DNA of 64,000 bases from Paramacrobiotus metropolitanus (taxonomy: Eukaryota > Tardigrada > Eutardigrada > Parachela > Macrobiotidae). The position numbers were made by a program, and so were the translations under genes. The notes below the pieces were generated by a model that worked only from the letters and a program-made list of their open reading frames with translations, had not been told where the DNA came from and made no database searches. Location of the stretch: the NCBI RefSeq assembly GCF_019649055.1, contig NW_026570379.1:184273-248272 (forward strand), in the 5' to 3' direction. This document shows, in pieces, positions 1 through 64,000 of the stretch (position 1 is its first letter; each line of letters starts with the position of its first letter).

Positions 1-182
1 CTGGTGAAACCATCTTCTGACCACTGGTTATTAAAAACAAACAAAAATCTATTGGCACACCTATGGAAAATATGGAATTTTTTAAGACCAAGCTGGACTT
101 AAACTGACCACGAGTTATCGAGGAGTTAAAAACGGCGCATAAATACGCTTTGGTCGGTAAGCTTGTATGAATATAAAGGTCT
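1..182 (+). repeat. Foldback-family repeat arm, cut by window edge
   Basis: This segment is repeated almost unchanged at about 1060-1235 and, in both orientations, inside 23440-24020. Shared blocks include the CTGGTGAAACCATCTTCTGA start, the ACGGCGCATAAATACGC stretch and the GGTAAGCTTGTATGAATATA end. It is one arm of a foldback-type element. The rest lies left of the window or was lost. Confidence 0.75.
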
Positions 183-294
183 CGCGCATCCGCGCTCGGC
201 ACTTAAGTACTGGATAGTATTGGCTTTGTTTCGGAAAGGTCATTATGAATATATAAAGGCTGACGTTTGGAATTTACGACGTTCGGACAATTTT

Positions 295-880
295 AATTTT
301 TCACGTTCTGAAGTTCTGATGTTCTGACATTCTAACGTTCTGACGTTCTAACGTCCTAACGTTTTGACGTTCTTCCGTTCTAACGTTCTGATGTTCTGAC
401 GTTCTAACATTCTGACGTTCTGACGTTCTAACGTTCTAACGTTCTAACGTTCTGATGTTCTTACTTTATGACGTTCTAACGTTTTGACGTTCTTACTTTA
501 TGACGTTCTGACGTTCTAACGTTCTGACGTTCTAACAGTCTGACGTTCTGATGTTCTTACTTTATGACGTTTTGACCTTCTGACGTTATGACGTTCTATA
601 GTTCTAACGTTCTGACGTTCTAACATTCTGACGTCCTAAACGTTCTGATGTTCTTACTTTATGACGTTTTGACCTTCTGACGTTATGACGTTCTATAGTT
701 CTAACGTTCTGACGTTCTAACATTCTGACGTCCTAAACGTTCTGATGTTCTTATTTTATGACGTTCTGACGTTCTGGCGTTCTGACGTTCTAACGTTCTG
801 ACGTTCCGATGTTCTTACTTTATGACGTTCTGACGGTGTTACGTTCTGACGTTCACACGTATTGAATTTCTGACGTTTTG
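295..880. repeat. 8-bp minisatellite ACGTTCTR with 97-bp higher-order unit
   Basis: A long imperfect array of the 8-mer ACGTTCTG/ACGTTCTA. Inside it a higher-order unit of 97 bp begins at 545, 642 and 739 (marked by GTTCTGATGTTCTTA and TTATGACGTTTTGACC), so local block duplication has happened on top of the short-period expansion. The array lies between two direct copies of a foldback-element arm. Confidence 0.85.
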
Positions 881-934
881 ACGCTCTGAAATACGTATGG
901 ACTTTTGCATGACGTAATAATATATAATTTTACC

Positions 935-1235
935 TAAAGAGCAAGTATTTATGCATCCGCTATAGTCTCCGTGGTTACAGACATTATGTTTTAAAGCACG
1001 TTTTATTGCTGTGCAGTGAATACGTTTTTGAGTGCTCTACGTTTCCTATACTTAAGACCTGGTGAAACCATCTTCTGACCACTGGTTATTAAAACAAACA
1101 AAATCTATTGGCACACCTATGGAAAATATGGATTTTTTAAGACCAAGCTGGACTTAAACTGACCACGAGTTATCGAGGAGTTAAAAACGGCGCATAAATA
1201 CGCTTTGGTCGGTAAGCTTGTATGAATATAAAGAA
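935..1235 (+). repeat. Foldback-family repeat arm (single-arm copy)
   Basis: This copy matches one complete arm of the inverted pair at 23440-24020, from the inner CTCCGTGGTTACAG block through GCTGTGCAGTGAATAC to the outer GGTAAGCTTGTATGAATATAAAG. It stands alone without its partner arm. Confidence 0.75.
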
Positions 1236-1530
1236 AAGATATAAAGACATGTATACGTCTATATATATTAATTTTTTATTTATGGACCTTTATTATTCAG
1301 TACTTTATATATGTACATGTGTGTGTAATTTATATATAAATGTACATGTACTTACTTATATACACTTATATACATTTATGGACCTTTTATTATTTATGGA
1401 CCTTTTATTATTCAATACTTTATATATGTACATGTGTGTGTAATTGATATATAAATATACATGTACATGTATATAAGTTTTTTTTATTTGTGTTATGTGT
1501 ATATTTTATATATATACATGTAAGAATAAT
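1236..1530. repeat. AT-rich tandem repeat
   Basis: Low-complexity AT-rich DNA with repeated blocks such as TTATGGACCTTTTATTATT and TATATATGTACATGTGTGTG. Nothing coding is supported here. Confidence 0.6.
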
Positions 1531-1605
1531 TTTGTATTACACGTTTATAAAGTGACCTTTAACTACATTCAGTAATTACGATCGGTGTATAACGACACAT
1601 TGCAG

Positions 1606-2257
1606 AATCTTCAAGTACGACCTGTACAAAGCCCGCGCCAAGCGCCCGGCCTGGTTGCGCCATTGGGAGCAGGTGCAGAACCCGGCGGAAGTGGTGGTCA
1701 GTCTGCTGGTCTTCTTCGTCATCCTAACCATCAACGTGGCGCTCATCGTCTTCCTGGCGCGCCACCGCCGCTCCAAGCTGGCGCAGATGCGCGTCAAACA
1801 AATTGCGAACAAACCGCCCATCTCCCCAGCGGCATCTTTGCAGTCGGGAAAGCGCGGCCCGCGGGCGGCGGCGCGCAACAGCGACATCATATTAATCAGC
1901 GGCGCCGCGCTGTACCTGCTGACGAAGACGCCCTCCGTCGTCTTCCACTGCCTGATGCGCGCCGACTACCACCAGCAGTTTGATTTCGATCCGACCGCCC
2001 AGCAGCTGGCGGCGCCGTTCGTCAACGTCCCCATGTACATGCTGTACAGCTTCCGGTTTTTCGTCTACATACTGACGAATGCGCAGTTCCGGGAACGGTT
2101 TATGCAGTTGATTGTGCGGCCGTTGTGGCCGCACGCCAACGGCTTCGTCCGCCGGGAGGACACGCGCGAAGGGCTCGGCGCGCGGCTGGTGCATCGGTTC
2201 ACGGAGGGACGCTCCACGTCGGCCGCTGCGGCCATAGCAGCGGCTGCCAAACAGTAG
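1606..2257 (+). CDS. Class A GPCR, C-terminal exon (peptide-receptor type)
   Basis: Last exon of a seven-transmembrane receptor. It opens after a 3' splice site (TTGCAG ending at 1605) and reads to TAG at 2255-2257. The predicted order is a basic loop (IFKYDLYKARAKRP), TM5 (VVVSLLVFFVILTINVALIV), a long basic third intracellular loop rich in Arg and Lys, TM6 (ILISGAALYLLTKTPSVVFH), TM7 (VPMYMLYSFRFFVYILTN, standing where NPxxY normally is) and helix 8 (AQFRERFMQLI). The tail ends in an Ala run. The SxRFFVYxxTNxxFR pattern is typical of invertebrate FMRFamide/myosuppressin-type peptide receptors. Exons for TM1-TM4 are not in the window; repeats fill the 1.6 kb upstream. The ligand is unknown. 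GC is much higher than in the flanks, as in other exons here. Confidence 0.75.
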
Positions 2258-2440
2258 AAAATGACCATTTGATTGACTGGCATTGTGATAGAGAAAAGTG
2301 GCATTTTGCACATATACACTAATCTAGAGAAAGGTCATCATAATTCGCACAATGTGTTGGTGATCGTTTGAAGAAACGACTAATGTTTTCTATGATCCTG
2401 TAGTACCTATACTAGATGTATTCTTAAAATACAAATTATA

Positions 2441-2462
2441 CAACTGAATAAATAAAATAAAT
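2441..2462 (+). terminator. Polyadenylation signal cluster of the GPCR gene
   Basis: Overlapping AATAAA motifs (GAATAAATAAAATAAATGG) lie about 190 bp after the GPCR stop codon, with nothing else coding in between. Confidence 0.5.
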
Positions 2463-2479
2463 GGCGTCAGCTGTTCGTT

Positions 2480-3029
2480 GTAGTGAGTAATTCGCGTGTA
2501 AAAGCGGTTCGCTGATGGTTTGTGCCGACAGCGCCCGTCTCCGCCCACCGTTCCGTTGTAACCAATCACAAAACACCGGACAAATACGCGGTGCTTTTAC
2601 GTAATCAGCGTTTACAGCATGTCTATAAAATCGACAAAATACTACTGTATTTATTCATATTTCCAGCGTTTTTCGGCGGGGAACGCGGTACAGTTTGAAC
2701 AAGCTTCGCGGCGACAAAAAGGAAGTAAAACCGGTGGCGGTGACTGCGGGCGATTCCTCTATAAATTATGATATCACTACAGTGTGGAATGCTAGTACCG
2801 GCTGCGGCGAAAAATTCAGTCGCTGTCACAGAAAAACTCAACTACACAAGTATACCACGCGTGAGCCCGCAAGCGGCGCGAATTGATAGTAAACCGGTAA
2901 TACATAACTGCATGTTTCCAGCTGCATAATTCCCCCCTTCTTTGTCGCGTAGGCTTCCCTACTGTATAACTGTATGTGGGTGCGTTGCGTTCGGTTATCT
3001 ATACCAGTCATATACTAATATCTAATATC
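2480..3029. other. Intergenic, promoter-like CCAAT and TATA motifs
   Basis: No convincing coding exon was found. An AACCAATCAC CCAAT-type box near 2556 and a TCTATAAAATC TATA-type motif near 2621 sit about 65 bp apart. They could drive an upstream noncoding exon of the gene starting at 3030. No transcript evidence is available. Confidence 0.3.
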
Positions 3030-3952
3030 ATGGCCCGCTTATATCTGGGACTGCTGTGCGTCGTTACGCTGCTCCTGCTGATGATCGGCGAGGACGCGGC
3101 GCTGGAGAAACTCCCCGGCCGACCACAGGGCCAAGGTACGTGGAATCAACAGCGTGGGGCGGTGGCGCAGGCGACTGAAGGGCGGTAGCCAATCAGAAGA
3201 GGACAGGTCGGCCAATGGCCGCTGTTTGGTGACAGTGGGCGGGCCAAAGTATATAGCGACTATTTACCGTACTCGCCACGCCCACTGTCGCAAATACCTA
3301 TAATCAAGAGCATTCCAGTAACGATCTCTATGTACTGTAGACAATTGCAAAGAAATTAATGCAATGGAGAATAAATTCCTTAAAATATTATCAAATAATC
3401 CATACTCGTATGATTGATGATGTGGGCGTGTTTGTTGTGTATGTACAGTGCTGAAGAGCATGAAGCACACGGTGATGATGGAGTACAAGACGGAGAAGGA
3501 TCGCGGCGCCAAACTGCAGCTGCTTCTTACCCGCTGGAAATCCATTCTCGGTAAGCCGCATAGTTCAATATGCCAGTTAATACTATTTTATTACTACTAA
3601 TATTTATAATATACAGTATATATCAACAATATTAATATTAATATTAATACGAATGTTTAACAACATAAGATTGATTTTGACTTTTTGGACTTATTTTATT
3701 AACGCTGCAGCGCAGAAGTTTGCGCGCACGGCGACCAGCATTAAATTTGTCAAAGAGGAAATGAGGGGGAAGCAGCACATTGTCAACTACGAAGTGACCT
3801 TTACGAAGAAGAGCGCCGGTGCCGCGCACATCCAGCGGAAGAAGGCCGTGGAGGAAATGAATAATTCCCTGGATAGCCAGCCCATCGCCGGCGTCACCGT
3901 CTACCCGGAACCGGAAACCCGCGGCCTCCTCGCGCCCGACATGCTCGATTAA
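3030..3952 (+). CDS. Small secreted protein, three exons, unrecognised
   Basis: Three exons splice in frame: 3030-3135, 3449-3550 and 3711-3952, giving 149 aa and TAA at 3950-3952. Donors are GTACGT and GTAAGC; acceptors are GTACAG and CTGCAG. The start is the ATG of MARLYLGLLCVVTLLLLMIG, a clear signal peptide probably cleaved near the EDAALE stretch. The mature part is Lys/Arg-rich, has almost no Cys, and shows a helix-strand pattern (TRWKSIL, then FARTATSIKFV, then HIVNYEVTF). This weakly recalls a SEA-type fold, but I do not recognise the family. The tail is Pro-rich (VTVYPEPETRG). It is likely secreted. The exon joins are well supported because the phases match at both junctions. Confidence 0.65.
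3183..3262 (+). promoter_or_regulatory. Possible internal promoter in intron 1
   Basis: Within the first intron of the secreted-protein gene lie two CCAAT-type boxes (GCCAATCAGAA and GGCCAATGG), a GC box (GTGGGCGGGCC) and a TATA-like AGTATATAGC. The GC box is part of an 11-bp inverted repeat (GACAGTGGGCG and CGCCCACTGTC). Function is inferred only from motif order and spacing. Confidence 0.3.
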
Positions 3953-6900
3953 CCCGAGCAGAGGATGGCTATTACAGCCCTCCCGGAGTTAGTTCGTGAC
4001 GCCCGGATTAATACCGCAGACCAGACGGACGCATGTTCTAATCCTAATTGCCCAAATCAGAGCGCCGAGTTATTACGTACCATATAACGTCAGTCAGGCA
4101 GCAGTGTTTGAACTGTTTTTGACGACGTGTATCATTGAGAAAAGGTCACAGCACTGGGATTGGCATTAAATCATGCATTAGCGCAAGCAGCAATACTGCA
4201 GTACTAAAAAACGGTATATTACTCACGCCAGGTGTTTGTACACATCGTGAACATCTTGAACAACATCCTCTCTCATTAGTTAAGGGCACATGTAATTGTA
4301 AAGGAGAAAAGTTAATATTTTGTAATTTAAATGTGCTATACAAAAACACATAAAGGTCAACTGTATAATACCTTCACGTTAAAGTTGGTTAATGTTACTG
4401 TGCGCCGATATTCAGTTGCGGGAGAGTTTTCTTTACGGCGTGCCTGCCGTCATGGCGACGTGGTCACCTTGGCATCTGTATAGACGCAACGGTCGACTAA
4501 AAGGTCACCGACTTCGTCGTTACCGGCGTAAAGACAACTTCACAAAACCTATGAAAACCTTTGAGATAGAAGAAATCGACTGAATTCAATTGTAACACGC
4601 ATCGTGCAACGTTGCCGGTGGCAGTACGCGTTCTTCGAGGATTATCAGCGCCGAGGCATACCTCAGGGCACCTTGTCGCCGTTTCTGACAGCGTAACTGG
4701 CTATTATCGCATGCACTACTGCCCGCTCTTGCAGCGTGTCGATCGTAGTAACTGTACTATAAACTGATTTACGTAGAAACATGTGAAAAGCTGGCGTGCA
4801 CTCCATATTGTAGCGACAGAAGTTGTACAACCATAGACCACCAAGTTATGATCCATCATTGCGTTACGAATTTCTGTCCATTTTCCCGGCTAGCTGTTCT
4901 TCTTCATAATTTCTAGAATTCACTCTTGCATTCACTTGTTACAGCTTGCATCAGCTTGTTCAGCTTGTTAAACTCTTGCCCAAACCTTGTCCCTGTCTTG
5001 CATTGTTCTTGTCATTAAACATGCCGTGAACTTCCGTTGTTACGTTCAGTAATTGTGTGACGTCAGTAAGAGCGTCTTCGGCCAGCATCGTCGCCGGCCG
5101 TGCCAACCTTTCATCCCAACAGCCGACACAACATCGTGGTACGGTCAACACGCCAACCCGTTAGAACGCCGGCATAACCGCCCGCGTTACAATATAGTGT
5201 AACTCGTATACATGATCATATACTCGTAATTATGGTGACGTGTAATAAACCGGGTGGACGCCAGACTGGCGCTTTCCGGTATGCTCAATATTCGGCACTT
5301 ATGTTGCTTGTTTATTATTGCATTTGCCGATGATTAAAGCTTCGTTTGTTGCACGTTATCAGAGCGGGAAGCGTGATCGCAACGTATCAGTCCTTGTGGA
5401 ACCAGGCACCACCAGACTGGGATGTTAGTGTCCTTGCTGTTTTAAGTAATCACTTGGCTCGCAACAACAGCTTCATCGGTGAGCAGCGTACATAACGCCC
5501 TTCACCGTTGGAAACTGGGTAATCTGTTGTCTGTTGCAGGAAATTATTTGATGGATCCGAAGAGTTTATCGGTACAACGTACGACGTGGATTTAGAAGAG
5601 AAGAAGCCGTGCTTTTCCCGGTTTACCACCGTTAATTACTGTTCGCCGCGGTTTACTGCTGTTCTGTAACTGTTCTATCGGTTGCCTAATGTTCACATAA
5701 TCATAAGTATGATTATGATTATGAGAGCCAATACAGAAAATGAATTGTGAATCAGGAGAAGGAGTCGGATTTGGAAGACTGTAATGGGCATTAGGTATAT
5801 ACCTAGCCCCAGTGTGCTACATACAGGCATCGACGAACCCCGGTGTTCGTTGATGCTGCCACAACATTACAGAATTAACATTACAGAATGGTTATGAACT
5901 TATACGGGCATTACAAATGGTTGGACAGACGTACAGATACAGTATGCGTGATCATCGTGAAATTGGCGTGAATTCTGTTCCTCGTACATATACCTACGTA
6001 ATAGGTAGGTACCTGTTTGGTTGTCGCTGATGAATCGCTTAGTGTTGAGTTGTCTCGTATTTCCGGTATCTGTCAGACTGTCGCCGTAGTAAGCCGATTC
6101 GATTGCTTTACGCCGTGCTGACGCTAGTCGCTAATGTAAGTAAAGAGCGGTGAAAATAAAGATGCAGTACACTAGTGGAAGTTTTTGGGAATTGCTTGAT
6201 TCTTTTGACACCTGTTGCTGTTAGTGTATATACTGTACATGTAGAAAAGTATTCTTTCCAAAAACAAATTCTCAAGCTATAGGCACCGTGATTTTTCACT
6301 TATGACGAATTATTCAGCGAATTTTCGATTTTATGACTTTCTGATCTCCCGAAATCATCCGCTTGACGTCATGAAAGATAAGCCGAGAGGGCATCTCAAC
6401 AACACTCTGAAAGTGATAGATCAGCAGCTGTAACTAGAAGTACGCTAAATTGTATGTTATTTCTGCAAATTTTGGTCTTTACTAAGTTTACTTAATGGCC
6501 ATCAGTTGGGTCTGTATAAACATTTCGTCTGTGAAGTAATCTTTTCTTCTATCGTTTTATAACTTTTAGCTTAAAGAGGGCTACACTCCATAGTAAACGA
6601 CATTAATTTAACAACAATTATTGTTGACTTAAAGATACATAATTATGTGTGTACTGAGTAGACGATACACGGACAGTCGGACACATGTACTTGTACTGCC
6701 GGTATAAATTTTATGTTCACTTGAAAGACGTTAGTTTATAAGAGTACAGAGTACAGTATACGTTACTATGGTAAACTCTGGATAACTCTAACTTGCGCTA
6801 CGCAGAGCGCCAAGTTTCTATAGCGATATATACACAGCTTGTATCAGAATATTGCATCCGTGCAACATATAGAAGTATCGATAGAATATTGCATCAGCTT
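3953..6900. other. Intergenic DNA without a supported gene
   Basis: Short open stretches occur (for example 4392-4583) but none shows splice context or a recognisable domain. The stretch holds a degenerate dispersed repeat (about 4880-5170, related to 10600-10870) and a small hairpin at about 5828-5857 with 12-bp arms (GCATCGACGAAC and GTTCGTTGATGC, one mismatch). Confidence 0.4.
4880..5170 (+). repeat. Degenerate dispersed repeat, copy 1
   Basis: This resembles 10600-10870 in the same orientation. Matching blocks are CAGCTTGTT followed by CTTGCCCA, then CCAGCATCGTCGCCGGCCGTGC against TCAGCATCGCTGCCGACCGTGC, then CAGCCGACA with ATCGTGGTA. The family is unknown and the copies are clearly old. 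Confidence 0.5.
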
Positions 6901-6918
6901 GCAGCACCCATATACAGT

Positions 6919-7527
6919 ACTTCGAATGCTGCCTTATATGGGCTCCCCTTATATTACTCTCCCTTATCTGGGCTCCCGGCTAGTTAGCAATACCCGTCAA
7001 ATTAAATTTATCGGATTTATAGCAGAACCCTTTTCTACTTCTTTCAACCGGATTTACAAGTGAGCACGCCAAAGAATTCCGAAATTTCACATCCGAATTA
7101 TATTTATATATATTATCTATACAATAATTTTTTTCATTAATTTTAATCGGATTTGCCAATGAACAAACTGAAAAATCAAAAATGCCAAAATTTCATATCA
7201 CATTATTTTTTCATGGGGTTCTTAATGCATTTAAGCGGGCAACGTTTAGAAAGAATTTGAATTTAGAAAGATTTTGAATTTTAGAAAAGATTTGAATCTG
7301 TCGTTGATGCAACCTGAGCACTTTGAAACAAACTAAATGCTACAAAAGTACTGGTAAAATAAGTATTTTAAATAAATCAAAATTTTCAGTCAAGCATAAC
7401 ACTGATAACAGCTGCGAAAGTGTGAGTAATAACGTAACCGCCCGTGTAGAGGGTTGCTCATATTGCTGGGGAGCCCAGATAAGGGAGAGTAATATAAGGG
7501 GAGCCCATATAAGGCAGCATTCGAAGT
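6919..7527. mobile_element. MITE-like element with perfect 59-bp inverted repeats
   Basis: The left arm 6919-6977 and right arm 7469-7527 are exact reverse complements over 59 bp (from ACTTCGAATGCTGCCTTATA to CTTATCTGGGCTCCC). Weaker complementarity extends past both arms. The interior of about 490 bp is AT-rich and has no coding potential. A non-autonomous DNA transposon or foldback element is the simplest reading; no clear target-site duplication was found. It ends 22 bp from the stop codon of the next gene. Confidence 0.7.
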
Positions 7528-7549
7528 ATACATTATAATACGTGAATCA

Positions 7550-8308
7550 TCACGCATGTACACCACGACACTTGCGCTCCTTGGCCGCCTTCAGCTCCGC
7601 GCGGTAATGCTTTTGAAAGGCCGACCAGGTGGGCAGCAGTTTGGCCAGCTCCCGGTCCAGGCCGTAGAAATCCTGGTATCCCTTGCGCGGATTGTCCGCT
7701 GCCAGGACCTGCTCGCGTAGATGCCGCAGCGCCGCTTCCTGCAGGTACAAATCGAAGCAGCGCACGTAATTGGGACGATGGCAGTGCGGGATCCGCACCG
7801 GACGCTGCGGCTCCCCCCGGGCCATGTACAGGCCGCCCTGACACGCCTCCCGGCGGCGCGCCCCGTGCGCGCAGGCGTAGGCCAGGTGCTCGGGCGTGTC
7901 CAGTGCCGGCGCGCGGCGGTAGAGGAAGCCGCGGTGGATCACCGGCTGGGTGGGCGCGCACAGCGCCACGTAGTCCACCGTATCCGGGTCCGGGTCTTCG
8001 GCGTCGACACCCTTGCCGGGATCCGGGTTCCGGCTGGGAGCGGCCGTGGAATGCACCGACAGGGCGCGGGCCGAGCGCTTCGAGGAAATTCTGGCTTCGA
8101 TTTTTGCCGGCATGGATTGTCCTCGCGCCAATGCTCGAGACGCGTGACAACGGCGGGAAGCGTTGTCCCGGAGAGCCCGCAGATCGTGGTGTTTGCGACG
8201 CGGATTTGTCCGCCGAACGCGGCGCGACGACGACCAGATGGGGAAGTGATACTTGCCATTCATGGCGTCGGATACGACCATACGTGTAAAAGACATGGCT
8301 TCCTCCAT
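7550..8308 (-). CDS. Orphan 252-aa basic protein, single exon
   Basis: An uninterrupted frame runs from ATG (8306-8308) to TGA (7550-7552). It is strongly GC-rich at third positions, unlike its AT-rich flanks, which argues for real coding. The N-terminal third is basic and Arg/Ser-rich (RRVRRTNPRRKHHDLR), followed by an acidic linker (DAEDPDPDTVDYV). The C-terminal half has spaced Cys residues (VALCAPTQ, YACAHGARRREACQGG, PHCHRPNYVRCFDLYLQEA) and a helical tail (RELAKLLPTWSAFQKHYRAE). I do not recognise the family and see no signal peptide or membrane segment. Methionines at residues 5, 10 and 16 are possible alternative starts. An inverted-repeat element ends 22 bp beyond the stop, so the 3' UTR or polyadenylation site may lie in transposon DNA. 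Confidence 0.55.
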   Translation of the reverse strand: MEEAMSFTRMVVSDAMNGKYHFPIWSSSRRVRRTNPRRKHHDLRALRDNASRRCHASRALARGQSMPAKIEARISSKRSARALSVHSTAAPSRNPDPGKGVDAEDPDPDTVDYVALCAPTQPVIHRGFLYRRAPALDTPEHLAYACAHGARRREACQGGLYMARGEPQRPVRIPHCHRPNYVRCFDLYLQEAALRHLREQVLAADNPRKGYQDFYGLDRELAKLLPTWSAFQKHYRAELKAAKERKCRGVHA

Positions 8309-10153
8309 AATTATATATATCCGTTATACTGTACAGTCTGTACGGTTGAAATGAAATTTTAGGAAGGTTGTGGAAAAACTCTTGTCAAAATCATCTGACT
8401 GTACTCTAGTTACTCCTGTTTCAAAGCACTACTCTTGCTTTAGCTCGCCGGATGTGTTGTGACATCAGACGTGCGTTGTGGTGCACGGCGGTTGCTAAGC
8501 GTGTGTGCGAATTCAAGGCACATCGATTACCAGTGCCAATCAATAAAACGCCGCCGATAACGATGTTATCATCGGCCGAGAAGGTCTTTGTCATGGCATG
8601 TACCAGCCACCGCACCGGTCGCTAGACAGATGTAATCTAAGGCTTATATATATTTAACCTTGAATTCAAATATAATTACTGCTCCGCGTCGGCCGTTCTG
8701 CGTCATTTCCGGCGGCGCTGCAGACGCCCCGCCCTCTTTGTTAGGCACTCCCACTCTGTCTGCCGCCGTCGCCCTGTCGTCCAATCACCGATCGGCAGCG
8801 GCCGGCTCACTCAGGCGATACTTGATCGGCACGCGTTCGCTTTCTGCCGTCGGTTAGACGCAGTAATACATTTGGCATTAATTTGCCATGCCACATTCCT
8901 TCGAGGGACTGATGCATGCCTGTGGTCCGTGGATCCGGGTTTTCTACTTTTCACGCAAGTGTCTTGGTCAAAATCGTTATTACAACCTGCGATTTCAATG
9001 ATTTCTCTTAACTACTGAGCAGTACTTGGGTGTTGCAGTCTTCATGCGGTGGTGAGTGTAAACTGTGTAAGACCTAATGGAGTGTGCACTGATCTGGGCT
9101 AAATTTTGTTTGGATCCTAGTTCCTTATGTTTTCTTATGTTCTCTTATGGTTTTCCGCTTTGGGGTTAATTTCTATCGGCTGTTGTACTGAGCCCACTAA
9201 TAATTTAATACTGTAACAGAATGGACAGTTTATTTCTCAATATGCACAAAGCGAGCTTCGCTCAACAGTAACAACCAAATGAAGAATGTGTCCCAGATAA
9301 CATGAGAAGGGACTACAACGTAGGTTAAAAGATCGCGCCCGGTAGACTACTATGGAATAGTGGATCCTTTCCTCGCTTGCTCTCCGACAGACACACAGAG
9401 CCATGCCACCCAATGGGGCTGATGTTGTGCGGTTGCCAGACGTTTTTCCAATTAGCCTGATTCTTGTTACCGAACGAATCGTCATATTTTATGAAACCTA
9501 AGGGACGCTGGACCGACCAAGCGTAGGATCCCTGCCATGAAATCATATAGGGAAAGCGTTTGTCATATACAGAAAATGTCGAAGTAGCTATTTATTTAAC
9601 CGCCGTGCTTGTTCTTGTTGCAGCCGATACAGAATGGCGAAGTACTGCAAAAAGACGGATTTTTCTGTTGCTGGTGCTCGGATGGCTGTTAATCAGCAGC
9701 GAATCCATCAGCTACCGGAAGACGGTTACCAAAACAGTGGAAATTGTTGACTGAGGGCTGAGACGGATGAGTACGAAGGATTGCACCAGGCATCATCCGG
9801 TCCAGCGTGGTACACGCCGCGGACGCTTCACATCTTCTTCGCAGCTGACGATATCGCGTCGCCTGACGGGCCGACGATGCCGATACGGCTGGTGTCACAT
9901 GTGGCATATCTTGTTGACCGATATCGACTTTTGCCCGGTTTTTTGCATCCCAATAACTACGCGGTAAAACAGCTTCAAAGTTGGCGCTTTCGTTACACCA
10001 GAGCGCCGGTGCACACGTCAACATTCGGTTTTCTGGGGTTACGGGACCGCCAAAACTGACGCAGAATTTCACCGGGACACCGTCGATTGACTACATCCGG
10101 TGATGCCGCGCCGTGATGGGTCATTACGCGCTACACTCACCGCCGCGGAAGTG

Positions 10154-10198
10154 ATGATCCTGCTTAACGCCAGTTCCGATGGCGTTAAGCAGGATCAT
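10154..10198. repeat. Perfect 19-bp hairpin with 7-nt loop
   Basis: ATGATCCTGCTTAACGCCA (10154-10172), the loop GTTCCGA and the exact reverse complement (10180-10198) form an uninterrupted 19-bp stem. No poly-T tract follows, so this is not a terminator of bacterial type. Confidence 0.9.
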
Positions 10199-10599
10199 GA
10201 GTTCATGACCTCCGCTACAACGAGTGCCATCAACTCACCCTGGAAGCACCGACCCATGCAATGGGACGTGGAGCCACACGGTACGTACACGTGGTCGGAT
10301 GGATGTACGTAGTCCGTTTGTATCCCGTAAGCAGATTTGTACGACTCCTTGCATCACCGGCTAAGGCGACGACGGGGCGGTGATTTTCATCCCGGACACT
10401 GTGGTTGGAGCACTATTGCGGGTGCTCCGACCAAAGTGCTCAGGCCTGAATACTGCCCGTCGTTGGAATCACACTTCGCAGTGTTGCTGGAAAACCTGCT
10501 GTTTATCACGCGTGCCCGGCACAATAAACCCAATCCTGATTTCACGAAACGTGGCTTTCTGCGGGCGGGCGCCTGATGCGCTGTACAGTTTTGGTCTTG

Positions 10600-10870
10600 A
10601 GCTCGGGTGGAATTTCTTCCAATGAACTGTGCCCATGCGCATCCTGCTCATCCAGCTTGTTTTGCTCGCTGAATCGTGCTGTACACTTGCCCATGAACTC
10701 TGGCGATGTCCTGGCGTTACTTTGTTTAACCGCCATGGGATGATCGTGCAATCCAACCGTTATCCCCCGTATAAACGGTATCCAGCTTCCGGTCAGCATC
10801 GCTGCCGACCGTGCCAGCCTTTCCCACACTAACAGCCGACAGATCGTGGTAAGGTGAATTCACCCACAAA
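10600..10870 (+). repeat. Degenerate dispersed repeat, copy 2
   Basis: Old copy related to 4880-5170 (see the shared blocks there). It ends about 320 bp before the LTR retrotransposon. Confidence 0.5.
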
Positions 10871-11190
10871 TGACTACGAGTAATAGATTTTGTTATTCTC
10901 GCACCTGGATTTCGCTAGTAGGTAAAACCATTTAAGCGGAAGCTGTTAAACAATTTACTGAGAACAAAAACACATACTATCGGTACGTACCGGTATATTG
11001 TGCCTGTATCCATGCAGTATCCCAGCAAGCAAATCGGTGAGCTGGTTTCTTTCTCAGATCGTCATTTCTTCTTTAAAATATCTATGCCTGCAGTCTTCCG
11101 GCTTTCGCTGCCGAAAAGTGCTTGTAATGAAATAATAAAATTCTTTTAGGGCACGGAAATGATAGGTTTCGCTGAAGATACATTTATTCA

Positions 11191-11572
11191 TGACGGAGAG
11201 ACGAGTACGATAGGGATAATACCGTAATATCAATCCTACCGACCTGACTCAACGACAGAGAATGAGCTGATAATCTCAATGTGGCATAACTAAATAATAT
11301 GCATACGCTACGACCTACGCGAAGCGAGAATCTGACTGCATTCCGACGATAGATTTTAATAGAAAAACTCCGACACTGCCAAACTTCGAATGCGAAACAA
11401 CTCATGCCAAAAGACTGCAACTCTCGGACTTATATAGGCGCGAAGCGCCTCCGTGTAGAAAAGCCAAAAGTATATCCGAAGACAAAAGGAAAATGCTAGA
11501 AAGTACAAACATGTACGAGTACTGATGGAAAAAGTACTGTACTTAGCCGCTACCGTACACCATATTCCGTCA
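11191..11572 (-). repeat. 3' LTR of the Ty3/gypsy-type element
   Basis: A 382-bp LTR nearly identical to 21540-21922. It carries a TATA-type CTATATAAG on the minus strand, directly after an exact 6-bp-arm hairpin (AGGCGC-GAA-GCGCCT), which probably marks the core promoter. Confidence 0.93.
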
Positions 11573-11583
11573 CCCCCGCAAAC
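11571..11583 (-). promoter_or_regulatory. Polypurine tract next to the 3' LTR
   Basis: Read on the minus strand this is GTTTGCGGGGG followed directly by the LTR's TG. It is the expected place for plus-strand DNA priming. The same 13-mer occurs inside the element at 17424-17436, and 12 of its bases occur at 17381-17392. Confidence 0.7.
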
Positions 11584-12099
11584 GGCTCTTGGGGAACCCA
11601 ACACAAAAAGAAACGAAAAGAACAGGAATAAAAAACTAAATAAAATGAGTTCTCACGCTCTCGACTGGGCAAGGCGGGCAAAATCCATCCTCCGTCCCAG
11701 AATGACATGATCCTCCTCCACGGGTGACTGAGTGAGATGGTGAATGAGGAGAGGATCCAAGACGGGGTGGAAGGTGAGAGTTGTCAGGAAATGAATTGAT
11801 GGGAAACACGGCAGTCGGAGAAAACACAAACAGGAAAATCGTCGGAAAAATAAATCGGAATTTCAGTGGCAAATCCAAATTAAATTAAGGTAAAATCGCC
11901 GATGAAAATTAAGGCAAAAACATCCGCGATTAAACACAAAAATAAAAATAAAACGCCACTTTCGCACTGAGGAATTCTGTCAGCAAATTCTAGAAAAATC
12001 ACATGGGAAAAAACTGAGCAAAACCCCATATCGGAGATCAACAGGGATTCAGTAAGAATTAATGAGAATTGGCAAAATCAGCAGAAACTGTCAGCGCGA

Positions 12100-12654
12100 T
12101 CAGAATGAGAACCGAGTTTGCTCAGTACCTGTCGACGGAGCGTTCTTGCTGGCATCCAAGGCCATCTGCTGACGAAGCTTCTGTTGTCGCTCACGCTCCT
12201 TGTCCGCATCGCTCTGCACAGCTGAGGCACTCGGCTGGCCAGTGGGGACACTAGAGGAAGCAGCTGAATTATGGGCAGGGACTGAGCCATTTCCTACACC
12301 AGCAGTCATATCCACATCACCGTTACGCACAACATTACCAACACTGCCACTCTGTCCATTCTGGGGATCTGCTGCAAGATCTCGCCCTGCTCGACGCCAG
12401 TTGTCCGTGGGAACAGAGGCATTACTTTCAGTGTTAACGCCACCACGTCCTCGAGCTTCACCACCGCGGTTTCTACCACCAAATCGTCCACGACGACGGC
12501 CATATCTTCCTCGTTGCGTTTGAAAACCTGCAGCCATTAGCGTAGTGCTATAAAGGCCTTGTAGCAGCTGATTCCGATAGTGTTGATGGGCACGGCCGCC
12601 TCGTCCACGGTTAAAATACGGAGGCATTATAACGCAAAATTCAAACTTCCACAA
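12100..12654 (-). CDS. RGG-rich basic ORF after integrase (LTR element)
   Basis: A 184-aa reading frame between integrase and the 3' LTR, where retroviruses carry env. It has no signal peptide or transmembrane segment. Residues about 15-75 are dominated by Arg/Gly repeats (RGRGGRAHQ, RGRYGRRRGRFGGRNRGG), an RGG-box signature common in RNA-binding proteins. The rest is Ser/Gly/Asn-rich with a short charged helix (DADKERERQQKLRQQM). It may be a nucleocapsid-like or RNA-chaperone accessory protein; that role is inferred. Confidence 0.6.
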   Translation of the reverse strand: MWKFEFCVIMPPYFNRGRGGRAHQHYRNQLLQGLYSTTLMAAGFQTQRGRYGRRRGRFGGRNRGGEARGRGGVNTESNASVPTDNWRRAGRDLAADPQNGQSGSVGNVVRNGDVDMTAGVGNGSVPAHNSAASSSVPTGQPSASAVQSDADKERERQQKLRQQMALDASKNAPSTGTEQTRFSF

Positions 12655-12847
12655 TGGTAAATAAGATTCACAAAGAAAAAGAGATCAATCCGCAAAGAGC
12701 AAACCGAAGAACCCAAAATAAATTCAAATGTGTACAGCTGCAAATTGTAATGCGCTGTTTTACCCACAATACAGTACTGCAGCATACAGATAATGCATTA
12801 ACCTGCCGTCTCGCGGCGGTTGCGACAGTTCCCGGGGATTTCGGGGA

Positions 12848-15800
12848 TTACTGTTTGTTAATCAGCCTGTCCGGCTGTTTCACATTTCTGCCATAACGAG
12901 TTCTGACTGGAACAACGGGAACATCCTGGACTTCCGGCTCAGGCAATTCTGGCCTGACGGGAAACTCCTCGATCTCGTCTTCCAGCTCTTTTTCCACAGG
13001 CTTAAGCGGCTTATGACTTGTACTTATATCTTCAATATCTGTCGGCTCTGGCTCATCAGGTTTTCGCATGTTATACGGTCGCATTTGCGATACGTGTACA
13101 ACGTCCAGTTTCACTGCTCCTCTTTTATTACACTGCACTCTGTAGTGTATACTGGACAATTTCGCTTTCACCTCATATCCTGTGCGCCAAAGGCCTTCAG
13201 ACGCCTTATGTTTCCCTTTCGTACGCGCCATCGCTCGAACCATAACTTGATCACCAACTGCATACTCGACTTCCCGTGCGTTAGCGTCATACCGGATCTT
13301 ATCTTTCAAGCGCTGCTGTGTTTCTTCCGCTCGCACTTGATCCAGTGCGTCTGACAGAGACAGCTGCAGATGTTGTACGAACAAATGCGCAGGGATCGGG
13401 AAGTCTTCATCGCCGTCATACTTCGGAATGAAGTTATCTTGCGGTAAACGCAAGTCTTCACCATACATCAGTTTTGCAGGTGTAAAACCGCCAATACGTT
13501 TTACCGGCTTCGTATTAAAGGCGAAACAGATAGCAGGGAGATACACATCCCAATCTGTTTGTTCATCATTGATATACTTTGATATCGCCTTTTTGAATTC
13601 ACCCACACGTTTCTCGGCTAACCCGTTGCCCATGTTATGGTACGCAACTACCGGTACGTGTGCAATACCCATAACGGCCGATAATTCACCGAACATGTCC
13701 GACATGAAGTTGGACCCCCTGTCCGACGTGAGATTCTTCGGCACACCAAACGGCATAATAATTTTTTCGAATACGAACTGTGCTAGCGTAGCACTGTCGT
13801 TCGCTTCTACCGCTTGTGCGACAACCCACTTTGATCCATAATTCACACCAATCATGATGTGTTTTTTACCGTTTTTCGTCAACGGTAAACTGCTAGCAAC
13901 GTCAATTGACCAGCAGCTGCGAGGATTCACAATCGGATTATGCTGCAAAAATCCCGCTGTTTTTAGGTTCACAGGATTACGTGCTTGGCACTGTGCACAG
14001 GACATCACATAATTAGTGACACTTTCTTTCATATGCGGCCAATAATAGTACGCGTGCATCTTCTTATATGTCGCTTCAATGCCCTGATGCGCGGCATACT
14101 GCGTATCGTGATTTTCGAACAAAAACTTCATTCTCCATTGGTACGGTACATAAAACAAATAGAAATCTTTACCGTTTACAGAGTACCGATAGTACACAAC
14201 GCCTTGTTTCAAAATAAACTTTTTCAAGTACCGGCGCTGGTACGGCTTCATATCCTGCGTAGGATCACTAAGTAGTGATTTCCAATGTGCAATTACGCGG
14301 TCTTTTGACTGCTCTTCCACCCAGTACTGAGCACGTTGCTCAGGTACGAACGTGACTTCCGTATTATTTTTTACTTCTTTCCGCTCTGTTTTGTTAAATA
14401 AACGGACCTCAGCCCTGAACGCGTCGATGTACTGTACTTGTTTACAATTTTCTCTCTTACGCACTGCATCGATCTGTGCCACCGTATGTTCATCGGGCTG
14501 GTCATCTTCACGATAGTCTGGAATGACATCCGACTCATTCGATTCCGGCTCTTTCATGTTACCGGTCTGCCGTGACAAAGCATCGGCTTCAACATTCGCT
14601 GCTCCCTTTATGTACTTTGGCACCATATCGTAGTCCTGCACGTACAGTGCCCAACGACCAATACGCCCGTGCATATCGCGCATATTACGCAAAAATGTTA
14701 ACGCAGCGTGGTCTGTGTACACTTCAAACTTCTTATACGCCAAGAAATGACGCCATTTTTTAAGCGCACAAATGAGTCCATACGCTTCCAGCTCGAGTGG
14801 AAAGTATATTCTTCGCTGCGTTGGCGTAAGTAGTTTCGACAAATACGCAATCGGCCGCCAGTGGCCATCAATAAACTGTTTGAGTACTGCGCCAACAGCA
14901 ATTTTTGATGCATCAATAACCATTTGTATCGGCGCCTGGTCATCGAAGCGCGCCAATATCGGTGCCGAACACAATGCGTCCTTCAGCTGTTGCATTGCGT
15001 TTTCCTGTTCCGGTCCCCACTTAAATTCTGCCGATTTCGGGACTAAACGCTGAAGCGGTTCAGCTAGGTCTTGAAATTTGGGAATAAACTGTCGGTAGTA
15101 ACCGACCATACCGAGGAATCGTTGTATTCCTTTACGGTCTTTCAACGGAACGAACGATTTTACTGCTTCCAGCTTTTCCGGGTCGGTACTGATACCGTTA
15201 CCATCGACCACGTGACCCAAAAATGATATTTTCTCCATGAAAAATTCACATTTGTCTGGATTAATCGTCCAGCCGCACTCCTTTAAGCGTGCAAGGAGTT
15301 CTGCCAAGTCACGAAAGTGCTCTTCGATCGTATCTGAGAAACATATGATGTCATCAATAAATACGAGTACTTTTTTGTGCTTTAACTCAGCTAAGGTCAA
15401 GTCCATGGCTCTTTGAAATGCGCTTGGCGCATCTTTCATACCAAATGGTAGTACTTTGTACTGGTAAGTAAATTCTTCAGCTACCATTGTAGCTTTTTTT
15501 TGGTCTTCCTCCTTCAACTGAATCTGCCAAAAACCGGACTTTAAGTCGATTTTTCAAAAGACTTTCGCTTTCGCAACTGCATTTAAAATGTCGTCAATTC
15601 TGGGCAGTGGATAACTGCTGCCCTGCAGTTTTTCATTTAATTTTCGGAAATCTACGGTCAGCCGTCGGCTGCCGTCTTTTTTCTTCACAATACATATAGG
15701 CGATCCCCACGGGGAATTTGTCAACTCAATTATTCCATCACGCATCATCTCTTTTGTCTTTTCTCGGAGCCATTTCCTGTCCTCGAAGGACACACGATAC

Positions 15801-16147
15801 GGAGGCTGTCTTACAGGTGCACTTGTACCTGTATCGACCGGGTGCTCATATATATTGCAGCATCCTACCGGTCTATCCTTAGTCGGAAATACTTCCTTGT
15901 TTGCGCGAAGTATTTTGTACAAACGTTCGATATTTTCCAGCTTTAATAATGAACCCATTTTTACTTTCTTTATTGTCTCTTCAGTCTCTGGTGTAGTACT
16001 GACTTCTGCCGCATTGACTTCTGCCTTACGGCATTCGCACTGTGCTTTATCTGTACAGTACAACTCGTGATATGCAGTATCAAATTCTTTGTCTGCAGAA
16101 GTGAGAATTTCATCCACAACTTCCACACTGCCAAGGGAAGTATCCAC
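12848..16147 (-). CDS. pol: pol: reverse transcriptase, RNase H, integrase (LTR element)
   Basis: Domains in order: reverse transcriptase (SPWGSPICIVKKKDGSRR, LTVDFRKLN, LPFGMKDAPSAFQRAM, catalytic VFIDDI), RNase H (MVIDASKIAVGAVLKQ, YTDHAALTFL, NVEADALSR), integrase HHCC zinc module (H and H spaced before YYYWPHM, then CAQC), and integrase core with D (SIDVASS), D (TSDRGSNF) and E (NGLAEKRVGEF). A GPY-type tail (LWRTGYEVKAKLSSIHYRVQ) follows. The domain order is that of Ty3/gypsy. The catalytic motif is FIDD rather than the commoner YIDD. The region shows about one break and otherwise looks young. It probably acts as part of a polyprotein processed by the protease encoded upstream. Confidence 0.88.
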
Positions 16148-16156
16148 TATCCAACT

Positions 16157-19100
16157 TCACATGACATCTGACATGTCATGTATAATACGTACTGTACATG
16201 TACCTTTGTTCGACACATCAAGTACGCCATCTTCAATGAACATCTGCGCATTATCTGTATGCAGACTACCATCGTAGAATAACGGCTTTCCACACAACTC
16301 AGCGCGCTTATACTGTACGTTATTTGCGCCTTTAATTCGCGTTGTTATTTCAACGTAACTTTTTGGATGTACAGTAATCGATTTATTCGGGAATATTTCC
16401 ATGCGGCGACATTCAACTGTTGCGCTTTTACGTTTTTCGGTATTGTTCACACTTCCGTTGTGAACCATTTTCACTTCTTGTCCATCTACTTCGATAATGG
16501 CATCAGACTTCAGATCAGCTAAAGACTGATTAACTACCTTCGGTTTATCAGTACCGATGCGACGACCGGCAAAGTTATACTCGTACTTTTGCTTTTGTTC
16601 ACCGCGATTCTGTTTCCCATAATTACTTTTCTTTGTGGTAAATTTCTTCTGCTGAACTGCAGCATTTTGCACTGCTTGCGACTTTTCCTGCGAGCTTTCG
16701 CCAACGTCTTCTGACTCAAATGAATTGAGTACGTCGAACTTGTTGGTGTGTGCGAACTGAAAGGGACCAATACCAATCACACCTTTTTCTTCGCGTACTT
16801 GTGGATCTGACCAGTTTCTCATCTCCTGACCCATAGTCCTGTACACTTCTCCACTTTTGCACTTTGGTGAATGTGTACACTGTGACAATACTTCTTTAAT
16901 TGTATCGTACATGTTAAACCAGTAGTACCTAGTTACTAGATACTTTTGAATGGACACATTTTTTGGGATTAATTTATTTTCGTGAAATCTCTGGTGAACC
17001 GAATACACGAGTTTTTTCTGCCATTGGTATGGCACCAGTATTCGTGGAATTCCACTTCCGCTTCGTCTACGACATAACATGCCGCGACACACTTGAAATA
17101 ACCCTATTTCATCTCTTTCAAAATCAGTTGTTGTTTTCGTCGGGTTGTTGTATAAATAATACCAGTGTTTGGTATCTTTACATTTACACTGTTCTGCTTG
17201 CCAAAATGCCTCATCTGCATACTCTTCAGCAGTGACTATACGCTCATGGTTTTCCGGTTGCCCCTGCGGGCGTGTCCACGCTTTCGCCGGGTACTTTGTA
17301 GTTAACTGTTCGGCTAACTTAGAGTTACCGAAAGTAACTGACTGTCCCTCTGGCAGCGTACCTTCGTCCGCATCTGCATTACCCCCGCAAACTAGAGTAC
17401 TCGTACTCTGTTGCGGCTGCTCGCACCCCCGCAAACTTGACGTTGCACCGGGTGCATTTTGCGGCTTCTTAAGAATTTTAATTTTGCCTTTCACTGCTTT
17501 TGCGAATGACTTCTGTGGCGATATTTCATTCCGTTTTGTACCAATATTCTGTACTTCCGCTTTCTTCACAGCGATCGTCGGCCGCTCCTTATTTATCCAG
17601 TTATTCAAGTGTTCATACGTGACACTACTTCCGTCAAATGCTTTACAGTATTCGAGAACACGCCCCGTATCGAACCACGCTGGTATCGTAGGACAAGGAC
17701 GTACACCGGGATTCAGAACCGGTTTAAAACTGTGCTGCTGTATATAATCCAGTATTTTGACACAGTCTCTTGGGTGGTATCTGGGATAACCGGCGTCTGT
17801 ACGAGTAGGCCTAAACGCCATCGTACTAAAATCGAACGCTACCGGCTTACCAGTGAAAAAGTCTGTACCCAGTAATACAAAGTCAACCTTTGTATTTGGA
17901 TCAATAAGTACAGCATGTTCGTAGCAGATACCGAATAATTCGATTCGGACAATACCACACAAGGGATCAATATCGGTAACATCGTTTGCCGCCGTGTTCA
18001 GTGTTACGTCTGACACATGTGCTGGGCATTTTAAAATGCTCACATTCAACTTTTCCGCTATGTGCATAGGCATAATGGAAATACTTGCTCCAGTATCCAC
18101 CAACGTTTTGACTTCATCATTGTCATTCATAGACAATAATACGTAGACAGCTTGTGCGTCTAGAGTCGGTAACGCAACATCGAACCCTTTCTCCACAGCA
18201 TCTGGATACTGTGAGAGTTGCTGTATTCGCTCTACGGACAATGCATTCACTTGCACGTCCTTCCCAAGTTTGCAAACTTCCATTGCACGAGCTTCCGCTC
18301 TTCTGCTATTATGCCGGGCTAACACGTCCGCGGGCGGTTCACGTGTCGCCTCTTTGAATTTCCCTTTGAAAGTACAAAACTTTGCTGGGTGCAGCTCGTG
18401 GCACTTAAAGCAAATCAGCTGACCGGCATCATTCTTCCACTTGTTTAAGTCAATTTCAACGTTGCCGATCATGAACGGCCGTCGGCCGCTATTCTGAGTA
18501 TTTTCCATTATACTCTCTCCTTTCTCGTACGTACTTCCAGTTTGTTCGTACGAGTTCTGGCGGTAATTATTGTATCCGCCTCGGCCACCACGACCACGAT
18601 TATTATTACCGCGGTATCCACCGCGTCCACGGTTGCCGTTATTACCGTAACTGTTGTTGTTTTGATTCCTGGTGTTATTGTATTCAGCTTGTTGCGACTT
18701 CAAGCTGTAAAACGTTTTCAGCTGAGTACACACTTCTTCAACTGTTTTTGGTTTGGACTCAGTTAACTTTTCAAACCAGCGCCATCTATGCGGTCTTAAT
18801 CCTTGAATAAGGATTGACACACGCTCTTCTTCACTTGTTCCCAATGTGTTGAACCAGTTTAGGTAACCATCCACGTACGAGTTTACCGTATGCGCGTCAG
18901 TAAATACACGGGCATACATTGCCTGCCGTATTTCTGCGGGATCACTCTCGGAAGAGAAATGACTTAGAAGTACTCCCTTCCAGTACTTCCAGTCTTTATC
19001 TGGATTTTTCTTTTTATGGTCTGCGTACCACAAATACGCATCATCCTTTAGCGAATTTGAGAAACCTTTGTCGATAAGCTGTTTGTCATCCCAACCATTT

Positions 19101-19411
19101 AAGTCTTGACAGCGTTCACAGTCAAGAATAAACTTTTCAACCTTACCGCTTTCTTGCGTACCCTTGTAGTTCTGCGGGTAGTGAGTTTTTCCTTTTGTAC
19201 CCTTTCCACTTTTCTCAAATTTTTCCATTAACGCTATACTGCGCTCAATCAACTCGTCGGTACGAGTATTTACACGCGGTTGTTCGTTATCTTCGTACTG
19301 TGCATCTTCCCACTGCGCGTCTTCTGCTCTGCGCATGTCGTCTTCGTACTCGTACTCATTATTACGCAAGGGTACATAATCCCGACTGCGGTGGGTTTCG
19401 TTAAACTCCAC
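16157..19411 (-). CDS. gag: gag-protease ORF with an extra HHCC domain (LTR element)
   Basis: A 1084-aa frame. Residues about 45-230 are a retrotransposon capsid domain (FILDCERCQDLNGWDD, AYLWYADHKK, QAMYARVFTDAHTVNSYVDG). Next come an Arg/Gly/Asn-rich linker and a short zinc knuckle (CFKCHELHPAKFC). Then comes a retropepsin-type aspartic protease (VDTGASISIMP, with VDFVLLGTDFF). After it, at about 730-850, lies a module like the integrase N-terminal zinc domain (LVPYQWQKK, H..H, TRYYWFNMYDTI, C-x5-C). A beta-rich linker (ITVHPKSYVEITTRI) ends the ORF. The zinc-type module is out of place: such domains normally follow RNase H. Confidence 0.85.
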   Translation of the reverse strand: MEFNETHRSRDYVPLRNNEYEYEDDMRRAEDAQWEDAQYEDNEQPRVNTRTDELIERSIALMEKFEKSGKGTKGKTHYPQNYKGTQESGKVEKFILDCERCQDLNGWDDKQLIDKGFSNSLKDDAYLWYADHKKKNPDKDWKYWKGVLLSHFSSESDPAEIRQAMYARVFTDAHTVNSYVDGYLNWFNTLGTSEEERVSILIQGLRPHRWRWFEKLTESKPKTVEEVCTQLKTFYSLKSQQAEYNNTRNQNNNSYGNNGNRGRGGYRGNNNRGRGGRGGYNNYRQNSYEQTGSTYEKGESIMENTQNSGRRPFMIGNVEIDLNKWKNDAGQLICFKCHELHPAKFCTFKGKFKEATREPPADVLARHNSRRAEARAMEVCKLGKDVQVNALSVERIQQLSQYPDAVEKGFDVALPTLDAQAVYVLLSMNDNDEVKTLVDTGASISIMPMHIAEKLNVSILKCPAHVSDVTLNTAANDVTDIDPLCGIVRIELFGICYEHAVLIDPNTKVDFVLLGTDFFTGKPVAFDFSTMAFRPTRTDAGYPRYHPRDCVKILDYIQQHSFKPVLNPGVRPCPTIPAWFDTGRVLEYCKAFDGSSVTYEHLNNWINKERPTIAVKKAEVQNIGTKRNEISPQKSFAKAVKGKIKILKKPQNAPGATSSLRGCEQPQQSTSTLVCGGNADADEGTLPEGQSVTFGNSKLAEQLTTKYPAKAWTRPQGQPENHERIVTAEEYADEAFWQAEQCKCKDTKHWYYLYNNPTKTTTDFERDEIGLFQVCRGMLCRRRSGSGIPRILVPYQWQKKLVYSVHQRFHENKLIPKNVSIQKYLVTRYYWFNMYDTIKEVLSQCTHSPKCKSGEVYRTMGQEMRNWSDPQVREEKGVIGIGPFQFAHTNKFDVLNSFESEDVGESSQEKSQAVQNAAVQQKKFTTKKSNYGKQNRGEQKQKYEYNFAGRRIGTDKPKVVNQSLADLKSDAIIEVDGQEVKMVHNGSVNNTEKRKSATVECRRMEIFPNKSITVHPKSYVEITTRIKGANNVQYKRAELCGKPLFYDGSLHTDNAQMFIEDGVLDVSNKGTCTVRIIHDMSDVM
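17381..17392 (-). promoter_or_regulatory. Internal polypurine-tract copy 1
   Basis: On the minus strand this reads GTTTGCGGGGGT, the same 12-mer found at the 3' polypurine tract (11571-11583). It may act as a central priming site; see the second copy at 17424-17436. Confidence 0.45.
17424..17436 (-). promoter_or_regulatory. Internal polypurine-tract copy 2
   Basis: On the minus strand this reads GTTTGCGGGGGTG, identical over 13 bases to the 3' polypurine tract plus the first LTR bases. It lies 31 bp from copy 1, about mid-element. Confidence 0.45.
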
Positions 19412-19438
19412 ACGACGGCTTATATGCGGCTGCGACTG

Positions 19439-20809
19439 TTAACCAGACGTCAGCTTCGGTGCTGCATCAAATGCCGCTTCCCGTTCAAAAGTACTAGTAT
19501 GTACCCGGGATTCAACCTGACCACTGACAGCTCTGCTTTTAGTTTTCAAACTGTCTTCCCACTGCTGCAGTCTGGCCTCCCACTCATCCAGATGTTTTTC
19601 ACGTGTTTTGGCTTTATCGAACTCATCTTCGATAAATATCCATTGACCTTGAAGGTCGTCACGTTCTTTTTTCAATTCCGCATCGACCCGCGATTCTTCT
19701 GCCTTTAGTTTAACTTGCAGATCATCGCGTTCTCTCTGCGCACGTATAACGTCACGTTGCAGTTTACCACTGTTGACCATTGAATCATGGCACTGCTTTT
19801 CGAGATTTTTATTCGTGTTTCGTACACGGTCCACTTCATCTTTGTTTTTGTCATTATGAACGCGCAAATCGAAAATCTCAGTATTCAATTTTTTGACATT
19901 TTCTTTGCACTCTTCGTCGTGCTTCTTCATCTTTTCTTCCAAATCATTTATTTTTTCATCTCGTTTCTTCACATCTTCTTTCAAGGCGTCGTTGTCATCA
20001 CTTAGTGTATGACACCACGTGTTAGCCTTTACAAACTTCATGTGCATTTCTTCCGTTGCATTTAAACCGGCTTTGGCCATTTCTTTCATTTCGCCGAAAT
20101 CTTTTTCATTTCCTATACTGCCTTCCCATGCCTGAACAGTATTATCAAACTGTTCCTGATCTAAGGAAAACTGCCTCACTGCGGCAAATAACGGATGGAT
20201 CACGTCCATCGTTTTATTCTGTTCGTCGCTCTGACCGGGAGCCACTGTACTACGCTGAAAGAACGGCTGTGCTGATAGTGGTTCAACCCCATCAGTTGGC
20301 ACATCTTCATCAATGATACTCGCATTCATATCTTTTTCGATATTGGTAGCAGCTGTGTTATCAACTTCCTGCTCCTTATTATGCTGTACAAAAGCAAAAG
20401 GGGAAACAACCTTTTCCACCGTTTCACCAGAATTTTCATACGCATCAGCAGCTGCTGTTTGAACAGCTTGCACTTGCGCATTAAACTTCTGCATAGCAGC
20501 TTTATAAGCTTCAACAGTAAACAGTTTCGTAATATTAGTCGGCAGCTCTATGTGTTCTAACCACACTCGCCAACCTGTCGGTGGCTTTCCCATTTTGGCT
20601 TCATCGTTATCATAGGTAACGAAATCTTTGCCACATATTCCTGATTTCGGAATTGCAACATTCAGTTCGTTAAGGAATGCTTCGATTTTAACGCCAATCG
20701 GCACGATAAACTTATCCGGTATCAGCTCTGCTGCACCTTGCTTTACTGCTTGTCTTGTAAACTTCGGCTGCACTACAGGCTGTGACGCCGTGCTTTTCGA
20801 ATTATCCAT
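19439..20809 (-). CDS. Coiled-coil ORF upstream of gag (LTR element)
   Basis: A 456-aa frame, first in the element after the leader. The N-terminal part is globular (FIVPIGVKIEAFLNELN, GWRVWLEHIELPTNITKLF). From about residue 255 to 420 it is a long charged coiled coil rich in Lys/Glu/Asp heptads (DDNDALKEDVKKRDEKINDL, RAQRERDDLQVKLKAEES). There is no zinc knuckle, protease or membrane segment. The next ORF starts within 30 bp of its stop, in a different frame, so re-initiation or frameshifting is likely, as this family is known to use. I do not recognise it; it could be a structural gag-like or assembly protein unique to this lineage. Confidence 0.6.
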   Translation of the reverse strand: MDNSKSTASQPVVQPKFTRQAVKQGAAELIPDKFIVPIGVKIEAFLNELNVAIPKSGICGKDFVTYDNDEAKMGKPPTGWRVWLEHIELPTNITKLFTVEAYKAAMQKFNAQVQAVQTAAADAYENSGETVEKVVSPFAFVQHNKEQEVDNTAATNIEKDMNASIIDEDVPTDGVEPLSAQPFFQRSTVAPGQSDEQNKTMDVIHPLFAAVRQFSLDQEQFDNTVQAWEGSIGNEKDFGEMKEMAKAGLNATEEMHMKFVKANTWCHTLSDDNDALKEDVKKRDEKINDLEEKMKKHDEECKENVKKLNTEIFDLRVHNDKNKDEVDRVRNTNKNLEKQCHDSMVNSGKLQRDVIRAQRERDDLQVKLKAEESRVDAELKKERDDLQGQWIFIEDEFDKAKTREKHLDEWEARLQQWEDSLKTKSRAVSGQVESRVHTSTFEREAAFDAAPKLTSG

Positions 20810-21539
20810 TCTTCAGCTTTTTCACTTTTCACTTCAGTTCTTTGTTCAGCGCTCGTTGCACTGACTTCTTTTGTTTGAATCCGAGAACCGTCTTTTGTTT
20901 AACCCGGATACGTTAGCTACGCCTTTGTTCTCCGTGTTCGTAACACTCACTTTTACAGCTCAAGCACTGCTCTGGCTGTCCACGCTTTAGCTACGCTCAA
21001 GATTGTGTGCACACTAGTATGCTTCGGCACTGCTCTCAGCATACGTACTTCAGCTTTAGAATTCTGCTTTCGACTCTGTCTACTCGCAGTTTTGTTGCGC
21101 AACTTCCACTTCAGATTTCCAGGAACACGTCTGTTCGCTGGCTTAAGAATAATTCGGGAACATCAATCTCTGGCCAGGAGAATTGAGTCCCTACTTTAGT
21201 TAGACTTTACCCAGTTTAGTGCTCAGGATCGATATACAGGGTAACCCTGCATCGATCAGCTGGCAGGACAAACTGCACAGCGTCCAGACAGAGCAAAGCT
21301 CCCGGACAATTAGGTTTTCGTCGTGGGTCGCAGGCACAGGCAGAATTGGCTCACCACCAACCCACCTGTCGCCAGTACCCGGACTACTTAGTTAAGGCGT
21401 CCAGTCGGCAGTCACTGCCCGGACATCCGTCCAGTCGGTACCGAAGTACCCGGACTGAGCACCTGGGAATGTACAATTCACACACTTCACATATTACTTA
21501 GCTTGGCCTAGGAAAGGTTCGAACTGACGGTGGGCGCCA
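20810..21539 (-). other. Leader of the LTR element with primer-binding site
   Basis: About 730 bp between the 5' LTR and the first ORF. The primer-binding site directly abuts the LTR (minus strand TGGCGCCCACCG, 21528-21539). It matches the CCA-bearing 3' end of tRNA-Lys-type molecules over its first nine bases, and weaker similarity to the tRNA T-loop (GTTCGAACC) continues inward. No coding potential is supported in the rest. Confidence 0.6.
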
Positions 21540-21922
21540 TGACGGAGAGACGAGTACGATAGGGATAATACCGTAATATCAATCCTACCGACCTGACTCA
21601 ACGACAGAGAATGAGCTGATAATCTCAATGTGGCATAACTAAATAATATGCATACGCTACGACCTACGCGAAGCGAGAATCTGACTGCATTCCGACGATA
21701 GATTTTAATAGAAAAACTCCGACACTGCCAAACTTCGAATGCGAAACAACTCATGCCAAAAGACTGCAACTCTCGGACTTATATAGGCGCGAAGCGCCTC
21801 CGTGTAGAAAAAGCCAAAAGTATATCCGAAGACAAAAGGAAAATGCTAGAAAGTACAAACATGTACGAGTACTGATGGAAAAAGTACTGTACTTAGCCGC
21901 TACCGTACACCATATTCCGTCA
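21540..21922 (-). repeat. 5' LTR of the Ty3/gypsy-type element
   Basis: A 383-bp LTR differing from 11191-11572 by about one base. It is followed by TTCA, also found just outside the other LTR, a likely 4-bp target-site duplication. Confidence 0.93.
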
Positions 21923-23215
21923 TTCACAATACTCCAGGGTAGCTCGATGCGGTGTAAACGGTGCTGGTGCTGATTAATGTGATTATCCACTGCCGTCTTG
22001 CCTCGTCGGGCAGCGTAGCAGTAAGTTAAGTATCCTTAAGGCTATAAGCTGCAGAGTATATTAGCATTTCCGCCAACGCTTACCATACCGCATCACTACA
22101 CACTCCCTACAGTTATCCTGTAGTATTTATTATAATTTTTGCACAAGCAAGCATGGATCCACTCGGCTTTATCGCAACCAGAACTGCGGCCGGAAGTTTT
22201 TTCGCTCGGCTGGTAATGCTCGCCATCATCGGGAAGCGTCGCCAGACGCCGGCTCCTCCGCGCATTGGACCGTAACAGCAATTGCTGTTACAATGAGCCG
22301 CGGACCCGGCGTCTGGCGAACATATGATTGCATGTATGATATTGTTACCGGAATTCTGTGACTTCCAACTGGCGTCGCAGCGGACGCATCATGCAAGGAT
22401 TCCGTCATGGAAATCCCTATATAATCGGATCGGAGCAGCAGAGAGGCCAGCAAACAACAATCATAGTCCTACCAGTTGTAGCTATGGATCAGCCAGAGGT
22501 GCTGTAATACTGCGCGTTCTACGTACCTTATACATGTGCATGTGCCAGACTACCAGTCATTTCACCCAAAAAAATCTGTATTACTAATAATTATAAGCTG
22601 TGAGCGAGTAAGTTGACGCTACAGATAAGGGGCGAAATGACTTACTTACAGTTAAAACCCAAAATAAAAACCTAAATATAGTTACTGCAAGGAGCGATTT
22701 TGCGGTGCCAGTAAAAAGTGCTGCCGGATCAGCCTGATAAAAATAATGCCGACCATCGGTACAGTAAGAAAAAATTCCCCGTCCCCGGCCATGAACATTT
22801 TGCAACCCTTCGGCGATAAGATAGCACAATTTGACCGGTCACGGCTTAGAGTGCTATGAAAAGCAGCATAATGTACAACGCTTCTGCTTTTACCACGGGA
22901 AAGTGCAGAGGAAATCAGTGGAAGAACCTGCCTGTTCATGTATCACAATGCGTATAAAGTGCTTAACGATTTTTATTCGTACTGGTATGTGTACAAATCC
23001 GGGAGGGAAAATCAGGCAAATGTTCAGACTGGAACTTTAAAAGAATTTATATAAGTGCGCCTTTGTATCTGTACTGTTAGTCAGCGTTGAATCATGCTTA
23101 ACTTCCGACAGTTCCAAGTTCTAGTACTTCACACGCGTTCACATAGTTGTCTGTTCACAGAATAATAGAATTTCTGGTGACAGGCAAGGAACGCAATCTA
23201 ACTAAATGTCGGCCG
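21923..23215. other. Intergenic DNA, no supported gene
   Basis: Short frames on both strands lack domains or splice context. The main structure is the hairpin at 22239-22319. Confidence 0.4.
22239..22319. repeat. 81-bp near-perfect hairpin
   Basis: Outer arms TCGCCAGACGCCGG (22239-22252) and CCGGCGTCTGGCGA (22306-22319) are exact complements. The centre is a perfect 20-bp palindrome (22272-22291, GTAACAGCAATTGCTGTTAC). The segments between pair with a few mismatches. It is loopless DNA of cruciform type rather than a typical pre-miRNA. Confidence 0.85.
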
Positions 23216-24953
23216 TTATCGCTGGATTAAACGTATGGCGTTATCGCTATCGTTCTCGTTCAGGCAGTGAGCGGCATAAATCTGCACCGCCGATTCCCGG
23301 AGGGTCTCCACGGCCTCCGCGCCACAGTATGCCGCCATTTTCGCACCGGCTTCACCACTCGCGTCCTCGATTCCCGCCGCGTTAACGCTGCAGTACAAAG
23401 CGGGAACATCAGTACAAAGTGTCTTTGCAACCCAATTTTCAATACGCATATACCGATATCTTTATCTTACCGACCAAAACGTATTATGCGTCGTTTTTAT
23501 AGACTCGTCAACGCGTGGTCAGTTTTAGTTCAGCTTGGTCCAATTCCATATCAATTCCATATTTTCCATAGGTGTGCCAATAGATATTTGTTTAGTTTTA
23601 TGAACCAGTGGTCAGAACTCAAAAGATGGTTTCACCAGGTTTTAAGTACAGGAAACGTAAAGAGCACTCGAAGAAGTATTCACTGCACAGCAATAAAAAG
23701 TACTTAACATAATAACTGTAACCACGGAGAGTCTATATAGTGGATGCATAAATTATTTTGGTTTTACTCTCTCCGTGGTTACAGTCTGGGCTTTATTCCG
23801 GTGTTCTACTCGTACGTTTCCCGTACTGAAGACCCGATGAAATTATTATTTTCTGACCAGAGGTCACTAAAATCTATTGGCACATCTGTGATATATGGAA
23901 TTTTTTAAGACAAAGCTGGACTTAAATTGACCACGCGTTGACGAGTCCATAAAAACGGCGCATAAATAAAAACGCTTTGCTCGGTAAGCTTGTTACTTGT
24001 ACGAGTATGAATAATATAAAGATGAGACACGTTTTGTATGTGCAAAGTGAAAACGTACAGTCGCGCAATTATACACCACTAAAAAAACTACCAGCAGGCA
24101 ACAGCCACATGGACACCACCTACTGGCAATATTCAACGTGACCGCACACTGGATGGCTGTTGACCGGGACGTCTTCTACCTCGTCTCTCGCCGTCGCTTC
24201 CGCGGCCCGGCGGACGGACTGTTGCAGCGTGGGATCGTGTTGGCGGCAGTGACTGAGCGCGCGATAGTACTGGACCGGGGCGATGCTCGTCGCGCAGAGA
24301 CGGCCCTTGGCGATGAGCATCTCGGAGTCGAACCATCCGCTGGGATTGTCCTGGAGGAATTCCGGGCAACTGGTCAGCAGGTTGCGGACGCAGTGTCCGG
24401 TGTTGTTGGAGTATCTGCAAAGCAGCCGCATGGAAAACACTACCAGTGAATTATTATTATTATTATTATTACTATTATTATTATTACCGAACAACAGCAG
24501 CCAAACTGTATTAACGGGAATACCATACCAGGCTACTGGAAAATGTTTTTGAGTAGAAAGTTACCCAGCTAAGAAATCGAAACCAAGACCTAAATCGAAT
24601 CCTAAAAGCAGCCGTACAGAGTACTATCACCACAGGTTATGGCCAGATGAACACAAGCAATAACGTGTAATTATCCTTAATGACAGAATGACGCACTAAT
24701 AATAGAAATACGGCGAATAAATGAAGCAACGTTAACCCACACCGGCAAAAGAAAAGGCTTCGTCCAACGGCTGGTATTCCCGCAGGGCCTCCGCGGTCAA
24801 CGGCCAGGATATGCTCAAGCTCATTAAGCGTTCAACGGTTAGGCGCTCTTGCTTGCCATACTCCTGGCACTGAGCGGCTAGTTCCTCGCAGTCCAGACTG
24901 ACGACGATGCGGGCAAACACCGCCAAGGAAAACAACGTTATTTGTCGAAGCAT
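23216..24953 (-). CDS. Secreted Cys-rich protein, three or more exons, unrecognised
   Basis: Exon 1 starts at ATG 24951-24953 with a signal peptide (MLRQITLFSLAVFARIVVS) followed by LDCEELAAQCQEYG. Exon 2 (24124-24414) follows a TTTGCAG acceptor and has regularly spaced Cys (HCVRNLLTSCPEF, GRLCATSI, LSHCRQHD, VCGHVEYC); its donor is GTAGGT. Exon 3 (23216-23387) follows CTGCAG, joins exon 2 in phase, adds two more Cys and ends in TAA. The exon 1-2 join is unresolved: the donors visible near 24740 leave the wrong phase, so a small exon may be missing or one base wrong. The intron between exons 2 and 3 holds a foldback element. A secreted, disulfide-linked protein is likely; the family was not recognised. 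Confidence 0.6.
23440..24020. mobile_element. Foldback element with ~290-bp inverted arms
   Basis: Left arm (about 23440-23730) and right arm (about 23765-24020) are imperfect reverse complements meeting near 23740 (CTCTCCGTGGTTACAG on one side, CTGTAACCACGGAGAG on the other). Single-arm copies occur at 1-182 and 935-1235. There is no coding capacity. It lies wholly within an intron of the minus-strand secreted gene. Confidence 0.8.
24451..24486. repeat. (TTA)n microsatellite
   Basis: About twelve TTA units with one ACT interruption, just upstream of exon 2 of the secreted gene on the minus strand (intron side). Confidence 0.9.
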
Positions 24954-24977
24954 TCTGCGATCTATAGTTAACCACAA

Positions 24978-25850
24978 TATATTCTGGCTGTCGTAAGAAT
25001 AGTTAGTTCTTTAAAATGTGCGGTGGAATTATGGCGTTATATACCGGCCGATGCTGTCATGGTGAAGGCATGCTCACCAGCCTTTCTAAATTATCATTCT
25101 ATTTTACAAAAACATAGCTGATAGCCGTACTTTGCGATTGCTTTATTCGGCTACTTGTTCGAAAACGGCTCGGTTTACATACTTACTCTCATTCTCCTAA
25201 CTTCTCTGTATGTATGCATTTCTGAGCGGGTATAGGCTTAGTATGCTATGCTATATATGCTATGGTAACAGTCAGGATATGGTCGATTTATTCGGTGATA
25301 AGGCAAACTTTTTCACAAGTTCGTGGAATGTGGTTTATAGTATATTACACATAGACACTCGTTGTGATGGAAAAATTGAGAACTTATGGGCGATTTTTAT
25401 CCTTCGCGGTGCAGTGCTTTGGATACCGAAATAATCTAAAGTACGCAGTTTGGTTTTGAGTCGATTCGCATCTCGATTTGGACCCAGCGTGCGATATATA
25501 TACTTAATTGCTGCTGAGAATATGGAAATTAACGACGCTGTCTCTAAGTCGTTTCTCGGGTGTGATTCCTAACACAGGGACTATTATCTGTAAGTCATGC
25601 AAAATTCCTGAAAAAATATATACATGTAACCAAAGAAATTCCCGGGAAATGGTTATTCAGAAGAAAAACTAGCTTGCAGCAGGACATCTTCCCGGCAGAA
25701 GTACCCCGTTACAGGGACAAACATTCTTCACGCGTGCAACTAAATTAAAACAGTAAAAAAATTTAAAAAAAAATGGGTCTGTTTCACTAGGTTGACGATG
25801 TGTGACATACAGGGCAACCGGCAAAAGTCTGTGACTAAGAGCGCAAATTG
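24978..25850. other. Intergenic DNA, nothing recognised
   Basis: AT-rich sequence without supported exons. A 74-codon open stretch at 25210-25434 has no family resemblance and was not called. Confidence 0.4.
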
Positions 25851-25859
25851 TGATGTATG

Positions 25860-26275
25860 AGCTGAACAACTACTGTAACTCCCGGCGTAAAGCGACGGCC
25901 AATGTCAAAACGCCGGCAGAATTTTCTGCCGACCGAATTTTTGTGCGGTCAAAATGCCGGCCGAATTTTCTGCCGGCAGAATTTTTGAGGGGTCAAAACG
26001 CCGGCCGAATTTCCGGTGGTCAAAATGCCGGCAGAATTTTTTCAACGTTTTCAGCTAAAAGTAAAAATTTAAAAATAATACCTGCCTCGAGGCATACTTG
26101 GCACGCGGTGTATAACAAAGATCTGGATCTTACAGTTACATAAGGATCTTTATCGGCATGCTTTAGTGCTGTTGCATTGACAGCGTGTATAGAAACTCCC
26201 GGGAGACTGGGAGAGAAAGAAAAGCCGCGCAAAACAGACAAACAAGGTGTTCAACAATGCCACAGCGGCAATAAC
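25860..26275 (+). repeat. Dispersed repeat with CCGGC/GAATTTT tandem core, copy A
   Basis: The core is a tandem series of variants of GGTCAAAACGCCGGCAGAATTTT, about four to five units at 25900-26045, flanked by ACGGCCAATGTCAAAACGCC and CCTCGAGGCATACTTGGCAC. The same family lies inverted at 26635-26910, with fewer core units, so the core expanded after dispersal. Confidence 0.75.
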
Positions 26276-26634
26276 ACCGAAGTGTGATTTTGTCTGATTC
26301 CTTTTGGAACGTACCTGAGATGAGCCAGAACTTCAGAGTCTAGACTGGCACAGCTGACTCTCGTGAAGGAATTTCTACGCGCAGACGCGCTCACAAAGAA
26401 AATGCGTTCGTCGATGCATTTAACGTATAACATTATTCGTCGCGCAGCACAGCAGGTATATGTCAGGTATATGATTAGATGATTGGTTTCTGAAAGCGCA
26501 TTGCATACTCCTTTAATTTTGCTTATTTGTCGGACGATGGAACATGTATGGGTACAGGTAGAAGCTTCTTCTGAAACGAATACAGTACATAATATGTTAA
26601 CCCTTTACTTTATGCGAGGATCGCTTTAAGTTGG

Positions 26635-26910
26635 TTTTCTACCTATTTTGTGGCACCTTGTTTGTCTTTTGCGCGGCCTCTTGATTCTCTTTTTGCGAGT
26701 TTTTATACACCCTGTCAAAGCAACACTAAAATCGTGCCGATAAAGAAACTGGTATAATTGCATAAGTGTAGATTCCCAAACCTTTGTTATACACCGCGTG
26801 CCAAGTATGCCTCGAGGCAAAAATTCGGCATTTTGACCACACAAAAATTCGGTCGGCAGAAAATTCTGCCGGCGTTTTGACATTGGCCAAAGCGACAGTT
26901 GAACAATAGT
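26635..26910 (-). repeat. Dispersed repeat with CCGGC/GAATTTT core, copy B
   Basis: Inverted relative to copy A. It shares the CTCGAGGCATACTTGGCACG block, GTGTATAACAAAG and the CTGCCGGCGTTTTGACATTG end. The pair could also be the two ends of one larger inverted-repeat element of about 1 kb. Confidence 0.7.
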
Positions 26911-27500
26911 AAATAAGGAAGTACAGATAAAAATTAATAATACGAGTATTAGTAAAGTAAGTAGCCATGTGCACTGTGCAGTAATAGCACTAGTACAATA
27001 TTCAGTAGAAAATTGGCAGTAGTTGCAGGGAGTGGCGGGAGAGCAGACAACACTGCCAACAGGAAGTTCCGTCGTGACGATCCGCACGGGTTTCGGGGAT
27101 TCGACGCCACACGATGCCCCGGACCCGGCGACCTAACGGGGGACGAGCGCAGCGATATGGAGCAATCCGCTGTACTTGTATAGCGAATTCCTCCACATCG
27201 CTGCACTCGTCCCATTTCCATACAACATAAGGAATCGGACTAGAACAGCGCCCGTTTCTGACAATTCTTGAAATAAAATCTTGAAAATTGCCCTTTTTAA
27301 GGCAGGAATCTAGTGCTTCCAGCCATAAGAGCAATACACATTAGGTTAGACTGAATAATTAAACTCCGGCCGATGGCGGTGTTTCTGCGTCTTTGGAGCT
27401 CGGCTGAATCATGGTACAGGTTTTGCAGTTTTGGTAAACGTCACTGTGCAATCATGACATCTGTGAAGCAGCTTGGAAACAAGTTGTTGTATTGACAACA
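26911..27500. other. Region with an unassigned open frame, minus strand
   Basis: A minus-strand open stretch (27002-27334) contains plausible protein sequence (FISRIVRNGRCSSPIPYVVW, then KWDECSDVEEFAIQVQ) without a start, splice frame or family match. It could be a decayed exon. Nothing else was seen. Confidence 0.25.
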
Positions 27501-27507
27501 AGATGAA

Positions 27508-27920
27508 TCCATGTTTATGAGATTTATTGCTAAACTTGTGTTTGTGCTTGATGCGTTATATTACAGTTTGTTCAACTGCGTATGTGTGTATGGCTTTGGC
27601 CATAACGACTGACAATCTAAACTCCTAAAAGATTGCTCTCATGTTTTATTGTCATACGAAGTTGTGAATGTTTATTGTCATCTGGTAAGTTACCAAACTT
27701 TCTAGAGTTGCTGCAACACGGTTGCCCTGAGATATAAGGTGTTGTTCTGCTGTGTATGATATCGATCATTCCAGCCTTCGGTCGACCATTTCCTGTTGCT
27801 TTCCATCTCATTGATATTACCGCTTGTTTTGTTATTAAAGTTATTGTCAAGAACTAATGCTTTCCCTTTCCGTCAGCACAGTACCAGTATATTACGCAGT
27901 CATATGCGGCACTCACCCCG
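27508..27920 (+). repeat. ~400-bp dispersed repeat, solo-LTR-like, copy 1
   Basis: This closely resembles 32788-33185 in the same orientation: starts TGTTTATGAG, shares TTTATTGCTAAACTTGTGTTTG, GATATCGATCATTCCAGC and TTCCGTCAGCACAGTA, and ends TACGCAGTCATA with GGCA. The TG...CA ends, the length and the absence of coding sequence fit a solo LTR, but no target duplication could be confirmed. Confidence 0.55.
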
Positions 27921-27984
27921 TTCAGCTGTATTTTGCCGAAGTGTTTCGGGGCGAAATTAAATGACCTTTTCAAAATAAGTCCAA

Positions 27985-28685
27985 CATCGAAATTTATAAT
28001 ATTATGCTATACGATCTTAAGGGATTTGGCCCGGTACATAGCACTAAATTCATGTAGATTAACGGGAATATTCGCTTTCGCGCACTTGCAAACACGTTTT
28101 AGGGTTGGTTTTGACATTGTATAGCCAAATGATTTGTATACAAAGGCGTGCATTGCCGGCGCAACATCCGGTTGCGAAGTTATGAGCGCAACAAAATTGT
28201 AAAGTTTAATGCATTCCGGTGTTTAAAGTCATATGGACCGATCTTTCAAATTTTGCACGTAAATGCACAGAACCATGAACATCGTTCTTACACCTAGCCA
28301 GACTTGAAGATTTTTTTCGATTTTAAAATTTTTGAAATTCTTTATAAAATTTGAAAACATGCTAGAACAGTGAATCGATGTAAGAACGATCTTCATGGTT
28401 ATGCGTATTTATGTATGTGCAAAATTTGAAAGGATCGGTCCATAACGAGACTTTGGTACACCTGAATGCATTTAATCTTTTGGAATTTTGTTGCCTTCAC
28501 AACTCCGCAACCGGATGTTGCGCGAAAACGGATTTCGCACCTTCGTATACAATTCTTTTGGCTACAAAATACCATAAAAGCAATGCAAAACGTGTTTGGG
28601 AGTGCGCGACAGCGAAAGTCCCCGTAAATGTACGCGAATTTGGTGCTATGTACCAAGCCAAATCCCTTAAGTTGTATTCTGAGTT
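27985..28685. mobile_element. Foldback element with ~300-bp arms
   Basis: Left arm (about 27985-28295) and right arm (about 28385-28685) are inverted copies at perhaps 70-75% identity. Matching blocks include CTTAAGGGATTTGGC with GCCAAATCCCTTAAG, CAACATCCGGTTGCG with CGCAACCGGATGTTG, and a GAACGATCTTCATGGT block near the centre. The loop is about 90 bp. No open frame spans it. Confidence 0.75.
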
Positions 28686-28869
28686 TGTGTTCTTCGTTTT
28701 CTAACAAATTAACCCGCTGGGGGCTGCGGTCAGCTGCAGTCGGTGCGGTTGGCGCAGTATCCACGCGTTCATGTCGCGCAGCACGTGCCGGCGCTTCAGG
28801 GTGTTTTTATTAAACGCTCTTATTAAAAATCATCGCGCAGTTATGGTAATAAAGAAAGAAACTCGCTAT

Positions 28870-30100
28870 ATTAATCACAACAGCAAACCTTCATTAAACT
28901 ATCCACTCCGTCCATCGTGCCAAGGATAGATGCTGCATTTCCGCGCTGAATCTCCAACGATAGTCGTTGACGCAGAAACTCGTGTGATCGACGCTCTCCT
29001 GTGTGCTCCTGAAGTCTTTTGCCCAACTCCTGCACAATGGCGATAGCCGATGGGCACTAAGGACCCTTCGTCTCAAAGGCGATCGGAGAAAAAATGTAGC
29101 GCCCTTGCAGATAGGCATACAGTCGGGACTTCTTTTCTTCTGCTTGTACAGCAGCATCACCTGCCGTAATCGACGTAGGCGGGAAATGGGAAAGGGCCAT
29201 TGTGTCGACGCACGTCACATCCCAGGCCAGACACATTCCTCTTTTCCAGGCGAATGTTGTACAGCCGTCAGGGCGTTGATCTGTCATGGAGGACGTGCCG
29301 CGTGGTTCGAGCTTAGCAGGGACACCAGCTGTGCAAGCCGCCTGCATGCTGCCGGTGCCGGTTAGCCGGATGTGCGCGTGTGTGGTGGCGCGTGCCAGCC
29401 AGACGCCGCAAAAGGATGGCACCAGTCGTGTGGATCACTGATTCCCACCATTCCTAGCTTACCTAATTCACAGCTGCTCATGCGTTGTCATGTTTACATG
29501 TTTCTGAGTGAGAGAGAACTGTTACAATGGTGCACATAAGGAATGTGGCTACATTGTGGTGATCTGTACGAGTATGTTCGTCTGATGTGTGTCAGAAGGA
29601 TACGTGATTTCTGTCGGTCATATTTAATCGCTTGTTAATGCTTTACACATTATCATTACGTTACACCGAATCTGGAGTTCAGCAGTTATCCGTTAATCAT
29701 TACAACGTTAAACAACCAGTTATTGCGCAGTGTACGGTTACGAGTCTATCAGCTGAAGCACAGGCGCGGCACGTAATACTGTTAAGCCCTCCATGGCGCG
29801 CATGCCCACCAGCCGAGTAGCTGCATGATAATCCGTGGTGGCCCAACTTGTCAACATGTTTGTGACATTTGGTGCAGTTATGTGGCTCGCAGATATCCGC
29901 TCCCAGACGCAGGCCAATTGAAATTTTCATCGTTTCGTCGTCGAGTAGGTTGCCGATGTGGGCTGAAGGAAGTGCACTGAGCCAAAAACCGGCTTCCGGT
30001 CAGAACTGTGCAAGAAGGCGCGCTGTTGTCCACCGACACCCTGGCTTGTAGCGCGTCCGACGCGTGAAAATCCACCTGGGAAAAGGTCACACTGCCCCGG
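28870..30100 (-). mobile_element. LINE (non-LTR) 3' remnant, 5'-truncated and broken
   Basis: Minus-strand translation gives, in order and in shifting frames, segments typical of the region after reverse transcriptase in many invertebrate non-LTR elements: LPSAHIGNLLDDETMKI, IGLRLGADICEPHNC, KLGHHGLSCSYSAGG (Cys/His-rich), RPDGCTTFAW, GMCLAWDVTCVDTMA, FSPIAFETKGP, then AIVQELGKRLQEHTGERRS and EIQRGNAASILGTMDG. I count at least two frame changes (one just after FETKGP near 29057, one near 29935). A non-homologous insert of about 370 bp (roughly 29370-29740) splits the Cys/His part from the DGCT part. The reverse transcriptase itself is missing, so it is a dead 5'-truncated copy. Confidence 0.6.
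29370..29740. other. Insert within the LINE remnant
   Basis: AT-rich sequence that interrupts the LINE-derived coding sequence. No inverted repeats or coding capacity were recognised, so its class is unknown. Confidence 0.35.
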
Positions 30101-30119
30101 GTGCACGTCGCCGTGATCA

Positions 30120-30715
30120 CATCCGGTGGCGTACAGGTTTCCGGCGTCCCTAGTGTCGTTCAAAGGACCATTGCAGGTCGCGGAGATCATCGAGGGTGCT
30201 TCGGAGGTCGGCGGAGCGTTCGGATTCACGCAAGTTTCGTAGTACGACATCCGGGATAATCGGCTTTCTCGTGGTCCTCCCGGACCGCCGACGGACCACT
30301 CGTGGCTGAAGGGGCACCGTCCCGCAGCGAAACCGGAACCAGGGCTTGACGTCCTCCGTCCCCAGCGCCGTCTCGTACGCCAAGCCGACGATCCCGAACG
30401 CCGCACAGCAGGCGCAGTCCGGCGTGACGTTCGGGCACAGGAAATTGTTCCCAAAGGTCACTGTCGACTGCCATGTCAGACTGAGGGTGTCCAGGACGCT
30501 GCGCGGGGAAAGGTCACATTGCCATCGAATTGCAGAGAGAACAAATTACCGAAGACGAAGTTGCGGGTGTCGAAGGCGCGTCCGGATGGAGATGGCTGAC
30601 GTCGCTGTGGGACAGGTTCAGGATCCGGAGAATATCTGTATAACTGGTAGCGGTGTTCTGATCACCGCAATAAGAATCTTTGACACCTCCGTTGATCGGC
30701 CTCCACTGTGACTAT
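30120..30715 (-). pseudogene. LRR-protein fragment with frame breaks
   Basis: The minus strand encodes a leucine-rich-repeat unit (LRILNLSHSDVSHLHPDA) followed in other frames by FVFGNLFSLQFDGNVTF, LDTLSLTWQSTVTFGNNFLC and a Cys-rich cap-like stretch (CPNVTPDCACCAAFG). Next comes a charged tail, then YYETCVNPNAPPTSEAPSM. The reading frame changes about three times, near 30550-30570, near 30500 and near 30240, each consistent with one-base indels. The pattern is that of an extracellular LRR protein C-terminus. It abuts the LINE remnant at about 30100. It may be a true pseudogene or a gene with assembly errors; no upstream LRR exons were found. Confidence 0.5.
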
Positions 30716-30720
30716 ATAGA

Positions 30721-31587
30721 CAGGAATGATCTCCGTCGATGCCGGTATAGTTCAGCCTTGCAGTCGGATTATTCGCCCAGCCACATCTCTCATCATCCCT
30801 GCCATCCATCCTCACGATACGTATCCACCAGACCGCCAACTGCGGCTGTTCACTCGCAACAAGATTTTATTCAGCACGTGCTGCGCGCTACGAAGTTACG
30901 CAATAGTATCGATCCGTCGCCGTTTCTCGCTGCTGATCCGACGAGCAGTTCCTTCTGCACTGGCGCATATGCATTTTCTCCGCACTATCCCCTTAGATTC
31001 CAGTTAAGCCGATTCCCAGTTTCTTCTCCCAACCTTGTTCCTTGTTGAAGCGTTCTTCGTCCGCTGATTCGATTGCGAGTGTTGCCAATACAGACGATAG
31101 TAGGCCTGGAATTGTTGGCTAGTCTGATTATGCTGGTTTCCCAATTGTTAAGTAACTAGTTCAAGAATAATTTTAACTATTCGTGGAGCGTTCGTTCTGC
31201 GTGGCCTTGTCTACCTGTTTCCTGACAAGTGAGTCGCACCATGGATTTTATGCAGTTTTACGCACTTTGATGGAAAACTAAAGCATTTTATGTGGTTTGC
31301 CAAATATGTTTTGTCTTATTTAACAGAAAGACGCTGCCTTAAATGAAAACGTCGGCAGCCGCTATATGTGTCTGAGCGCAGTACCTATGGCGGAAAAATT
31401 TACTAACCGTGCCGTATTTAACATTTGAACACTGGATGTGCAAACATATCTATATATTGTAAGTACTTCCTTAAGCTGTCCCTTAACTTCCTCATATGGC
31501 GACATTTACTTCCTTGTATGACGTCATTTCTTACTTCCGTAGCGGATCGAGGATTTTTAATTTTGTCTGAATTAGAGGGCCTTTGCT
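30721..31587. other. Intergenic DNA, no supported gene
   Basis: Overlapping short plus-strand frames (30680-31048) look like chance openings of GC-rich sequence antisense to the LRR fragment's upstream side. Nothing recognised. Confidence 0.35.
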
Positions 31588-32640
31588 GTGCTCCGTTCGA
31601 TTAATGAAATCCTAATAGTTTGTATCTTACAAGTACCAGGTTCAACTGTATATTCCATTGCAGGTAGCATGCCTTTGGGAAAATTTCTTCTTCTCCCTAT
31701 ATACAGGCCGGAATACTCCTTAGAATCGGACAGTGGTCTGTATGATCCGTTTGTAGTGGATATACTGGGAGCGTCCGGTGAACTGATGCGTGGGTATGTC
31801 TGTGATGTGGACGAGCACGGCGTGTCCGTTAGGCTGGACGCCCATACGGTGCAGCATGCCGCGTATGGTGATGTGTGGAGTGTTAAAGACCCCGATTTCG
31901 ATGAATCCACTACGGACCTGAGCTCGGGCGATATCGAAGTTCGCATCGACCTCCAGGACAGCGGCGTGGCGGCGTGGACGCCGGCTCGCTTGGTGGACAG
32001 CATTCGCTGGGCGGAGACCGAATGGTTCCTGCCTAGTTCGTGCGGGTATTCGGGTCGTCACCGTGGAAGTGCCCCAAGCGGATGCCATCGTAGGGCACTA
32101 CACCGTCATTGATGGACCCACCGCACTGACGCAACGGCTGCGCCGGCGCGGAGATCACGGCCCGCTCGTGCCTCGTGGTGCTTTTCAAAAGGTCCGCGCC
32201 CATGTTCCGTCCGAGCCCATGTTCCGTCCGTCCGAGAAGTATCCGCATCCCGTGCGCTTTCTGCAAGCAGCGTGTTCCTTCCCACGATTCCATACATACT
32301 GGCTGCGAGACTCGCACACGATGCTGCTGGGCCTTCACGATGACTATATGGAGCTGCTGCTGGCCCCCCCGAGCGCGCGGAAATGTATAACGAAGTGAAG
32401 AACTACTACCTCGCCGACACAGGCCGCTATGACGGTTTTCTAGTGCGGAGAGCGACAACGGAATTTGTGGAAGGCTTGTTCGTTATGCAGCAGCGGACGG
32501 TCGGCGACATACTCGGTGGCTTAGTCTGCACCGTTCTACAGTCCGAAGGTAGGACATTCGAGCACTTGAACCAAAAATATATATGTACTGCAAAAGCTGG
32601 CAGTCTCACTAAAGCAACTATCAGCGGCAAAACTAGTAAA
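31588..32640 (+). pseudogene. F-box/LRR-family locus, N-terminal module, frame-broken
   Basis: After a plausible acceptor (CCATTGCAG, about 31663), a start at 31669 (MPLGKFLLLP) opens a domain with YDPFVVDILGASGELMRGYV, VCDVDEHGVSVRLDAHTV and DIEVRIDLQDSGVAAWTPAR. The frame changes near 32040-32060 into VTVEVPQADAIVGHYTVIDG, PRGAFQKVRAHVPSEPMF and FHTYWLRDSHTMLLGLHDD. It changes again near 32380 into EMYNEVKNYYLADTGRYDGF and TEFVEGLFVMQQRTVGDI. The layout resembles the N-terminal module of a large F-box protein family I recall from tardigrades (from memory, unverified). Two one-base-type breaks make it a pseudogene or a locus with assembly errors. The likely continuation is at 33791-34759. 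Confidence 0.5.
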
Positions 32641-32787
32641 GCGATCACGATACTACAACGGCAACTTCTAAGCTGCCACTAGTGGAGTGGGTTAATCCAC
32701 CCGTACCACGATAAAACTAGGTTTTAATGGTTCGTCGGTGACCGTCGGTTGTTACGCCGGTATACGCATAGCGGTCATTTGATAGGC

Positions 32788-33185
32788 GACTATGTTTATG
32801 AGCTTTATTGCTAAACTTGTGTTTGTGCATGATGCGTTTTCTTACAGCTTGTTTCATTGCGAATGTGTGCATGGATGAGCACGTTATGGCTTTGGCCATA
32901 ACGCATAACAATCTAAGAGACTGGTCTCATGTTTTATTGTCACCGTGAAAGTTACCCGAACTTTCTAGAATCGTTGCAACACGGTGGCACTGAGATATAA
33001 GGTTTTGCTTTGCTGTGAATGATATCGATCATTCCAGCGATCGGTCTACCATTTCCTGTTGCTTTCCATCTCGTTGTTATTCCTGCTTGTTGTGTGATTA
33101 AAGTTATAATTAAGAACTATTACTTTCACTTTCCGTCAGCACAGTATACGAGCATATTACGCAGTCATATACGGCACTGGCCCCT
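32788..33185 (+). repeat. ~400-bp dispersed repeat, solo-LTR-like, copy 2
   Basis: Direct copy of 27508-27920 with an extra GGATGAGCACGTTATGG segment. It sits between the N- and C-terminal halves of the broken F-box-type locus, so it probably inserted into an intron there. Confidence 0.55.
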
Positions 33186-33790
33186 ATTACGGTGATGTTA
33201 CGAGTTAGCGAATTACTCAAAAGTCAGTTATGCAATTGCGAACATGTTAACCGATACCGGCGCGATTGTCAAAGTGCACAAACATTTTTAATCAGCTGAA
33301 AAGTCATTGGGGACAGAGTAAGGGCACGGGCAAGAGCAAGCATGATTTCAGAACATTCAAACAATCTCATAAGTCTAGAAAATCCACGTTAGAACTGGTC
33401 ATCTCGTACAAGTACACACTCAAATGTTTCCGGTTGAACTAGCACCAATGAGATGTACATCTTCACTACAGATCTCATTTGTACGGCTACAATATCAATG
33501 TGCTTGGATAACTCTCTAATTTGCAGAGTTTCTTGACGATGAGCCCTACTTTAGCGAACTAATCCTGGAAATTCAAATCATCGTCTACTCCAATCTGGAC
33601 ATATTCCATCAAAATCTACTTAAAAGGTAAAAGCTGGGGTAGACATTTCTAGAGGTTCTATTTTGACCGTTTCTGGCGTCATTGCCACTACTTCCCGTTA
33701 CCGTGCGTAAAAATAATTAAACGGTGAGCCGCGTTTACGAAGCAAGGTTTTTGCTACGAAACTAATTGATAAAAAAGCAAAATCGTATAA
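33186..33790. other. Non-coding stretch, probable intron of the F-box-type locus
   Basis: AT-rich, no supported exon or repeat. Confidence 0.3.
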
Positions 33791-34759
33791 ATGCTGACAA
33801 TCGATTCTTCGCGATACAATAAAAATTTGGTCCGCAGACGGCACGTTAATTACCTGTCGGTTACGAAACGCTGCTGGCGTTACAGGGTAAGTAAGGCGTT
33901 TCTACATCTGCTGGACTCCAGTATAATCCGGTCGTGTGTCATCCTGCCGGTGCAGCCGTTTCATGAGGATGTGGGTCCCGATGATGCGGACGCAGCAAGC
34001 AGAACGTGGAGGTGAAACGGAAGTTTCGCCTGTGTGCACTACCTGGCGCGCACTGTCACGGAGCACTGCCGCGTTTTGTGCCTCGTGGGAGAGTGGGAAT
34101 ACTGTCTGTTCTCCTTGGTCGACTTACTGAAATTTCTGTCACTGAAGCTCAAGTGGCTCGTCATCACTGGCAATACAGACCTGTACATTAACGAACTGGA
34201 TTTCCCCAGCCGACCAATGTCTTAACCGTGATCGAGCCGGATGTGTATATGTTGTTCCCTTACCAGGCTCCGCAGTTCCGAACCATATGCGATCATCTCC
34301 TGCTGCGACAGTGTGTGTTCGACGCGAAGAACTCCATTAACCTCCCTATAGTACGTCGTAACGGGGAGACAGGGGGCGTGGACCACGATCTGTGCACCCG
34401 ATACGAAGCCACCTTCTTTCTCAACGTGGCTCGTTGGTCGTTCAGTTTTGCCGGCACAACGACAGCGGATTATTCGGCTTCCGTTCGCCGAATGTTAGAA
34501 GTGTGCTGTCCGGAACTGGAGGGCACACAGCTGCATCGTCTGCTGTATGGCTTAAACGCTTTCACAGTCCCCGAACATCTGCCGGAGGAATTACTGTGGG
34601 CGTTCCTAAGCGTCTCGTTTATGCTGGACAGGTTTAAGGACGCTCCAGGGCCGGGCAGCGCACACGAGTCGTCGGCCCTTTTCAAGATCAAAGAGACCAA
34701 CGATCCGGGTGCGCTGACCACGCCTCCCCTACGTTCCTTAAACCTGTGTCACTACAGTA
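33791..34759 (+). pseudogene. F-box/LRR-family locus, C-terminal part, frame-broken
   Basis: The plus-strand frame from 33791 has one in-frame stop (TGA at 34013-34015) and reads on in the same frame through HYLARTVTEHCRVLCLVGEW, LLKFLSLKLKWLVITGNTD and YINELDFPS, a leucine-rich layout. Near 34215 the frame changes to TNVLTVIEPDVYMLFPYQAP, LLLRQCVFDAKNSINLP, RYEATFFLNVARWSFSFAGT and PEHLPEELLWAFLSVSFMLD. The long final stretch stops at a strong donor (AGTA|GTAAGT, exon end 34759), so at least one further exon is expected; none was identified. A second possible donor (CAGG|GTAAGT near 33885) suggests a short upstream exon with the F-box-like VTKRCWRYR. Its role, as in F-box proteins generally, would be substrate selection for ubiquitin ligase; this is inference. 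Confidence 0.45.
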
Positions 34760-34849
34760 GTAAGTTCGTTCTTTCTGCGTCTTTTTTACATTTCGTCCGC
34801 AACCACGGTTACGTATTAAGGCCGCCAAAAACATTATCAGTCGCGTAAA

Positions 34850-35500
34850 CTTGAACCATATTAAATCAGTAACAACTTCTTAGAAAATGTTTTCCTCACC
34901 AAAGGTTTTGGATATTTCAGTCTAGTTAGCGCTGTAACTGTTATTAATTTTCGAAAGACTTCTGCGTAGACCGGTGTGCTAAATCACCGGAGTAGGCGTA
35001 AGTGATCTAACAGAGTATCTTATTACGCTTTTACGCTGCTTTCACTGGAAGACAACAACTCAACTGATGACCGATAACGCTGCTAGGTGAATACAAGAAA
35101 AACAACTACTAAGCGGAAATTGCATAAAAACATTCAACATAATTATAATTTCGCGACATGACACGTAGTATTGACTCGTTGTACAACATGTACAGTTGTA
35201 CGTTACGCATTTACAACGCAACAACTGGGTGAACGGTAAAGGGGTTGTTAAACTGTTTGTAGGTGGAGCAGTCCGCCTCCCGATACCATTGAAGACATCC
35301 AGACGGCCCTTCTGACAGAATCGCCTCAGCGAAAACTGGTGACCCAGACGCTGCATTTATTACCATTTTTGCAGTAAATGAGGTAAAGAGACGTACACAC
35401 TGCAGTAAAAGGGGCCTTGGAGCCGCAGGCTGGTTAAGTGTTTCCTTCCATAAGCTTTTACGAGTTACGAGCTTACGACGCTCATTTTATCTAAAAGCAT
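34850..35500. other. Intergenic DNA, nothing recognised
   Basis: A 98-codon minus-strand open stretch (35060-35356) lacks any family feature and was not called. Confidence 0.35.
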
Positions 35501-35534
35501 TACATGAACCCGGCAATTACGTATAACCCGGCAT

Positions 35535-35820
35535 TCCGTCTGTTATGCTTACTTAGACTGACCTTTGTAGCATCCGCGGCGAAACAGCGCGAATTTTGCA
35601 TTATGAAATTCGGACCCGGTATGTCTTTAGTTAGCTTACTTAGATTGACCTTTAAAGAGGCGAACGTTGCCAACATGGGAAAATCAGACTCGGCATTCCG
35701 TTTGGCATACCTCCTGAGATTAACCTTTAAAGCACCCTTGGCGAACTGTTAGAAGGTGGCGAATATGGCAAAATCCGACCTGGTAGGCCTGTGATTAGGC
35801 TTACTTAGACTGCCAGTACC
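35535..35820 (+). repeat. Degenerate tandem repeat, ~80-90-bp unit
   Basis: About four diverged units share GCTTACTTAGACTGACCTTT (near 35547, 35635, 35712 and 35797) and a CCCGGCATTCCGTCTG / CTCGGCATTCCGTTTG block. The units keep an open frame in places, but composition and divergence argue against coding. Confidence 0.6.
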
Positions 35821-35827
35821 TCTCACT

Positions 35828-35898
35828 GGCGAATGTGCGAATGCTGCAAATACTGGAAAATGCCATTTCCAGTACCTGCAGCATTCGCACAGTTCGCC
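35828..35898. repeat. 71-bp hairpin
   Basis: Arms GTGCGAATGCTGCA (35835-35848) and TGCAGCATTCGCAC (35877-35890) pair exactly. Outer GGCGAAT/AGTTCGCC and inner ACTGGAAA/TTTCCAGT extend the stem with mismatches. It immediately follows the tandem repeat. Confidence 0.8.
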
Positions 35899-36889
35899 CA
35901 ACAGTTCGTCAAACGTCTAAACAACTATGCTCTGTTTTTTAAACTGTTATCCTGATTGAAATCTATTTTTGCAGTTGACTCAACTTTGTTGTACTGATTT
36001 GCACTTTAAACTTTAAATACAAAGTTGAAGGATTATCATCAAAATGGAAAAAGCAACTGTCAAAATAATTGGTTCATCTGTCCAGGTAAAGGATTACCAG
36101 GAGATTGTGTACTAAGTACTATAGAACATGATGAACTCTGTATGCCTATTTCGTGCGGTAATATATTATTCTTGTTTGAATGTACAATATTAAGTTATTT
36201 TCGCGCGGCGCGAAAATAACACTCAGTTTTACTGCACAAATGGTTAGAAATTCAACAAAAATTAGTAATTTATACGGTTTTATGCAAACGAGCTGTTTTT
36301 TGTAGAGTTTCATAGAAAATTCTTTTGGGTTTTTCTTGATCAGTCAGCAAGCAAAGTGCGCTCAAAAGCAAGATGGCGTCCGGCTAAAAAGGTCAACCAA
36401 TCACTTGCCATGGCGAAGGCTCTGCGGATAAATCGGCAGCTTTGCAAGAAGGCCGGCGTTTATCTTTAATACTGTATATATACGGCATCAACCTAAATTA
36501 GCGATAAATCACTGACTTCTGTTTTAGCGCCGGGATGTGATTATCCGCTGAATAACCTCCTGACAACCTGAAAATTGCATAGGGACAATTAAGAAGCTAC
36601 TGCACTTCACACTGCACCTCTCCGGCGTCCATCTTTCTCCCGTTTTATTAAAATAAATATCTGATCCGAATCGAAGTGGGTAAGTCCAAGTAATTAAAGC
36701 TGCGCATAATCAGTTCATTGGATAATGTTAGTTGTATTTTTGTCAGCGAACCCCATGTATGCGCGTATGGCGAAGCACAGGTCTATGTCAAGCTGTTTGG
36801 CCGATAGTTGGCCAGTGTCCAGCTTGTACAACGTTGTAGAAGCTTAGGAAAAGACAGTCTGAATGGTTGATTGATGCAGGCGCACGGCG
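35899..36889. other. Upstream region of the orphan exon at 36890
   Basis: No exon is supported. GGTCAACCAATCACTTGCC (a CCAAT box near 36402) with an AAGATGGCG motif (near 36370) could belong to the promoter of the signal-peptide exon that follows. Confidence 0.3.
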
Positions 36890-37076
36890 ATGGCTTCGTG
36901 GATGGCGAATTCTCAGGCCCGTTGCGGCCTTTGGCAGGCCTTCCTGTGCAGCTGTGTAATACTGCTGCAGCAGCTGTCCTTGTCGGCGGGATGTCCGTCA
37001 GCCAGCCCACCGAGCCCACCACAACCGCAGAGGTCGCTGTCGTTCGACGGACAGCAGCGCAAGGCGGGCCCTGACC
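36890..37076 (+). CDS. Signal-peptide first exon of a secreted protein (partial)
   Basis: ATG at 36890 opens MASWMANSQARCGLWQAFLC followed by SCVILLQQLSLSAGCPSASP: a signal peptide with an unusually long pre-region, then a Pro/Ser/Gln-rich segment (PPSPPQPQRSLSF). The frame ends at a consensus donor (CTGACC|GTGAGT, exon end 37076). No later plus-strand exon was found before the Polinton begins at 37571, so the remaining exons may lie beyond that element or be lost. The product is unrecognised. Confidence 0.4.
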
Positions 37077-37570
37077 GTGAGTAGTACTATAGCTAATGCG
37101 ATTTGTGTAATGGGTACAATTCCCGATCAGGATAGCATTGGGGAGGTGTTTCTGTTATAAATGTTTTCTAGTACTAAGTTTGTACTTATGACATGATACT
37201 TATTAAAGGTACATCCGTTTTATTACTATAACTGTTGCGAGCCTGAGCCTGTTCCGCTAATTTGCAATTTTGCACCGAGCGCGAAGCGTGAGATACTGCA
37301 GTAAGTCTTCGTCAAGAGCATGAAATTTGTCTGACGCCACGAAGAGTGTGCGTCACGCTCTTCCAATTCCACAGTCCCAATACCATTTCCCAGTGGTACT
37401 GGCGCTCGCGCTCGTGCAATACTCTGCTTCGCAAGCACCGCTAGTCATTTATCTGTAGAGCCGGCGTGCTGTTTAACTTGTACGTGGTTCGTCCGCTTTA
37501 ATTTTCAGCCGTAAGTATCTAACCGTTCCACAGGCCCGGCTTGATACACTTTTCAAGTGATTGTCACGTA

Positions 37571-38503
37571 AGTAGTACGTTTGTTTAACTCACGCCAATT
37601 CTGCGCATGTGCATTTGCATTTGCACGGATGCGCAAGTGTGTATGAGCATTTGCACACATGCGCATATGTATAAGTGCATTTGCAATTGCACACATGCGC
37701 ACAAGTATACGATACACCTGTGCATGTGCATCTGCACGGATATGTGGATAAATGGAAATAATTTTGTAAATTTGATTTGTATGCTGACCACAACACAGTA
37801 TGTCGTGATTGAATGTACCATGTACCATGGTACATGGCCCAGGTACATGGTACAGGTACCGTTACCATGGTAACGCGTACCTGGTGCCAAAGTACCAGTC
37901 GCATAATAACAGATATGCATTGGCCTATGAAAATCTAGTTGGTAATTACAAACATGTGTGCATTCTATCTGAAAGTTACGGAAGAAAACTGTTTTCGGCC
38001 ATTGTATACTATCCAATCTTTTTTGAACCATTGCAACTGCTACTGATTTGTTTACCGGGTGTTGATATGATATTGTTGTACTATTCCATGGATTAACCAG
38101 GATTGATAGCCAATTACTTTCAAGCTCTGACGGAATAACGGGTAAGGGGAAAGAAGTAAATGTTTGTTTGGTTTACTTTCGTTTCACCCAGAATTCCGAT
38201 CTTGCGTCAGATTTCGTTCTGTTTGTGTGGATATTTAATTGCATTATTTAAAGCTTTATTGCATTTGATTTACCAGCTTTACTTAATATATGTCGTCATA
38301 AACAACTCCGTTTATCATGGCATCATTTTGTAAATAAAAAACCACAATATCAAACAATGTTTCGTCGGTACATGTGACAAAAGAAATTGCAAACGCTACA
38401 ATTCCAGTTTCTGGATACAAAACGTTTTAATGTGTGAAAACCAGGCTCTGTAAAGTTTGGATTCCAAAACGCCCAGGGTGCCATTGCTATCAAAGGCCAG
38501 CAG
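37571..38503 (+). repeat. Left terminal inverted repeat of the Polinton
   Basis: It begins AGTAGTACGTTTGTTTAACT and is matched in reverse complement by 47343-48269 with few differences. The outer 200 bp hold tandem-like variants of GCGCATGTGCATTTGCA. Further in, a cluster of palindromes (CCATGTACCATGGTACATGG, GGTACC, GTTACCATGGTAAC) precedes the word GTACCTGGTGCCA (37877-37889). Confidence 0.92.
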
Positions 38504-38519
38504 GATACACAATTGAATA

Positions 38520-39065
38520 AATTTATTGCATTGCAATCATTCTACCGACAAAGTCTACAGATATTTGTATGTCATGCATTTCTTTCAATCCCAAAAAATT
38601 GCACTTCCCCGATGGGAAGAGCACAGCCGTAAACCAAGGCAATTTTATACGCAAACCACTAAACAATTCAGGAGTATATTCCAACTTGTAATGTTGGCTG
38701 AATTTCTCAATATGTATACGCACCAAAATCATGAGTGACAACAATATTAACAATTCGAAATCCTGAAACGATACAACGGTACCCAATTGATTGAAGAATG
38801 CTGGTAAACTTGTCGACCAATTCTCTGGCAGCAGATTCCGAACGAGCTCCATTGACCGTGATTTTTCCATTGGAATATAGTTGGCAATGTGCTTTGTAGG
38901 AGAGAGAATACGAAGGAGTAAGCCGGAAAATTTGCGGGGAATATACTGCGCCATCGGTACTTTCTTTCAATCTCCTTCAGATTGAGGATAGTGTTTAAAT
39001 CCGCAACGGCAACGACATTCATGATTTTTGGCATGGCAGTAGAACCACAAACCGAACCGAATAGC
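38520..39065 (-). CDS. TATA-binding-protein-like gene of the Polinton (broken)
   Basis: Reading stretches here carry the hallmark elements of both halves of the TBP saddle. The first repeat resembles NVVAVADLNTILNLKEI, VYSPQIF, LYSNGKITVNGARSESAA and KFTSILQSIGY. The second has YTPELFSGLRIKL and VLFPSGKCNFLGLKE. In cellular TBP the same places read NIVSTVNLGCKLDLKTIA, EYNPKRF, IFSSGKMVCTGAKSEEQS, then YEPELFPGLIYRM and IFVSGKVVLTGAK. Order and spacing match, so TBP homology is clear. As in eukaryotic TBP, the role would be promoter recognition, perhaps of the element's own promoters (inference). About two breaks. It lies first inside the left TIR. Confidence 0.8.
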
Positions 39066-39494
39066 TTTGCGCAGTGTTGTTTGGGGCACATCTGTTAGAC
39101 GGTGATAGACGGGGCAACCTAGTTCCTCAAGATTGACCACTTGGGGCACATAACGCTCCAGTAAACGGCACTTGTCCAAACCCTTGGCATAGAAAGTTAG
39201 CTTACTAGGACGGCCAATACGGTTAAACATGTCTTCCAAGGCAACCGTCACTTGATTGTGTCGATAATCACCAAAGGTGCTCCAGAGAAGCCCATGGGAA
39301 TGCTTGGCCTGTTTCTGCAACTCGCGAGCGTGTTTACCGGCTGATCGTGGTAAGCTGAAGGTGTACTGCCCACTGTCATGTTTTTTTGGGCACGAGAAGG
39401 CCAGCTGTTTGATATATGGTACCTTTTCAATTATAAACCAATCAGCATCTAAAACACATGGCAGAGCCATGGTCAAGACTAGACTGAAATACAC
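38967..39494 (-). CDS. Polinton-associated protein with LEELGCP motif, function unknown
   Basis: A 175-aa frame with LDADWFIIEKVPYIKQLAF, HSHGLLWSTFGDYRHNQV, FYAKGLDKCRLLERYVPQVV and NLEELGCPVYH, ending in a Cys-rich tail (CHAKNHECRCRCGFKH). The acidic LDAD near the start, with distant conserved blocks, could suggest an RNase H-fold or DnaQ-like exonuclease; I am not sure. Its start faces the divergent PC4-like gene across about 150 bp of palindrome-rich DNA. Confidence 0.5.
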   Translation of the reverse strand: MYFSLVLTMALPCVLDADWFIIEKVPYIKQLAFSCPKKHDSGQYTFSLPRSAGKHARELQKQAKHSHGLLWSTFGDYRHNQVTVALEDMFNRIGRPSKLTFYAKGLDKCRLLERYVPQVVNLEELGCPVYHRLTDVPQTTLRKAIRFGLWFYCHAKNHECRCRCGFKHYPQSEGD

Positions 39495-39646
39495 AACTCG
39501 TTTATCACTTCGGCAATAGCAGTTAGTTTATGGTACCTGGTGCCAGGTACTTTACCTGGCACCATGTACCACAGTTGACCTTCAAACATTTGTTTTACAA
39601 CTTGCGTGCGCTCAACATACACTTCATTTGAGTTCAGCTCTGACAA
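39495..39646. promoter_or_regulatory. Bidirectional palindromic promoter region in the Polinton
   Basis: This region separates divergent genes. GGTACCTGGTGCCAGGTAC (39532-39550) is itself near-palindromic and faces an inverted copy (ACCTGGCACCATGTACC). The 13-mer GTACCTGGTGCCA (39533-39545) is identical to one in the left terminal repeat (37877-37889), and the right terminal repeat has the related TGGCACCAGGTAC. A shared control element is inferred. Confidence 0.45.
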
Positions 39647-40330
39647 AATGGAACCATCTCTAAAACGCCGCCGTTCAGACTCGAAGCCTAAAATGCCACT
39701 AGTCAACAAGACTAAGTGCAGTGTCGAGAAGACTCATCCTCGTTTAGCCTTCACAGAGAACGGTCGTCCTGTGTATCGTCTGGGCAACGAGAAATTTGTG
39801 CATGTCGATTATCAGTGGGAAGAAACTCAATTTTTATTGGTGAATGGAAGGAAGGACCGCCCGGGAAATGGAAGCAGACGTGGGCGAAAACGATAAGCCT
39901 TACCAAAAGAGGATTCATGCGCTTGGTATCGTTACTGCTGACGGGAAAAGCCGATCTGGATCATTCCAATGGAAATTTACCTCCTTTATTCTTACTGGAC
40001 CGAGGGTGTACTTCAGCTGGAGCCGTCCTAATCGTGGCTAGCTTTCGCCATCAGCGGTCTCAAGAAGGTGATTTGATGCCCACGAGAAACGGATTTCATT
40101 GAACGAGAAGTGCTACGAAGCGTTGAAAGAACTCATACGGGATTTCACTCTCTTCAAACATATTGTCAGTGTGGACGAAATCGTTGAGGATGTGGATGCG
40201 ACAAAAAGGAGAAGTTGTGCGACGCTATTATTGATGCTATGGTGAAACTAGTTCATGAAAGATGCCCTGATTTCCGACGTGTTAACGGATACGGAATGGA
40301 AAGATGCTGTGCAACGTCTGTTGGATGCTC
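39647..40330 (+). CDS. PC4-like transcription coactivator gene of the Polinton (broken)
   Basis: The only sizeable plus-strand gene of the element. It opens with a basic tail (MEPSLKRRRSDSKPKMPLVN) followed by KFVHVDYQWEETQF, WKQTWAKTISLTK and, later, LNEKCYEALKELIRDFTLFK. The pattern of a strand carrying D/E-rich residues, then KTISLT-type turn and amphipathic helix is that of PC4/p15 single-strand DNA-binding coactivators (cellular form: DIREYW... KGISLNPEQWSQLKEQI), probably with two such units. It is broken, about two or three breaks. Placed head-to-head with the LEELGCP protein. Confidence 0.55.
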
Positions 40331-40793
40331 GTTTTGTGCATGGCATTTTGCTTGGTTTTTGAACTGAGCTTTAAGCAAGCTTTAAGTTTGGATGTGGTGA
40401 AGTATTTGGATACATGAAAATCAAATCCGTATGCAAGTAAACTGCTCTGAACCAAGTTTAACTTAGGATTTCTGTAATGCATTTTATGGTTGTCACTACA
40501 GTATAACACGGCATTTGTTCTATTTATTTCTTTGAACAGATCGTTTTGCATGGTTCATTTCATTAATCGTTGACATATCTGACGGAGAAAAGATCCGTCA
40601 ACTAGTGCTGTATTGATATCAAAAAAGAATTTACATACTGACACACCATCTTGTCGTTGCTTGTTCGATTATCGGTAAATAAATGTACAATATTATAAAG
40701 ATTCGTTAGCGCGTCTCAAAACAAAAAATAAGCAATATTGACCACACGGTACTATATTCGGACTGAAACTGTTCGTCTTGACAGACAATAGTA

Positions 40794-41072
40794 TTATTCT
40801 GAGCAAGCATAGAGAAGTGCTGGAGAATACGTTTCCAACGCTTTACCATACGAATCAAACACTTCCAAGATTCCCTTGGGTTTGTAGCAAAGCAATCCAG
40901 TGTGTGCCATTTTGGTCAGAGGGTCCGTGTTAACTACACATGCTCCAGGGTACGGGGCTAAACATGGCGGAACTTGGTCACTGGCAAACACACCGCGGAA
41001 CAGCTGGGTGGTAACAGGATTTCCTGCAGACAGTGTTGAATTTGCTCCGTGTTCATGTTGAAAAATCCGCAA
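40794..41072 (-). CDS. Adenain-like cysteine protease of the Polinton (fragment)
   Basis: GVFASDQVPPCLAPYPGACV, VVNTDPLTKMAHTGLLCY and LEVFDSYG match the N-terminal half of the adenovirus-type maturation protease found in Polintons (typical FASDxLP, NTDPxxxPGxHW, ExFDSYG). In that family it cleaves capsid precursors. It is a fragment in a broken element and lies next to the capsid gene, as is usual. Confidence 0.75.
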   Translation of the reverse strand: MRIFQHEHGANSTLSAGNPVTTQLFRGVFASDQVPPCLAPYPGACVVNTDPLTKMAHTGLLCYKPKGILEVFDSYGKALETYSPALLYACSE

Positions 41073-41193
41073 TCAACTGGCGATGTTGATTAATTTCGAT
41101 GATGCTGTCATAAATCAGCATGCACACCATCATGATTGTTGTCGTCAATGGTTTAGCAAACTGATACACTCAGATTTCCTTGTTTTATCAAGG

Positions 41194-42360
41194 TCAAAGG
41201 TCCGCGGCCAGTATGTCCTGGTGTAAGGTCAAACCAAATATGGTATATCCTTGATTATATTCGGTGCGGTTGAACGGTAGTCCGCCTTGCAAACTCGGTC
41301 GGTATCCCAGAGTATCGAGCAAACCATCGTAGCACTCCAAGGATAAGTTGTGTTCAAAATCACTTATAGGGTTTGCTAGGAAGCTCTGACCATCCACTTC
41401 CACACTAAGTTGTGTAATGTTGAAATGTTGAAAGTTAAACGGATTCTTTTTGATGGATCCGTGAAAATCTTCGCTATCGACAAATCCAACGAACACGACT
41501 TTGGGTATTTGCCCAATCTGTAGATTGCTGACCACGGTGCTTTGCGTCTTTTGAGGAATGTCCGACACGCGCATAACTATCCGCTCAACATGATATTTGA
41601 CGGTTTTCTTTAACAATTCACCAGCAACAGCTGTCAGAAAATCCGGTGAGGGAATGTAGCGTCGGATAGACAACCGAGCATTGCGAATGAAGGGCTTATG
41701 TTTTCGTGGCATCTTTATCCCACACACGCAGGGCAAATTCAGGGCGGCTGACTACCAGACGGATGTTCACAGGAACCCCTGTACAGTGGTTTGCTTTGGT
41801 CAAACAAGTCCGAAAACAGTCTTCCAGAAAGTTGAACATATTGTCCGGTTTGAAATAAAGCCTTACGGCTCTTTTCTCCTTGATTAGACGTCTCATCGTT
41901 ATGTTTGGCGGGCGTGTCCAAATAGAATGCAGCCGAAGTCAACTGGCTACTTTGAGCCTCTTTGCTATGCGATAGCAATGACTCAAAGTATGCTCGGTAT
42001 GGATAGAACGTGGCGGCATCCGAGATCAGTCGATTGGCTACCGTTACATGACAGGATGAGAAGAGCGAGTGCAAGAAATTATTGACCGGTGCCACCCCAT
42101 CATCCGCGGTTACCAATTCCCAGTCACCGGTAGTTTTACGCACTTTGATGCCCACTTCCAACTCCAATATCATATCTGCCAAACTGAGCAGACCAGCCGT
42201 ACTAGGTGGTATAAAATTAATGTCACCAGCGGATCCATTGTCGGTCAAAATAGTTGTAGGGTTCAGTTTCTCGTGTTCGGTACGCCAGCGGTCGGTCAAT
42301 GTAGGGCAAACAGCTGATTTTCCAGCTGCATGGCCGGTTCGGAATGTTCCATCATGAGCA
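41194..42360 (-). CDS. Major capsid protein (double jelly-roll) of the Polinton (broken)
   Basis: The N-terminal part has VNNFLHSLFSSCHVTVANRL, TFYPYRAYFESLLSHSKEAQ and SQLTSAAFYLDTP, the signature of Polinton/adintovirus-type major capsid proteins. The C-terminal part has KYHVERIVMRVSDIPQK, IPKVVFVGFVDSEDFHGS, FNFQHFNITQLSVEVDGQ and EYNQGYTIFGLTLHQD, the second jelly-roll pattern. It would build hexon-like capsomers. Broken about once or twice. Confidence 0.85.
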
Positions 42361-42407
42361 GTGCCATTGTTTAGAAAAAGTCCGGAATGCTGGTTGGCGG
42401 AATACGT

Positions 42408-42698
42408 TTAATGCGATGTACGTTTAACACGTTGTTTCTTCCGAACGCCTTCTCCTTCTTGCGAAACTAGGCGTTTACCAATCGCTCCTGCTTCTTTAAT
42501 AACCCCGGTTGCCGCATCTTGCAAGTGAGGGGTGGCGGCTTCCAAAGCAGCTTTAGCATGCGGCGCTGCTCTACGCAGTATCGGTTTGGCAAAGTTGGTA
42601 ATTTTGGCAAATAAATTCTTCAAAATTTGTGGGAACCCGGATCCATTTTGTAGTGTGCCACGATAGCGAATGAGAGCACTTCCTCCCGTTTGGCTCAC
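42408..42698 (-). CDS. Small basic virion-type protein (pX/pVI-like) of the Polinton
   Basis: A 96-aa frame: GGSALIRYRGTLQNGSGFPQ, then an Ala/Lys-rich helical middle (FAKPILRRAAPHAKAALEAA) and a basic tail (EGEGVRKKQRVKRTSH). Similar small basic proteins sit beside the capsid genes in Polintons and adintoviruses and resemble adenovirus core or lytic peptides. GSGF-type sites fit adenain cleavage. The role is inferred from position and composition. Confidence 0.5.
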   Translation of the reverse strand: MSQTGGSALIRYRGTLQNGSGFPQILKNLFAKITNFAKPILRRAAPHAKAALEAATPHLQDAATGVIKEAGAIGKRLVSQEGEGVRKKQRVKRTSH

Positions 42699-42779
42699 GA
42701 AAACGTTTTCGTAGCGTCGCGGGTCTGGGACATAGGCGACGAGGGCATTTTCAGTATAAGCGTTGTGGTCGAAAATGTA

Positions 42780-43730
42780 ATTTTACTAGTGATTTTCCCG
42801 TCTGAAATTTAGCGTCGTCACCCAGGTCGTTGGCAATAGTTAAATGAATAGTTTCGAAATGTTGGCGTAATACGGGAACATAGTGGGGAATGTCGAAACG
42901 TGCTTCCACAATTTGGTTGACCTCCCTCTAATAGGTACAGCGCGCAAAAACTGCGCGGCAGTATCACCAATCAGGCTGTAGTCTGCAACATCACTGTACA
43001 GAAACAGGCTTTGGTTCCCCAGCATGGTGTTCACCGGTCGTTCCGACAAGAAGGTGGTCAGTTTAGGTGGAGGAGCTTTACTGAGGAATGACAAGTACTT
43101 GATGCTACTGGTTTGGTAACAAACGGAAAGGGTCCCAGTGCATTGGAGTGAGTTTCTGCGGGTACATCTGGTTTAAATTCCGCTTGTTCAAACCCTAGTA
43201 TTTTTTGCAAGGTAACGGATCCAGGGGAAACGTAACTGACACTCGATCGTTGCCAATAAGCAGTTTCACTCGGTGGTTTGTTGAGGTTAAAATTGCAAGT
43301 TGAAAGCTTTGTTATCCGGCAAAGCACTTTTATCCTGATGTACAGCGTCATCCACCATGTACGGTCCGATTGTAGGAGCTAAGTTGTTGACGGTTTGCAG
43401 TAAAAGCTCGGCATTCTTATAATTTCCGGAGGAACCGTCAAAATTTCTTGGTGCACAACGTAATTGACGCTATCAATAAAGTCTTCTTCTTTTTTAACCC
43501 GAAATTCGCGGACAATATCCAGTTGAATTTTTTTTGCTCGGTAGGTAGAGTATAGAAAGAATTTAAATACTGCAGTTCCACCAGGGCCATTTCCCATTTG
43601 CCCTTCAAGGTAATGGGATGCTTCAGTTTGGTAGTCCAGTTGGAGGGCGTGTTGGCCGCTTCTGTGGCGACATCACTGGGTAAGGTTATGTAGAAAGGCG
43701 CTCCTTCAAACATGATAGTGGTTCCCAAGA
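42780..43730 (-). CDS. Minor capsid (penton-like) protein of the Polinton (broken)
   Basis: The start MFEGAPFYITLPSDVAT, with WTTKLKHPITLKGKWEMALV and ELQYLNSFYTLP, is the classic N-terminus of the Polinton minor capsid protein. Downstream segments (LIGDTAAQFLRAVPIRG, LFLYSDVADYS, PVNTMLGNQSLFLY) fit its C-terminal part, where LFVYSDI-type motifs are conserved. It would form the vertex (penton) capsomer. Broken, about three breaks. Confidence 0.75.
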
Positions 43731-44829
43731 ATCGTGTTCGGGTCCGTAACCTAACCAACGGACTAATGCTTTCTTTCCGCGCCGCTTAACAATAAAATCA
43801 ATTGCGTGTTCCTTATGCTGTGGATTCGAGACTGGTGACAGTTCATGCTCATAAAACGTTCCTTTAATAACTTCATCTTGGTAATCCTTCAAACGATAGA
43901 CCGGAATACGATGCGGATCACCTGATGGATGTAGAAGATTTCTTCTTTGAAACGGTAAGTATACCCTTTTCCACCTTTGTTTTATGCACCGCAATCCGCA
44001 CGGCATCACCGACTTTGTACCGTGGCTTCTTGACGTCTTTGTGCTTGTACAAAGCATTGTACACTGCCAACGAATTGTCTTGCCGTACATCACTGGGTCG
44101 CATACCATGCGCACGGTGTTTGGAATGGTTGTACGAGTACACCAGGTCTTGCATTTTGTCAATATAGCGCGTCGATAAGCGGGACCGAAACAATCGAAAT
44201 ATCCGCGTTTTGATGGTTCGAATAACGCGCTCCGCCATGGAACACTTGATGTCTTCGTTCTCGGAAGTGAAGAACTGAATTTGTTTGTCTTTCAAGTACT
44301 TGGCCACCGTTCTATTCAACATCTCAGTCCCTTTATCATATTGCAGTTTTTCCGGCTCTCCCAAATCATTGAACGCATTGGTTAGCGCTTCCTTGGTATC
44401 AGCACCCGTTTTGGTTTTCAGAGGTTGAATACTGAGTTTCTTGGAAAAACAATCAATAACAAACAGCAAATATTTGTATCCATCGTTTTCCTTCGAATAC
44501 TTGGCTAGATCGGCCAGATCCGCTTGATACTGTTGGCGGAGGTTAGTTGTTATTATGCGGTTGCGCGGGAAGCGTTTGCGTGATTCTTTGTTGACAGTGT
44601 AGGCATCGATCTCCTGCAAGATCGCCTGTGCTTTCGGTTTGTCGGCTCTGGTCTTTAAACTTTTCGGAACCTGTCGACGCCGCCAAGACTTCCGGGATCG
44701 CGAGGGTTCAGATATTTTTTCATCAGTTTCTCCATTATTGCAACAACTGGATACGCAATTGATCTTAAATATCCGACACAGTCGCAATACAGTAGGAAGA
44801 AAGCTGGACATTATGGTAAGGTTATCCAC
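43690..44829 (-). CDS. Retroviral-type integrase with chromodomain (Polinton)
   Basis: The core has QADLADLAKYSKENDGYKY, then LLFVIDCFSKKLSIQPLK (D), KLQYDKGTEMLN (second D) and SMAERVIRTIKTRIFRLF (E), followed by YNHSKHRAHGMRPSDV and an SH3-like KPRYKVGDAVRI. The C-terminus is a chromodomain (YEHELSPV..., then FIVKRRGKKALVRWLGYG with HDSWEPLS), expected to bind methylated histone tails and guide insertion. This is the c-integrase typical of Polintons. About one break. Confidence 0.85.
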
Positions 44830-44847
44830 TGAATCCTATGTTGACCA

Positions 44848-45243
44848 CTACCACTTTGAACAGTTCGGGAACGCAGTTTCCGACCGGTATCTTCGTTGGC
44901 ACTTTCCGTTTTCCTTTTTCCAATGGATAATGGAAACAAGGGTACGGCGTTGTTTACGGCTATTTGGATGATCGTCCGCGGTTTTACGCTTTCGTCCTTT
45001 GCTGGCAGTGTTGGTGGAAACAAGGCGACACGACCATGTTTTATTGGACCATCTCGATCGTCTTCCAGATACCTTTTTTTGCCCTTTGGTTGGCAACGTC
45101 GATGGAAATAATTGTGGGCGCGGTTGCTTTGGCACTTGTTCTATTTCATCTTCGTCAGTTCTTTTGCGTTTGCGAAACTTTTCCAGCTCTTGTTGTACTC
45201 CTAATGGTGCCGGTTGCAACACGGTTTCATCGGAGAATTGCAC
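44848..45243 (-). CDS. Basic Lys/Arg-rich protein of the Polinton, unknown
   Basis: A 131-aa frame rich in basic residues (EKFRKRKRTDEDEIEQVPKQ, KGRKRKTADDHPNSRKQRRT) with a repeated LFPSTLPTKG-type segment. It could be a DNA-condensing core protein. It has no recognised domain; neighbouring frames carry similar repeats, so the boundaries are uncertain. Confidence 0.35.
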   Translation of the reverse strand: MQFSDETVLQPAPLGVQQELEKFRKRKRTDEDEIEQVPKQPRPQLFPSTLPTKGQKKVSGRRSRWSNKTWSCRLVSTNTASKGRKRKTADDHPNSRKQRRTLVSIIHWKKENGKCQRRYRSETAFPNCSKW

Positions 45244-45465
45244 AGGGTTTTCGTCAGGTAAGACTTTTGTTTCAATGCTAAGAAACGCTCCAAAATGCTT
45301 GTTAGCAGGTCGGCTTTCTCATACTCGTTTATATCGGTTCGTCTTTATGTTTTGGCACAAGTTCGTCCAAAGAAACAACAGCTCTGGCTTCCGGAGGTTC
45401 TTTTGTTAACTTGTATTTTCTCATGCAGGCGCTCTTCCATAATGCGTCTAGGAACAATATAGTAC

Positions 45466-45714
45466 TCATCCATTTCCAATCAACGATGTTAGGACCCCAG
45501 CAATAACCGGTAAGATAGCCCCAATAAATCCTCCTTGTTGTAAGATTATTCGCTTTTGTTTGAGAGGATAGCGTCGCAGTGCAATGAGCTTTAATGCTTT
45601 GCGATGGCGTTTACATTTATCCATTTGGGATGGTGTCAATGCGACAGTATTTTTTACAATGTTGACGGCGATTTCTTCCAAAGCTTTCATCTGCGGTTTA
45701 CTCATGTAACTCAT
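45466..45714 (-). CDS. Small virion-type protein with C-terminal GGF hydrophobic tail
   Basis: An 82-aa frame: MKALEEIAVNIVKNTVALTP, SQMDKCKRHRKALKLIALRR, then LQQGGFIGAILPVIAGVLTS ending at LIGNG. The combination of a VxLTPxQxxxLxRHxKxL segment and a C-terminal GGF-hydrophobic tail is a recurrent Polinton/adintovirus ORF, likely a membrane-active virion peptide. It appears whole. Confidence 0.65.
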   Translation of the reverse strand: MSYMSKPQMKALEEIAVNIVKNTVALTPSQMDKCKRHRKALKLIALRRYPLKQKRIILQQGGFIGAILPVIAGVLTSLIGNG

Positions 45715-45737
45715 CAGAACGCGTCGTTGTCGCGGTT

Positions 45738-46888
45738 TTAAATTCTGTAGGTGATGATAAAGGGTGCTAACGATTTTACGCGTTCCGACATTTTGGCAGT
45801 TGTGACGAATTTCGATCCAAATAAATCCTCATGTGCTCGTTGGGAAAGATATGGGAGCGAATACGTAAGTATTCTGGGCACGTTGGTCGCAAGTCCAAAA
45901 TTAAAGGTTGGTACGGTAGTAGTGACCTTACTATAAGCAGTAACCAGTTGCTTCAGTCCGGTCTGTCTGGCCAATAATGCTATTTGATTTACATCTCTCA
46001 CGTTTTGAAAAGGACTATATACTGTAGATTGAGGTAGTCCTTCCGCATGACCTTGCCGTAAATAGATTTTGTAGAAGCACGATAACTGAAACATTTTTTG
46101 ATGATTCTTCGCGTAAAATTGCACACGCACGTCTTTGCAGAGATCAGTCGCCAAGTCGTCAATAACAACTAATGTAAACCTTTTCATCTAGTGACTCGGA
46201 ACAGGCAAAGAATTCGTCCAATCCTTTAATAAATTCTCTCACGTTTTGAAAAGGACTAGATACTGTAGATTGAGGGTAATGTCCCGCATGACCTTGCCTT
46301 GCTTAAATAGATTTTGTAGAAGCACGATAACTGAAACATTTTTGTGATGGATTCCGCGTAAAAAAGATTGGCACACCGCACGTCTTTGCAGAGATCAGTC
46401 GCCAAGTCGTCAATAACAACTAATGTAGGCACCTTTTCATCTAGTGACTCGGAACAGGCAAAGAATTCGTCCAATCCTTTAATAAATTCTATAAAAGGGT
46501 TTGCAGATAGTAGCTTTTCGAATCCACTTTGCCAAGCACCGTAACAATAGATAATTTTTGTTGGTGGTTTATCAATCATGCGGTTCCGTTGCTCAATTAA
46601 TGAGAAAACAAACTCTGATTTACCTGACATGGTCGGTCCACAAACACACATCCCAAAGGGCGCACTGAGGCGGATATTCTTTAACAGTACTATACATTTT
46701 GAAAATAATGTTTTCAGTATTGTTCTACGCTTAAATGGCGAATTCAGCAAATTAAGTAATCTGATGTTGAAATTAGAAGCTATCCACCGCTCACGCACAT
46801 GGTTTGATGGTATTCCTTGCTTCAGCCAGCAGAAAAGGTGACACCTTTTCAGCGCTCTTCTGTTCATGTTCATGTCTGCACAAAACAA
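45738..46888 (-). CDS. FtsK/HerA-type packaging ATPase of the Polinton (broken)
   Basis: Walker A appears as CVCGPTMSGKSEFVFSLIE, followed by PPTKIIYCYGAWQSGFEKLL, FIEFIKGLDEFF and Walker B TLVVIDDLATDL. The following part has YSPFQNVRDVNQIALLARQT and QLVTAYSKVTT. This is the A32-like genome-packaging ATPase of Polintons. Broken, perhaps two breaks. Confidence 0.85.
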
Positions 46889-46951
46889 TAACGAGTCTAT
46901 TTAAGCACTGCAAACACAACACAAGGTGCATAACATGGCTGGGCTACAGAT

Positions 46952-47089
46952 ATGCTTCCGGACGCTGTTGGCGTCCAGAAGAAATGCGAAAAAGTTTTGT
47001 TAGTGATTCTGTACGTGTTATTTTTTATAGTATTCGCTGCTATAATCATTACGGAAGGAATAGGAAAAGTCCTACAAAGTGATTCCTGA
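46952..47089 (+). CDS. 45-aa single-transmembrane microprotein in the Polinton
   Basis: A short plus-strand frame, MLPDAVGVQKKCEK then VLLVILYVLFFIVFAAIII and TEGIGKVLQSDS, ending in TGA. A basic segment precedes one strong hydrophobic helix. It is divergent from the packaging ATPase, whose start is about 60 bp away. Its size leaves room for chance, but hydrophobicity and position make a small membrane protein plausible. Confidence 0.4.
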   Translation: MLPDAVGVQKKCEKVLLVILYVLFFIVFAAIIITEGIGKVLQSDS

Positions 47090-47342
47090 ATCAGACATTA
47101 CGTAATATGACGCTATAACTCACATCCTGCGTTCCGTCTCTTCGACAAAGGTGAGGCAATAAAGATAAACGAGATGCCCGATAAAGAATGTAACCCTAAG
47201 TCCTTTGTTCAGACCGCAGATCCCGAATACCATGTGGAGGGGACTGATGTCCGTAAATAACGACCATTCCGTATTTCGGGAGTTCTTCGACACAAAAAAG
47301 GTGGATCTACGGTGCTTAAATACTTGCAAATAGTGGGAAGCA

Positions 47343-48269
47343 CTGCTGGCCTTTGATAGCAATGGCACCCTGGGCGTTTTGGAATCCAAACTTTACAGAG
47401 CCTGGTTTTCACACATTAAAACGTTTTGTATCCAGAAACTGGAATTGTAGTGTTTGCAATTTCTTTTGTCACATGTACCGACGAAACATTGTTTGATATT
47501 GTGGTTTTTTATTTACAAAATGATGCCATGATAAACGGAGTTGTTTATGACGACATATATTAAGTAAAGCTGGTAAATCAAATGCAATAAAGCTTTAAAT
47601 AATGCAATTAAATATCCACACAAACAGAACGAAATCTGACGCAAGATCGGAATTCTGGGTGAAACGAAAGTAAACCAAACAAACATTTACTTCTTTCCCT
47701 TACCCGTTATTCCGTCAGAGCTTGAAAGTAATTGGCTATCAATCCTGGTTAATCCATGGAATAGTACAACAATATCATATCAACACCCGGTAAACAAATC
47801 AGTAGCAGTTGCAATGGTTCAAAAAAAGATTGGATAGTATACAATGGCCGAAAACAGTTTTCTTCCGTAACTTTCAGATAGAATGCACACATGTTTGTAA
47901 TTACCAACTAGATTTTCATAGGCCAATGCATATCTGTTATTATATGCGACTGGTACTTGGCACCAGGTACGTTACCATGGTAACGGTACCTGTACCATGT
48001 ACCTGGGCCATGTACCATGGTACATGGTACATTCAATCACGACATACTGTGTTGTGGTCAGCATACAAATCAAATTTACAAAATTATTTCCATTTATCCA
48101 CATATCCGTGCAGATGCACATGCACAGGTGTATCGTATACTTGTGCGCATGTGTGCAATTGCAAATGCACTATACATATGCGCATGTGCAAATGCTCATA
48201 CACTTGCGCATCCGTGCAAATGCAAATGCACATGCGCAGAATTGGCGTGAGTTAAACAAACGTACTACT
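47343..48269 (-). repeat. Right terminal inverted repeat of the Polinton
   Basis: Reverse complement of 37571-38503 with few differences. The outermost 65 bp recur 180 bp further out (48385-48449, ending CGTACTACT), so the end was extended by a tandem duplication or two ends recombined. Confidence 0.92.
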
Positions 48270-48449
48270 GTGTACATACAAATAAATTTACAAAATTAAT
48301 ATCCAAATCGGCTGCACATGCACAAAACTTTGCCGGTGAATTGAAATGCACTTTACGATGCGCGTGCAAATGCTCATACACACTTGCGCATCCGTGCAAA
48401 TGCAAATGCACATGCGCAGAATTGGCGTGAGTTAAACAAACGTACTACT
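48270..48449 (-). repeat. Duplicated outer end of the Polinton TIR
   Basis: The last 65 bp exactly repeat the TIR terminus (TGCGCATCC...CGTACTACT). The rest is a diverged version of the subterminal part. It stops 39 bp before the rhomboid exon at 48489. Confidence 0.8.
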
Positions 48450-48488
48450 GAGATACAACATAGACGCAGAAATAAAATGCACGCTGAC

Positions 48489-50175
48489 CTGCTAAAACAC
48501 CGGAAAGATATATTATGCCGATGCGAAAATTTCCGTGGACCATTTCCAGTGGAAGTCCCACAAAAATTTGGATAATAATATTGAAAACTAAATGAAACCA
48601 CCTGTAAGAAAAACATCGTAAGTCAAATAAATGAATTGAAAAACCATAATAATCTGTCTGAATGTATATGATGTGGCTCGTATATAATGTACAAAAATTA
48701 TTGTCAAAACGATTAGCATAATAATAAGAAGGTCATACCGGCATGCAAAAGAAATAATATTATTACCTAAAATAACAATAAGTTTGAATTATGCATTATA
48801 CGCAAAGATAATTTTACTGTATTATACAGCTACACTTCAAATTATTTACTAAGCATTTTTGCAGAACTTCCCACATGTGAGAGTTATCTTTAATTTTCCC
48901 AAATGTGAGAATCTGTATGTGAATACTGGCGGCTAATGCATTTGATGCGTCGGTCACTCAAAATTTCTCCATAAAAGTTAAAATTATGCTGTTTGTTCGC
49001 TATGCGCACACAGCTCGTACCCGGCATGCAGAAAGGAATATGTAATGGATCGCCAGATTTCCAGTCGCCGGTCAGGACGATAAATAAACGGGCTATCGAT
49101 GGGAACAGGCCCAATTGTCGACACGCTTCCCATCACAATTCCATAGTAGATAAATACGGCAAGCTGGAAAGAAAATAGTTGATTACTTAACTTACAGGGC
49201 AATTTATCGGCGAAAGCATGAGTAATTTATGGATTATTCAATGGTCACTGACAAAAGCCAGTGCGACGAATCAATATACCGCCGACCAACGGTCAAACTA
49301 ATGGCTTTTGTCGATGATTCAATGCAATATGCTCCTAATCGATAATCTATATTTCATGTGCGCCCTGTTGGGATGAATTTTATTAATGCGTGTATAGAAA
49401 GAAGCCAAATCCAGTGCGCGTGACCGTTCAAAAGCAGCACGTCAGCATTGACCACTGCCGACACGAAAATACACGAGTTATGTCTATACTCGGTGAGTTT
49501 TTGACGTATTTATTCCACAAAGACGGAAAGCTTTAGAAACCATCGTTACTTTATATGACATATGCCAACATCAATTAATATAATTCCAAGTGACTCTTTC
49601 GGTTAACGAAAACTGCGAGTATTTTGCAGGTAACTATACCTCTTGCAATGATTTTGTCATAATTATAGTAATTCAGCTGTTTACCACCAAAATATGTTAC
49701 AACATTTTTTTCAAGTTTCTGTGGCCCTTTTACAATACCAAATTACTAAATTATTATTTTATTACGCTATTATGCAATACTATCGTATCACAAAATGGCA
49801 AACAGGTGTTGTGTAGATGTGATTTAGAATCACAGATTATAAAACGTATCGCATTATAAAATGGATCCATAATTTTAATAAGGACCGAGACTGTGCAAAA
49901 GTGCTCGCTAACGAAATCCAGGATGATAGTTTTATAATGATACAGAATTATCAACCATCCAGGACATTTGCTTGTCACTCTGTAATGCTGACAGCAATGA
50001 GGAAGACCGGAGGGGGTCGACATCGATAATTATCCGCGTAATATCCGATAAGCCCATCTTCAACCAAAACTTCCTTCACGGCTTTCCTAACGACTTTCTG
50101 GACAATAGTGTGCTTGTTAGGCTCAATGGTCGGCTTGATAAATCCGAATTCATCGTCAGTGTTATCATCCGACAT
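48489..50175 (-). CDS. Rhomboid-family intramembrane protease, 5' part only
   Basis: Exon 1 (49979-50175, ATG at 50173-50175) encodes a cytosolic N-terminus and the start of TM1 ([20 protein letters not shown]). Exon 2 (49021-49163) gives [13 protein letters not shown], then [20 protein letters not shown] and ITYSFLHAG, the strongly conserved rhomboid loop. Exon 3 (48489-48601) joins in phase: [20 protein letters not shown], then [18 protein letters not shown], ending at GTCAGC. The exons with the catalytic GxSG serine and histidine are absent: the Polinton edge lies 39 bp into the next intron, and I found no matching exon on its far side. The exon 1-2 join is slightly off for canonical GT-AG. 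Enzymes of this family cut membrane ligands such as EGFR ligands. Confidence 0.75.
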
Positions 50176-53100
50176 GTGAATGTCGTCGCCACTTTGTTTC
50201 CGCCATAGAAGAAATTTATATAAACTCCGCTGCCATAATAGCTAATGAATCTGTAACAATTGACCGAACCGGGCTTCATTAGCTGCGACTATTCTGTCTG
50301 ATAACTCTTGAAACAACAGCTGTTTGTTTATTGTTCTTTTACTGTGCCGATAAACAATGTAAGCATACACGTTCCCATTAAAAAAATATTTGGCGCCAGA
50401 GCAGCTCATAATTATTAAGTTTGTCAATATATAGCAAAACTACTTGCCAAATTATATTTTTTATTGATAAACTGCAAAAATGCTTAATTTTACCAAATGC
50501 TTAATTTTACCCGATGTGCTGGTTTTGGTAGTAGGAAGGATACGTATTATATCGCGCAATAAGGCATCATCGGCTTGCCTTAAATTAAAAATTTCAGACT
50601 GGCAACTAGGTATAAGTACGCGTATACGTACACCACATTATTATGTAAAAAAAAGAAATTTGCGAACAGCTAGCCACATTAAAAACTTTGTAGACACAAA
50701 TCATAAGATAAATTGAGGCGGTTTCAAACTACTTGCTTCGGGTAAGCCACATAATTACTCGTTGACCACCAACCTGTATGAATTCTGGCGATGAACTTAA
50801 TATAGATGATATTATTATATAAAACAGTTTAACAAAAAATATTTGCGCCGCATAATGTTTAACCGCGTAAACGGACAAAAACTGCATTCCATTCTGAGTA
50901 AACTTTCCAGAATGCGGTAAATAAAAATCATGTATATCCATATGATAAGTGATGTAAATATATGTTTACCTGCAAAAAAATCATATATACCATAAAGTGG
51001 CACACTCCAAATATTTTGACTTATCCGTCAACACAGTCCACCACACAGTCGCATATATCCACTACTGGTACTCGAGACATACGCCCAACCAAGCACAACT
51101 GCAGCTGACCGTCCACACATTTACATTTGACCAGTCAAAGATGATCATCAGTAGAAATTTGGGAAAATGAATGGACAACATGCCTAGAATGAATGCCGGG
51201 CATTGGTTAGATGATCATATTTCCCGAATAATAAAATATCTAAGTAGCGCATAGATTGGACAGATGTGCACGAACAGCTGGAGACGCCCTAGTATATGCT
51301 CCACACGGTCCGGTGTCATCGACGAGGTTAACTAGACGTACCACCCAAGGGACACGACCAACCAACTGTTATGCCACATGTGCACGTGTGCGTGCGGAAA
51401 GTGCAGTTGACCACTGGTCCATATTGCTATGCTGAAATTGATAACGGGATATCCAGCTGCTGGCTACGCGGTGCCGTTTGGTTATAGAGTATGTACGTTA
51501 TTAATATTCATATTCTATAACATGCGCATAATGTTTGCGGGTGAGATGTAAACTAATTTAATTCAATTTATACTGGTACAAATAACTTATGCAAATAACA
51601 ACATAACACTTATATTTCAAAGAAATGATTACACGCTGCAAATATTCATTCACGTGCGAGCTAAAGATATAGCTACACTGACAATAAGTATCTTATTCTG
51701 TTGCTCCGTTCGGTATTGCAGTCTTCCTGATCACCAATGAAGTATTGTGATTGATACAAATCACGTTCAAATACTGTATATAACATGATGCAGTTTTTGG
51801 AATTCATAATTTTATCATTTAGGTGAATTGGGCCACCGCGTATATTCTAAAGTTCTCGCCAGTTGTTTTGCTAATGAAGTAATACTTATTTTGCTCTGAA
51901 AAATAGAGTTCAATTTGGTTGATGTACTGCATATCCTACGGTAGTACTGCAAGTTTGATATTTAATGCCGGTAATCTTAAAGTAGAGCGAACAAGAATTC
52001 CGAAAGAAAGGTTTTAAGTTACTGACAGTTTGTCTAAGAATTGGATATATTGTTTACAGGATATTATTATGGCTACTGGGTGCAATAAAGATCTCACTGG
52101 GGGCGTTTTATCATAAGCTTGCCTTGTCAAGCATGGCGCTGTACATTCTTGTGTTCCGCTTGGCGGGTCGAAATGTCGCTCTCCATTCCAGACTGGCAGT
52201 GTTCTGGCCGCGATAATTATCGCCGTAAATTAGCCACTTTAAATACTGACCATTGGGCCGCTTACAAGCCGGTTCACAATGGTAAACAACGATCTAATCC
52301 TTAGCAAACATCTTTGATGGGTTAACCGAACCGCAGCTGCTGTCCATGCTCATAATCGTACATGTACTTCTTCGATAATATAGCACAGTAATACAACTGT
52401 ATTCGCAAAACTTTACACATGTCCTTGTCCGGGCTGCGATTGCAAAAAGTAAATTTTACAAGCTAAACACCGGTTGTACGTAATTCAGTGAACATGTTCC
52501 TGTTCGTGATTTGCAAAAAAAGAAGACGTTCGATTTCTTGCGAAGCACATGATCGTAGTTGAATTTCCAAAAGGTCAAGCAGGGTTCAAGAAATAATTTA
52601 ATTTCCGAGCGCTCACAGAAAACTGTCAGATCGGAAGACAGTTCGGTTTGGATTAGCTCATCTTAGCCAGATTACAGAAACAGGATAATTACTTTCGAAG
52701 CCATATTTTAGGTAATATAGTTCGAAGCACATTCTGTTCTGGTACATTACGTAAAATCTGATTCTTTGTACCATAATAATATGCAAGTTGTATTATTGAC
52801 TGCGTGCCACTACCGTGTTGCATCGCTTCTAACACGTTACACGACAAACGAATTGGCTCCGTATAATTTTGCTTCGGTTATTTGCATACATACTCGTAAA
52901 TATTGGTGGATCAGCTAGCGCAGTGCCCGTCCACATCAATGAACGTACGACACAAAAAAGCGGCTAATGGTTGCACTATTTGGATGCGCCCATTTGTTGT
53001 AAGAAAATTTATGCGTAGCTGGAGGATCTCATGCAGCATGTCCCGAACGTTTGGATGGCGACGATATTCAAACTTCACTGATATGTCATGCATAATTGTA

Positions 53101-54050
53101 GTTTCAATACCGTTGTACCGCATAAATTACCGGTGTTTGAAAAAAGATTTATTCAGTATCTAAAAATATCATCTACAACGTACAGACCACGGTCAAGGCT
53201 TATAAAGCACAAGCGCACCTGATATTATCATCAGAATTTGTATGTAACAAGAGTCACGAAAAATTTGGCGGTTTACTACACAAATATTTTATATTATGTG
53301 AAATTAGTACACCCTTATTATGATAGAAAAATTGTGACTTTAGTATACCGCCAGTTAATAAAGTACACCCTTATATTAACGCCGAAAGTACTGTGTTGAG
53401 TATTTACTCGTCACATGTGTGCAAGCACAAAAAACAGAAAGATATTGTTATATAAAAGCTAACCTTTAGTTTGTACCCTCTATATCTAGAGAATTATAAT
53501 AAAAAACTGTGAAGATCGTACTGCTACGTTTAATTTTGTCATAAGCGCAAGTTTATGCGCATTTTTATGTTATACAGATAGAAGTACCGAATATTTTTGT
53601 GTCAACGCCAGAAGAGTCAGAATATTTTTTGATACGACTGGCGCGGACTGGATTTGACAGATTGACTTCATAATTTGGTCCCTGATCTATATTAATATCC
53701 CATCAGTACGCAAATTAAGCTCAAACACCGCTCGTGGTCTATAAGTACTCCTCATTGCCAAAAACGCACGTATGTACGCATGTTCAATAAAGAAACCTAT
53801 CTCCTGCCTAATAACTCTCAAAAAATGTGGACTCTTATACGATCCAGAATGAACATACAGACAAAACATTGGGAGTAGCGGACAGCTTACGAAGCAAGCG
53901 TACAAACACTATGCGAGTTGGTTCTACAGAAACTCGAGGTGCTTTGAATCGAATTAAAAAGTCAGTTAATCGTTTTCTGGCAATGAACTCAACTATATTC
54001 AAAGTAATTAGAATGGGCATTTGGCAGACCTTTACTTTGCTCAAACAAAC
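50176..54050. other. Gene-poor AT-rich region
   Basis: Possible rhomboid 5' UTR exons lie just upstream (acceptor TTGTTACAG near 50260, minus strand). A minus-strand open stretch (52911-53123, with FEYRRHPNVRDMLHEILQLR) and a plus-strand one (52119-52304) look weakly protein-like but lack start, splice or family support. No repeats of note. Confidence 0.35.
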
Positions 54051-57000
54051 ATGCAAATGCAAACTGTGATAAAAGCGCACTTGTCGTTGCGGATGTTCTT
54101 ATTTTTGTTGGTAATGATTAGCATGATCAGCTTCTGTACAATGGATCAGCATGTGCTGATTGATAAAGAACTGGAATACGATTCACTGCCGTGTTGGTGC
54201 GAACATTCGAAGCACAAACACACGCGTCAATCTGTTTACCAGGTATGTGACCTTTAATTAGTATTTTAAAAAACTGTAAGCAGTGCACCAGTTGAAATCA
54301 GTATAAAGTTTGACTACTTAGTATCGAAATCCTGCTGACAATCTCAAAGCTTGCAGACATATTACAGTCGGCATACTCGTACCTATAGCATCTTGATTAA
54401 GAAATTTTGGTTTGTCTTTTATTTAATAGCAATAATAATGCTAGAGAATGTTTTTACTTAATTGTAACCTTAACGCAAAACTAACGCATGACACGTAAGT
54501 ACCTATACCTTAATGTAAAGCACAACTGCTTCGATTTATTTAGCAGCACGTAATGAGCTGCAATTTTTACTTGTGACGGATCTTGGTATAGCCCTTTTAT
54601 TGTTTGGTCAAGCGTTGCGTTCACTAGAAAATCTATGTTTGAAATTATGTTTTATTGCTTAATTATGCACTGTCCCGAGAATTGATATATGCAGTGCTCC
54701 TTAATTTGCATTTACAGCTGGCAAAGATCAAAGAAAACGGGTCTTTAAAATTTATCAATTTGGACAAGTTCCGGAAAATGCTGAAGTCAAACGAATTCGT
54801 TGGACAACGTAAAGTAGCCATAATCAGTATCGTGGGGACGTACCGAAGCGGCAAATCGACACTTCTGAATATCTTGTCACGATATTTAGCATGCAGTAGC
54901 ACGGTGGGTTAAGAAACCAATCCTTTTACATTTCGCGGTGTTTTCTCATTACCTTCCGTGACCTTTAATTTCATTTTAATAAAATGCGTCCGTGATAAAT
55001 ACGGTTCCGCTAGAAATATGCGCGTGACGTGTACTCGTATATAACGCTGCGCTGTGACTAAATTCGATAGCGCATATTTACGTACTGTACGTAAAAATAC
55101 CGCTTATATACTGTATTTGCAAGGAATTATTCGAGTTTAAACGAACCAAGGAGGATGGGTGCATGACCTTATAAAAGAGCCGGCACACTGCAATATATAT
55201 ATGGGAACTAATTTTTGCCGTCTGAATAATTATACTGCATTGCGCTAGACCACCAGAGACTGGTTGTACGACGACGCTTCGGTGATACCGCGCTATTGCC
55301 GGAAACGACTTTTTGAGACATCGTCCGCTCAGTTTGTCTGCACTAAAGGCATGTGGATCACGGCACATCCCTACCTGATGCCTAATGGGTTGGCGGTGTT
55401 CCTCGTTGATATTCAAGGGCTTTTTGATAATCATCTCAACAGCAGCCAAACTGACTCGGAACTCTTCTACGCTTCTACTCTGCTTTCTTCCACAACGGTA
55501 AGCTTTATTAAAATTTAGGTTTACCGTACTGATAAATACTGCAAGCACTGCTCGTGAGACGTATTGTATAAAAATTACCAGCATAATCGAGCGATCTCTA
55601 GGGTAGTTCTTCAAAACTAACAATGCCTTGTTCTAACAGAATCCACCAGTCCCTTGCACACATCGCTATCAGCAGTGATAAAAGAGATTTAGAATACTGA
55701 AATGATTTTAATAACTGGGAGCTGTGAATAATCCCTCAAATAATGATGGAAATATTTTTTCACGGCAACTATTGCTGTTTAGTACTTGTTCCGTTTAACA
55801 GAGCCCATGTTGTCAATACTAGCGAATTTTTTTAACTGTACCAATACTGAAAAGTAAAAATAAGAAGAAAATGAATACAGGAAACTATTAACCAGAATGC
55901 TACATTAGGTTACTGAATGTTTGCACAGATCATAAACACCAAACAAACTCTGGACCGGGCACTGACGAATCTTCTTGGAGCTCCAACCGTGAGGCTTCGA
56001 AATACGATCGATAACAGTGGGAATTCGATAAGTAAGCCATAATGCCATAAACACAAAAAATGTTTTTGTAGTAATGTTTTGTAGGTTTGTTATAATTAAG
56101 TCTAACTATCTAATTCTATGCAAATGGTTGCTGTAACTCGGTTAATGTTGCCGCAAAACAAGTGCTACGGGTAGTTGCGCAGATAACCTTTCTGCATCGT
56201 CTTGCAAAATTTCAGTGTTGGTGGCGCATGGTGTTCTTGTTGCAGCATCCGATCAACCAGTGATCACTCTGTTAGAATCCCGAAACAAACGACTGCTGCA
56301 AGATATTTTATTTGTGATTCGTGATTATCACCTTGCTGAAAAAAATCCGGATGTGTACATGCAGGGAAGCGGAATATTACATTTCGGATATTGTCAGTTT
56401 AAGCGTATTAAGGCTTTATTAGCAGCAATGTACAATAATCCGACTGTATCACCGCTATATGAGTCATATCTATATACGAGTATATCACCATTATTATGAC
56501 TATAGCTATAACTTCTGCTACAATGTCATATTGTGAATTTTGCATCGTGCAGGTATTTTGATTCGGATCGGAATGGATCACTGCAAGAAATGCAGCTAGG
56601 ATTTCACGGCATAAGCTGTTCATTTCTGCCTACGATTTCGCTTGATCCCACAAATTTGCAGTTTACGAAAAATGGTGAACATAAATACTACGACTAATTG
56701 ATAGATTTGGGAAACGTATTTTGTGAACAAGGAAGCTTTTTGCAGATATCAATCCAGTGTTTGGAGAGGCCTGTTCTCAGTTGTTTAGCTCACACTTTAG
56801 TCCGCTCACAATTTTTCCAAAAACTATCTTTGGAAAGCAGCTGACCGGTCACGATCTGGCTGAGCGATTAAAGGTTTTCAAACAACCTATGTATTAATTT
56901 TCCTATGATAAAAATATCGCCACACAGTTATTCAAATTGCAAATTAAATGTGTAAAAGTTAGTGTTTTTCGTAATCTTGATAATTTGCATTATACAAATT

Positions 57001-58268
57001 ATAGGAAAAACGCTTGCAGGTGTATGAAGAAATTTTTGGGAACACGCGTATTCCCACGGTCCAGGATGCCTTGGAGGTAACTTTATGAAGTAGCCAAATA
57101 AATATCTCTGACTTTACTTATACACAGACAATGAGTGGAGCTTTAGTTTAAATATGGAGCAAGTTTATTTCATTGGTTGCGTTGAAATTATTACATTATT
57201 ACAGAAAGAGCTGGAATTTATCGGCCAGGAATTCACAGCGACGTTAATAAATCATTACAAGAAAGCAACTTTGCAGGTACTTGTGTTCATCGTCAGCTAG
57301 TAGGCACAACCAATTGCCTCATGTGCTCTGTACTTCAGTCTATCATATCTTGTAAAATTCAATTAAGAAGTAAGAAGTGATTTAAAAACCAATTATACAA
57401 AAACAGTTAAAATGATTACCGTTATCCATGATTAACAAGTACAATGCAAGTTTTAATCGTAAGCTGTTCGTATAATTAGCCAATATCGTCATTTCTCCAT
57501 AGCGATTACATAATCATAAAAATGTTCCGGAAGAAGAAATTCGCGAATTACATTTCTCCCTACGGCAGCGTCTTGTTTCCGATCTCCGTCATCATGAAGT
57601 GCTAATCCGAAAGCCAAAACTTTTGAACGAAGCCACGAAGATTTTGTACTATGAAAGCAGTGAGTACCTAGATCGCACCCTTCAGGCTCGCAGATTTTAC
57701 CATGCTCTGGAACAAATTAAAAACAACGAACAAAAAATGCAGGTAGGAAAACGTACGATGTTTACTGTACATACTGAGGAAATTTGATGACATAAAGTGC
57801 AGAGCTTGATGGCTTCCCAGATGAACAAATATGCTCAAAAAGGAATAGTAAGCAATTAGCTTTATGTAGTGTACAGATACACTAATGAAAGTCTAAACTA
57901 TTTATCAAATTAGCATATCTATATATATGATACTGTATGGAGTGTACATACAAAGCTATGAACGAAATTCAGTGCAACTTATGATCTGGTAATTGTTGTT
58001 ATTAATATTATATTCTATTCTGATTAATTCGTATAAAAGAGTGCAACATGCAATCGTGTAGTCTTACCGGTGCCGGTTACTGACACAGCTGACCATTTAG
58101 GTTGCGATGGCCAAGGATGATTCAGGGTCATTTCTCGACACTGTTTTGCAACCAATTATTCCCTTTATTTCCCTGGGAGCAGCATTTTTGCTGCTTTATA
58201 TTCTCTACTGGATCATCTCCTGCTTGCATAAAATACGTTCCCGAAAACAGACTGCAGCGAGTCTTTGA
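54051..58268 (+). CDS. Atlastin/GBP-like membrane GTPase, 12 exons, complete
   Basis: Twelve exons join in phase (54051-54242, 54718-54903, 55249-55497, 55929-56031, 56213-56396, 56553-56674, 56746-56873, 57020-57076, 57205-57276, 57503-57742, 57803-57847, 58101-58268), about 581 aa. An N-terminal hydrophobic segment (LRMFLFLLVMISMISFCT) looks like a signal peptide or anchor. The GTPase follows: P-loop IVGTYRSGKSTLL, switch TKGMWITAHP, DxxG as VDIQGLFDN and the G4 RD in LFVIRDYHL. Then come LQEMQLGFHGISCSFLPTIS and a helical bundle (exons 7-10). The C-terminus is one membrane helix (LGAAFLLLYILYWIISC) plus a basic tail. GB1/RHD3 GTPases drive ER fusion or immune coats. Atlastins have a two-helix hairpin here, so this is a divergent member. 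Exon 5 may start at 56246 instead, still in frame. Confidence 0.85.
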
Positions 58269-58298
58269 TAACCGCTATAACTGTCAATTAACATATTA

Positions 58299-58312
58299 TT
58301 AAATAAAACTTA
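58299..58312 (+). terminator. Polyadenylation signal of the GTPase gene
   Basis: ATTAAATAAAAC about 35 bp after the stop codon. Confidence 0.5.
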
Positions 58313-58419
58313 GAATTTTGTGAAACATACGGAAATAAAATTTGTCATTACGGAACACCGTTAACACAACTTGTCTATACGTGTGATTCACAACATTTAC
58401 GTGCTTTATATGTCGGAGG

Positions 58420-58520
58420 CCAAAATACTGGAGGAAAGAAATAATTTATATGCATAAATAATTTAATTTCCAAAATACTGGAGGAAAGAAAATAATTTAT
58501 ATGCATAAATAATTTAATTT
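58420..58520. repeat. Two-copy tandem repeat, 50-bp unit
   Basis: CCAAAATACTGGAGGAAAGA plus an AT-rich ATAATTTATATGCATAAAT segment, copied almost exactly at 58420 and 58470. Intergenic. Confidence 0.85.
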
Positions 58521-58959
58521 TTTACTAAAAAACATTATGACGTATCTGTACAGTACCTAAGCAGAAAATTAATTATTAAGCGAAGTACAAGAGTACAATT
58601 ACAACTTTTCAAAGCACTTTACATGGCAAAAGTGTGTCGTAAAACTAGCTGCAGAAGTAGTATAGAGTTATCTGTAAAGTACTGTAACGGTCTCCCCCAA
58701 GAATACCTACGTACTTCTATAAAATTTTCGAACTAAAACTGTACAGTAATTTTGTTGCTATCAAAGAGGCATTTACATTATCGAAGCAGAAGTACAGACA
58801 TCTAAAAACTCATAGTTTTCGTTAGATAGCTTATTTCACTTCTTTCTGGATAATTAGTGGTGTTATCACAATATTTTTCCATCCACTGTGTTATTCCTTG
58901 TACGTAACATCTTAACATCAAAGGGCTCGACCTCATTCCTCATGTGACCTTGTCAAGCC

Positions 58960-59875
58960 ATGCCCAAAACCTGCTCAGACTGTGACACATTACAGCATCA
59001 GTTAGCGCATGTTCTAGAGCAATTAAACAGCGTACAAGCACAGTGTAAACGGTTCAAGGGAGAAAGGGACGCGTATCACGATTCCTGTGTTGCTTCACGG
59101 ATGGACGTCTTGAAAGGTTAGGGTACGCATCAGTGGTAGATCAGTTATAAACTTATAGGTGCTTGTACTCGGAATGTCCAATTGTTTCAGTTACAATTAC
59201 AATTTTTCAAAACCACATTAATTTCGTTTATGTAATTTATAACAATTATTGTCCCAGTAGACTGGAATCTATCGAAGCCTATTCATTACTGTTCAGCTTT
59301 AAACGGATGAGCATAGGAAATAACACCACTGGTTTCAGGTGACGATTGAAATAAGAAAAATTATAAAAGCATTTATGCGCGATTTAATTGCTCATTTCTT
59401 TAGTCATTGTCAGAAACAGCAGTCTGTACTGCCATTAATTATTTTATTAGGCAACAAATTATTCTTCGATCAAAAAACAGCAGATCACAGAGCTGAAGGA
59501 CAAGGTGGCATTGTATCAGGAAACCAATCAAATGCTGTTCGAGAAGTGTGCACATGCCAACGATCTTGAAGACGAAATCCGGCAGTTCTGCGTCCGCAGA
59601 GCAGTCCCGAATGTATGTCCACAAGACAAAGCTCCGCTCAACAGATGGAACCAAATTTATTAGGAAAGTATCCCAGTCGCGAAATTGTTATGAAGTGTCT
59701 AACTGAATACAACGAAACTTTGGCCAAGGCGCGATTCAAGTATTACGTAACGGCTCAGGGGGTGGGGGGTGGGTCCGGCTGGCGTTACCCGCCCATAAGT
59801 AATACATGGATAAAGGTCACAAAAGGGTGGGGGGGTGGTCGAAAAAGTGGAAAATTTCCGTTACGTAATACTTGA
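58960..59875 (+). CDS. Coiled-coil protein gene with a transposon-derived 3' end
   Basis: First exon 58960-59116 (MPKTCSDCDTLQHQLAHVLE, then QCKRFKGERDAYHDSCVASR), donor GTTAGG. A second coding segment (about 59484-59596) after an AACAG acceptor has QQITELKDKVALYQETNQML and FEKCAHANDLEDEIRQFCVR, also coiled coil. A third (about 59645-59875) has YPSREIVMKCLTEYNETLAK and then runs into a MITE that supplies the last residues and stop. The phase between the first two segments does not match, so a small exon or one base is missed. No enzyme motif is seen. A scaffold or adaptor role is the usual one for such proteins, but I do not recognise it. Confidence 0.45.
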
Positions 59876-59883
59876 ATCGCGCC
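59728..59883. mobile_element. Short MITE with perfect 26-bp inverted repeats
   Basis: Arms 59728-59753 and 59858-59883 are exact complements (GGCGCGATTCAAGTATTACG with TAACGG). The interior is strongly G-rich on the plus strand (GGGGTGGGGGGTGGGTCC; GGGTGGGGGGGTGG). TTACGTAA-containing short elements with G-runs are common in invertebrate genomes. It lies inside the last exon of the coiled-coil gene. Sequence just outside (GCCCAATGCTATAAGACG, reading QCYKTLERGQEHKSL) looks like the original coding continuation. Confidence 0.75.
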
Positions 59884-60297
59884 CAATGCTATAAGACGTT
59901 AGAACGAGGCCAGGAGCATAAAAGTTTACCCCCGAAAATTTAAGTTGCCCATTGGTTACTGCGTTGCAGAATCATTGGCCATTAAATCTTCCCCGTTAAA
60001 AACGCCGATTCTTTACTCATTCGAAACCATCAATCCAAGCATTCAGTTCCAGTCATTCAGGCAAAAAAACATGCATCGAAATACATATAAAACACAAAAC
60101 ATACATAAAATTCGTCCCAACGACAATTTCCCGCAATATATGTGCAACACACGGATGCATAGTAAAAATATTTGGGAGAAAAAACCAAAACCGAGCAAGT
60201 CCGTATTTATGAGACAATGTCACAGAATTTAAAAACGAATGTCTGCCAATCGATTCGCTGCCCTTCAAAGGAGGTTACGGCCTGGCCTTATCCGTAC

Positions 60298-62551
60298 TCA
60301 TTTGCGAACATTTTTCATCATACCGCACATCGATTTCATTCTTTTATTATGTTCTTCCTTTTCCGCAGCATCCTGTATATCAGCGATCGTCTTGAGATAC
60401 TCCTTTGTTTTTTCGTATCCGTTCGGCTCCAGATCGACAATTCGCTGGAAATCGCGTTTAGCCTCTTCGTAGTCTCTCAAGCCGAAGTTGGCCTAAAGAG
60501 CAACCCCAGTATGTGAATTAACTACGTTGCAGTAATTCACAAACCAAGATAACAGATCTGCACTTACAGTTCCCTTTCGATAAAGCCCTTTGATGTTGTT
60601 GGGATCCAGCGTCAAAGCTTCTTCCGTGGCTCGTTTCGCAGCGTACAGATCGCCCAATTTCAAATGAACGGCAGCCAAATTGTTATGCGATACAGCCAAC
60701 ATTTTCTTGCGTTTCTCCTCGTTTTCATCTTTAAATTCCGCGTCAGCGGCCAGCATCTTTTTCATTCGTTCATAATGTTTAATCGCTGCCGCGTGTCTTC
60801 CTTTCTATAGCATAAAAATCCAGTACTAAATGAGCTTCAACGTTAAACGCAAATTATTTTACTAACCGTGAACGCCTGAGATCCTCTTTCGTTATACATC
60901 TCCGCTGTTTCGAACTTCTCATCCGGATTCATGCACCTAGTGTCTTGGTCCTGTACATTCACAACCTCATTAGGTTTTTAATTGCACAACAGCTTGATTC
61001 TTCAGCGTTTTATTAGTCGGTAACCTCAACGTAGGACCAAAATTATTTCCGAAGATATACTGGAAGCGACATTTACCTTCTCGAAATCCAGAAGCGTGAT
61101 TTCGTAGCGTACTTCCGCATTACCGGGGATCTTCCATTGCCTGTTTCCTTCTCGTCCAAAAGCGACATCCGAATGAAAAGTAAATAACGAACATTCATGC
61201 TTTTTCATTTTCTTCACGGCCAAATCAATGCCAGGAATAAGATGCAGGTCGTCGTCTACTTCGTCAACATAAAATTCCACTTCTCGTTCGTCAAACTTGC
61301 GCCCCTCATACAACCCGCACAGGCGGACTGGAATTAACAAAGTAATTATGACTATGATATTGCACAGCGCATACGAATCCCACGATGTTAAAGGTTATCA
61401 GTGAAAAGTCATATTGCATTTTTCTTTGAAGCAAAGCTATGCAGCCAAAAACTGCTTTCCGGCTAATCCTGTCCAAACACGATGTCATGCAAATTCCGGT
61501 AATATACATACTTTCAACAAAGGAATGGTCACTGGGCGTGGAAGCACCCTTTCGTATAATCCGTTTCACAAGTTTTTCTGTGCCAATTTCTTCATCCTGA
61601 AATAAACCAAACGATAGCGTATTTACTAGTGCTTTGCGTTTTAATGAGCCAATTATTTAATTTCGTTTCTATGCGCCTCGAAAAATTTATGACATTCTGT
61701 AGCGATAATTTGAGGTGACCAAAAAGTCACAAGAACTAATGCAGCAGATTACCTTCAGTAATCTGTTGCATTAGTTCTGGTACAACACAAGAACTTAACC
61801 CTTACGACAAGAACTTACCTTACTTAACCCTTAAATCTACCCTTCACGCTACTCTTCGGTCATGCAGTGCCCGCAAAAGCGAGTGCACTTTTCTAGTTAA
61901 TACTCAACCCAAAGAATTTTACACAAATCACAAGAGTTACGAATTACATACAAAAGCGCTATGCAAACGCAAACATAAAATACTTTTCAGTTTTGACCGC
62001 TTCGGAAAAATCGGTTCCGAAAATCTCAAAATCTACAAAAGCTAAAATTAATACACAGACAAACTTACATCCCAATTCAGTAGTTCCACTTGAAAAATCA
62101 GTGTTGAGTTTGAGTATGGGATTTTTGATGGACTACCAATCTTTCCGTATGCATAGGCTGATTTGCAGACCATCTCACAGATCTCATCCTTTTTCATGGT
62201 CGAAACAGCCCAATCCCAAGCTTGAATCACCTCTCCTGAAATTTATCCTCACAATAAAATGACGACGGAAAGAGAAACTGCATCTTACGCTTTCCCAGAA
62301 CGAATTTGAACGCTCATTTCGCTTGCGGCTGGAATCGAAAACACTGCCATCCACCAGGCGTCCGATGTAATGGACGTGCACAATGGATCCATCGAATGGT
62401 GTATCCGTCCGGTGCCTTCTTTGATGATCTTCTTCAGAACGCCACGATCCTGTTTGTCGCTACAGTCAAGGAGCCGGATCCTCAATGTCGAAGTCCACCG
62501 GCATCTTCTCCATCGGCTTATCGAAATCTAGGTCAAATTCAGATGACTTCG
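60298..62551 (-). CDS. FKBP51/52-like co-chaperone (two FKBP domains, TPR), frame-broken
   Basis: Minus-strand exons: 62289-62551, 62069-62235, 61512-61596, 61077-61327, 60867-60950, 60568-60804, 60298-60492. They encode an acidic N-terminus (MPVDFDIED), a first FKBP prolyl-isomerase domain ([50 protein letters not shown]), a degenerate second FKBP domain ([20 protein letters not shown]) and TPR repeats ([49 protein letters not shown]). The order matches FKBP4/FKBP5, Hsp90 co-chaperones in steroid-receptor-type complexes. Exon 62289-62551 carries about three one-base shifts (near 62480, 62395 and 62310) although the protein is well conserved around them. Splice sites elsewhere are clean. The true start may lie further upstream. 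Confidence 0.8.
61732..61778. repeat. Hairpin with 20-bp arms and 7-nt loop, in an FKBP intron
   Basis: AGAACTAATGCAGCAGATTA (61732-61751), loop CCTTCAG, then its reverse complement with one mismatch. The geometry is the same as at 10154-10198. Short AAGAACTTA repeats follow. Confidence 0.85.
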
Positions 62552-62731
62552 CTGAAAACCACAAGAGAAGCGTCAAGTTATAACGTACAATGGTGCTGCA
62601 GCAGAGAAATCTTACCAACACAGTAAGCTAAGAGCAGATAACGTTTCAAGATCAATACGAAAGCAAATGAATATAATAAACGATATACCTGATCGGACGC
62701 ACAAGCCTATATCCGTAAAATCCGCGTCCAC

Positions 62732-62831
62732 TGAAATTTTAATACAAATTATATTCATTCGCCATTTCTGCAGCAAGAATTGAAATTTTAATACTTAAAT
62801 TATATTCATTCGCCATTTCTGCAGCAAGAAT
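62732..62831. repeat. Two-copy tandem repeat, 50-bp unit
   Basis: GAAATTTTAATAC then AAATTATATTCATTCGCCAT and TTCTGCAGCAAGAATT, copied at 62732 and 62782 with two or three differences. It lies upstream of the FKBP coding exons (probable 5' intron or intergenic). Confidence 0.85.
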
Positions 62832-63271
62832 TCGGACTCGTTGAAACACAGAGGAAATACTCATGAAGAATTAATTCATTTCCATAATGACCTTTATAGT
62901 CATAATCAAACTTCGATACCACCGATCATCCTTTCCATTCTGACTAACCTGCGTCATATATTTATTGGGAAAATCAAAAAATATTCCAACTGGAGATTTA
63001 TTAGAGATCATGGGTAAATGTCTGATGACCGCTGAGCATGAACTTTTCCAGTGCAATGGTTAGACTGAAAGCGCTAAGCTCTGATATAGGTTCTTATATA
63101 TTGGTTTTCAATTTTATTATCAGCCTGACGTTTCTTTTTGAATTATCATATGGGATCTTAACGAATTATGCAACGTGGTAGTCGTCGAAAACGAAGAAAT
63201 GGAATCGTAGTGCATTATTCAGTATTACGAAGTTAAGAACTCAGTTGTAATGTCTACAGAATTTAACTTAC

Positions 63272-63433
63272 GTTAGCAGCTCTCGGGATCACGCTGTTGG
63301 TTGCGACAACGAATGCTCGATTAAATCGGGCCGTACGCACTTTCGCGCTTCCGTCCACAAATTTGTTGATGTGTGGTAGCAACAACTTGGCCGTCTTTGA
63401 CACTTTCGGCAAAATATTCCAGTAGCCGACCAT
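63272..63433 (-). CDS. First exon of a small unrecognised protein
   Basis: ATG at 63431-63433 opens 54 codons, MVGYWNILPKVSKTAKLLLP, then HINKFVDGSAKVRTARFNRA and FVVATNSVIPRAAN, ending at a strong donor (AAC|GTAAGT). The basic, amphipathic start could be a mitochondrial presequence. A possible last exon lies at about 63001-63070 (TIALEKFMLSGHQTFTHDL then TAA), but the phase of the join is not established. I do not recognise the product. Confidence 0.4.
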
Positions 63434-63893
63434 TCGTTAACAAAGGATCGTCGCACGTTATAAGCTGGGAATTTTTCCAACGCTGTTGAAATACCTAGTT
63501 AAACAGTTTAAATTTAGTTGAGTGTTGTTTATTCGTAGCCAATTCAGATAACAATGAGCTTGCGCAGGTAAAAAAGTAAAACTGCTTAAAATGATTCAGA
63601 AAAACAGTAAACACAGGCAGTAAAAATTTTAAACAATAATTTAAACAGTAAAACAGACTGGCATTGCTGGTCCTCATTGGTGGCGGTTTAAATTTAGCGA
63701 AGGTCATGGTTAAGCGTGCTAAAATTCAACTGGAATCTGTGTTTTAGGTGATTTAGAGAAAAACAATATCCATAGTTCACCTGATCGATGGTTGTAGTTT
63801 CGGAGATAACACATAAACACAACTGTCCTTCCTGTTAGCCACATGAACAATTTTTTTACTTTGAAACCTAAAACGCTGCTTTACTGTACTCAC

Positions 63894-64000
63894 ATTTCAC
63901 CTCCAAAGCCAATACATCGTTGCGATTCTCCTGCATCCCTTCCATTCCGAAGATAATGACCTGATGATAAAACCTTTCCAACCACTCTGGTATGTAATAC
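63894..64000 (-). CDS. Partial exon at the window edge
   Basis: Two minus-strand frames are open up to a donor (AAAT|GTGAGT). One reads YYIPEWLERFYHQVIIFGME then GMQENRNDVLALEVK, which looks protein-like. The gene continues beyond 64000 and was not identified. Confidence 0.3.

Follow-up and report, generated by a model that had tools for sequence, protein, structure and literature searches.

A TATA-binding-protein-like gene is a regular, selected component of Polintons in the tardigrade Paramacrobiotus metropolitanus and may provide these elements with their own promoter recognition

The analysed window, a 64,000-nucleotide stretch of contig NW_026570379.1 of Paramacrobiotus metropolitanus, contains a decayed Polinton copy of 10.9 kb, inside which lies a broken gene for a TATA-binding protein (TBP) (Table 1). 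The initial annotation had placed this gene within the terminal repeats of a Polinton, and this was confirmed: the element is bordered by terminal inverted repeats (TIRs), whose arms are composed of blocks of 86-357 bases found by a repeat search to be 99-100% complementary, and between them lie an integrase of the rve type and capsid-like, ATPase-like and protease pieces. The right TIR includes a 71-base direct duplication (48200-48270/48380-48450). In this single copy, a search reaching 10 bases around each end (37571 and 48449) found no 6-base target-site duplication; its right end is duplicated, and its true end is uncertain.

Table 1. Features of the Polinton copy in the window and of selected related copies (positions in the related copies are those of the respective stretch)
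Feature	Position	Strand	Evidence and remarks
Left terminal inverted repeat	37571..38503		99-100% complementary blocks; begins AGTAGTACG
Right terminal inverted repeat	47343..48449		repeat search and inspection of the ends
TBP-like gene, broken across three frames	38523..39091	-	PF00352: 34.7 bits (38707-38970), 36.9 bits (38523-38954), 16.5 bits (38747-39091, N-terminal side); cut-off 22.9
ADW, 175-codon open frame; fold weakly resembling DEDD 3'-5' exonucleases	38967..39494	-	directly upstream of TBP
PC4-like protein pieces	39606..40102	+	tblastn to L007 protein; divergent from ADW-TBP
Adenovirus-type protease piece	40794..41072	-	tblastn, 79% to L013
Major-capsid-like protein, two pieces	41194..42299	-	candidate label; sequence comparison with relatives
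Retroviral-type integrase core	43918..44829	-	rve 46.3 bits (cut-off 32.6)
Packaging-ATPase-like pieces, internal duplication	45738..46888	-	tblastn to L013; direct repeats D2, D3
TATTTAAG site	44764..44771	-	in window element
TATTTAAG site	46302..46309	-	in window element
TATTTAAG site	46898..46905	+	in window element
TATTTAAG site	47315..47322	-	in window element
PC4-like protein, L003	2517..3230		
PC4-like protein, L013	6209..7045		
BIR protein, L003	675..1349	-	76.3 bits
BIR protein, L017	558..1160		weaker tblastn match; such matches also in L024, L025, L026, L027, L029

The PC4-like and protease pieces of the window had no match in Pfam, and the ATPase-like piece had no A32 match there. 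DNA polymerase B (PolB) was not found in the window with the partial PolB proteins of three relatives as queries; because of this, and because its genes are broken, the window element is regarded as a short, decayed copy. Within its ATPase gene (45994-46490) there are direct repeats of 60-64 bases, placed 241-253 bases apart, which are a sign of local rearrangement. The TIR arms are nearly identical despite the broken genes, a combination possibly explained by recent insertion together with assembly errors, or by gene conversion. The published P. metropolitanus assembly was produced with Canu and, in the part of the source consulted, ONT reads are mentioned (PMC11191345), so some of the frame breaks may be assembly errors.

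The TBP-like gene had been recognised from four peptides representing both repeats of the TBP saddle, and all four were found in minus-strand frames of the interval given in Table 1. When the Pfam profile PF00352 was run on each reading stretch separately, two of the three pieces exceeded the cut-off, the piece on the N-terminal side falling below it, and a PDB sequence search with the two larger pieces returned TBPs (best E 7.4e-8 and 1.1e-6). Since the pieces occupy three frames, with at least three frame changes, the gene is not intact in the assembled window copy. A related copy on contig C111 (stretch L013) encodes a TBP whose best match to the window, interrupted by a stop, has 68% identity, and a capsid-like protein that is the closest to that of the window among the matches listed (95%).

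A PF00352 search of the genome yielded 150 listed matches, from 493 candidates, which were merged into 122 TBP genes, and at least 148 capsid-like loci were obtained after merging. Among the matches listed, 84 of the 122 TBP genes are situated within 15 kb of a capsid-like gene, the chance expectation for a random place being at most about 2.6%. With hand-picked matches of further TBP searches added, a TBP gene lies within 15 kb of 131 of the 148 capsid-like loci, and within 8 kb of 127 of them; the other 17 loci have no TBP within 15 kb among the matches listed. The rve profile was also tried as a genome-wide Polinton marker and was dropped, being swamped, apparently, by retrotransposons.

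Twenty stretches of approximately 10 kb, chosen for the presence of TBP and for variety, were fetched, and all 20 contain other Polinton genes, arranged in three gene orders; this is also true of L030-L032, chosen without a nearby capsid-like gene among the matches listed. A stop-free TBP frame of at least 165 codons, which may fall short of the whole domain, is present in 32 of 40 fetched copies (19 of the 20 long stretches and 13 of 20 further short stretches), these 40 being drawn from the best-scoring profile matches, with a bias toward preserved copies. PF00352 scores reached 133.6 bits in L003 and 106.7 bits in L007, with two matching segments in each protein. The typical Polinton functions were recognised in L013, with DNA_pol_B_2 at 99.7 bits (cut-off 25.8), Peptidase_C5 at 22.2 bits (cut-off 21.3; L020, with 20.4, is just below), Pox_A32 at 24.8 bits (cut-off 22.8; L024, with 16.5, is below) and rve above its cut-off. 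PolB lies beyond TBP in several relatives (e.g. on C111), and several PolB genes were detected beside TBP genes. The capsid-like proteins of the relatives had no match in Pfam and none in a PDB sequence search; they are candidates for the double jelly-roll major capsid protein, conserved in position and sequence, and their label is presumed from known Polinton capsid proteins. Two P. metropolitanus TBPs resembling those of Polintons (P0051 and P0121) bear the public name 'TATA-box-binding protein-like'.

The neighbourhood of the TBP gene contains further genes. Among the 20 stretches, ADW is located directly upstream of TBP in L013-L021, with a weak match in L018, and in L030-L032; it was not seen in L022-L029. 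Its structural model (pLDDT 90.3) weakly resembled DEDD exonucleases in the PDB (best 1.1e-3, followed by RNase AS and oligoribonucleases), no structure match being obtained at E 0.001 or better. As judged by eye, seven of 27 close ADW relatives (P0240, P0246, P0247, P0260, P0261, P0265 and P0266) match a TBP relative in source and record length (P0018, P0047, P0033, P0036, P0019, P0015 and P0053, respectively), which suggests that the ADW-TBP pair may exist outside the P. metropolitanus assembly. Proteins of about 151 residues containing the ADW motifs KGLEKCRLL and NLDDYGCPK (P0267-P0359; one cluster has 1088 members, and many are encoded on long records) probably represent a larger family of exonuclease-like proteins that extends beyond this genome. 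Many TBP-bearing Polintons also encode a PC4-like protein (a transcription coactivator p15 or a single-strand binder). With the PC4 profile (cut-off 25), L003 scored 34.1 bits, L013 was below the cut-off (23.3) and L007 gave no match. Because TBP and the PC4-like protein are both present, the element carries two proteins of basal-transcription type. Proteins with BIR (inhibitor of apoptosis) domains were observed near TBP in several Polinton copies.

Polinton TBP copies evolve under purifying selection. From 29 distinct TBP coding sequences (406 pairs), 21 pairs, which are not independent, had a usable synonymous divergence (0.1-1.5), and their median dN/dS (NG86) was 0.134, with a maximum of 0.458. 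Values of 0.40-0.46 came from four L037 pairs and two distant L017 pairs, the remaining 15 pairs not exceeding 0.16.

The descent of these proteins was analysed in two trees, a quick one with 78 rows and a careful one restricted to 60 of them. Among the 18 rows dropped from the careful tree were near-copies, the longest branch and also P0133, labelled type II beforehand but placed among cellular TBPs by the quick tree. In both trees environmental relatives are intermixed with the Polinton TBPs of this genome; the best 61 relatives in the protein search (P0001-P0061) have E 1.1e-38 or better. Two types of TBP were distinguished, type I, which includes the relatives of the window copy (L013), and type II, comprising L026-L029 and their relatives. 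The careful tree gave support values (bootstrap/SH-aLRT) of 93/96 for type I, 100/99 for type II and 99/92 for both types together, a grouping that received 90 in the quick tree. Type II is a second, very divergent type of TBP with environmental relatives of its own (P0088, P0122-P0131). Scans of IMG/VR with TBP, the capsid-like protein, PolB and one environmental TBP gave no confirmed relative. An integrase scan of this database gave five loci, of which L053 alone looks Polinton-like by its frames; no TBP match at E <=1 was found within 12,081 of its 17,398 bases.

On C4 the host has a canonical TBP gene of its own, whose product lacks the residues common to the Polinton proteins and clusters with plant and protist TBPs and one insect protein. 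The Polinton TBPs and their environmental relatives form a clade apart from the host TBP. Topologies tested on the quick tree that unite the host TBP with type I, or the host TBP and the insect protein with both types, were rejected (p-AU 0.0065 and 0.021, respectively). These results bear directly on the possibility that a host TBP gene or pseudogene was recently captured by one Polinton copy, or that a Polinton was inserted beside one. The initial annotation had named two outcomes that would refute it, the lack of a significant TBP profile match and a host TBP pseudogene captured once in this copy, and neither was borne out. The broken window copy, taken alone, does look like a pseudogene, but more than 100 other capsid-like loci have an adjoining TBP, the 20 fetched stretches showing three gene orders, and the copies are under purifying selection. 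Recent capture from the host is refuted by this recurrence, by the trees and by the AU tests, and we regard it as extremely improbable. An ancient capture of TBP from an unsampled eukaryote may have taken place; deeper placement of the Polinton TBPs is unsure because long branches are present.

Modelling of the intact L013 protein (175 residues) gave a pLDDT of 96.1 and a pTM of 0.87, and its matches at ranks 1-44 among PDB structures were all TBPs or TBP fusions (TMq 0.84-0.92), with 27-31% identity to the solved eukaryotic TBPs. According to this model, the Polinton TBP is a complete two-repeat saddle with both stirrups. The DNA contacts were examined at positions given in yeast numbering. 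Three of the four DNA-intercalating phenylalanines (F99, F190 and F207) are invariant in the 46 rows of type I and the fourth, F116, is Y in 45 of them; N159 is kept in 46/46 and N69 in all 44 ungapped rows (two are gapped). T124 and T215, contact residues for the two central base pairs in the TATA box, have been exchanged, the former for N (46/46) and the latter for L (44) or V (2). In the 16 rows of type II, F190 and F207 are present in all, F99 and N159 in 15 and N69 in 11, while position 215 is L in 16/16 and position 124 is N in 10/16. The replacement of both threonines fits an altered rather than a copied DNA specificity, as far as can be read from the alignments. On the TFIIB side, E188 is kept in 42/46 type I rows and E186, presumably also a TFIIB contact, in 17/46.

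TBP-like domains are known in some nucleic-acid enzymes, and the TBP-fold protein might act in DNA replication, terminal-repeat recognition or packaging instead of transcription. The location of TBP between PolB and the exonuclease-like gene in several copies would suit such a role, as would the nearby PC4-like protein, which could bind single strands, and a match to DUF3378 on L003 (E 0.035). A full-length saddle with both stirrups, whose structural matches at ranks 1-44 are transcription TBPs, points the other way, and so does a TATA-like motif that occurs upstream of some Polinton genes and constrains synonymous codons; we consider this alternative unlikely.

This motif emerged from a set of 94 upstream regions of 120 bases from 12 stretches, with start codons chosen by script. 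The top over-represented octamer, TATTTAAG, occurs in 12 of the 94 regions vs 0.36 in dinucleotide shuffles (maximum 3 in 200 shuffles), 24-93 bases before the start codon. The motif thus precedes a minority of the genes, and seven of these 12 occurrences fall at a single homologous position where the ATPase gene ends. The canonical TATAWAAR was found upstream in 4/94 regions vs 1.17, which is within the shuffle range (maximum 5). Throughout the 12 stretches there are 33 copies of TATTTAAG vs 5.2 expected, none of them in the type II stretch L027; all 11 type I stretches (L022 being counted as such by similarity only) contain the motif, with 4.8 copies expected from an order-3 background. Among 11,210 octamers TATTTAAG ranks 33rd by raw z-score, those ahead of it being restricted to at most five stretches; with its reverse complement, it is the only one with z >6 in all 11 type I stretches. 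The octamer TATTAAAG is enriched as well (21 vs 6.9 expected in 12 stretches), so the promoter signal may be broader. The strong TATA box TATAAAAG differs from TATTTAAG solely at its two central bases, and we infer a link between TATTTAAG and the Polinton TBP.

Could the signal have nothing to do with TBP and simply be a by-product of base composition or of the encoded protein? The motif is AT-rich and its commonest position is inside the ATPase gene, where the codons of the residues Y-L-R spell TATTTAAG in 12 of the 14 type I stretches showing the site (9 of 11 non-redundant); it is missing there in L013, the near relative of the window copy, and in L022. It is also absent from this site in all four type II stretches (0/4), an absence accompanied by a residue change, since their protein reads N-L-R. 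Against such a by-product, the order-3 background predicts far fewer copies than were found, and individual stretches also have sites upstream of the genes for ATPase, ADW and INT. Moreover, in 10 rows with 78 conserved ATPase columns, the two most codon-constrained columns are the adjacent L and R of this site (p 6.8e-5 and 8.6e-5; the third has 0.016), L being TTA in 9/10 and R being AGG in 7/10. Because these synonymous codons are so unusually uniform, far more so than at the 76 other conserved columns, a DNA signal seems to be conserved here beyond the protein, and we judge the by-product explanation quite unlikely. For type II TBPs neither TATTTAAG enrichment nor a convincing motif of their own was found. 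The octamer TTTATAAA, the top one in two type II stretches, was considered as a type II variant of the TATA box and dropped: 2 of its 11 sites in four type II stretches lie 15-200 bases before an open frame of at least 70 codons.

In the window, all four TATTTAAG sites are within the element, with 3.47 expected over the whole window, and none occurs in the 52 kb outside it, taken as host DNA, vs 2.5 expected. This last result is relevant to another view of the protein, in which it would act as a competitor, occupying promoters of the host or its TFIIB and thereby reducing host transcription, with TATTTAAG simply being read by the host TBP. The partly kept TFIIB-contact stirrup (E188) would be compatible with competition, but the change of both central-contact threonines in all 46 type I rows and the lack of TATTTAAG in the host part of the window argue against it, making a competitor improbable.

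We therefore return to the reading of TBP as a Polinton gene in its own right. It is probable that it is a standard, selected gene of these elements, which encodes a complete two-repeat TBP saddle not of host descent and acts as an element-encoded core promoter factor. The proposal of the initial annotation that this lineage brought its own promoter-recognition factor gains support from the predicted fold, the kept DNA contacts and the conserved TATA-like motif, which are consistent with such a role. The protein would bind TATTTAAG-type elements 20-95 bases upstream of Polinton start codons and bend DNA like cellular TBP, while its partly kept C-terminal stirrup would recruit host TFIIB and RNA polymerase II; the element might thereby gain core promoters independent of host TBP/TFIID. 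More tentatively, these features may together constitute an orthogonal core-promoter system, in which an ancient non-host TBP with changed central contacts co-evolved with TATTTAAG and borrows the host polymerase II.

Few transcription factors are as conserved as TBP, and small nuclear viruses usually borrow that of their host. Because the Polintons have preserved their own TBP and also a start signal that looks as if it matches, promoter recognition at their genes may be their own and not that of the host. If true, the keeping of TBP across divergent Polinton lineages would make these elements virus-like transposons that supply promoter recognition themselves, with consequences for how Polintons are silenced or switched on in the germ line. 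They would also offer a natural test of the co-evolution of TBP and TATA box, in which two central-contact residues are replaced and the candidate box differs at two central bases.

The Polintons of P. metropolitanus share with known animal Polinton/Maverick (adintovirus-like) elements the TIRs, rve integrase, DNA_pol_B_2, adenovirus-type protease and A32-type ATPase, and differ from them by the conserved TBP gene. A term search of the main text of papers on Polintons or Polinton-like elements found neither TBP nor TATA (PMC11071308, PMC10120064, PMC8097293, PMC4028283), and in PMC12220804 there was none outside the reference list. Among the matches listed, and as far as the literature was searched, neither a TBP in animal Polintons nor the Polintons of tardigrades were the subject of any paper. 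The parts are thus known singly, the pairing of TBP with Polintons being unreported in the literature as far as searched.

It had been noted that large DNA viruses encode TBP-like proteins, and this holds for mirusviruses, nimaviruses and NCLDVs. In the part of the source consulted, a TBP gene cluster is reported from 59% of mirusvirus genomes vs 0% of those of Nucleocytoviricota (PMC10132985), and a further study describes TBPs as occurring sporadically in a green alga, in elements putatively derived from mirusviruses (PMC10675990). Structure matches of the Polinton TBP in BFVD included viral TBPs, such as that of Heterosigma akashiwo virus, with at most 18% identity among the matches listed. 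Mirusviruses and NCLDVs therefore resemble the Polintons in encoding a TBP, and differ from them in this low identity, in their giant genomes and in their hosts. According to the portion consulted of PMC4506587, the nimaviruses (white spot syndrome virus and its fossil relatives) encode a TBP that is placed in a tree near NCLDV viruses with weak support, and a table there lists proteins of 818 and 891 residues. They are, like Polintons, DNA entities of animals with a TBP; however, as far as this source goes, they are large viruses with a long TBP, in contrast to the bare 175-residue saddle of the Polintons. With the cellular TBPs, including that of the host, the Polinton protein shares the two-repeat saddle and the residues F99, F190, F207, N69 and N159, and it differs from them by T124N, T215L and F116Y and by its position in a separate clade.
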